Source: Oscillospiraceae bacterium (GTDB taxonomy: Bacteria; Bacillota; Clostridia; Oscillospirales; Oscillospiraceae). From it: a DNA stretch of 32,065 nucleotides. Where the stretch lies: positions 1-32,065 of the forward strand of contig JAFOKO010000152.1 in the NCBI GenBank assembly GCA_017419715.1, given 5' to 3'. Below, one piece after another: positions 1 to 32,065 of the stretch; the stretch's first letter is position 1; every line of letters begins with the position of its first letter. Both the position numbers and the translations under genes were made by a program. The notes beneath the pieces are model-generated. The model was not told where the DNA came from, ran no database searches, and worked only from the letters and a program-made list of their open reading frames with translations.

Positions 1-573
1 CCCGGCCAGGGCGGAGAGGGCGGCCACCCGGAGCACGGCGTTTCTCCGGTTGGAGACCTCCAGAATCACATAGATCGTCTCTCCGTTGGCTGTCTGAGCG
101 GAGGCAAAGCGAAAGCTGGGCACGCGGCCCGCCGCCTGTCCGGCGGAAGCGGCGTCTGTGGCCATGCCTGCCGCCTCCACCTCGGAGACCGTGGAGATCC
201 GGCTCACATCTGTACCGCTTACAGTGTCATCCTGTATGCGTACCACGAAGAACACAGCGGACAGGCGATCGTTCTCCGTCAATTGGCCCAGCATAAATCC
301 CCGGTCACGATCTTCTCCTCCGCGGAAGGGCCGCTCTCCTTCCAGCTGCAGGAAAGGCCGCGCCTCCTCAGAGGGATTGGGGGGCTCGTCCCCCTCCGGG
401 AAATCCGGAGGGCTTTGCGTCTCGAATTGCACCAGGTTCTCCAGCAGGCGAAGGCTTTCCTGCCGGGTGCTCCAGGCATTGACCAGGTTCAAAGCCCCCA
501 GCAGGGACAGCAGCAAGATGGTGACGGCCACCATGGCGGCTGTGATGAATTTGCGTTTCAGCGTCCGGATCAT
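1..573 (-). CDS. sensor histidine kinase, N-terminal part (runs off the left edge)
   Basis: The frame is open for 191 codons from ATG 573 to the window edge, so only the sensor part is visible. Residues about 9-33 form a hydrophobic membrane segment after a basic start (MIRTLKRK). An extracytoplasmic stretch of about 140 residues follows, rich in Glu/Asp/Pro near residues 50-85 with no recognisable ligand domain, and a second membrane segment seems to begin at about residue 178. The ATG overlaps the TGA of the response regulator gene in an ATGA junction, the usual translational coupling of two-component pairs. The kinase call rests on this architecture and the partner gene; HisKA and ATPase domains would lie outside the window. 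The signal is unknown. Confidence 0.85.
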   Translation of the reverse strand, partial: MIRTLKRKFITAAMVAVTILLLSLLGALNLVNAWSTRQESLRLLENLVQFETQSPPDFPEGDEPPNPSEEARPFLQLEGERPFRGGEDRDRGFMLGQLTENDRLSAVFFVVRIQDDTVSGTDVSRISTVSEVEAAGMATDAASAGQAAGRVPSFRFASAQTANGETIYVILEVSNRRNAVLRVAALSALAG

Positions 574-1244
574 GGCGTCAACTCCAGCGTATAGCCGATG
601 TTCCGCTTGGCCTTGAGGGTCACATTGGCCCCCAGGCTTGCCAGCTTCTTCCGAAGGTACGAAATATAGACCCAGACAATGCCGATCTCGGCGTCGGTGT
701 CATAGCCCCAGACCTTTACCAGAATGTCCTCGGTGGACAGATAGATGCCTCGGTTCAGCAGGAAGAGCTCCATCATCTGGAACTCCAGCTTGGGCAGCAG
801 CATACGCTGTTCTCCCACGCAAAGGGTGTAGCTCTGCCGGTCCAGAGAGAGATTGCCCATGGTTAACAGGTCGGGGGTGAACTCCTCCCGGCGGCGAAGC
901 ATGGCCCGAATGCGGGCCAGCAGTTCTCCCATGGCAAAGGGCTTTGGCAGATAGTCGTCCGCCCCCAAGTCCAGGCCCTGGATCCGGTCCTCTACCTCAG
1001 CTCGGGCAGTGAGCAGCAGGATCGGCGTGCGGTCACCCTTGGCCCGGAGGGCCTGCAGGACCTCAAAACCGCTCTTGCGGGGCATCATCACATCCAGAAT
1101 GATGCCGTCGTATTGGTCGTTTTCCGCATAGTCCAGCGCGTCCTGGCCGTCGTAGACGGCGTCCACCTTGTATTTGTGGTATTCCAAAACATCTACCACA
1201 GCCTCCGAAAGGCTGTGCTCGTCCTCAGCGTACAGCAGCTTCAT
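570..1244 (-). CDS. OmpR/PhoB-family response regulator
   Basis: DNA-binding response regulator of 224 residues, the usual length. The receiver (about 1-115) has the acidic group E7-D8-E9, phosphoacceptor D51 (ILDVMMP), switch residue T79 and conserved K101 (LPKPF). A winged-helix domain (about 125-222) ends in the typical recognition helix and wing, including VYISYLRKKL. It is presumably phosphorylated by the kinase whose start codon overlaps its stop. The ATG at 1244 has an AAAGGGGG ribosome binding site, and a near-perfect sigma-A promoter lies just upstream. Targets are not evident, but the divergent phosphoribosyltransferase promoter begins only 16 bp from this gene's -35 element, so autoregulation or cross-regulation there is plausible (inference). 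Confidence 0.95.
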   Translation of the reverse strand: MKLLYAEDEHSLSEAVVDVLEYHKYKVDAVYDGQDALDYAENDQYDGIILDVMMPRKSGFEVLQALRAKGDRTPILLLTARAEVEDRIQGLDLGADDYLPKPFAMGELLARIRAMLRRREEFTPDLLTMGNLSLDRQSYTLCVGEQRMLLPKLEFQMMELFLLNRGIYLSTEDILVKVWGYDTDAEIGIVWVYISYLRKKLASLGANVTLKAKRNIGYTLELTP

Positions 1245-1285
1245 GGAAATCCCCCTTTCAGAATGGATGGTATCAGAATACCTCC

Positions 1286-1314
1286 ATTATAGCGAAGATT
1301 CGTTTTTTTGTCAA
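1286..1314 (-). promoter_or_regulatory. sigma-A promoter of the two-component operon
   Basis: Read on the minus strand, TTGACA (1314-1309) and TATAAT (1291-1286) are separated by exactly 17 bp. Both hexamers match consensus. It drives the response regulator and kinase genes. Confidence 0.88.
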
Positions 1315-1330
1315 CGGAACGCGGAAGCTC

Positions 1331-1359
1331 TTGACAAACAACCGGTCAAAAGGTACAAT
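1331..1359 (+). promoter_or_regulatory. sigma-A promoter of the phosphoribosyltransferase gene
   Basis: TTGACA (1331-1336), a 17-bp spacer, then TACAAT (1354-1359). The start point would be near 1366, leaving a leader of about 95 nt. The leader contains AAAAGCG (1364-1370) complementary to CGCTTTT (1401-1407), the latter continuing as a T-run, so a weak attenuator-like fold is possible. Confidence 0.85.
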
Positions 1360-1461
1360 AAAGAAAAGCGATGCGCCCGGCTGTGCCGTCGGATCTGTTC
1401 CGCTTTTTTCATCGGACCACGACGAACGCGTTTGCGCAATCCAAAAAGGGAGGACTTTCAC

Positions 1462-2091
1462 ATGATCGAGATCCAAGAGCTGCCCCTCAAGCGAGGCAAT
1501 GTTCCGTTCCGCGTGGCCAAGGGCCACTTTGCCACCAACCACAGCCACATCAACTACTACATCGACATCTCTTCCCAGAAGACCCGGCTGGAAGAAGCGA
1601 TCGCTGTTGCCAAGGAGCTGGCGCCCAAGTATGCCACAGACCATGTGGACACCATTCTCTGCCTGGATGGCACCGCCGTCATCGGCACCTGCCTGGCGCG
1701 AGAGATGGTCAACACTCCGCGGGGCGTCAACGAGCACCGGGATATCTGTGTGCTGGAGCCGGAGTATAACGCCAACAGCCAGATCATCTTCCGCGACAAC
1801 GCCCAGCCCCTGATCCGGGACAAGCATGTTCTGATCCTCATGGCCAGCGTGACCACGGGCTTCACCGCCAACCGCTCCATTGAGGCCATCCGTTACTACG
1901 GAGGCCAGCCCGCCGGAATTGCCGCCCTCTACAGCACCGTCCCCGAGACTGCCGGCATTCTGGTCCACTCTGTCTACGACATCCGCGACCTGCCGAACTA
2001 CGCCAGCTATGACTACCGCGAGTGCCCCTTCTGCAAAGCCGGTCGTCGGCTGGACGCTCTGGTCAACAGCTTCGGCTACTCTTCCCTGTAA
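1462..2091 (+). CDS. PyrE-like phosphoribosyltransferase family protein
   Basis: A 209-residue protein with the type I phosphoribosyltransferase layout: a VDTILCLDGTAVIG core strand/loop (about 62-75) and a PRPP-loop-like segment at about 123-136 (VLILMASVTTGFTA). Orotate phosphoribosyltransferases have VDDVITTGGT at this place. Here the two acidic residues that bind ribose hydroxyls are replaced by Met-Ala, so the substrate and even the activity are uncertain. The C-terminus carries C188-P-F-C191 followed by a basic patch. The start is ATG 1462 behind AGGGAGG; an upstream extension in frame overlaps the promoter and is rejected. The gene is monocistronic with its own strong promoter and terminator. 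Orotate phosphoribosyltransferase is the likely database label, but I would not assert that reaction. Confidence 0.8.
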   Translation: MIEIQELPLKRGNVPFRVAKGHFATNHSHINYYIDISSQKTRLEEAIAVAKELAPKYATDHVDTILCLDGTAVIGTCLAREMVNTPRGVNEHRDICVLEPEYNANSQIIFRDNAQPLIRDKHVLILMASVTTGFTANRSIEAIRYYGGQPAGIAALYSTVPETAGILVHSVYDIRDLPNYASYDYRECPFCKAGRRLDALVNSFGYSSL

Positions 2092-2102
2092 AATCGCGCA
2101 TG

Positions 2103-2135
2103 AAAACCGGCCACCCATGAGGCGGCCGGTTTTTT
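2103..2135. terminator. bidirectional intrinsic terminator
   Basis: AAAACCGGCC (2103-2112) pairs with GGCCGGTTTT (2124-2133), followed by T residues on the plus strand and by A/T on the other. It lies between the convergent phosphoribosyltransferase and Nudix genes and touches the Nudix stop codon. Confidence 0.88.
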
Positions 2136-2679
2136 ATAGGCTTTTTTCCCGGAGATAGAAGGAAAGAGCGGTGCCCATGAGGGCGTGGCTGTATTCCGCG
2201 CTGCCGAAGTTGGCAATCACCTCGCGGATCGGGCGGCGCACATAGGTCAAGACCTCGTCCTCGTCCAGGTGCTGGGCGCCGGTGGGGCTGAGATCTTCCG
2301 CCAGATAGCAGTGGAAGCTGTTGGAAAACAGGGCAGGGTTGGGGTTACAGCGGCCCAGCAGGCGAAGGGTCCCGGCGCGGAAGCCGGTTTCCTCCAGCAG
2401 TTCTCGAGCTGCCGTCTCGGCCGGGTCTTCGTTCCCGTCCCGGACGCCGCCGGGAAATTCCGTGGTCAGGCAGCGGGCGGCGTGCCGCCACTGGCGGACC
2501 AGCAGAAAGTCTTCGCCCAGCACCGGGATCACCATGACCCAGTCTGGGGCCTGGATGGCGACATAGCTTCCGGCAGGTCCTGCCGCGGCGCGCTCCTGCT
2601 GGGCTAGTACCTCAAAGACCGGAGTGTGCAGCAGCGGTTCGCTTTGCTCGACCTTCCAAATCAGTGCTTCATCGTTCAA
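2134..2679 (-). CDS. Nudix hydrolase, ADP-ribose pyrophosphatase type
   Basis: Cytosolic hydrolase of nucleoside diphosphates linked to another group; ADP-ribose or similar sugar nucleotides are the usual substrates of this subgroup. It carries a complete Nudix box, G-x5-E-x7-REL-x-EE-x-G-F, in the middle of the protein (from GVRDGNE to ELLEETGF), preceded by the EFPGG strand typical of ADP-ribose pyrophosphatases. I prefer the TTG start at 2679, which has GGAGG nine bases upstream and gives 181 residues; the in-frame ATG at 2703 is the alternative and would lie 2 bases into the intergenic gap. It is the last gene of the minus-strand run that starts with the M28 peptidase. The substrate cannot be fixed from sequence. 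Confidence 0.88.
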   Translation of the reverse strand: MNDEALIWKVEQSEPLLHTPVFEVLAQQERAAAGPAGSYVAIQAPDWVMVIPVLGEDFLLVRQWRHAARCLTTEFPGGVRDGNEDPAETAARELLEETGFRAGTLRLLGRCNPNPALFSNSFHCYLAEDLSPTGAQHLDEDEVLTYVRRPIREVIANFGSAEYSHALMGTALSFYLREKSL

Positions 2680-2695
2680 TGCGCATGGCCTCCGT

Positions 2696-3409
2696 TCAAT
2701 CATCAGAAAAGCGTTCCTGGGCCTGAAAAACCCGGCAGATCTGCCGGTATTCCCCACAGACTGTGATGCGGTCGCCGGGGCGGAAGACGGTTTTCGCCCC
2801 GGGGTCTTCGCTGCTCCGGTCGGCGTGCTCTACCATGAGCACCAGAATCTTGCGCTTTGGCTTCAAAGCCAACTCAGAGAGCGTTTTTCCCTCCAGATCC
2901 TCTGGGACGAACTTCAGACTTACACGGCAGATGTTCTGGGCGCCCAATTCGTCGATGCGCATGACGCCGTTCAGATTTCGATTGCTGCCAAATCGGTCCG
3001 CCACCCGCTCGATCTTCCGATCCATCCAAACCCGCACTTCCCGGGTCTTGGCGAGGACGAGCACGGCGGTTACGGTGGCCAGCGGGATCAGCATACTCAG
3101 CGCCGAAGAGCCCAGCCCGCCCGTGCCAACAGACAGAAACACATTTACCACGGCGGAGACGAAGGTGATATTGAACACATAGCCGAACAGCATGGTGATT
3201 CGCGCCAGACGGCGGCGAGAGCGGGAAGAAAGGATCAATTCGCTCTCCCGGGTGGTGAAGCCAGCGCCGGTCAACAGGGAAATCACTTGAAACCGCGCCT
3301 TTTCCTCTGGCAGACCGATCAGCCGGAACAAAACCGTGAATACTTCGGAGATGATCCAGTATAGCAGGATCAAAATGGCAAACAGCGACGCGGCGGCGTA
3401 GATGTTCAT
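2696..3409 (-). CDS. membrane protein with C-terminal RCK (TrkA-C) domain
   Basis: A 237-residue protein: membrane segment at about 4-31, a soluble loop containing the conserved-looking patch LLTGAGFTTRESELILSS (45-62), two further membrane segments (about 70-93 and 103-120), then a cytosolic RCK_C domain (about 158-232) ending in FRPGDRITVCGEYRQICRVF. RCK_C domains bind ions or nucleotides such as c-di-AMP and gate transporters. Here no NAD-binding RCK_N half or channel pore is present, so its role is unknown; a regulatory or sensor subunit of an ion transporter is the best guess. ATG 3409 is chosen for its AAAGGAG site; a GTG at 3433 is in frame. Its stop lies just upstream of the Nudix gene. 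Confidence 0.82.
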   Translation of the reverse strand: MNIYAAASLFAILILLYWIISEVFTVLFRLIGLPEEKARFQVISLLTGAGFTTRESELILSSRSRRRLARITMLFGYVFNITFVSAVVNVFLSVGTGGLGSSALSMLIPLATVTAVLVLAKTREVRVWMDRKIERVADRFGSNRNLNGVMRIDELGAQNICRVSLKFVPEDLEGKTLSELALKPKRKILVLMVEHADRSSEDPGAKTVFRPGDRITVCGEYRQICRVFQAQERFSDD

Positions 3410-3427
3410 AGCATAGGCTCCTTTGCG

Positions 3428-3460
3428 AGTCACGAGTCATTCGTCACCAGTCATCAGTCA
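3428..3460. repeat. tandem 7-bp repeat (AGTCANN)5
   Basis: AGTCA recurs at 3428, 3435, 3442 (as CGTCA), 3449 and 3456, exactly seven bases apart, in the 65-bp gap between the aldo/keto reductase and RCK genes. A shorter version (GTGACCA twice) occurs near 24467. Function unknown. Confidence 0.75.
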
Positions 3461-3474
3461 CTGGGGATTGGAGG

Positions 3475-4482
3475 TTATTTGTCCAGCACTTCCACCTGGA
3501 TCGACCTGACGGTCTCTTCCATGGCAGCCAGCTCGGCTGGGGTGAGTTTGAGTTCCAGACAGCGGACAGTGTCGGCCACATTCTCGGGCTTACGCATGCC
3601 CACCAGCAGGCTCATGTTGGGGTGCTGTGCCAGTGCCCAGGCCTCAACGAGCTGGGCAAAGCTGCAGTTTTTCTCCCGGCACAGGGGTGTCCAGACCTCA
3701 AAGGCGCGGCGCAAACCATCGTGGTACTGCTCCTGTACCCAGGGGATGCGGGAGCGGATATCGGTCTTGGCAAACTTCCGCTCCAGGAAGGCCGGGCCTG
3801 TGAGGAAGCCCTCCTCCAGCACGCCGTAAGTCTGGAAGGTGGTGTTGTACTTCCCACAGACAGGGAAATAGTCCCGGCCGTGGAAGGGGGAGAGGATGCT
3901 GAAGAATTCCTGCACTACGCTAACGCCCTGCCGCTTCTCCGGCGCGGACTGGTATTCTTCCAGATCGGCGGGCTGGCTGTTGGAAAGACCGTAGGCGCGG
4001 ATCTTTCCCTCGTGGATCAGTTCCTCCAGGGCTCCCACCGTCTCTGCCACTGGGAAGGACTTGCAGACATAGTGAACGATGACAGAATCCAGATAGTCAG
4101 TCTTCATCCGGCGAAGAGAATCCTCCACATCGCGGCGGACGGCTTCGGGCCGGGTGTCATTGTTGACGGTGTAGCCGTCTCGGGAATAGTGGAAGTTGCC
4201 GCCCTCGTTTCTCCAGTTCAGAGAGCACTTTGTCTGGAGAATGAAGTCGTGGCGGCGGCCCTGCAGGGCGGCCCCCAGCAGTTCCTCGCTGGCCCCGGTG
4301 CCATAGACGGGGGCAGTGTCGATGTAGTTGATGCCCTGCTCCTTGCAGGCATCCAGCAGCCGGGATGCTTCAGCGGCGGTGGAGTCCTTGTCGGACCAAA
4401 CACTGCCGCCCCCCAGCCCCCAGGTGCCAAGGGCAATGGTGGAAACCTTTAGTTCGGAATTGCCTAATTGTTTATATTGCAT
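3475..4482 (-). CDS. aldo/keto reductase
   Basis: NAD(P)H-dependent oxidoreductase of 335 residues with a TIM-barrel fold. The catalytic tetrad is complete: D55 (YIDTAPVYG), Y60, K85 (LQTKCSLNW) and H137 (SVIVHYVC). The nucleotide-binding C-terminal region is visible in LLVGMRKPENVADTV. It resembles the family of general-stress, sugar-type aldo/keto reductases (IolS-like), so small aldehydes or sugar ketones are likely substrates. It starts at ATG 4482 with an AGGAG site and follows the M28 peptidase gene after 32 bp, so the two are probably co-transcribed. Confidence 0.9.
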   Translation of the reverse strand: MQYKQLGNSELKVSTIALGTWGLGGGSVWSDKDSTAAEASRLLDACKEQGINYIDTAPVYGTGASEELLGAALQGRRHDFILQTKCSLNWRNEGGNFHYSRDGYTVNNDTRPEAVRRDVEDSLRRMKTDYLDSVIVHYVCKSFPVAETVGALEELIHEGKIRAYGLSNSQPADLEEYQSAPEKRQGVSVVQEFFSILSPFHGRDYFPVCGKYNTTFQTYGVLEEGFLTGPAFLERKFAKTDIRSRIPWVQEQYHDGLRRAFEVWTPLCREKNCSFAQLVEAWALAQHPNMSLLVGMRKPENVADTVRCLELKLTPAELAAMEETVRSIQVEVLDK

Positions 4483-4514
4483 GATTCTTCTCCTGTCAGA
4501 AATGAAAATGTCGG

Positions 4515-5744
4515 TCAGGGACGACGCTTGCGGAACAGGTACTCGTCCAGCTCCGTCTTGACTTTTTCGGGAATCTCACGGCCTATGGGGCAGACGGCGG
4601 ACATGGCCATCCGGCGGGTGAACTCCGCGATGAAGGCAATGTCCTTTTCCAGCTGGGCCATGGACAGTACCTCGGGCAGGTCGTAGCGGCAGTGGATGGG
4701 GGCTGCAGTGGGAGCAGCAAAACGGGCAAAGGACAGGGCGGGGACGCCCTTATCGGCAAAGGGGGTGGAATCGCTGGAATAGACCCCCTGCTTGGCCTCT
4801 ACCGGGAAGCCCAGCTCCGCACCCATGTAGCTCAAGTAGTGGACCAGCTTGTCCTCGGCGGAGACGCGGGCGATAAATTTGCCCAGCCAGCTGCCGATCA
4901 TGTCCAGGTTGATATTCAGCGCGATTTGGGACAGCTCCGCCTCGTGGTCCCGGGTGTAGGCCTTGGAGCCCAGCAGGCCCCGCTCCTCACTGCCGCAAAA
5001 CACCAGACGAAGGCCGTAGTTCAGCGGCTGCTCCTTCAAAGCGTCCAGCACGCCCAGAACGCCCACACAGCCGGACATGTTGTCGTAGGAGCCGTGGGAC
5101 AGGGCGGTGCTGTCATAGTGGGCCGTCAGGACGATCCACTCGTCCCGCTGGCCGGGCAGTTCGGCGATCACATTGTGGGATGCGCCCTCGTACTCCCGCT
5201 GGCGAATGGAGATCTTGACGCGCTTGGTTTCCTGCCGTAACAGCTCCACCGCGTCGGCGGTGTGGAGCATGACACAGAGGACCTTTTCCGCCTCTCCCAC
5301 CACGGCGGCGCGCAGGTCGCGCTCGTCGATGTCGTGCACGGGATAGTGGGTGTCGCCGTACTGGAAGAGAATGCCCTTGGCTCCGGCCTTCATCAGATCT
5401 TGATAGCCAAAGAAGCCAATGCCGGAAGCGTCGATCAAAACGATTTTATCCTTGGCTCCGGCAATGGAGACAGGATCCTGGGCGGGCATGTGATATAGCT
5501 CTGCCTCCACCTCGCCGCTGCCACAGCAGAAGAAGCCCTTGCAGGGGATCTCTCTGCCGTCGGCGTAGACATGGGCTTCCTCCATCTCACTCATGGCCAC
5601 AGGGAAGGCCTCCAGCCGGGCCTCAAGGCCCAGCGCCTCGCATTGGGCCTTGAGATATTCGGCCACGCGGAGCTCCTCCGGAGTGCCGCTTTGATGGACA
5701 AAGTCTGTATCTGCAAAAATGCGTGACATCATATTCTGGGTCAT
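4515..5744 (-). CDS. M28-family zinc aminopeptidase/peptidase
   Basis: A 409-residue metallopeptidase with a PA-like insert (about 85-180) and a catalytic M28 domain. The expected co-catalytic zinc ligands and acid are present: H209 (TAHYD), D221 (SYDNMSG), E253/E254 (GSEERG), D281 (NLDMIG) and H351 (PIHCRYD). No signal peptide is visible, so it probably cleaves small peptides in the cytosol. ATG 5744 has AAAGGAG nine bases upstream; a longer in-frame start would run through the promoter. It is the first gene of a minus-strand run continuing into the aldo/keto reductase, RCK protein and Nudix genes. Confidence 0.9.
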   Translation of the reverse strand: MTQNMMSRIFADTDFVHQSGTPEELRVAEYLKAQCEALGLEARLEAFPVAMSEMEEAHVYADGREIPCKGFFCCGSGEVEAELYHMPAQDPVSIAGAKDKIVLIDASGIGFFGYQDLMKAGAKGILFQYGDTHYPVHDIDERDLRAAVVGEAEKVLCVMLHTADAVELLRQETKRVKISIRQREYEGASHNVIAELPGQRDEWIVLTAHYDSTALSHGSYDNMSGCVGVLGVLDALKEQPLNYGLRLVFCGSEERGLLGSKAYTRDHEAELSQIALNINLDMIGSWLGKFIARVSAEDKLVHYLSYMGAELGFPVEAKQGVYSSDSTPFADKGVPALSFARFAAPTAAPIHCRYDLPEVLSMAQLEKDIAFIAEFTRRMAMSAVCPIGREIPEKVKTELDEYLFRKRRP

Positions 5745-5777
5745 TGCTGAATGCTCCTTTCGTGTGTTGTCTTTTCC

Positions 5778-5806
5778 ATTATAACAAATGATTTCGGAAA
5801 TGGAAG
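5778..5806 (-). promoter_or_regulatory. probable promoter of the M28 peptidase gene
   Basis: On the minus strand TATAAT lies at 5783-5778, about 35 bases before the start codon. The hexamer 17 bp upstream (CTTCCA, 5806-5801) is a poor -35 match, so the -10 is well supported and the -35 is not. Confidence 0.55.
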
Positions 5807-5861
5807 AGGGAAAGTGAAAAAAGCGACAAAAAGCCCGGAGGAATTGTTCCATAATCCAAGC

Positions 5862-5890
5862 TTGACGCTTTGGGGGATTTTTTGTATAAT
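5862..5890 (+). promoter_or_regulatory. sigma-A promoter of the DUF1538/PII operon
   Basis: TTGACG (5862-5867), a 17-bp spacer and TATAAT (5885-5890). The start point would fall near 5896, giving a leader of about 32 nt to the GTG start at 5929. Confidence 0.88.
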
Positions 5891-5928
5891 AGCCCTGCTG
5901 CTAATCGCAAATGAAAGGGGCGTGTGCT

Positions 5929-7461
5929 GTGCGAGAGCTGAGAAACAGCCTGAGCGACAAGCTGAAAGAGGCGCTGCGCTCGGTGCTGCCGATTCTTCTG
6001 ATTGTGCTGCTTCTGTGCTTCCTGGTGGTCCCGGTGTCCTCTGGTGTGCTGTTGACCTTTCTGATGGGCGGCGGCATGCTGATTTTCGGGATGATGTTCT
6101 TTACCCTGGGGGCGGAGCTCTCCATTTCCCCCATGGGCGAGATGGTCGGCACCCAGATGACCAAGAGCAAAAAGCTCTGGGTGATGATCCTCCTGGCTCT
6201 GGTTTTGGGCTTTATCATCACGGTCTCGGAGCCGGACCTGCAGGTGCTGGCCGGGCTGGTGCCTTCGGTTCCCAACGCTGTCCTGATTGCGGCGGTGGCC
6301 TGCGGCGTGGCGGTGTTTCTGGTGCTGGCTTTGCTGCGTATGCTCTTCCGGATCCCACTGCCGCCGCTGCTGATCGGCTTTTACACCCTGGTTTTTCTGC
6401 TGACGCTGATCGTGCCGGAGGACTTTCTCTGCGTAGCCTTTGACTCCGGCGGCGTCACCACGGGTCCCATGACGGTTCCCTTCATTATGGCGCTGGGCGT
6501 CGGCATCTCCGCCATCCGAAGCGACCGACACGCCGCCAACGACAGCTTCGGTCTGATCGCCATGTGCTCCATCGGGCCGGTGATCGCGGTTCTGATTCTC
6601 GGCGCGGTTTATGGCGGCGAGCAGGACGCCTACACGCTGGCAATGCCGGACAATATCAGCGACTCCCGGGCTCTTTGGGCCCTGTTCCGCCAGGGCTTGC
6701 CCACCTATCTGGGGGAAATTGCCGTTGCTCTTCTGCCTATTGCGGTTTTCTTTGCGCTCTTCCAGATCACAGTGCTGCGGCTGCCCTGGGCGCGGCTTTC
6801 CCGGGTGCTGGTGGGTCTGGCCTATACCTATGTCGGGCTTGTGGTCTTTCTCACCGGGGCGAATGTGGGCTTTATGCCGGCAGGCGTCTACTTGGGAGCG
6901 CAGCTGGCCGGGATGGAGACCCGCTGGCTGCTTGTCCCCATTGGCATGCTGATGGGCTACTTTATTGTCAAGGCTGAGCCTGCTGTCTATGTGCTCAACA
7001 AGCAGGTATCGGAGATGACTGACGGCAATATTTCCGAGGCGGCCATGGGCAGGGCCCTGTCCATTGGCGTGGCGGTTTCTGTCGGCATCGGCATGCTGCG
7101 GGTGCTGACTGGGATCTCCCTGCTCTACATTCTGATCCCGGGCTATATCGCGGCTTTGGCCATCTCTCTCTTTGTGCCGAAGCTCTACACCGCGATCGCC
7201 TTCGACTCAGGCGGCGTAGCCTCCGGCCCCATGACGGCGGCCTTCCTGGTTCCCTTTGCGCAAGGTGCCTGCCAGGCTGTGGGCGGCAATCTGGTCACAG
7301 ACGCCTTCGGTATCGTGGCGATGGTAGCCATGACGCCGCTGATCACGATCCAGTTTATGGGTCTTCTGGCGCACCGGCGCAAGCGGCTGGAGGACAAGCG
7401 TCTGGCAATGCTGCTCCAGGCTTGGGAAGCGCTGGAGGATGACAGCATCATCAAGCTGTAA
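5929..7461 (+). CDS. DUF1538 integral membrane protein (transporter-like)
   Basis: A 510-residue polytopic membrane protein with two DUF1538 halves. The signature FDSGGVTTGPMT (about residues 171-182 from the GTG start) returns as FDSGGVASGPMT (about 425-436). Each is followed by a DxFGxxAM segment, and each half has earlier matches too: a TLGAELSISPMGEMVG/LTGANVGFMPAGVYLG pair and a SEPDLQVL/AEPAVYVL pair. This twofold repeat inside the membrane is typical of secondary transporters with substrate-binding re-entrant segments. No substrate is known for the family. GTG 5929 is preferred because AAAGGGG precedes it; an in-frame ATG at 5911 has no ribosome binding site and only about 15 nt of leader. 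The PII-like gene begins 12 bp after its stop, implying PII control of the transporter (inference). Confidence 0.88.
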   Translation: MRELRNSLSDKLKEALRSVLPILLIVLLLCFLVVPVSSGVLLTFLMGGGMLIFGMMFFTLGAELSISPMGEMVGTQMTKSKKLWVMILLALVLGFIITVSEPDLQVLAGLVPSVPNAVLIAAVACGVAVFLVLALLRMLFRIPLPPLLIGFYTLVFLLTLIVPEDFLCVAFDSGGVTTGPMTVPFIMALGVGISAIRSDRHAANDSFGLIAMCSIGPVIAVLILGAVYGGEQDAYTLAMPDNISDSRALWALFRQGLPTYLGEIAVALLPIAVFFALFQITVLRLPWARLSRVLVGLAYTYVGLVVFLTGANVGFMPAGVYLGAQLAGMETRWLLVPIGMLMGYFIVKAEPAVYVLNKQVSEMTDGNISEAAMGRALSIGVAVSVGIGMLRVLTGISLLYILIPGYIAALAISLFVPKLYTAIAFDSGGVASGPMTAAFLVPFAQGACQAVGGNLVTDAFGIVAMVAMTPLITIQFMGLLAHRRKRLEDKRLAMLLQAWEALEDDSIIKL

Positions 7462-7473
7462 AGGAGGGGCGAC

Positions 7474-8166
7474 ATGAGCGAGCTTTCACTGATGGTGACC
7501 ATCACAAACAAGGTCAACGCCGAAAAATTCCAGAAGATCTACAATGAATTGGATGCCAGCGTAAGCTTTTTGAGCTTTGGACGCGGGACGGCGACCTCCC
7601 GGGTGCTCAACATTCTGGGCTTGGAACGGGCTGAAAAGGCGATCATGCATACCGTTATAAAAAACAGCCTCTTTCCCAGGCTCCGGCGGGAGCTGGAGCG
7701 GCGTTTTGTGATCGATGTGCCGGGAACGGGGATCGTCTTTTTGGTTCCGCTCAGCGCTGTGGGCGGAAAACGGCAGCTGGAGCTGCTGCTGGGCAATCAG
7801 GAATATATCATGGGGGAGGAAACGAGCTTGAAACAGACGGAGCAGGAATTGATCGTGGTTATTTCCAATCAAGGCTATTCTGAGATGATTATGAATGCGG
7901 CCCGTTCCGCCAAGGCGGGCGGCGGCACTGTGATCCACGCCAAGGGCACCGGCAAAAAAGGCTCGGAGAAATTCTTCGGCTTTGCGCTGGCGGAAGAAAA
8001 GGAAATGCACTACATCGTGGTTTCCACGGAGAACCGGGACGCGGTGATGCGGGCAATCATGGACCAAAGCGGGATCCGCTCCAAGGCCCAGGCCATCTGC
8101 TTTTCCCTCCCGGTTACAGATGTGGCCGGGATGCGCCTGACGCCGTTGACGGTGGAGGAAGCGTAG
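7474..8166 (+). CDS. tandem PII-like (GlnB-fold) signalling protein
   Basis: A 230-residue cytosolic protein made of two PII-like units, about 4-100 and 122-220. Each unit has a first beta strand (LSLMVTITN / QELIVVISN), a Gly-rich T-loop-like region (FGRGTATS / AKGTGKKGSE) and a closing strand. PII proteins bind ATP, ADP, cAMP or 2-oxoglutarate and dock onto transporters. The uridylylated Tyr of classical GlnB is not apparent, so this is a PII-like rather than a nitrogen-regulatory GlnB protein. It starts at ATG 7474 behind AAAGGAGGGG and is the last gene of the DUF1538 operon, closed by a strong terminator. The proposed role, gating the DUF1538 protein in response to nucleotide or metabolite levels, is inferred from operon pairing. 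Confidence 0.88.
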   Translation: MSELSLMVTITNKVNAEKFQKIYNELDASVSFLSFGRGTATSRVLNILGLERAEKAIMHTVIKNSLFPRLRRELERRFVIDVPGTGIVFLVPLSAVGGKRQLELLLGNQEYIMGEETSLKQTEQELIVVISNQGYSEMIMNAARSAKAGGGTVIHAKGTGKKGSEKFFGFALAEEKEMHYIVVSTENRDAVMRAIMDQSGIRSKAQAICFSLPVTDVAGMRLTPLTVEEA

Positions 8167-8209
8167 ACAACGGCAAAAAGCTTGCGCACGCGGGGACGCC
8201 GCATATCAC

Positions 8210-8243
8210 AAAACAGACCGTGCCGGGCGGCACGGTCTGTTTT
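8210..8243 (+). terminator. strong intrinsic terminator
   Basis: A perfect 15-bp stem, AAAACAGACCGTGCC (8210-8224) with GGCACGGTCTGTTTT (8229-8243), closes on a GGGC tetraloop and ends in TTTTGT. It ends the DUF1538/PII operon and, being symmetrical, may also serve the convergent gene at 8275. Confidence 0.93.
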
Positions 8244-8274
8244 GTCGGCGGGGCGGATCGGAACGCGGGCAGCC

Positions 8275-8937
8275 TCAATCGGGCATGGGATCGCTCAGGA
8301 TTGCTTTCAGCTCTTCCAGATCCCCCAGATCCTCCGGATTTTCCAGGTCCTCCATCTCCAGTTCTTCCTCGGCCTGATTCTGGCTTCTGAGGAAGGCCTG
8401 GAGGTAGCGGATCAACAGCCGTTCTTCCTTACGGGGCAGATCGTGCTGATCCAGGCCAATGCTGCCGTTGGTGTGCAACAGCTCCAGGAAGGTTTTCTGG
8501 TGGATGCTGTAGAGCAGGAAGAAGACACCGGCGAAAAGGATACAGATCACCGCATCCAAAGTGGGATTCCAAGCGCTGTCTGCAGCGAAATGGGTCAAGC
8601 TGTCCATCAGCAGCAGGGCCGGCCCCAGCAGCAGAAAGAAAAAGGCCAGCGACAGCAGAAACTGGTTGCGTTGCGTGAGGTATTTGATGTCTTTGAATTC
8701 TTCCAAATCCAGGCGGAAATCGATTTGCCTGGTCTGATAGTCGTGCCGGTCGCGGCTTACGGTGCATTTACCCTTGCAGTAGACGGCCCGATCTGAGAGC
8801 ACAGCAAAGCACTTCTTGCGGATCCCCTTTTCCAGGAAGGATCGAAGCTGCCGACTGCCGACGGCACAAAGCATTTTTTCATCCGGTTCCAGGAAGATTT
8901 CTCCCTGGACCTGTTCTTCATTGATGAATTGCGGCAT
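8275..8937 (-). CDS. hypothetical membrane protein, possible bacterial PH-like domain
   Basis: A 220-residue protein I do not recognise. Residues 14-85 ([43 protein letters not shown]) have the strand pattern of bacterial PH-like domains, which often end in such a helix. Two membrane segments follow (about 92-111 and 128-146), then a soluble tail ending in a strongly acidic stretch (about 188-215, many Glu/Asp). ATG 8937 has AGGAGG six bases upstream. It is monocistronic, with its own consensus promoter divergent from mnmG. The PH-like assignment is tentative. Confidence 0.75.
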
Positions 8938-8972
8938 GGTATGCCTCCTGTTTCCGGTTTGGTTCGCCCCAT

Positions 8973-9001
8973 ATACTATCATGTTTTTTTCGGAATGTCA
9001 A
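8973..9001 (-). promoter_or_regulatory. sigma-A promoter of the gene at 8275-8937
   Basis: On the minus strand TTGACA (9001-8996) and TAGTAT (8978-8973) are spaced by 17 bp. Confidence 0.8.
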
Positions 9002-9019
9002 CGAAACGGAAAGAAATTG

Positions 9020-9048
9020 TTGCCAATCTCTCAATCATTCGGTATAAT
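9020..9048 (+). promoter_or_regulatory. sigma-A promoter of mnmG
   Basis: TTGCCA (9020-9025), a 17-bp spacer and TATAAT (9043-9048), giving a leader of about 28 nt. It is divergent from the promoter at 8973-9001. Confidence 0.82.
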
Positions 9049-9081
9049 AACAGAAAAGATCGATGGGACGAGGTAGAAACA

Positions 9082-10956
9082 ATGGGTTTTTTTGCCGGAA
9101 AATATGATGTGATCGTCATTGGCGCGGGGCACGCCGGGATCGAGGCGGGCCTGGCCGCGGCGCGGCTGGGCAGAAGGACGCTGGTCCTTACCATCAACCT
9201 GGACGCCGTGGGCAATATGCCCTGCAACCCCGCCATCGGCGGCACGGGCAAGGGCCATCTGGTCCGGGAACTGGACGCCCTGGGCGGACAGATGGGCATT
9301 GCGGCGGATCACTGCTGCATCCAGTATCGGATGCTGAACCTGGGCAAGGGCCCGGCCGTTCACTCCCTCCGCGCCCAGGCGGACCGCCGCCGCTACCAGG
9401 AATATATGAAGCATGTCCTGGAGACCCAGGAGGATCTGGAGCTCAAGCAGGCGGAGGTCGTCTCCGTGGAGACGGCGCAAGGCGCCGTCCGAGGCGTCGT
9501 CACCCGCCTGGGGGCCTTCTACGAGGCCAAGGCCGTGATCCTGGCCACCGGTACCTTCCTGGACAGCCATATCATCATCGGCGAGACGACGATCTCTTCC
9601 GGCCCGGACGGGATGCACGCGGCCGTCGGCCTTTCCGACTGCCTGCGCGGCCTGGGCCTGTCCCTGCGCCGCTTCAAAACCGGCACCCCGCCCCGCATCA
9701 ACGCCAGAAGCGTGGACTTCTCCCAAATGGAGCTCCAGCCGGGAGACGAGAGGATCGAGCCGTTTTCGTTTGAAACGGCGCTTGCGCCGGAAAACAAGGC
9801 CGTCTGTTATCTGACCTATACCAACGAAAAGACCCACGAGATTATTCGCAACAATCTGTCCCGCAGCCCGATCTATGACGGCTCCATCACGGGCGTCGGG
9901 CCGCGCTACTGCCCCTCCATCGAAACGAAGATCGTCCGCTTTGCGGACAAGCCCCGGCACCAGCTCTTCGTGGAGCCCACGGGTCTGAACACCGAGGAGC
10001 TGTACTTGCAGGGCTTTTCTTCCTCTCTGCCCGAGGATGTGCAGCTCGAAATGCTCCATTCCGTCCCTGGCCTGGAGCGGGCCGAGATCATGCGTCCGGC
10101 CTACGCCATCGAGTACGACTGCGTGGACCCCACGGAGCTGCTGCCCACTCTGGAATGCAAGAAGGTCTCCGGCCTCTACGGGGCGGGCCAGTTCAACGGC
10201 TCCTCCGGCTATGAGGAGGCCGCCGTTCAGGGCTTCGTGGCGGGGGTGAACGCCGCGCTGAAGCTGAACGGGGCGGAGCCGCTGATTCTCAAGCGCTCCG
10301 ACGGCTATATCGGCGCGCTGATCGACGATCTGGTGACCAAGGGCACCGAGGAGCCCTACCGGATCATGACTTCCCGAAGCGAGTACCGCCTCCTCCACCG
10401 CCAGGACAACGCCGACCAGCGCCTGTCCGCCATCGGCCACCGGATCGGTCTGATCTCTGATGAACGCATGGCTGCCGTGGAGGAAAAATACGCGGCTGTG
10501 GCGCGGGAGATCAAGCGCTTGGAGCACAGCGGCGTCGCGGCCTCTGAGGCGCTGAACGACTTCCTCGCGGCGCACTGCTCTTCCCCGGTGGATTGCTCGG
10601 CCCGCCTGGCCGACCTGGTACGCCGCCCGGAGCTGGGCTATGAAGCGATTGCACCCTTTGACCCGGAGCGCCCGCCCCTGCCTGCCGCCGTCACAGAGCA
10701 GGTGGAGATTCAGATCAAATACGCGGGCTATATCGCCCGGCAGGAGCAGCAGGTCGAGGCCTTCCGCAAGGCGGAAGCCCGCCGCCTGCCCCCAGACATC
10801 GACTACGACGCCATCTCGGCGCTGAAAGTCGAGGCGCGGGAGAAGCTGAACAAGATCCGCCCGATCTCTGTTGGGCAGGCGTCGAGAATCTCCGGCGTCA
10901 GCCCCGCCGACGTGGCGGTGCTACTGGTGTATTTGGAGCAGCACAAGCCCCGGTAG
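9082..10956 (+). CDS. mnmG: tRNA uridine-5-carboxymethylaminomethyl synthesis enzyme MnmG
   Basis: FAD-dependent subunit that, with the GTPase MnmE, builds (carboxymethyl)aminomethyl groups on the wobble uridine of several tRNAs. The 624-residue length is normal. The N-terminal FAD site reads GAGHAG (14-19); the signature [17 protein letters not shown] starts at C48; later landmarks include [46 protein letters not shown] and GYEEAAVQG, and the C-terminal MnmE/tRNA-binding helical domain closes the protein. ATG 9082 follows ACGAGG and sits just behind the promoter; the long upstream extension in frame includes the promoter and is not used. The usual partners mnmE and rsmG are not adjacent, so the classical cluster is split here. 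Palindromic repeats begin directly at the stop codon. Confidence 0.97.
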
Positions 10957-11026
10957 GGGCGGCCATTGGCCGCCCGCAAGCCGCACCGGGCTTTTAGGGT
11001 TCGGTAGAGGCGCACAGTGTGCGCCT
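10951..11026. repeat. two tandem palindromic repeat units after mnmG
   Basis: Each unit starts with CGGTAG. Unit 1 has GGGCGGCCA (10957-10965) and TGGCCGCCC (10967-10975); unit 2 has AGGCGCACA (11008-11016) and TGTGCGCCT (11018-11026). The frame of the unit is kept while the arms differ together, so base pairing is conserved rather than sequence. Between them AAGCC and GGCTTTT can pair, which might end transcription weakly. Related units occur at 17447-17521. Confidence 0.75.
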
Positions 11027-11075
11027 GCGTCTATCCGCCGGAGTGGCAGTTTTACCGATGGGAGTGATAGAACGA

Positions 11076-11768
11076 ATGATAAAATCCAGCGAGAGAAAGA
11101 GAAAACGGTTTTTACACATTCTTGCTGTGTTCGGAATTCTTGTGTTCTATCTGCTTGTAACGGGTCTTGCGATTTTTCTGATTTCGAAAAACGGGCCTTA
11201 TCTCAGCGTATCCGAATCTGCCCAATTTCCCGGCACCTTTCTATTGCAGAACCTTGCCGTTTCTGCTGCGCCGATTCTGCTCCTGGCGGCTTGCGCGGTC
11301 TGCATGAAAAATGACTTTGCCGATTTTCTGTACCTTCGCATTCGGGGCAAAACGCAGATCCTTGGGACGGTCGGGCTTGCCGCGATCCTTTCGGGCATGA
11401 CCGTACTGGGATTTGTTGTGAATCAGAGCTGGGCGACGGCCCTTTTGGGCCTCCATTTCTATCTGGCCGTTGTGGCATTTCCGGAAGAATTGATCTGGCG
11501 GGGCGTTTGTGCCCATCTGCTCCGGGAGGAAAGCAGGACACTCCGATTTCTTGTTCCAAATATCTGCTTTGCATGGAGTCATATTTTCAACTTGGGTTTT
11601 CCGGAATTACGAACAGAGCTGCTTCCCACATTCTTGATTGTGACTGTGCCGACGTTCACAGCCATCGGCTGTATGTTCCAATATCTGAAGGAAAAAACAG
11701 GAACGCTCTGGATTCCGGTCCTGCTCCATGCCATCATTGACTATCGTTTTGTTTTCCAAACCTTGTGA
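11076..11768 (+). CDS. CPBP-family intramembrane protease-like protein
   Basis: A 230-residue membrane protein with the three CPBP (Rce1/Abi) motifs: E137-E138-x3-R142 (PEELIWRG), H169 (CFAWSHIFN) and H218 with D222 (LLHAIIDY). Members are glutamate intramembrane proteases; in bacteria they act in peptide maturation, immunity to bacteriocins or stress, mostly undetermined. Membrane segments lie at about 13-35, 58-76, 98-115, 124-136 and beyond. ATG 11076 is preferred (GGGAG 11 bases before); GTG 11019 and ATG 11058 are in frame. Its base composition is visibly more AT-rich than mnmG and the nucleoside phosphorylase on either side, suggesting later insertion into this row. No bacteriocin-like peptide is adjacent. 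Confidence 0.85.
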   Translation: MIKSSERKRKRFLHILAVFGILVFYLLVTGLAIFLISKNGPYLSVSESAQFPGTFLLQNLAVSAAPILLLAACAVCMKNDFADFLYLRIRGKTQILGTVGLAAILSGMTVLGFVVNQSWATALLGLHFYLAVVAFPEELIWRGVCAHLLREESRTLRFLVPNICFAWSHIFNLGFPELRTELLPTFLIVTVPTFTAIGCMFQYLKEKTGTLWIPVLLHAIIDYRFVFQTL

Positions 11769-11784
11769 AAAAGGAGAATGTCTT

Positions 11785-12681
11785 ATGATCCCCTTTGAAC
11801 GTTACGAACAAAGCGCGGCCTATCTCCGCGAGAAGATCGGAGCCTTTCAGCCCGACGTTCTGCTGATCCTGGGCTCCGGGCTGGGGCAGTTCGGGGACCG
11901 AGTGGAAGATCCGATCATCGTCTCATACCAAGATATCCCCCACTTCCGCCACTCCACCGCCCCCGGCCACAAGGGCCGCTTCGTCTTCGGAACCATTGCG
12001 GACAAGCGGGTGGCGGTGATGCAGGGCCGCGTCCATCTCTACGAGGGCTATACCCCCGAGGAGGCGGTCTACGGCGTCCGGGTCATGAAGCTCCTGGGGG
12101 TGAAGACCCTGATCGTCACCAACGCAGCCGGGGCCATCAACGCCGCCTGGAATCCGGGGGAGTTCGCCTTGATCAGCGACCATATTTTGCTCTTTGACGC
12201 CACCCCGCTCACCGGCCCCAACGAGGAGCGCTTCGGCGTCCGCTTCCCGGATATGTCTACGGCTTATACCCCCGCCCTGCGGGAGCTGGCCCGGACGGCA
12301 GCCCGGGAGACCGGCGTCCATCTGAACGAGGGCGTCTATATGTACTTCCCCGGCCCCCAGTACGAGACCCCGGCGGAGATCCGGGCCGCCCGAGCCCTGG
12401 GGGCGGATCTGGCCGGCATGAGCACCGTCCCGGAGGTCATCGCCGCCCGGCACTGCGGCATGGAGATTCTGGGCTTCTCTCTGGCCACGAATATGGCCGC
12501 CGGCATTCTGGATCAGCCTCTCACCGAGGAAGAAGTCCTGGAAACCGGCGAGGCGTGCAAGGATTCGTTCTCCAAGCTGATGCTCCGCATTTTAGAAACG
12601 CTGTGGCGGTATACAGCAAGGTGTACCTCAAAGCAAGAAAAAGGGAGCAGAACCCATGAAGGCAAAAATGCGTCAGATTGA
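11785..12681 (+). CDS. purine-nucleoside phosphorylase (with C-terminal extension)
   Basis: Trimeric-type purine nucleoside phosphorylase: nucleoside + phosphate to base + pentose-1-phosphate, in purine salvage. Motifs in order: phosphate loop GSGLGQF (30-36), STAPGHKGRF (57-66), GRVHLYEGY (81-89), TNAAGAIN (112-119), MYFPGPQYETPAE (186-198, with E194), GADLAGMSTVPEV and FSLATNMAAG (N236). ATG 11785 follows AAAGGAG. The 298 residues exceed the usual 270-275. The surplus, about residues 274-298, reads through the ribosome binding site and first 26 bases of the next gene, so the native end may have been replaced when the downstream gene arrived. The symbol could be punA, pupG or deoD by naming system, so none is given. 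Confidence 0.93.
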   Translation: MIPFERYEQSAAYLREKIGAFQPDVLLILGSGLGQFGDRVEDPIIVSYQDIPHFRHSTAPGHKGRFVFGTIADKRVAVMQGRVHLYEGYTPEEAVYGVRVMKLLGVKTLIVTNAAGAINAAWNPGEFALISDHILLFDATPLTGPNEERFGVRFPDMSTAYTPALRELARTAARETGVHLNEGVYMYFPGPQYETPAEIRAARALGADLAGMSTVPEVIAARHCGMEILGFSLATNMAAGILDQPLTEEEVLETGEACKDSFSKLMLRILETLWRYTARCTSKQEKGSRTHEGKNASD

Positions 12682-13318
12682 TTTTGAAGCCAACGCCCAA
12701 AAGACACAAGAAATACGGAGGTTCATGGAAAAAGACTACCGCAGATCTGTTTGTACTTTTGTGCTGCTGGGGATTGTCCTGCCACTGGTGATCAGCAGCC
12801 TCATCCCCGAGGTGCTGCCGCAATTGATTGGCAGATGCGTGATTTACGATATTGTCCTATTGCATTTTTTGAGGCAAGATCGAAGGTTGGTAAAGCTTTC
12901 TCGCCTGGATTGGGATGTGTATGCCGAATGGATGGAGCTGAAATTCACGAGAAATCGAGATCCTGCGGATTTGCAGCGGGCGCTTGATTTGTGGGCGAGC
13001 TACCGGGAACAGTATCGGGAAAAACACGAAGAGCTTGTCACCATGCTCCGTGATTCGTTGAAGAAAAAGGCAGATCGGGAAGTCACGGTTGCCATGATGG
13101 CCGGTCTGGTTTTTCTTGCCGGAAAGAAGGAAGACCGGGATTTGCTGCTTCGTGCCAAGTATCGTCACGGACCGGCGGGTCATTTGATCCCGGATTGTTG
13201 GATTCAAACCCTTGCGCTGCACGAACCGGACTTTCAGACGGAACACGAACGCAAGGCCGGGGAGTTCCGTGTTTATTGGGACAGCAGATACAAGGAGATA
13301 GAGAAACAGAAAAAATAA
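12656..13318 (+). CDS. hypothetical protein with N-terminal membrane hairpin
   Basis: A 220-residue protein I do not recognise. After a charged start, two hydrophobic stretches (about 32-50 and 54-72) could form a membrane hairpin; the remainder is soluble, helical and strongly charged (many Arg, Glu and Lys), including DPADLQRALDLWASYREQYR (102-121), which looks like a TPR-like helix pair. ATG 12656 has GGGAG at good spacing. It overlaps the end of the phosphorylase gene by 26 bases and is more AT-rich than its neighbours, so it may be a later arrival. Confidence 0.7.
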   Translation: MKAKMRQIDFEANAQKTQEIRRFMEKDYRRSVCTFVLLGIVLPLVISSLIPEVLPQLIGRCVIYDIVLLHFLRQDRRLVKLSRLDWDVYAEWMELKFTRNRDPADLQRALDLWASYREQYREKHEELVTMLRDSLKKKADREVTVAMMAGLVFLAGKKEDRDLLLRAKYRHGPAGHLIPDCWIQTLALHEPDFQTEHERKAGEFRVYWDSRYKEIEKQKK

Positions 13319-13396
13319 GAAATCAATATCGTGATGCCGGAAGCTGCCGGGGCGTGGTAGCCCGCGGCGATCCGGCATGAAGAGAGGAATCTGATT

Positions 13397-13738
13397 ATGA
13401 TCAAACGCAGACAGGAAATGACCGTCGAGCCGCGCTTCGAGGTCAAGGGCGGCAAGGGCGGCTACGACTCCACCCATATTTTCACCGCCGCCGAATGCGA
13501 CAAGACCACGCTCTTTGCCGTGAACACCCTGCCTCCCGGCAGCTCCATCGGCGTCCACCCGCATACCACGGAGGGCGAGGCGTATATAATTCTGCAGGGG
13601 CAGGCCACCGTCACGGAGGACGGCCAGGACTACCTTTTGGGCCCCGGCGACGCGGAATACTGCACCGGCGGCCACACCCACGGCATTGCCAACGACAGCG
13701 ACGAGCCGCTGGCATTTCTGGCAATTATTATCAAATAA
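13397..13738 (+). CDS. small single-domain cupin protein
   Basis: A 113-residue cupin. Motif 1 is G52-V-H54-P-H56-x4-E61-x6-G68 (matches G-x5-HxH-x3,4-E-x6-G in its metal ligands), and motif 2 contains PGDAEYCTGGHTHGIAN with H93/H95 as the further ligand. A mononuclear metal site is therefore intact. Such stand-alone cupins can be isomerases, dioxygenases or ligand sensors, and the sequence does not decide. ATG 13397 follows GAGAGGA. The radical SAM gene starts 24 bp downstream, so the two are likely co-expressed. Confidence 0.88.
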   Translation: MIKRRQEMTVEPRFEVKGGKGGYDSTHIFTAAECDKTTLFAVNTLPPGSSIGVHPHTTEGEAYIILQGQATVTEDGQDYLLGPGDAEYCTGGHTHGIANDSDEPLAFLAIIIK

Positions 13739-13762
13739 GGCGATCGGCAACAGGAGAACGGA

Positions 13763-14620
13763 ATGCGGTTTCGGAAGGTTTATTTAGAAATCACCAATGT
13801 TTGCAACCGGAGCTGTGCCTTCTGCCCCGGAACGAAACGAGCCCCCGGCTTTCTGCCGGAGGCGGAGTTCGTGCGCCTGCTGGACAAGCTGCGCCCCTGG
13901 ACGGACTACCTCTACTTCCACCTGATGGGCGAGCCGCTGCTCCACCCCGACTTAGGCCGCTTTCTTGGGCTGGCAGGAGAACGGGGCTTCCGGGTCATCC
14001 TCACCACCAACGGCACCCTGCTGGATCGCGTCGGCTCCGCCCTGCTTGCGTCGCCCGCGCTGCACAAGGTCAATCTGTCCCTGCACTCCTTTGAGGCCAA
14101 CGAGGGAACAGCACTGGAAGATTATGTCAACCTCTGCGCAAGCTTCGGCAGGGAAGTTGCGGCGCGCGGCGTGCTGGTGAATTTCCGGCTCTGGAACGGC
14201 GACAGCGCCACGCGCACGGGCTGGAACGCGGAGAACGCCCGGATCCTCGAACTGCTTGCGAAAAGATTCCCCCGCCCCTGGAGCCCCAGCCGGACGGGAG
14301 AGCGCCTGGCGGAGCGGGTTTACCTCGACCGGGCCGAGATCTTCGACTGGCCGGACGGGGCGGCAGAGGCCGAAAATGCCCACCATTCCTGCTACGGCCT
14401 GCGCGACCAGCTCGGCGTGCTCTGCGATGGGACGGTCGTGCCCTGCTGTCTGGATCACGACGGCGAACTGGCCCTGGGCAATTTGTTTGCTGAGGAATTG
14501 TCCGACATTCTTGACAGCCCCCGCGCCCGCTCCATCCTGGAGGGCTTTCGCCGGGGCGAAGCGGCAGAGGCGTTATGTCAACGATGCGGCTACGCGAACC
14601 GCTTCCGTAAACAAAGTTGA
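13763..14620 (+). CDS. radical SAM protein with SPASM-like C-terminal domain
   Basis: A 285-residue radical SAM enzyme. The SAM-cleaving [4Fe-4S] cluster is bound by C14-x3-C18-x2-C21 (CNRSCAFC), followed by the GEPLLHPD region (56-63) and LTTNGTLL (80-87). A C-terminal Cys set (C210, C221, C228, C229, C272, C275) gives a SPASM-type auxiliary cluster domain: CYGLRD, GVLCDGTVVPCC and CQRCGY. SPASM enzymes often modify peptides or act as anaerobic maturases, but no precursor peptide is visible next to it. ATG 13763 follows GGAG. The adjacent cupin is the only obvious partner. Confidence 0.9.
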   Translation: MRFRKVYLEITNVCNRSCAFCPGTKRAPGFLPEAEFVRLLDKLRPWTDYLYFHLMGEPLLHPDLGRFLGLAGERGFRVILTTNGTLLDRVGSALLASPALHKVNLSLHSFEANEGTALEDYVNLCASFGREVAARGVLVNFRLWNGDSATRTGWNAENARILELLAKRFPRPWSPSRTGERLAERVYLDRAEIFDWPDGAAEAENAHHSCYGLRDQLGVLCDGTVVPCCLDHDGELALGNLFAEELSDILDSPRARSILEGFRRGEAAEALCQRCGYANRFRKQS

Positions 14621-14640
14621 AAACTGAAAGAGGTATTTGT

Positions 14641-15546
14641 ATGAACGATCGAATGAATTCCGCGCTCAGGCGTATGCAGGCCCTGCACCGGGACGGCTGT
14701 GTGATTACGACCGAAGCTATGGTCCGGCGGCTGCTGCCCAAGCGGCATCCCAACGCCCACAAGGGGGACTTTGGCCGGGTGCTGATTGTGGCGGGCGCTG
14801 TGGGCTACACCGGGGCCCCCGTGCTGGCGGCCAACGCCGCGCTGCGGAGCGGGGCCGGATTGATCTTTACCGGTGTGCCGGAGGCAGTCTATCCCATTGT
14901 GGCCCAGAAGCTGGACGAGCCCATGGTCTTCCCGCTGGTCTGCGACGACGCCGGACGCCTGGACACCCGGGCCATCCCGGAGCTCCTGCGCCGTCTGGGG
15001 CAATGCGACGCCTGCCTGGTGGGGCCGGGCCTGGGCCGGAGCCCCGCGATCCTGGACATCGTGAAAGCCGTGCTGACCCACGCCGCCTGCCCTGTGATCC
15101 TGGACGCCGACGGCATAAACTGCCTGGAGGGGCATATAGATACTCTGGGACAGGCGTCCTGCCCTGTGATCCTGACGCCCCACGACGGAGAATTCCAGCG
15201 GCTGGGCGGCGACGCAAGTCCGGCCCAGCGCTATGAGAGCGCCAAGGCGCTGGCGAGAGCCTGGGGCGTTACCGTTCTGCTCAAGGGCCACAGGACGCTG
15301 ATCGTGAGTCCGGAGAAGAGCTATCTGAACACCACCGGAAATCCGGGCATGGCCACCGGGGGCAGCGGGGATGTGCTGGCGGGGATCCTGCTGGCCCTGC
15401 TGGGCCAGGGCGCCGCGCCCACGGAAGCCGCCGCCGCGGCGGCCTGGATCCACGGCGCCGTGGGCGACTACTGCGCCGAAACCTGGGGCGAACGCGGCAT
15501 GACGCCGACGGATATGATCGCAAATCTGCATGTTGTTTTACAATGA
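14641..15546 (+). CDS. nnrD: ADP/ATP-dependent (S)-NAD(P)H-hydrate dehydratase
   Basis: Repairs damaged NAD(P)H hydrates using ADP or ATP. The protein (301 residues) contains the YjeF C-terminal ribokinase-like domain only: HKGDFGRVLIVAGAVGYTGA (40-59), a GPGLGRS glycine loop, ILDADG(I)N, LTPHDGEF and the signature GNPGMATGGSGDVLAG with catalytic D244. The epimerase (NnrE) half found in fused forms is absent. ATG 14641 (GAGG at 8 bp) is preferred over an in-frame ATG at 14617. It precedes a lipoprotein gene and alr, an order well known in Firmicutes, where acpS often stands first; acpS is not visible here. Confidence 0.93.
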   Translation: MNDRMNSALRRMQALHRDGCVITTEAMVRRLLPKRHPNAHKGDFGRVLIVAGAVGYTGAPVLAANAALRSGAGLIFTGVPEAVYPIVAQKLDEPMVFPLVCDDAGRLDTRAIPELLRRLGQCDACLVGPGLGRSPAILDIVKAVLTHAACPVILDADGINCLEGHIDTLGQASCPVILTPHDGEFQRLGGDASPAQRYESAKALARAWGVTVLLKGHRTLIVSPEKSYLNTTGNPGMATGGSGDVLAGILLALLGQGAAPTEAAAAAAWIHGAVGDYCAETWGERGMTPTDMIANLHVVLQ

Positions 15547-15564
15547 CCAGAAGGAGGGAACCCT

Positions 15565-16164
15565 GTGCGGCGACGCTTGCTTGCCGTACCAATGATGCTG
15601 TGCCTCTGTCTGCTCTGCGCCTGCGCGGACGGAGGCAATGAGCCCTTACAGGCGGCCCTGGATTACCGGACGGAACTGCTGGGCCAGGGAGGCTGTGCCT
15701 TCGAGCTGGAGGCACAGGCGGATACCGGGGAGATGGTCTGGGCGTTGACCCTGTCCTGCGCGCTGGACGCGGCGGGCAATGGGACCGTCACGGTCCTGGC
15801 CCCGGAGAGCATTGCCGGGATCAGCGCCGTCTGCGAGGACGGCGGGGCCAGCCTTCGCTATGAAGACCTCGCGCTGGGCCTCGGGACCCTGCCGGACACA
15901 GAGCTATCGCCCGCGCAAGCGCCGGGACGGCTGGTGCGGGCCTGGGCCGAGGCTTGGATCAACTCCGCCGGAGCGGAGCAGGACGGCACGCTCGCCTGCT
16001 ATGAAGACGGAGATTTGACCGTCTTGACCTGGTTCAACGGCGAGGGAATCCCCACCCGGGCGGAGCTGGCCGTGAACGGACAGCTTCGATTTTCTGCACA
16101 GATACGAAACTTTAGTTGGAAAGCCGGAAACGAACATGAAACTGTTGAAGAGAACCTGGGCTGA
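15565..16164 (+). CDS. putative lipoprotein of the alr operon
   Basis: A 199-residue exported protein. The signal peptide MRRRLLAVPMMLCLCLLCAC ends at a lipobox-like LCA-C20, giving a membrane-anchored lipoprotein. The mature part is small, acidic and probably beta-rich, and I recognise no domain. GTG 15565 has AAGGAGGG six bases upstream and is clearly the start. Its last 29 bases overlap the start of alr, so the two are translated together. In Bacillus a lipoprotein gene (ydcC) stands at the same place before the alanine racemase gene, but similarity to it cannot be judged by eye. Confidence 0.8.
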   Translation: MRRRLLAVPMMLCLCLLCACADGGNEPLQAALDYRTELLGQGGCAFELEAQADTGEMVWALTLSCALDAAGNGTVTVLAPESIAGISAVCEDGGASLRYEDLALGLGTLPDTELSPAQAPGRLVRAWAEAWINSAGAEQDGTLACYEDGDLTVLTWFNGEGIPTRAELAVNGQLRFSAQIRNFSWKAGNEHETVEENLG

Positions 16165-17308
16165 TATTTCCATGGACAATCTCAGCCACAATTATCATCT
16201 GCTGCGGGACGCGATCCCTGCGGACTGCCGCTTTCTAGGCGTAGTCAAGGCGGACGCCTACGGCCACGGGGCCGTGCCGGTCAGCCGCCAGCTGGTGGAC
16301 CTCGGCGCGGACTATCTGGCCGTGTCGAATATGGAGGAGGCGGTGCAGCTCCGCCGGAGCTATATCCGCCTGCCCATCCTGATCCTGGGCTATACCCCGG
16401 CCTTTTATGCCGAGGATATGGTGGATATGGGCATCCGGCAGGAGGTGCATTCGCTGGAATACGCCCGACAGCTGGACCAGGCCCTGGCCGGTTCCGGCAA
16501 GCGGCTGAAGGTCCATATCAAGCTGGACACCGGCATGTCCCGCCTGGGCTTCTTCGCCAACGACGAGCGGAGTCTGGAGGAGATCCGGCAGCTTTGCGCC
16601 ATGGAGGGGCTGCTCCCGGAGGGCATCTTCACCCATTTCTCTGTGGCCGATTCTCTGGCCCCGGCGGACCAGGCCTTTACGGCGCAACAGTTCGAAGCCT
16701 TCACCGCCATGGTAGAAGCCCTGGCCGCCGCTGGGATCCAGTTCAAGCTTCGCCACTGCTGCAATTCTGCGGCCACGCTGCTGCACCCGGAATACGCCTT
16801 GGATATGGTCCGTCCCGGCATTGCCACCTATGGCATCAGCCCCAGCGAGGAGCTGGCGGGTCGCTTTGACTTGCGGCCTTTGATGAGCTTGCGCACGACT
16901 GTCTCTCAGATCCGGCCCTTCCAGGCCGAGGTGGGCGTGAGCTATGGCCGGAGCTATACCACGCCTTCGGCGCGGACCATCGCCGTGCTCTCCATCGGCT
17001 ATGCCGACGGCCTGCCCCGAAGCCTGTCCAACCGGAGCAGCTTCCTGCTGCATGGCAAGCGGGTCCCCGTGGTGGGGCGGATCTGCATGGATATGTGCAT
17101 GGTGGATGTGACGGAGGTGCCGGAGGCCAAGGTGGGCGATGTGGTCACAGTCTTCGGAACGGATGGCGACGCGGCCATCCCTGTGGACGACCTGGCCCGC
17201 CTCACCGGCACGATCCCCTACGAGACGCTTTGCTCCATCAACAAACGCACCCCTCGCTTCTACCTGGACGGCGAACAACGGACAGAGGTGCTGCAGTATA
17301 TCGTATAG
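16136..17308 (+). CDS. alr: alanine racemase
   Basis: Pyridoxal phosphate enzyme that makes D-alanine for peptidoglycan. The 390-residue length is normal. The PLP lysine is K38 in VVKADAYGHG, and the opposing catalytic tyrosine is Y270 in VSYGRSY, the spacing expected from Bacillus-type racemases. Other family marks are KLDTGMSRLGF (129-139), FTHFSVAD, VRPGIATYG, SIGYADGLPR and VGRICMDMCMVDV. ATG 16136 lies inside the end of the lipoprotein gene; the ribosome binding site is weak, so translational coupling is likely. MazF follows, separated by a palindromic element. Confidence 0.97.
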   Translation: MKLLKRTWADISMDNLSHNYHLLRDAIPADCRFLGVVKADAYGHGAVPVSRQLVDLGADYLAVSNMEEAVQLRRSYIRLPILILGYTPAFYAEDMVDMGIRQEVHSLEYARQLDQALAGSGKRLKVHIKLDTGMSRLGFFANDERSLEEIRQLCAMEGLLPEGIFTHFSVADSLAPADQAFTAQQFEAFTAMVEALAAAGIQFKLRHCCNSAATLLHPEYALDMVRPGIATYGISPSEELAGRFDLRPLMSLRTTVSQIRPFQAEVGVSYGRSYTTPSARTIAVLSIGYADGLPRSLSNRSSFLLHGKRVPVVGRICMDMCMVDVTEVPEAKVGDVVTVFGTDGDAAIPVDDLARLTGTIPYETLCSINKRTPRFYLDGEQRTEVLQYIV

Positions 17309-17446
17309 GCAATCAGCAACCGGGGACGGGAGATGCATTCTATTGCCTAAAACAGACACGATTCGACACACGCGCATAGACTGGGATAGCCGTATATTTT
17401 CCGCTGGAATGTGGAAGAATAGAGGCAAGAACGCATCGTTCCCTTC

Positions 17447-17521
17447 GTAGGGCGGCCAGACCTCTGGCCGCCGGAGCCGCGAGCAAAGGGGAACACGGCG
17501 GCCTGGGTCAGGCCGCCCTAC
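17447..17521. repeat. 75-bp palindromic, MITE-like element
   Basis: The element is bounded by GTAGGGCGGCC (17447-17457) and its exact inverse GGCCGCCCTAC (17511-17521). Inside are two hairpins: GGCGGCCAGA (17451-17460) with TCTGGCCGCC (17463-17472), and GGCGGCCTG (17497-17505) with CAGGCCGCC (17509-17517). It carries no gene. The 260-base gap between alr and mazF otherwise shows nothing I can read. Related single units lie after mnmG (10951-11026). Confidence 0.8.
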
Positions 17522-17568
17522 TGCCCTGCGGAATGGATGCGAAGAACAAAAACCGGAGCGTGAGTCGT

Positions 17569-17919
17569 ATGGAAAGCAATGTCAAACGGGGCGATATCTA
17601 TTATGCGGACCTTAGCCCGGTGGTGGGCAGCGAGCAAGGCGGGACCCGGCCGGTGCTGATCGTGCAGAACGACATGGGCAACCGCCATTCTCCCACGGTC
17701 ATCGCGGCAGCCATCACCAGCCAACTGGGGAAGGCCCGGCTGCCGACCCATATTACGGTGCCGGGCCGGGAGGTCGGCCTGGCCAAGGATTCTGTGATTC
17801 TCCTGGAGCAGATCCGCACCCTGGATAAACGCCGCCTACGCGAGCACATGGGCCGTCTGTCCGATGAGCAGATGTCCCGCGTCAACGAGGCCATTGCGGT
17901 GTCCTTTGGATTGGAATAA
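17569..17919 (+). CDS. mazF: MazF/PemK-family mRNA endoribonuclease toxin
   Basis: A 116-residue MazF/NdoA-type ribonuclease. Diagnostic segments are [20 protein letters not shown] (5-24), the [12 protein letters not shown] strand with catalytic Arg, [38 protein letters not shown] and a C-terminal helix. ATG 17569 (GGAG ten bases before) is preferred over ATG 17533. Linkage to alr is the classical Firmicute arrangement, but the RHH/MazE antitoxin gene normally just upstream is missing; the gap is too short and contains a palindromic element instead. The antitoxin may be elsewhere or lost. Confidence 0.95.
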
Positions 17920-17933
17920 TTCGTAAATATCGA

Positions 17934-17970
17934 CACTCCCTTTCGCATAGGCTTTATGCGAAAGGGAGTG
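17934..17970 (+). promoter_or_regulatory. 16-bp hairpin that buries the ribosome binding site of the next gene
   Basis: CACTCCCTTTCGCATA (17934-17949), a GGCTT loop, then TATGCGAAAGGGAGTG (17955-17970), a perfect 16-bp stem. The 3' arm contains AAAGGGAG, the ribosome binding site of the gene starting at TTG 17977. No T-run follows, so a terminator function is less well supported than translational masking. Confidence 0.72.
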
Positions 17971-17976
17971 TTCACT

Positions 17977-18453
17977 TTGGAATATCCAATTACCTATCAT
18001 GGGGAAGAAACGGGCCGTATTTCCATCGAGCCGGACGGACTCTATTACCGGCTTTCCGCCCGATGTGACGATCCGGGGCATGGGATTTGGCGGCTCTGGG
18101 GCTGCTTTGGGTTTGAAAGCCGCTGTCTGGGGGTCTGCATCCCGGTCGACGGTGGGCTGTGGCTGGAGAAACGAATCTCCCGCCGAAGCTGGCCAGACTT
18201 GCCGGCGTTTTTCGTGCTGGGCCGGGAGCACGAGGGCTTCCTGCCCTGGCAGGGTATTGTGGAAGAACAACTGATCCCGGACGCAATGCTGTGGGAAAAC
18301 GCCGACGGCGCCCGAAGTCTTGCCATCTTCACCCCACCCGAAGGCCCGGTCCCGCTGGCGGAGTATGTAAGCCAAATGCGGGAAGAAGAACTGGACGGCA
18401 GACCCTGCCTACTGTTGGAGCTGCCGCTGGAAGCGTTGAAAGCTGAAAATTGA
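17977..18453 (+). CDS. hypothetical protein behind a regulatory hairpin
   Basis: A 158-residue cytosolic protein I do not recognise, rich in Trp, Gly and beta-prone stretches (GRISIEPDGLYYRLSARC, GIWRLWGCFG, GGLWLEKRISR), with four Cys and an acidic, Leu-rich C-terminus. Start choice: TTG 17977 lies eight bases after AAAGGGAG. An ATG at 17956 is in frame, but it sits inside the stem and has no ribosome binding site. The frame ends in a TTGAAAA-type repeat shared with the convergent exonuclease gene. It may be read from the alr/mazF operon. Confidence 0.72.
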   Translation: MEYPITYHGEETGRISIEPDGLYYRLSARCDDPGHGIWRLWGCFGFESRCLGVCIPVDGGLWLEKRISRRSWPDLPAFFVLGREHEGFLPWQGIVEEQLIPDAMLWENADGARSLAIFTPPEGPVPLAEYVSQMREEELDGRPCLLLELPLEALKAEN

Positions 18454-18513
18454 AAGTTGAAAAGGAATGTGTTTTTCAGTAAACTTTCAACTTTTACCTT
18501 TCAATTTTCAACT
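18435..18513. repeat. TTGAAAA-type inverted repeat between convergent genes
   Basis: The left side has several GTTGAAA/TTGAAAG heptamer-like units, the right side the inverse (TTTCAAC, TTTCAATTTTCAAC). TTGAAAGTT (18450-18458) pairs with AACTTTCAA (18482-18490). The repeat supplies the stop codons of both neighbouring genes and may work as a bidirectional terminator. Confidence 0.7.
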
Positions 18514-19255
18514 GTAGCTCCACCGGACAGTGGTCTGAGCCGAAGATCTCCTGGTGGATAGCGGTGGAGATCAGCTTCTCCTGCAGGCGGTCGGAGATGA
18601 CGAAATAGTCGATGCGCCAGCCCACATTTTTTTCTCTGGCCCGCATGCGGTAGCTCCACCAGGAGTATTGATCTACCGCGTCCGGGTGCTGGAAGCGCCA
18701 GGAATCCGTGAAGCCCGCCGCCAGCAGTTCGGAGAATTTGCCCCGCTCCTCGTCGGAGAAGCCCGCATTGCCCCGGTTGGCCTTGGGGTTCTTGAGGTCG
18801 ATCTCCTGGTGGGCCACATTCAGATCGCCGCAATAGATCACGCTCTTATGCTGGTCCAGCTTTTGCATGTAAGCCCGGAGGGCGTCCTCCCAGGCCATGC
18901 GAAAGTCGATGCGCTTGAGCCCGTCCTGGGCGTTGGGCGTGTAGCAGGTGAGCAGGTAGAAGTCCGGGTATTCCAGTGTGATGAGCCGCCCTTCATGGTC
19001 CAGCTCCTCCACGCCCACGCCGTAGGAGACGGAAAGCGGCGCATGCTTTGTAAAGACCGCCGTGCCGGAGTAGCCCTTCTTCTCGGCGGAGTACCAGAAC
19101 TGATGATAGCCGGGCAGCTCCAGCTCCAACTGCCCCGGCTGCATTTTCGTCTCCTGCAGGGAGAAGAAATCCGCGTCCAGGGCGTGAAAGGCATCCAAAA
19201 AACCCTTGTCCACACAGGCCCGAAGCCCGTTGACATTCCAGGAGATGAATTTCAT
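18494..19255 (-). CDS. exodeoxyribonuclease III / AP endonuclease
   Basis: DNA repair enzyme cutting 5' of abasic sites, with 3'-exonuclease and phosphatase activity. The 253 residues carry the full EEP active site: N7 (SWNVNGLRA), E35 (LQETKMQ), Y105 (CYTPNAQ), D144 and N146 (GDLNVAH), and D241-H242 (GSDHCPVEL). ATG 19255 has GGAGG at good spacing and its own promoter. The final residues QLKIER are encoded within the TTGAAAA-type repeat, so the C-terminus may have been trimmed or replaced by it. It is called exoA in Bacillus and xth in Escherichia. Confidence 0.95.
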   Translation of the reverse strand: MKFISWNVNGLRACVDKGFLDAFHALDADFFSLQETKMQPGQLELELPGYHQFWYSAEKKGYSGTAVFTKHAPLSVSYGVGVEELDHEGRLITLEYPDFYLLTCYTPNAQDGLKRIDFRMAWEDALRAYMQKLDQHKSVIYCGDLNVAHQEIDLKNPKANRGNAGFSDEERGKFSELLAAGFTDSWRFQHPDAVDQYSWWSYRMRAREKNVGWRIDYFVISDRLQEKLISTAIHQEIFGSDHCPVELQLKIER

Positions 19256-19299
19256 AAATCGTACCTCCGTCGTTTAAAATTCGGTGTCGGTGTTGGAAT

Positions 19300-19328
19300 A
19301 TCGTATCATATTTTTCGACAAAGCGCAA
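19300..19328 (-). promoter_or_regulatory. probable promoter of the exonuclease III gene
   Basis: On the minus strand TTGCGC (19328-19323), a 17-bp spacer and TACGAT (19305-19300). Confidence 0.65.
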
Positions 19329-19349
19329 CGCCTACCCGGAAAAATGTGG

Positions 19350-19378
19350 TTGTAATCACGCAATCTGTGTGCTATAAT
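19350..19378 (+). promoter_or_regulatory. sigma-A promoter of uppP-mrp
   Basis: TTGTAA (19350-19355), a 17-bp spacer and TATAAT (19373-19378). The leader of about 80 nt holds a hairpin, GCGAAGTGCAA (19397-19407) with TTGCACTTTGC (19421-19431), 11 pairs including one G-U. Confidence 0.82.
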
Positions 19379-19465
19379 ATCAAAATGCGAAGAGACGCGA
19401 AGTGCAATTCGCGATTTATTTTGCACTTTGCAATCTGCATTCCATATCCCGGAGGTGGCGTTTAT

Positions 19466-20290
19466 TTGATCGAACTTCTCAAAACAATTTTCCTCGGCAT
19501 TGTTGAGGGCATCACCGAATGGCTTCCGGTCAGCTCTACGGGCCATCTGCTCCTGGTGGATGAATTTCTGCAGCTGGACGCCGCCAAGGATTTCAAGGAT
19601 GTGTTCTTCTATGTCATCCAGCTTGGCGCAATTCTGGCGGTGGTCTTCCTGTTCTGGGATCAGCTCTGGCCGTTCGGCAGAAAACCGAAAGGCGGGATCC
19701 TGGTGAAGGAAAAGACGATCTCCCTCTGGTGCAAGGTCGTCGTGGCCTGCATCCCCGGCGCGCTGGCCGCCGTTCTTCTGGAAGACTGGATCGACGAGCA
19801 CATGGAGACGCCTGTGGTCATTGCCGCCGCCCTCATCGCCTACGGCGTTGGCTTCCTGGTGGTGGAGCGCTGGAACCGGAGCAGGCAGCCCCGTGTCGGC
19901 AAGGTCGAGGAGATCTCATATCCCACCGCACTCGGCATTGGTCTGTTCCAGGTCCTGTCCATCATCCCTGGCACCTCCCGTTCCGGAGCCTGCATCATCG
20001 GCGCACTGATCCTGGGCGTGTCCCGGCCCGCCGCCGCCCGTTTCACCTTTCAGATGGCTGTGCCGGTCATGCTCGGTATGAGCCTGCTGAAGCTTTTGAA
20101 GTTCGGACGCGCTTTTACCGGTTCTGAGCTGTGGATCCTGCTGCTGGGCTCTGCAATGGCCTTTGTGGTCTCTATGGTCGTGATCCGCGGCTTGATGAAC
20201 TACATCCGCAAGCACGGCTTTGAGGTTTTCGGATACTACCGGATCGTTCTGGGTATCATAATTCTGTTCTATTTTTATCTGGTGAGGTAA
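19466..20290 (+). CDS. uppP: undecaprenyl-diphosphate phosphatase, BacA type
   Basis: Membrane phosphatase recycling the undecaprenyl carrier for peptidoglycan synthesis; it also gives bacitracin tolerance. The 274 residues contain the two catalytic loops: EGITEWLPVSSTGH (14-27, with E14, E18, H27) and PGTSRSG (168-174, with R172). About eight membrane segments are visible, including 45-65, 88-104, 116-134, 205-255 and 255-272. The start is TTG 19466, ten bases after GGAGG; earlier in-frame starts lie in the leader hairpin. The Mrp gene follows after six bases. Confidence 0.96.
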   Translation: MIELLKTIFLGIVEGITEWLPVSSTGHLLLVDEFLQLDAAKDFKDVFFYVIQLGAILAVVFLFWDQLWPFGRKPKGGILVKEKTISLWCKVVVACIPGALAAVLLEDWIDEHMETPVVIAAALIAYGVGFLVVERWNRSRQPRVGKVEEISYPTALGIGLFQVLSIIPGTSRSGACIIGALILGVSRPAAARFTFQMAVPVMLGMSLLKLLKFGRAFTGSELWILLLGSAMAFVVSMVVIRGLMNYIRKHGFEVFGYYRIVLGIIILFYFYLVR

Positions 20291-20296
20291 TTACAA

Positions 20297-21115
20297 ATGA
20301 GCGAATGCACACACGATTGTTCCTCTTGCGGCCAGGACTGCTCCTCCCGCACAGAGGAGAGCCTTCTGGCTCAGCTGAATCCCAAGTCCAAGGTCCGCAA
20401 GGTCTATGCGGTTGTCTCCGGTAAGGGCGGCGTGGGAAAATCCACCGTCACCTCCATGCTGGCGGTAGCCATGCAGAAGCAGGGCCACCGGACGGCCATT
20501 CTGGACGCCGACATCACCGGCCCCTCTATCCCCAAGGCCTTTGCCTTGGATTCCACCGACGCCTACGAGGACGGCTTGCTGGCCCCGGCGATGACCCGGA
20601 CTGGCATCCAGGTCATGTCTTTGAACCTCCTGCTGGAGAGCGAGACGGCCCCCGTGGTCTGGCGCGGCCCCGTGCTGGCCGGCGCGGTCAAGCAGTTCTG
20701 GACGGATGTGTACTGGGATAATGTGGACTATATGTTTGTCGATATGCCTCCCGGCACTGGCGATGTGCCCTTGACGGTCTTCCAGAGCCTGCCCATCGAC
20801 GGCATTATTCTGGTGACCACCCCCCAGGACCTGGTCTCCATGATCGTTGCCAAGGCTGTGGAGATGGCCAAGCTGATGCACCTGCCCATCATCGGCATCG
20901 TGGAGAACTACGCCTGGTTGACTTGCCCGGATTGCGGCAAGAAGATCGAAGTCTTCGGCAAGTCCCATGTAGAAGAGATGGCCGCGAAGTACGAGCTGCC
21001 CGTCCTGGCCCGCCTGCCCATCGACCCGAAGGTGGCCGGATTTATGGACGCCGGTGAAGCCGAGAGCGTCGATACCGACGAGTTGGTAGACGCCATTCAT
21101 CTGCTGGCAAGATAA
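20297..21115 (+). CDS. Mrp/NBP35-family Fe-S cluster carrier ATPase
   Basis: A 272-residue P-loop ATPase that binds and delivers Fe-S clusters. The deviant Walker A is GKGGVGKS (42-49); LDADITGPSIP (switch I region), FVDMPPGTGD (Walker B/switch II) and the C-terminal CPDC pair that bridges a cluster between subunits are present. An N-terminal Cys group C4-x3-C8-x2-C11-x3-C15 resembles the extra cluster site of NBP35-type proteins; most bacterial Mrp proteins have a MIP18-like domain there instead. ATG 20297 has GAGG upstream and lies six bases after uppP; co-transcription with a lipid phosphatase has no obvious functional reason. Confidence 0.93.
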   Translation: MSECTHDCSSCGQDCSSRTEESLLAQLNPKSKVRKVYAVVSGKGGVGKSTVTSMLAVAMQKQGHRTAILDADITGPSIPKAFALDSTDAYEDGLLAPAMTRTGIQVMSLNLLLESETAPVVWRGPVLAGAVKQFWTDVYWDNVDYMFVDMPPGTGDVPLTVFQSLPIDGIILVTTPQDLVSMIVAKAVEMAKLMHLPIIGIVENYAWLTCPDCGKKIEVFGKSHVEEMAAKYELPVLARLPIDPKVAGFMDAGEAESVDTDELVDAIHLLAR

Positions 21116-21130
21116 TCATAGCGAAGAATT

Positions 21131-21176
21131 AAGAGGTAAGAAGTGGAATTTGTCCAAACTTCTTACCTCTTTTTTT
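21131..21176. terminator. bidirectional intrinsic terminator
   Basis: AAGAGGTAAGAAGT (21131-21144) pairs perfectly with ACTTCTTACCTCTT (21158-21171), followed by a T-run to 21176. It separates mrp from the convergent barstar gene, whose stop codon lies in the T-run. Confidence 0.92.
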
Positions 21177-21438
21177 ACTTTCGTATTACCTTGACATGTC
21201 CGCTTTTGGCTGCGTCGTCCAGCATGTGCAGCAGGCGCTCCGCATAGTCGCCCAGGCGCTCGCGGAGCAGTGCTTCCTGCTTGATTGTGATGATCCGTTC
21301 TTTGCCGGGTTCTGTGAGCAGGTCGTAGACCGCGTCCAGATTTGCTCCGCAATCGGCAGGCAGATTCAGCTTCTGCCGCAACAGGGCGTGGAGGCTGTCC
21401 TTGTCCGTCACCCGTGCTCCATTGATGGTAGCCCGCAT
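21175..21438 (-). CDS. barstar-family ribonuclease inhibitor
   Basis: An 87-residue cytosolic protein of the barstar fold, the tight inhibitor of barnase. The helix 2 core reads CGANLDAVYDLLT (30-42), and D35 and D39, the two residues that fill the barnase active site, sit at the same positions as in Bacillus barstar. ATG 21438 starts two bases after the barnase stop, and its GGAGGG ribosome binding site lies in the end of the barnase gene, so the pair is made together. Inhibition of the neighbouring ribonuclease is a strong inference. Confidence 0.92.
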   Translation of the reverse strand: MRATINGARVTDKDSLHALLRQKLNLPADCGANLDAVYDLLTEPGKERIITIKQEALLRERLGDYAERLLHMLDDAAKSGHVKVIRK

Positions 21439-21440
21439 GC

Positions 21441-22070
21441 TCAGCCCTCCTCTCCGTAGAGCAGTTCAAAATGCTCGTAGTGGTCGCCGGTGTAGTAGAT
21501 CAGCCCGTCGTTGGAAAAGACGATGCGCTTGGCCCCCCTGGACTTTGCGCCCAGGGTGTCAATGTCGCACTCGGTCCAGCTCCGGCCCTCCGCGTCGGGC
21601 AACAGGCCCTCGTAGTTGCCGAAGCGGCTGCCGCCGATGCACTTGCCCGGGGCATAGGGCTCCAGCTCACCGCCGGGCCAACCGAGCTTCTCGGCCTCTT
21701 TTTTGGTGATGTAGTTGGAGGGCAGGTGTCCAAAGCTGTGGATGTAGAGGGCAACCTCCTCCTTGGAATCGTAGACCCCGTCCTCCGTCACCGACAGGGC
21801 GAGCTGAGCCGCTTCGCTGGAAAACACCGGCTCCGTCTCGGACGCGGTGGTGGGACGGGCTGTTTCCGGTGCCGCTGTCTCAGAGCGGGCAACTTCTGTT
21901 TCTTCCGGAATCGGCGCGGCCTCGGTGGACGCTGCCACTGTGGTGCTTTGCGTTTCCTGTGGGAGGATGGGGAGCTCCACGAAAGATTCCTGGGTGGCAG
22001 GGGTGGCCATGCAGCCGACCAAGCCCGCCAGCAGCAGAAGCGTCAACAAAATGCAGAGCAAACGACGCAA
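21441..22070 (-). CDS. lipoprotein-anchored barnase-type ribonuclease
   Basis: Guanyl-preferring endoribonuclease on a lipoprotein stalk, 209 residues. A signal peptide (1-19) ends in a lipobox LVG-C20; residues about 21-82 form a Thr/Glu/Pro/Ala-rich linker; residues about 95-207 are a barnase domain. All catalytic positions are present: K123 (barnase K27, NYITK), E167 (E73), R178 (R83), R182 (R87) and H197 (H102, TGDHYEHF). Barnase R59, a guanine and barstar contact, is Tyr here. Start: TTG 22070 has AGGAGG eight bases upstream and gives a textbook signal peptide; a TTG ten codons earlier would not. It should sit on the outer membrane surface, unlike secreted barnase. The barstar gene follows immediately. 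Confidence 0.92.
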   Translation of the reverse strand: MRRLLCILLTLLLLAGLVGCMATPATQESFVELPILPQETQSTTVAASTEAAPIPEETEVARSETAAPETARPTTASETEPVFSSEAAQLALSVTEDGVYDSKEEVALYIHSFGHLPSNYITKKEAEKLGWPGGELEPYAPGKCIGGSRFGNYEGLLPDAEGRSWTECDIDTLGAKSRGAKRIVFSNDGLIYYTGDHYEHFELLYGEEG

Positions 22071-22099
22071 TGCAATCGCCTCCTGTTCCTTTTTTCTCA

Positions 22100-22128
22100 A
22101 TTATAGCAAGCCACGGGCCAAAATGCAA
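22100..22128 (-). promoter_or_regulatory. sigma-A promoter of the barnase-barstar operon
   Basis: On the minus strand TTGCAT (22128-22123), a 17-bp spacer and TATAAT (22105-22100), about 30 bases before the start codon. Confidence 0.78.
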
Positions 22129-22178
22129 GAAACAAACGATGTTCTTGAAAATAACACTCAAAAAATTACAAAAAAGTC

Positions 22179-22207
22179 TTTTCAAACACAAGTTCTTGTG
22201 ATACAAT
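22179..22207 (+). promoter_or_regulatory. probable promoter of the galactokinase gene
   Basis: TTTTCA (22179-22184), a 17-bp spacer and TACAAT (22202-22207), 33 bases before the start codon, in an AT-rich gap. Confidence 0.65.
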
Positions 22208-22240
22208 AGCGACACATGTACAAAATAAGGGAGGTTTTAA

Positions 22241-23467
22241 ATGAGATATCCTCTGGAACAGATATATCCCCACCCGGAGGAACCGAAGCGGCTGCTGGCT
22301 TTGCGGGAGGCGCTATTGGCCGATGGACACCGGCCGGAGGCGATCCGGTACTTTACCGCCCCGGGTAGAACGGAGCTGGGCGGCAACCACACTGACCACC
22401 AGCACGGACTGGTTCTGGCGGCTGCTGTGGATGTGGACGCCGTGGCGGCTGTGGCCCCCAACGACCTGAACCTGGTGCGGCTTTGGTCCGAGGGCTTTGC
22501 ACCCTGTGAAGTCTCTTTAGACCTCACTCAAAACGCGCCCGCGCCCAAGGAAAGCGAGCTGTCTTTGCTTCAGGGCATGGTGTCGCTCTGCCTGCCGCTG
22601 GGCCGGGCCTGTGGCCTGGACATTCGCGCTTCCTCCACGGTGCTGCCGGGGGGCGGCCTGTCCTCATCGGCCTGCTTTGAAGTGCTTCTGGCAGAGATTC
22701 TTAACGCCCTGTGGTGCGCGGACAGCCTTCCCCCCTTGAAACTGGCCGAGCTGGGCCAGCGGGTGGAGAACGACTGGTTCGGCAAGCCCAGCGGGCGGCT
22801 GGATCAAAGCGCCAGCGCATTCGGCGGCGTCTGCTATATGGATTTTGCGGACCCGGACGAGCCTGTAGTGGAACGCTTGCCGCTGAATCTGGACGCTGCA
22901 GGTTATGCCCTTTTCCTCATCTCTTGCGGGGCGGGGCACGCCGGATTGACCAGCGAATACGCCGCCATCCCCGGAGAGCTGGGGAAGCTCTGTGCCTGCC
23001 TGAACAAGCAGACTTTGCGGGAGCTCCCCGAGGCGGAATTCTACGCCCGCCTGCCGGCGTTGCGCCGGCGTTGCGGCGACCGTGCCATCCTTCGGGCAAT
23101 GCACATTTATGACGAAAACCGTCGGGTCAAAGCCCAGCGCGAGGCCCTTCTGCAGGGAGACTTTCCCGCTTATTTGCAGCTGGTTAACTCCTCTGGCCTG
23201 TCCTCCTGGCGCTTTCTGCAAAATGTCACGCCGCTGGGCGCGGCGGCCGAGCAGCCCATGGCGTTGACCCTGGCGCTGTGTGAAAAAGCGCTGGACGGCA
23301 GGGGTGCCTGCCGGGTGCATGGTGGCGGCTTTGCCGGAACGGCCCAGGCCTATGTTCCCCTGGAACTGGCGGATCGCTTCCGAACGGACATGGAGCGTGT
23401 GCTTGGTCCGGGTGCATGCCAACGCCGCCGCGTTCGGTCCGTTGGTGCGGGAGAGATTCTGTTATGA
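22241..23467 (+). CDS. galK: galactokinase (GHMP kinase family)
   Basis: Phosphorylates galactose, or a close relative, at C1 with ATP. The 408 residues show the galactokinase signature PGRTELGGNHTDH (41-53; R43, E45, H50, D52), the ATP loop LPGGGLSSSA (135-144), catalytic D188 in GRLDQS, and the third GHMP motif HGGGFAGTAQAYV near the C-terminus. Usual family members read GEH where this has GGNH. ATG 22241 follows GGGAGG. No galT, galE or transporter gene lies nearby, so the sugar pathway is incomplete in this window and a different sugar is possible. Confidence 0.9.
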   Translation: MRYPLEQIYPHPEEPKRLLALREALLADGHRPEAIRYFTAPGRTELGGNHTDHQHGLVLAAAVDVDAVAAVAPNDLNLVRLWSEGFAPCEVSLDLTQNAPAPKESELSLLQGMVSLCLPLGRACGLDIRASSTVLPGGGLSSSACFEVLLAEILNALWCADSLPPLKLAELGQRVENDWFGKPSGRLDQSASAFGGVCYMDFADPDEPVVERLPLNLDAAGYALFLISCGAGHAGLTSEYAAIPGELGKLCACLNKQTLRELPEAEFYARLPALRRRCGDRAILRAMHIYDENRRVKAQREALLQGDFPAYLQLVNSSGLSSWRFLQNVTPLGAAAEQPMALTLALCEKALDGRGACRVHGGGFAGTAQAYVPLELADRFRTDMERVLGPGACQRRRVRSVGAGEILL

Positions 23468-23472
23468 CAGGG

Positions 23473-23521
23473 TTCGACTGATGTTTACATAATTCGATAA
23501 TATTCGACATCGAATGTCGAA
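23473..23521. promoter_or_regulatory. cluster of 0A-box-like sites upstream of spo0A
   Basis: The Spo0A box is TGTCGAA. A perfect inverted pair occurs, TTCGACA (23503-23509) and TGTCGAA (23515-23521), with two weaker half-sites, TTCGACT (23473-23479) and TTCGATA (23493-23499). The cluster lies about 120-170 bases before the spo0A start, which fits autoregulation. Confidence 0.72.
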
Positions 23522-23532
23522 AAACCGAGGAA

Positions 23533-23567
23533 AATTCAAGGAATTTCCGCATTTTTCTCCTTGAATT
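23533..23567. other. hairpin in the galK-spo0A gap, overlapping sigma-H-like elements
   Basis: AATTCAAGGA (23533-23542) pairs with TCCTTGAATT (23558-23567). There is no T-run, so it is at best a weak terminator for galK. AGGAATT and GAAT within it resemble a sigma-H promoter, but the gap between them is 2-3 bases too long. Confidence 0.5.
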
Positions 23568-23641
23568 ATTCGCCATTTTATGGTAAGTTATCCATGCAAA
23601 AGAGAGATAGAGCAATTCCAACATAGTAAGGAGAGGAAACA

Positions 23642-24412
23642 ATGGAAAAACGCACAACCGTCCTGATCGCGGACGGAAGCGAGGAATTTTGCATTCAGCT
23701 TTCCAGAGTGCTTCAAAATGACGGGTATCAAGTGATGGGGACCGCTACGGACGGACAGTCTGCTATGGAGCAGCTTCGGGCAGTGGAGCCGGATGTGCTG
23801 ATTTTGGATCTGATGCTTTCCAAGGTTGACGGCGTTACAGTGCTGAAAAGCATTTCCCAGAAGAAGCGACCGAAGCTCTTGCTTTTGGCTGCATTTACGA
23901 CGGATTATGTGGCAGGAGTTGCGGCTTCGTTGGGCGCGGACTACCTGATGCTGAAGCCGGTGATGCCTCAGACAGTGGCAGATCGTCTGGAGGAGATCCT
24001 GCAGACGGAACGGCCCCTGGACCGCCGCAAGAACGCGGAGCCGGATATTGAGACCATGGTGACCAACGTCATCCATGAGATCGGCGTTCCGGCCCATATC
24101 AAGGGCTACCAGTACTTGCGGGAAGCCATCATCATCGCCGTGGGTGATATGGAGGTCATCAACGCCATCACCAAGGTGCTGTATCCGCAAGTGGCCAAGA
24201 CATTCGCCACCACGCCCTCCCGGGTGGAGCGGGCCATTCGGCACGCCATCGAGGTGGCCTGGGACCGGGGCGATCTGGACACCCTCCAGCGCTTCTTTGG
24301 CTACACGGTCTCCAACACCAAGGGCAAGCCCACCAATTCCGAGTTCATAGCCTTGATTGCAGATCGGCTCCAGCTTCAGCTTCGCTCCGGCGAGGCCAAG
24401 CTTGTCCGCTGA
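23642..24412 (+). CDS. spo0A: sporulation master regulator Spo0A
   Basis: Response regulator that commits cells to sporulation; 256 residues. The C-terminal effector domain is unmistakable: [19 protein letters not shown] (145-163), [17 protein letters not shown] with the recognition helix, and [19 protein letters not shown]. The receiver (about 5-120) keeps phosphoacceptor D56 (LILDLMLS) and K105 but departs from the Bacillus form: the acidic pair is D11-G12 rather than Asp-Asp, the conserved Thr of LTAF is Ala (LLAAF), and MPHLDG reads LSKVDG. Phosphorylation chemistry may therefore differ. ATG 23642 follows AAGGAGAGG. 0A-box-like sites lie upstream and a strong terminator follows. Confidence 0.95.
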
Positions 24413-24423
24413 ATCGGAAAGAC

Positions 24424-24464
24424 ACGACCTCCGACGCTTCGTAAGAAGCGTCGGAGGTCGTTTT
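24424..24464 (+). terminator. intrinsic terminator of spo0A
   Basis: A perfect 16-bp stem, ACGACCTCCGACGCTT (24424-24439) with AAGCGTCGGAGGTCGT (24446-24461), loop CGTAAG, then TTTT. Confidence 0.92.
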
Positions 24465-24466
24465 GG

Positions 24467-24531
24467 CGTGACCAGTGACCAGGGGGCGGGGGCGTTGCGG
24501 TGTGCTCTGCAGGGACAAGCAATGCTTGCCC
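24467..24531. repeat. short repeats in the spo0A-trkH gap
   Basis: GTGACCA occurs twice in tandem (from 24464), echoing the 7-bp repeats at 3428. CAAGCA (24516-24521) and TGCTTG (24523-24528) form a small palindrome flanked by GGG and CCC, similar in design to the units after mnmG. The rest of this 217-base gap shows nothing I can read. Confidence 0.45.
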
Positions 24532-24629
24532 GCCTTTTCCTCGCACGGACCAGTCGCCAGGGCTCACAGACCGTAGGAGACGGGTTCCCCGTTCCCCTGT
24601 GCCTTATGGTCTTTGCTTCTTGTGATGCT

Positions 24630-26075
24630 TCACTTCCGCAACCAGGTGGAGGGCGACAGGGAGATCAGCATGGGATAGATCTCCAAGCGGCCAAACAGCA
24701 TGGCGATGGACAGAACAAATTTGAAGAAGGGTCCGTAGCCGGAGTAGCTGGCGGCGGGGCCGACCAGGTTGAGGCCTGGGCCAATGTTGTTGTAACAGGC
24801 CGCCACGGCGGTAAAGTTGGAAACGCCGTCGAAGCCGGGCTGGAAGGAGACAATAAACCAGAATGCGGCAAACAGGCCGATATAGAGCGAAAAATAGGTG
24901 CCGACACTGATAAGCGTGGCGTTGTCCACGGGCTTGCCCTCGAAGCGGACCGAGGTGACAGAGCGGGGATAGAGCAGATGCCGGATCTCCCGCCGGATGG
25001 TTTTGAACATCAGCACCACCCGGGAGACCTTGAGCCCGCCCGCTGTGGAGCCCGCGCATGCGCCGATGAACATCAACAACACCAGAATCATCCGGGACAC
25101 GGCGGGCCATTCGTCAAAGTTCACCGTGGAAAAGCCTGTGGTGGAGGAGATGGAGGTCACTTGAAAGTAGGCGGCCCGGATCCCCTCTGCCGTATTCCCG
25201 ATTTGCGGTGTGATATTCACGGAGATCAGCGCCGTGGCAAGGAAGATGATCACAAGATAGGTCCACAGCTCCTCACTCCGAAACGCGGAGCGGAAGCGCC
25301 GGATGACCAGCAGGAAGTAGAGGTTGAAGTTCACGCCAAAGAGCATCATGAAGACCGCGATGACCCATTGCTGATAGGGCGTGTAGTCCGCAAGACTGGT
25401 GGTCTTCATGCCAAAACCGCCGGTGCCGGCTGTGCCGAAGGTGTGGATGGCGCTGTCAAACAGCGGCATTCCGCCCACCACAAGGAGCGCCAGCTCCAAA
25501 GCTGTCATGGCGATATAGAGCAGGTAAAGGATCTTGGCGGTGTCCCGTAGCCGGGGGGAGAGCTTGCCCATGGTGGGGCCGGGCATTTCCGCCCGGAGGA
25601 TGTGGATGGTCTGCCCGGAGAGATTCGGCATCACTGCCACCATCAGCACCAGCATGCCCATGCCGCCGATCCAGTGGGTAAAGCTCCGCCAGAACAGCAT
25701 AGAGCGGGACATGGCTTCTACATCGTCCAGAATGGAGGCCCCGGTGGTGGTGAAGCCGGAGACTGTCTCGAAAAAGGCGTCCACAAAGCTGGGGATCTCT
25801 CCGCTAATGACGAAGGGAAGCGCGCCTAGAGCAGAGGCACAGAGCCAGGCAAGGGCGGTAATGAAAAAGCCTTCCTTGGCGTAGATCACCTGGTCGTCGG
25901 TGCGGCAGAGCTTGCACAACAGCATGCCCAGGCCGACGCAAAGGACCGCGGTGCTCAGAAAGGGGAGTTGCCCGCCGTCCCAGTAGTAGAGGGAGACAGC
26001 CAGCGGTAGCAGTAGTAGGCAGCCCTCCAGCAGTAAGATCCGCCCAATCAGGAAAAAAACCATTTTCCGGTTCAT
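24630..26075 (-). CDS. trkH: Trk-type potassium channel subunit TrkH
   Basis: Membrane pore of a Trk/Ktr potassium uptake system, 481 residues. The four pore loops are present: SGFTTTGASIL, GTAGTGGFGMK, SSTTGFSTVNF and ACYNNIGPGL, each carrying the selectivity-filter Gly. CAGSTAGGLK, between the third and fourth repeats, is a TrkH landmark. ATG 26075 has AGGAGGG upstream and lies ten bases after trkA, so the two form one operon and one complex. It is the last gene of the potassium run. Confidence 0.95.
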   Translation of the reverse strand: MNRKMVFFLIGRILLLEGCLLLLPLAVSLYYWDGGQLPFLSTAVLCVGLGMLLCKLCRTDDQVIYAKEGFFITALAWLCASALGALPFVISGEIPSFVDAFFETVSGFTTTGASILDDVEAMSRSMLFWRSFTHWIGGMGMLVLMVAVMPNLSGQTIHILRAEMPGPTMGKLSPRLRDTAKILYLLYIAMTALELALLVVGGMPLFDSAIHTFGTAGTGGFGMKTTSLADYTPYQQWVIAVFMMLFGVNFNLYFLLVIRRFRSAFRSEELWTYLVIIFLATALISVNITPQIGNTAEGIRAAYFQVTSISSTTGFSTVNFDEWPAVSRMILVLLMFIGACAGSTAGGLKVSRVVLMFKTIRREIRHLLYPRSVTSVRFEGKPVDNATLISVGTYFSLYIGLFAAFWFIVSFQPGFDGVSNFTAVAACYNNIGPGLNLVGPAASYSGYGPFFKFVLSIAMLFGRLEIYPMLISLSPSTWLRK

Positions 26076-26085
26076 GATGGCCCTC

Positions 26086-27447
26086 CTAAAGCAGAATATC
26101 TGCCAAGGTATTCAACCTTTGCTGCCCGGCAATGACTACGACCCGGTCGCCTGGAAGGATCATGTCGTTACCGGCGGGGATGATGGCCTTGCGGTCCCGA
26201 AGCAGACCGGCGATCAGAATGTTCTTTTTCAGCCGTAGATCCTTGAGGGGAATGCCGGTGTAGGCCGCCTCGTTGCTAACGATGAATTCCAGTGCTTCGG
26301 CCTTGCCGTCCATCAGCTGATAGAGATTCTCGATGGAAGAAGAGCCCATGGAGGACTGCAGGGCGCGCACATAGCGCAAGACCACGCTCACCACCACGGC
26401 CTTTGGGGATACCACATTTTCCAGACCCATCTGGGCAGCCATCTTTGCCATTTCGTCGATGTTGACCTTGGCAATGACCTGGCCCACATGCTGGGCCCTG
26501 GCGTAGTAGGCGGCCAGAATGTTTTCCTCGTCCATGCCGGTCAAGCAGACGAAGGCGTCCTGGTCCTGGAGTCTGGCTTCCTGGAGAACCTCCGGATGGG
26601 TACCGTCTCCTAATTCCGTTTCGATGGCGGGGTACACATCGCTGAATTTGTGAAGCGTCGCCTTATCGGTGTCGATCAGCTTTACATTGGAGCCAGAGTT
26701 CAGTAGCAGCTTGGAGAGATAGAAGGCAATTCGGCTGCCGCCCAGCAGTAGGACATTCCGGGCCTGCTTTTTGGCCAGACCGATGGTCTTGAAGAGCTTC
26801 CAGAGCTCCACCCGGTCCGCCGTGATACCGATGCGGTCACCGATTTCCAGCACATAATCGCCCCGGGGGATGACGACTTCGTTGCCGCGCTGCACCGCGC
26901 ACACCAGAAACATGGCCTTGAAGCGGCCGCGCAAGTCTTCCAGCTTGTGCCCCACAAAGGGGGAATCCTCCTTCAATCGGATCTCCACCATTTCAAAGTT
27001 CCGCCGGGAAAAGGTCTCCACCTTGGAGGCGGCGGGGAGCTTGAGGATGTGGTGGATCTCCTGGGCAGTCAAAAACTCCGGATTGATGGGCATGGACAGG
27101 CCCAGCTGCTCGCGTAGAAAGCCCAGCGATTTGTCGTTGTATTGGGGATTTCGGATGCGGGCGATGGTGTGTTTGGCCCCTTGGCGGCGGGCCAGGTAGC
27201 AGATCAGCATATTCAGTTCGTCCGAGCCGGTCACGGCAATCAGCAGGTCGGTTTTTTCCACGCCGGCCTCCAGCAGGGCTTCACAGTCCGCGCCGCTTCC
27301 GGACACGCACATCACATCATAGCGATCGTTCATCGTCTCCAGCAGATCCGAGCGGCTGTCCATGGCTACCACATCGTGGCCCTCCGCCACCAGCACGCTG
27401 AGCAGCGCCACGCCGATCTTTCCACAGCCTACAAGTATGATCCTCAT
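26086..27447 (-). CDS. trkA: Trk potassium uptake regulator TrkA
   Basis: Cytosolic gating ring of the Trk system, 453 residues with two RCK repeats. The first NAD-binding fold has GCGKIG (7-12) and D30 (VVAMDSRSD), followed by RCK_C at about 140-225. The second begins at about 230 with LLLGGSRIAFYL, whose glycine pattern is degenerate, and ends with a second RCK_C (to 453). ATG 27447 follows GGAGG. Stop and start of trkA and trkH are ten bases apart. The usual ligands are NAD(H), ATP or c-di-AMP. Confidence 0.95.
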   Translation of the reverse strand: MRIILVGCGKIGVALLSVLVAEGHDVVAMDSRSDLLETMNDRYDVMCVSGSGADCEALLEAGVEKTDLLIAVTGSDELNMLICYLARRQGAKHTIARIRNPQYNDKSLGFLREQLGLSMPINPEFLTAQEIHHILKLPAASKVETFSRRNFEMVEIRLKEDSPFVGHKLEDLRGRFKAMFLVCAVQRGNEVVIPRGDYVLEIGDRIGITADRVELWKLFKTIGLAKKQARNVLLLGGSRIAFYLSKLLLNSGSNVKLIDTDKATLHKFSDVYPAIETELGDGTHPEVLQEARLQDQDAFVCLTGMDEENILAAYYARAQHVGQVIAKVNIDEMAKMAAQMGLENVVSPKAVVVSVVLRYVRALQSSMGSSSIENLYQLMDGKAEALEFIVSNEAAYTGIPLKDLRLKKNILIAGLLRDRKAIIPAGNDMILPGDRVVVIAGQQRLNTLADILL

Positions 27448-27495
27448 TGCAAAAAACCTCCAGGGAAATTGATAGTGCGCGCTAGCGGAACGCGC

Positions 27496-28143
27496 TCAGC
27501 GAATATGGAAGCACTTCCGGATACTTTGCAGTTCGCCCACCACATAGGCGACATCACCGGCCTTGAAGGCCCGGTCCGGCTTCGGCATTTTGACCTGGCC
27601 GTTGATGCGAAGAGAGATCAGATTGAGTTCATGTTTTCTCCGAAGATCCAGTTCCACCAGGGTTTTGCCGTACCACTCCTCCGGCACAGCCATCTCGTAG
27701 ATGGAGTAGCCGCCCTCGAACTGCATATAGTCGAGGATCTTCTCCGAGGCGTACTTGATGGCAAGCCGCCGGGCGACCTGCTTTTCGGGGTAGACCACCT
27801 CGTCCGCCCCGTTGCGCAAAAGAAACTTCTCCTGGATCTCATTCTTGGCCCGGGAGATGACCTGCTTGGCCCCCAACTCCTTGAGCAGAGAGGTGGTTTC
27901 CAGCGAGGTCTGAAAGTTTTCCGAGATGGTCACCACGCACAGGTCGTAGTTGCCCACCCCCAGGGTAGACAAAAAATTCGGATTCGTGCAGTCGCCGATC
28001 TGGGCGTCTGTGACATAGGGCATCACGGCGTTGATCAAATTTTCCCGCACATCTACGATCATGATCTCATAGCCCTGCTCGTTCATCTGCCGGGCCAGCA
28101 TAGAGCCGAAATTTCCGGCCCCCAGGATTAGTACGGATTTCAT
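27496..28143 (-). CDS. ktrA: KtrA-type potassium uptake regulator (single RCK)
   Basis: A 215-residue cytosolic protein with one RCK unit: NAD-binding GAGNFG (8-13) and D31 (IMIVDVREN), then RCK_C from about residue 140 (GKTLVELDLRRKHELNLISL). The length and single unit fit KtrA/KtrC rather than TrkA. ATG 28143 has AAAGGAG five bases upstream. It should gate the KtrB-like pore encoded just upstream, from which it is separated by the hairpin array at 28185-28378. The trkA gene follows after 48 bases. Confidence 0.92.
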   Translation of the reverse strand: MKSVLILGAGNFGSMLARQMNEQGYEIMIVDVRENLINAVMPYVTDAQIGDCTNPNFLSTLGVGNYDLCVVTISENFQTSLETTSLLKELGAKQVISRAKNEIQEKFLLRNGADEVVYPEKQVARRLAIKYASEKILDYMQFEGGYSIYEMAVPEEWYGKTLVELDLRRKHELNLISLRINGQVKMPKPDRAFKAGDVAYVVGELQSIRKCFHIR

Positions 28144-28184
28144 TGGAACTCCTTTCCATAAATGCAGAATGCAGCGTTAGGGTG

Positions 28185-28378
28185 ATGAAGTATGCTTCAC
28201 ATATGAAGTAAGGCTTTGCCTTATGAAGACGCTTCGCTTATGAAGTATGGCTTCGCCATATCTCATATAGCGGAAGCCTTCCCGTTTTGCCGATATTGCC
28301 GCAGGCAATACTTCATATCTCCAGAGGAGATACTTCATACCCGGAAGGGGTACTTCATATCCCAAAGGGACATGTCAT
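28185..28378. repeat. array of about eight small hairpin units with inverted halves
   Basis: ATGAAG(TA) recurs at 28185, 28203, 28223 and 28240, then its inverse TACTTCAT at 28309, 28331 and 28351 plus a decayed copy near 28371. Between them lie short self-complementary cores such as AGGCTTTGCCT, TGGCTTCGCCA and ATCTCCAGAGGAGAT. Units are 17-22 bases, and orientation flips near 28290. The array fills the 247-base gap between ktrB-like and ktrA-like genes. No gene is present in it. Confidence 0.85.
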
Positions 28379-28390
28379 ATTTCCCAGAAA

Positions 28391-29773
28391 CTATCCCACC
28401 GTCACCGTTTCCAGCGGCTTCTTGCCGGGGGGGTTCTTTCCGCCGGGGAGGAGGGCGTAGACCAGGGTCAACGCGCCGACGCGACCGAGGAACATCAGGA
28501 TCATCAAAATAATCCGGGAACAGTGGTGCAGGCTCGGAGTGATGCCGAGGGTCAAGCCCACGGTGCCCACCGCAGAACTGGTTTCAAACATACAGGTCAA
28601 CAGCGGCAGATCCTCCACCCGGGAGAGTACGGCGGAGCCGACCGTGAACAGCATCAGATACAGGAACAGGATCGTACCGGCATTCCGGATCGCGTCCTGC
28701 CCGATCCGGCGGCGGAAGCACTCCACATCATCCCGGCGGCGGAATACGGTGGCGCCGGCCAGAAAGAGCACGGCGACCGTAGTGGTCTTCATGCCGCCGG
28801 CCGTGGAGCCGGGTGAGCCGCCCACCAGCATCAGGGCGATCATCTGCAGAATGCCCGGTTCGGACATTTTCGTCAAGTCGGCAGTGTTAAAACCGGCAGT
28901 CCGCGTGGTGACGGACTGAAACAGAGAGGCCAGGATCCGCTCTTTCAGAGGCAGATCCCGGTATTCCAGCAGGAAGTTCAACCCGGCGGGGAGCAGAATC
29001 AGCACCACCGAGGTCACCAGCACCAGCTTGGTTTGCAGCCGAAGGCGGCGGAGGTGGAAGCAGTTTTCCTGCAGATCCTCCCACACCAGAAAGCCGATGC
29101 CGCCCACGATGATCAACAGCATGATGACCGTGTTGACCCATGCGTCTGTCCCGTAGCTGGTGAGGGAGGAATACTTTTCCCGCACCCCCATCAGATCAAA
29201 GCCCGCGTTGCAGAAGGCGGAAATGGAGTGGAACACACTGTACCACAGTCCCTTGGCAAAGCCATAATCCCGCACGAAGACTGGCAGCAGCAGCAGCGCG
29301 CCGCACAGCTCCACGAAGATGGAGCCCCGGAGGATGAAGCCCGTCCGCCGGACGATGCCGCCCACCTGGGGCGCGGAGATGGATTGCTGCATCATGTTTC
29401 GCTGGGCCAGGCTGATCCGCCGACCCCAGAGCCGGAAGAAGGTTACGGCGACGGTGATAACGCCCAGTCCGCCGATCTGGATCAGCGCCAGAATGATGAG
29501 CTGGCCCCAGACCGTCCAGTGGGTGGCCGTGTCCTGCACCACCAGACCGGTCACACAAGCGGCGGAGACGGAGGTGAAAAGCGTGTCGGCAAAGGGCGTC
29601 ACGCGCCCGTCCCGGCTGCACAGCGGCAGCATCAGAAGCAGGGCGCCGAGCAGGATCAAGCCCAGAAAACCCAAAAGTATGACTTGAAAGGAAGCAGTGG
29701 TGTGGTTTTTTCGAATCAAGAACCCTAAGCGCAAGAAGGTTCCCCCTTTCGACCCCTTGGGGGAAGCAATCAT
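28391..29773 (-). CDS. ktrB: KtrB-type potassium channel subunit
   Basis: Second pore protein of the window, 460 residues in the ATG form. Pore loops: VSAACVTGLVV, SAFCNAGFDLM, TTRTAGFNTAD and SSAVGTVGLTLG, with the family landmark GGSPGSTAGGMKTTT. These match KtrB better than TrkH. ATG 29773 overlaps the stop of the MATE gene (ATGA), with AAGGTG upstream. A TTG at 29734 behind AAAGGGGG gives a more KtrB-like N-terminus and is a serious alternative. KtrA is encoded downstream beyond the hairpin array. Confidence 0.93.
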   Translation of the reverse strand: MIASPKGSKGGTFLRLGFLIRKNHTTASFQVILLGFLGLILLGALLLMLPLCSRDGRVTPFADTLFTSVSAACVTGLVVQDTATHWTVWGQLIILALIQIGGLGVITVAVTFFRLWGRRISLAQRNMMQQSISAPQVGGIVRRTGFILRGSIFVELCGALLLLPVFVRDYGFAKGLWYSVFHSISAFCNAGFDLMGVREKYSSLTSYGTDAWVNTVIMLLIIVGGIGFLVWEDLQENCFHLRRLRLQTKLVLVTSVVLILLPAGLNFLLEYRDLPLKERILASLFQSVTTRTAGFNTADLTKMSEPGILQMIALMLVGGSPGSTAGGMKTTTVAVLFLAGATVFRRRDDVECFRRRIGQDAIRNAGTILFLYLMLFTVGSAVLSRVEDLPLLTCMFETSSAVGTVGLTLGITPSLHHCSRIILMILMFLGRVGALTLVYALLPGGKNPPGKKPLETVTVG

Positions 29774-31176
29774 GTCTTCACCTTTTTTGCCTCAAACCCG
29801 TGGATCCAATCTGATTTTGTATAGTAGATGAAGTAGATGACCGAGCTGATGAACCAGGTGATGGGATAGGCCCAGAACAGCAGCAGGATGTTGTGGTCGA
29901 TCTGCATGGCAATGGTGATGTAGCTCACGCGGAGTACGCACCAGATGCCCAGCATGATGAACATGGGCACGAAAGCCTTGCCCGCGCCGCGGCAGATGCC
30001 CGCGATACAGTGCGAGAAGGAGAGCATGCAGAAGAACAGGGACTCAATGTGGGCCTGCCGCACGGCAATTTGAATGGCTTCCGAATCCTCAATGAAGAGC
30101 GAGACCAGAGGCTGCGCAAAGACGAAGACGATCACGCCGATCAACTCTGCCATGAGCACGGCAGCCCAGATGCCGAAGCGGGCGCCCTGCCTGGCCCGGT
30201 CGTATTCCTTCGCGCCCAGGTTCTGGCCGATGTAGGTCGTGAGCGCCATGGAGAAGGAGGTGATGGGCAGGAAAGCAAAGCCCTCGATGGTGCCATAAGC
30301 GCCGAAGGCCTTGGTGCCCACATCGCCGAAGGTGTTGATGTTGGTCTGCACCAGTACATTGGCCAGACCGATCACCGAGTTCTGTACGCCGGTGGGCAGG
30401 CCGAAGCGAAGGATCTCCCGAAGGGAGCTGCTGTCGACGCGAAGCTTGCGCCAGGACAGAGCGTAGACGGTGTCCTTTTTCATCAGCTGGCGGAGACAGA
30501 GTAGGGCGGAGAGGGCCTGGGAAATGGTGGTGGCAATGGCGGCCCAGCGGATATCCAGATCCAACGGCCCCAGGAAGAGCCAGTCCAGAAAGACATTGGT
30601 CACGGAGGAGACGATCAGAAAGTAGAGAGGCCGCTTGCTGTCGCCCACGGCGTTCATGATGCCCTTGAAGGTGTTGTACATCACCAGCGCCACGGAGCCG
30701 AGAAAGTACCAGCGCAAATAGGAGATCGCGTAGGGCTGCAGTTTCTCGTCCAGCTGCATCCAGATGGGAATGGAGGAGGCGAGGATCGTGCCGATTACCG
30801 TGAGCGTCAAGCCGCAAAGCAAAGAAATCAGCACAGCGGTGTGGACGGACTTGCTCATCCGCTCGGGGTCCTTGCCGCCGAAGTAGCGGCTGATGACCAC
30901 GCCCGCGCCCATGGACGCGCCCACGAAGAAGGAGATCATCAAAAAGATCAGACTTGTGGAGGACTTGACCGCGCCGAAGGCGGCGTCCCCCAGATACTGG
31001 CTCACGATCCAGGCGTCGGCGGTGTTGTAGAGCTGTTGAAAGAGCTGGCTCAGAAAAATCGGGAAGGCAAAGGCCGTAATGACCCGTTTCGGATCCCCCT
31101 GGGTCAACAGGGTGGAGTCCGTGTGCCGATGGGCATGCATGTGCATGGCGATGTGTTTGAAGGGCATGAGATTCAT
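29770..31176 (-). CDS. MATE-family efflux transporter
   Basis: Twelve-segment multidrug or toxic-compound extrusion protein of 468 residues, driven by Na+ or H+. Typical MATE features are the N-terminal FAFPIFLSQLFQQLYNTADAWIVSQYLGD, repeated mid-protein as LRFGLPTGVQNSVIGLANV, plus GASMGAGVVISRYFGGKD and IGQNLGAKEYDRAR. A His/Met-rich N-terminal tail (KHIAMHMHAHRHTD, about 7-20) precedes the first segment and could bind metal. The start is ATG 31176, with a weak AGAAAG site. The gene is translationally coupled to ktrB, so it leads the potassium operon. The substrate is unknown. Confidence 0.92.
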   Translation of the reverse strand: MNLMPFKHIAMHMHAHRHTDSTLLTQGDPKRVITAFAFPIFLSQLFQQLYNTADAWIVSQYLGDAAFGAVKSSTSLIFLMISFFVGASMGAGVVISRYFGGKDPERMSKSVHTAVLISLLCGLTLTVIGTILASSIPIWMQLDEKLQPYAISYLRWYFLGSVALVMYNTFKGIMNAVGDSKRPLYFLIVSSVTNVFLDWLFLGPLDLDIRWAAIATTISQALSALLCLRQLMKKDTVYALSWRKLRVDSSSLREILRFGLPTGVQNSVIGLANVLVQTNINTFGDVGTKAFGAYGTIEGFAFLPITSFSMALTTYIGQNLGAKEYDRARQGARFGIWAAVLMAELIGVIVFVFAQPLVSLFIEDSEAIQIAVRQAHIESLFFCMLSFSHCIAGICRGAGKAFVPMFIMLGIWCVLRVSYITIAMQIDHNILLLFWAYPITWFISSVIYFIYYTKSDWIHGFEAKKVKT

Positions 31177-31202
31177 TCTTTCTGTTTTGAAAATTACATT
31201 AT

Positions 31203-31231
31203 ATTATACAATAGTGCAAAGGATTTGTAAA
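31203..31231 (-). promoter_or_regulatory. sigma-A promoter of the MATE-potassium run
   Basis: On the minus strand TTTACA (31231-31226), a 17-bp spacer and TATAAT (31208-31203). A second TATAAT-like hexamer follows a few bases on. Confidence 0.8.
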
Positions 31232-31281
31232 GCCCCGAAGTTTGCAAAAGCGGGGGAGGCGGAAAAAACCAAAAGAAAAAC

Positions 31282-31310
31282 TTGCCTCTTTCGTCGAATT
31301 GTGGTACAAT
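31282..31310 (+). promoter_or_regulatory. sigma-A promoter of the DUF1846 gene
   Basis: TTGCCT (31282-31287), a 17-bp spacer and TACAAT (31305-31310). Confidence 0.78.
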
Positions 31311-31341
31311 GAACAAGTGTTGAAAGAAGGAGGGGTGTTCT

Positions 31342-32065
31342 ATGCGGAAACTGATCGGTTTTGATAATCAGATGTATCTCGATACCCAATCCGCCCGGAT
31401 CCGGGAGCGGATCTCCCAGTTTGGCGGTAAGCTCTACCTGGAATTCGGCGGCAAGCTGTTTGACGACTACCATGCCTCCCGCGTCCTGCCCGGCTTTGCG
31501 CCGGACAGCAAGATCCGGATGCTCCTGGAGCTCCGAAGCGATGTGGAGATCGTCATTCCCATCAACGCCTCCGCCATCGAGCAGAACAAGGTCCGGGGCG
31601 ACTTAGGCATCACCTACGACGAAGATGTGCTCCGGCTGATCGATGCCTTCCGGGCCGAAAAGCTCCATGTGGGCAGCGTGGTCATCACTCAGTACGCCGG
31701 CCAGGGGGCCGCGGACGCCTTCCGCCGCCGTCTGGAGCACCTGGGCGTCAAGGTCTACACCCACTATCCCATCGAGGGCTACCCCCACAACATCGCAAAG
31801 ATCGTCTCCGCCGATGGTTACGGCAAGAACGACTACATCGAGACCACCAAGCCTCTGGTGGTGGTCACGGCTCCCGGCCCCGGCTCCGGCAAGATGGCCA
31901 CCTGTCTCAGCCAGCTCTATCATCACTACGAGCGGGGCGAGGCTGCCGGCTACGCCAAGTTCGAGACCTTCCCCATCTGGAATCTGCCGCTGAATCATCC
32001 GGTGAACCTGGCCTACGAGGCCGCCACCGCCGATCTCAACGACGTGAATATGATCGACCCCTTCC
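31342..32065 (+). CDS. DUF1846 domain protein, N-terminal part (runs off the right edge)
   Basis: The frame is open for 241 codons from ATG 31342 (AAGGAGG upstream) to the edge; full members have about 500 residues. Visible landmarks are [20 protein letters not shown] at the start, [20 protein letters not shown], and a nucleotide-loop-like segment [19 protein letters not shown] at about 174-192. The family is widespread in Firmicutes, has known structures and no established function. It is divergent from the MATE gene. Confidence 0.88.

Follow-up and report, generated by a model that had tools for sequence, protein, structure and literature searches.

Two genes within the window, as we call the whole 32,065-nucleotide stretch of Oscillospiraceae DNA that was analysed, encode a DUF1538 protein and a tandem PII protein (Table 1). 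A preliminary description had read them as an isolated two-gene unit with its own promoter and terminator, and this reading holds, as do the coordinates of both signals. The terminator hairpin (-32.6 kcal/mol, z -6.7) is flanked by A and T tracts, and thus may be bidirectional and shared with the convergent gene at 8275-8982. Since AAAGGGG is found at 5914-5920 and loci L021-L024 have 510-aa ORFs, GTG 5929 is more likely to be the start of the DUF1538 gene than ATG 5911.

Table 1. Features of the DUF1538-PII unit in the window
Feature	Position	Strand	Basis or remark
Sigma-70-type promoter, TTGACG-17-TATAAT	5862..5890	+	11/12 consensus matches; 2 such sites in region versus 1.0 expected
Single-chain double-DUF1538 (UmpAB-type) transporter	5929..7461	+	PF07556; 510 aa from GTG 5929, or 516 aa from ATG 5911
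First DUF1538 domain	5992..6606	+	PF07556, 228.3 bits
Second DUF1538 domain	6739..7368	+	PF07556, 235.1 bits
C-terminal tail of transporter, 27 aa, basic then acidic	7378..7458	+	Candidate PII docking peptide
Shine-Dalgarno AGGAGGGG of tandem-PII gene	7462..7469	+	Read directly in sequence
Tandem PII protein, 230 aa	7474..8166	+	PF00543; short-PII profile finds two domains; AF2 model
N-type PII domain, residues 4-98	7483..7767	+	Short-PII profile; domain tree
C-type PII domain, residues 120-220	7831..8133	+	
Intrinsic terminator	8208..8245	.	Perfect 18-bp inverted repeat, 8208-8225/8228-8245

The first protein passes the curated PF07556 cut-off (450.4 bits versus 22.6; 8.5e-136) in two stretches, and its two DUF1538 domains are 29% identical to each other (65/223). 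DUF1538 was initially taken to have no assigned substrate, which is wrong: UmpAB, a split DUF1538 pair with Na+(Li+,K+)/H+ antiport, is a characterised member (accessible part of PMC5484666). The window protein does not reach the NCBIfam UmpA/UmpB equivalog cut-offs (NF041627, 176.3 versus 490; NF041628, 142.9 versus 500). Across 226 DUF1538 domains, 97% retain one Glu and one Asp; both halves have them (E107/E356 and D178/D432 in the window protein), which fits ion coupling. One Arg is retained in 92% of 226 related domains, yet in only 1 of 8 lone DUF1538 proteins. Three Arg, two Asp and one Glu are described as charged residues that UmpA and UmpB share (same part of PMC5484666), and the comparison with UmpAB goes by that description. 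Sodium or potassium is probably the substrate of the window transporter. A sequence search of the PDB (E up to 1) found no solved structure for DUF1538. The predicted model, of fair confidence (pLDDT 78.5), has no significant fold match in the PDB; we therefore claim no fold, absence from the list of matches not being evidence of a new one.

The second protein matches PF00543 (33.8 bits versus a curated cut-off of 25) in its C half. The N half (residues 4-98) is recognised as a PII domain by a custom profile, for which 26 short PII ORFs from related operons served as input (7.2e-9 when the PII set itself was searched). An AF2 model, of middling confidence (67.8, with four stretches under 50 and 10 sequences as input), has two beta-alpha-beta-beta-alpha-beta units, which correspond to the PII fold in both halves, and the C-type half has an SbtB-like fold. 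In a domain tree, all 87 of 87 N-type PII domains form one clade, separate from the C-type domains and the single PIIs. The tree thus bears out the preliminary claim of two differing PII halves in one chain, and it indicates that both halves descend from one old duplication.

Canonical GlnB and GlnK are homotrimers that bind ATP and 2-oxoglutarate. In an alignment with MJ0059, the canonical K90 and R101 positions, which we take to be phosphate contacts of GlnB/GlnK, are occupied by I and G across the family, both window halves included. Because two such positions are replaced in both halves, the nucleotide control first suggested for the unit is a guess. The tandem PII could instead be a structural or regulatory subunit that has lost nucleotide binding, and that senses a cation, pH or c-di-AMP or just stabilises the transporter. 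These replacements favour such a role, as do two further patterns: the PGxGI loop has lost its majority among the C domains of the window's subclade, and the HE motif is generally missing from N-type domains. On the other hand, the Gly, Thr and loop motifs GRGTGIHE, IEPEKE and KPGxGIAF show strong conservation both among single PIIs and among C-type PIIs from split operons, which suggests selection on a ligand pocket in these proteins. We regard a PII without nucleotide binding as unlikely overall, although a serious contender. When the single PIIs are compared with PDB sequences, 9p1x_H matches best; we presume that it may be a PII of the NifI1/NifI2 type.

The preliminary description had supposed that the PII protein partners the transporter, and had named a lack of conserved adjacency across genomes as the result that would speak against this. 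The gene-neighbourhood survey it proposed gave the reverse. Among 398 Bacillota genomes, DUF1538 is found in 139 and a PII of this type in 139. Both are present in 137 of the 141 genomes that hold either; two genomes have DUF1538 alone and two have the PII alone. The two genes are adjacent in 134 of the 138 genomes retrieved, a count that includes G292, whose ORF spans a run of N, and leaves out the G094 region. In the 138 units with PII after DUF1538, the genes are on the same strand with a median gap of -11 bp, where overlaps and lengths are upper bounds because gene starts were taken as mechanical first-start ORFs. Furthermore, in two genomes that belong to separate families DUF1538-DUF1538-PII is a single chain; the two chains are 66.7% identical and hint indirectly that transporter and PII may bind each other. 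G292 was not counted as a third such chain, its contig containing runs of N. Chance adjacency of the two genes was rejected on the basis of these counts. As judged from the genes, the partnership is stronger than was first claimed.

The exceptions bear on whether the PII might act elsewhere, as a general nitrogen or energy sensor that shares a transcript with DUF1538 and nothing more. More than one target is known for canonical PIIs (accessible part of PMC10710835), and in two genomes the PII is away from DUF1538: in G256 the two genes are on separate contigs, and in G404 a PII of this type without DUF1538 is beside a CitMHS/ArsB-type permease. G094, in turn, has a decayed DUF1538 gene (2 TAG and 4 TAA inside) and no PII of this type at E <= 1. 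This co-loss, together with the pervasive adjacency and the two single-chain fusions, makes a PII that acts elsewhere highly improbable.

The number of PII domains varies with the form of the transporter. Fused-DUF1538 units have two PII domains in 62 cases, one in none, and none in reach in 2, and 6 of the 7 intact lone DUF1538 units with PII have a single PII domain. Such counts would be expected if each transporter half recruited its own PII domain, one N-type and one C-type, which could explain why fused transporters come with two. However, split DUF1538 pairs are mixed, with one PII in 23 and two PII domains in 26, and one lone DUF1538 (L165) is accompanied by a tandem PII. Moreover, fusion of the two DUF1538 halves into one chain represents one clade, with 1 change on a tree that omitted 14 of 123 units (12 in which the usable DUF domains did not number exactly two, and 2 lacking a PII), so the correlation between fused transporter and doubled PII has n = 1. 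We consider recruitment of one PII domain per half doubtful. Correlated evolution of fused transporter and doubled PII was dropped as a candidate, the independent-pairs test consisting of 1 pair.

Beyond Bacillota, the survey covered plasmid records; DUF1538 was present in 9, of which 7 loci were examined. All five annotated loci have an adjacent P-II gene; two of the five, on plasmids of two alphaproteobacterial species, have a split DUF1538 and one PII. The two unannotated records both have a fused DUF1538 and a tandem PII (the PII ORF of L066 is over-long). DUF1538 also occurs, unannotated, in 6 phage records; the two examined are marked unverified, and all were kept out of the analysis.

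In the window, the transporter tail terminates in EDDSIIKL (codons 7435-7458). This acidic-hydrophobic motif is found in 25 of the 30 transporters of the window's subclade, in 0 of 32 other fused proteins, in 0 of 50 split loci and in 1 of 8 lone DUF1538 proteins. In these sets, L120, which is off the tree, is among the 32, the interrupted fused-type loci L140 and L144 are among the 50, and the fragment L072 is among the 8. The pattern was written after the first tails had been viewed. In a held-out check, it matched 5 of 8 sub1-like tails, with 2 more having IIDI, and 0 of 7 sub2-like tails; for two PII-fused chains the first 28 tail residues alone were scored, because the pattern also matches within the fused PII. 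The tail is thus a candidate PII docking peptide in the window's subclade, and since the motif is almost entirely missing outside that subclade it cannot be a general docking mode. The C-terminal tip of SSB is an acidic-hydrophobic docking peptide as well, which is an analogy without homology.

Riboswitches provide a hint as to the role of the operon. A scan of 131 sources, including the window (32 of 52 later loci and L029, L060, L063-L066 and L074 were outside it), found three c-di-AMP aptamers in 1.017 Mb. Two of these are directly upstream of the operon, in the relatives L105 and L194 (2 of 131 loci; ~3e-4 under uniform placement), and the scan found none in the window. The usual regulon of c-di-AMP riboswitches is K+ and osmotic control. 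The upstream aptamers therefore hint that the operon is tied to K+ or osmotic homeostasis.

This bears on the alternative that the transporter is PII-gated but moves another solute (an amino acid, bicarbonate or some organic anion, say) with Na+ or H+, in which case the activity of UmpAB in E. coli would be only part of the range of the family. The low UmpA/UmpB equivalog scores are in line with this, as is the permease beside the G404 PII. In L072, a c-di-AMP aptamer also precedes an asnB-like gene, and ammonium, urea and bicarbonate are the substrates of other transporters under PII control (accessible part of PMC10710835). The Glu and Asp conserved in both halves and the riboswitches in two lineages argue for a cation instead, and we find another solute unlikely.

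We slightly favour, from these comparisons of genes and proteins, a UmpAB-type transporter of monovalent cations that is made as one chain and gated by a PII pair dedicated to it. The first product of the operon would be a secondary transporter for Na+ and/or K+, most likely versus H+, with UmpA- and UmpB-like halves fused into one chain. The second would be a dedicated soluble PII-type sensor with two different PII domains per chain. This sensor would dock on the transporter from the cytosolic side, in the window's lineage probably via the acidic-hydrophobic tail, and a small ligand between the PII domains, at first guess an adenine nucleotide or a c-di-AMP-like ligand, would switch transport. 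For the window member, we infer the cation substrate, the binding, the ligand, the direction of transport, the sign of control, and the stoichiometry. Several observations run against this reading: the window protein is far under the UmpA/UmpB cut-offs, the phosphate-contact positions are replaced, the tail motif is not general, G256 and G404 have the PII apart from DUF1538, and an upstream c-di-AMP riboswitch is present in only 2 of the 131 loci scanned, the window not among them. The cloned fragment active in E. coli contained a piece of a citrate transporter, an MFS gene and umpAB, and had no PII gene according to the accessible part of PMC5484666. With such a fragment active, UmpAB needs no dedicated PII in E. 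coli, a host that brings its own PIIs.

A more far-reaching model, which we hold only tentatively and consider improbable as a whole, is that a ring of non-identical PII domains clamps a cation antiporter of pseudo-symmetric (UmpA-UmpB) build. The PII would have duplicated once and then become tandem, and the third PII fused to the transporter C-terminus in two genomes would bring the number of differing PII domains to exactly three, enough for one ring on each transporter chain. The PII ligand and c-di-AMP would be integrated in the control of K+/Na+ homeostasis. PII use on transporters is apparently restricted to those able to function as trimers (accessible part of PMC10710835), and under this model PII control would thus extend beyond trimeric transporters.

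Transporters gated by PII are known already, and so are DUF1538 antiporters; the pairing of DUF1538 with PII looks undescribed, as no description was found in the open-access literature searched, including the accessible parts of PMC5484666 and PMC13255231, with subscription papers outside its scope. If the gated cation transporter is real, DUF1538 gains a regulator and a candidate binding site, along with a system that is simple to test, and a PII type is tied to a monovalent-cation antiporter family in 139 of 398 Bacillota genomes and in plasmids of two alphaproteobacterial species. PII proteins are textbook sensors of nitrogen and carbon, and salt and pH homeostasis would join their targets.

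Several known systems resemble parts of this unit. AmtB-GlnK is a gene pair in which a PII acts on a transporter, and a window PII domain is likewise recognised by PF00543; indeed the tandem-PII gene is the single PF00543 match in the window's genome (86% complete). However, no match to PF00909 (ammonium transporter) was found in that genome, and the T-loop region is ~5 residues shorter in alignment than that of archaeal GlnK. NifI1 and NifI2 are likewise two diverged PII paralogues encoded together; they combine in one mixed complex, and nitrogenase is their target. PII-NG, which is linked to metal-efflux operons, belongs to another PII subgroup and goes with another transporter type. It is induced alongside metal-stress genes (accessible part of PMC7726332). 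UmpAB of Halomonas zhaodongensis shares with the window unit the DUF1538 family and two homologous halves, but is encoded by two genes and reported as a heterodimer, with PII unmentioned in the accessible part of PMC5484666, whereas the window has one chain and a PII gene. SbtA-SbtB likewise combines a dedicated PII-like protein with a secondary (bicarbonate) transporter, although SbtA, which is trimeric, comes from a different family, and SbtB has one PII domain and an R-loop (accessible parts of PMC13249358 and PMC10710835), whereas the window PII domains are doubled. As in PII-transporter pairs of the AmtB-GlnK and SbtA-SbtB kind, the DUF1538 and PII genes lie side by side across genomes.

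The pairing of DUF1538 with PII is real and conserved. Among 398 genomes drawn from the phylum, DUF1538 was present in 139, the tandem-PII profile A1 matched in 139, and DUF1538 and A1-type PII occurred together in 137. DUF1538 stood without a PII match in genome G342, where the gene lies at a contig end, and in G094, where it is decayed (two internal TAG and four TAA). The PII matches without DUF1538 were a weak one in G087 and one in G404; in the latter genome, which holds no DUF1538, a single PII of the DUF1538-linked type precedes a CitMHS/ArsB-type permease, possibly a partner switch to another transporter. With G094 left out, the two genes were adjacent on one strand in 134 of 138 genomes (one of these, G292, depends on an ORF read across N), so that the adjacency on which the preliminary description called for a check is indeed conserved. 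The exceptions are G256, with both genes kept on different contigs, G351 and G342, with DUF1538 at a contig end, and G145, with a short contig-end DUF1538 fragment directly ahead of PII. Nearer relatives additional to the 138 were adjacent in 7/7. Where PII follows DUF1538 (138 units), the two genes always share a strand, with a median gap of -11 bp between them. The gene after DUF1538 is also a P-II family regulator in all five annotated plasmid loci, whose outer neighbours differ; two of these are alphaproteobacterial, with split DUF1538 and one PII. Three loci (L108, L112 and L122) each carry two DUF1538-PII operons in direct repeat, a tandem duplication of the entire unit. DUF1538 also occurs in six records labelled phage (H19-H24), all unannotated and the two inspected marked unverified, which are probably bacterial DNA.

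In the window, the two genes form a compact plus-strand unit. The DUF1538 start is likelier GTG 5929 than the upstream ATG, since AAAGGGG (5914-5920, from sequence reading) precedes it and the resulting 510 aa match the ORFs of loci L021-L024. Upstream lies an M28 peptidase gene on the opposite strand; downstream are a convergent gene with no Pfam match above cut-off and then gidA/mnmG. An Rfam scan of the window found no family at its gathering score. Elsewhere in the window, two consecutive K+ uptake systems lie about 16.5 kb from the operon, and an ORF carries a domain named BacA by Pfam only in its last half (residues 312-569), with no Pfam match at 1e-4 in its first 300 residues.

Features of the window and of compared loci
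Feature	Source	Position	Strand	Basis
Promoter TTGACG-17-TATAAT	window	5862-5890	+	promoter consensus match
DUF1538 ORF, 516 codons from ATG	window	5911-7461	+	ORF call
Tandem-PII ORF, 230 codons, strong Shine-Dalgarno ahead	window	7474-8166	+	ORF call, sequence reading
Perfect inverted repeat, 18 bp	window	8208-8245		repeat search
578-aa ORF with BacA domain	window	18554-20290		
Two TrkH-type K+ transporters, each with adjacent TrkA-domain protein	window	24630-29773	-	
Conserved Glu; Asp; Arg	window transporter	E107/E356; D178/D432; R143/R397		alignment positions
618-aa chain, two DUF1538 and PII domain	G426, L200	2638-4494		
626-aa chain, two DUF1538 and PII domain	G365, L212	2422-4302	-	
Single PII and permease	G404, L181	3158-5092		
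Third c-di-AMP aptamer	L072	4913-5085		

The preliminary description held that DUF1538 has no assigned substrate, which is out of date: the available text of PMC5484666 reports Na+(Li+,K+)/H+ antiport by UmpA and UmpB, a DUF1538 protein pair from Halomonas zhaodongensis. Together these confer salt and alkali tolerance on E. coli KNabc; they co-immunoprecipitate, and share three Arg, two Asp and one Glu (PMC5484666). The window transporter joins the equivalent of such a pair in one chain, with two PF07556 matches (8.5e-136) and halves that are 29% identical (65/223). Because a profile search places it under the curated cut-offs for UmpA and UmpB, it counts as a relative rather than an equivalog. 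An alignment of 226 DUF1538 domains (109 first, 109 second and 8 lone) shows a Glu and an Asp conserved in 97%; an Arg is conserved in 92%, yet in only about one of the eight lone domains. An AF2 model of the window transporter (pLDDT 78.5) had no significant match in the PDB.

A first architecture survey covered 123 units from 118 sources. Lone DUF1538 accompanied one PII domain in six units and two in one (L165); two DUF1538 genes accompanied one PII in 23, two PII genes in 9 and tandem PII in 17; fused DUF1538 accompanied tandem PII in 59, two PII genes in three, none in reach in two, and never a single PII. The other three units are fragments or cut by contig ends (L029, L072, L123), and a larger survey left the pattern unchanged. 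In a 109-operon tree, the 62 fused transporters all fall into a single clade (SH-aLRT 100, quick search); fusion and doubled PII are therefore linked through one event, which by itself proves nothing. Because all 87 first PII domains also form one clade (SH-aLRT 97), separate from second domains and single PIIs (203 domains, 107 columns, long branches, quick search), N-type and C-type PII seem to have separated once, earlier than the transporter halves fused; the non-identical pair seems to have been retained across many lineages.

Two genomes of different families, G426 and G365, encode DUF1538 and PII domains in a single chain, which is good if indirect evidence for PII acting on DUF1538; the two chains are 66.7% identical over 625 columns. 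A charged linker separates the DUF1538 domains from PII, which the fusion places at the transporter's C-terminus. In bit scores, this PII is closer to the C type (75.8 and 74.0) than to the N type (50.1 and 51.1), and it is divergent, having no Pfam listing at 0.01. A separate tandem-PII gene lies just upstream (4-base overlap in mechanical ORF calls), giving three PII domains per transporter chain.

In transporters that lack such a PII extension, the C-terminal tail may offer a contact site. Among the 30 operons that make up the window's half of the fused clade (SH-aLRT 90), most tails start basic; basic stretches lie on the cytosolic side by the positive-inside rule, so the tail is probably cytosolic. 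The motif [DE]x(0-2)I[IV]x[LFYMW], defined after inspection of the first tails, occurs in 25/30 of these operons (1000 shuffles gave 0.65 on average and 4 at most), and elsewhere in 0/32 other fused transporters, 0/50 with two DUF1538 ORFs and 1/8 lone. In later loci, it was found in 5/8 proteins like those of the window's half (two more have IIDI, one nothing similar) and in 0/7 like the remaining fused proteins. The motif, EDDSIIKL at the window transporter's extreme C-terminus, is a candidate docking peptide judged from sequence; it resembles the PII strand EKEIVLT, a likeness that, speculatively, would fit strand addition of the tail to PII.

An Rfam riboswitch scan of 131 sources (1.017 Mb) found three c-di-AMP aptamers, two of them immediately 5' of a DUF1538-PII operon and in its orientation: one before a split transporter (L105), where sequence reading places a terminator-like hairpin with a T run between aptamer and gene, and one before a fused transporter (L194). 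The chance of at least two of three at such spots is about 3e-4 under uniform placement, a rough figure because the loci are related. The remaining aptamer lies before an asnB-like (asparagine synthetase-like) gene that comes right after such an operon. Since c-di-AMP riboswitches usually turn off K+ and osmolyte uptake genes at high c-di-AMP, the upstream pair hints at K+ as substrate, perhaps taken up rather than exported. The window's genome (86% complete) has a diadenylate cyclase domain and one PF00543 match, the operon's tandem-PII gene; no ammonium transporter match was found in it.

UmpAB worked in E. coli without a dedicated PII gene (available text of PMC5484666), so PII probably regulates the transporter and is not a required part of it, although E. 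coli has PIIs of its own. UmpAB is reported as a heterodimer and PII rings have three domains, which makes the symmetry question real; this mismatch is best examined in the operons that carry three PII domains per chain. As far as we have seen, the pairing is not described in the accessible parts of the open-access literature searched, where both kinds of component are already known. As the likeliest mechanism, we propose that a dedicated PII pair would serve a monovalent-cation transporter built of two pseudo-symmetric halves: the pair would sense a small ligand and dock on the transporter's cytosolic face, blocking or releasing transport. GlnK acts in this way on AmtB, and SbtB on SbtA, in the available text of PMC10710835 and PMC13249358, and it is by analogy with AmtB-GlnK and SbtA-SbtB that docking of PII on the DUF1538 transporter is proposed here.
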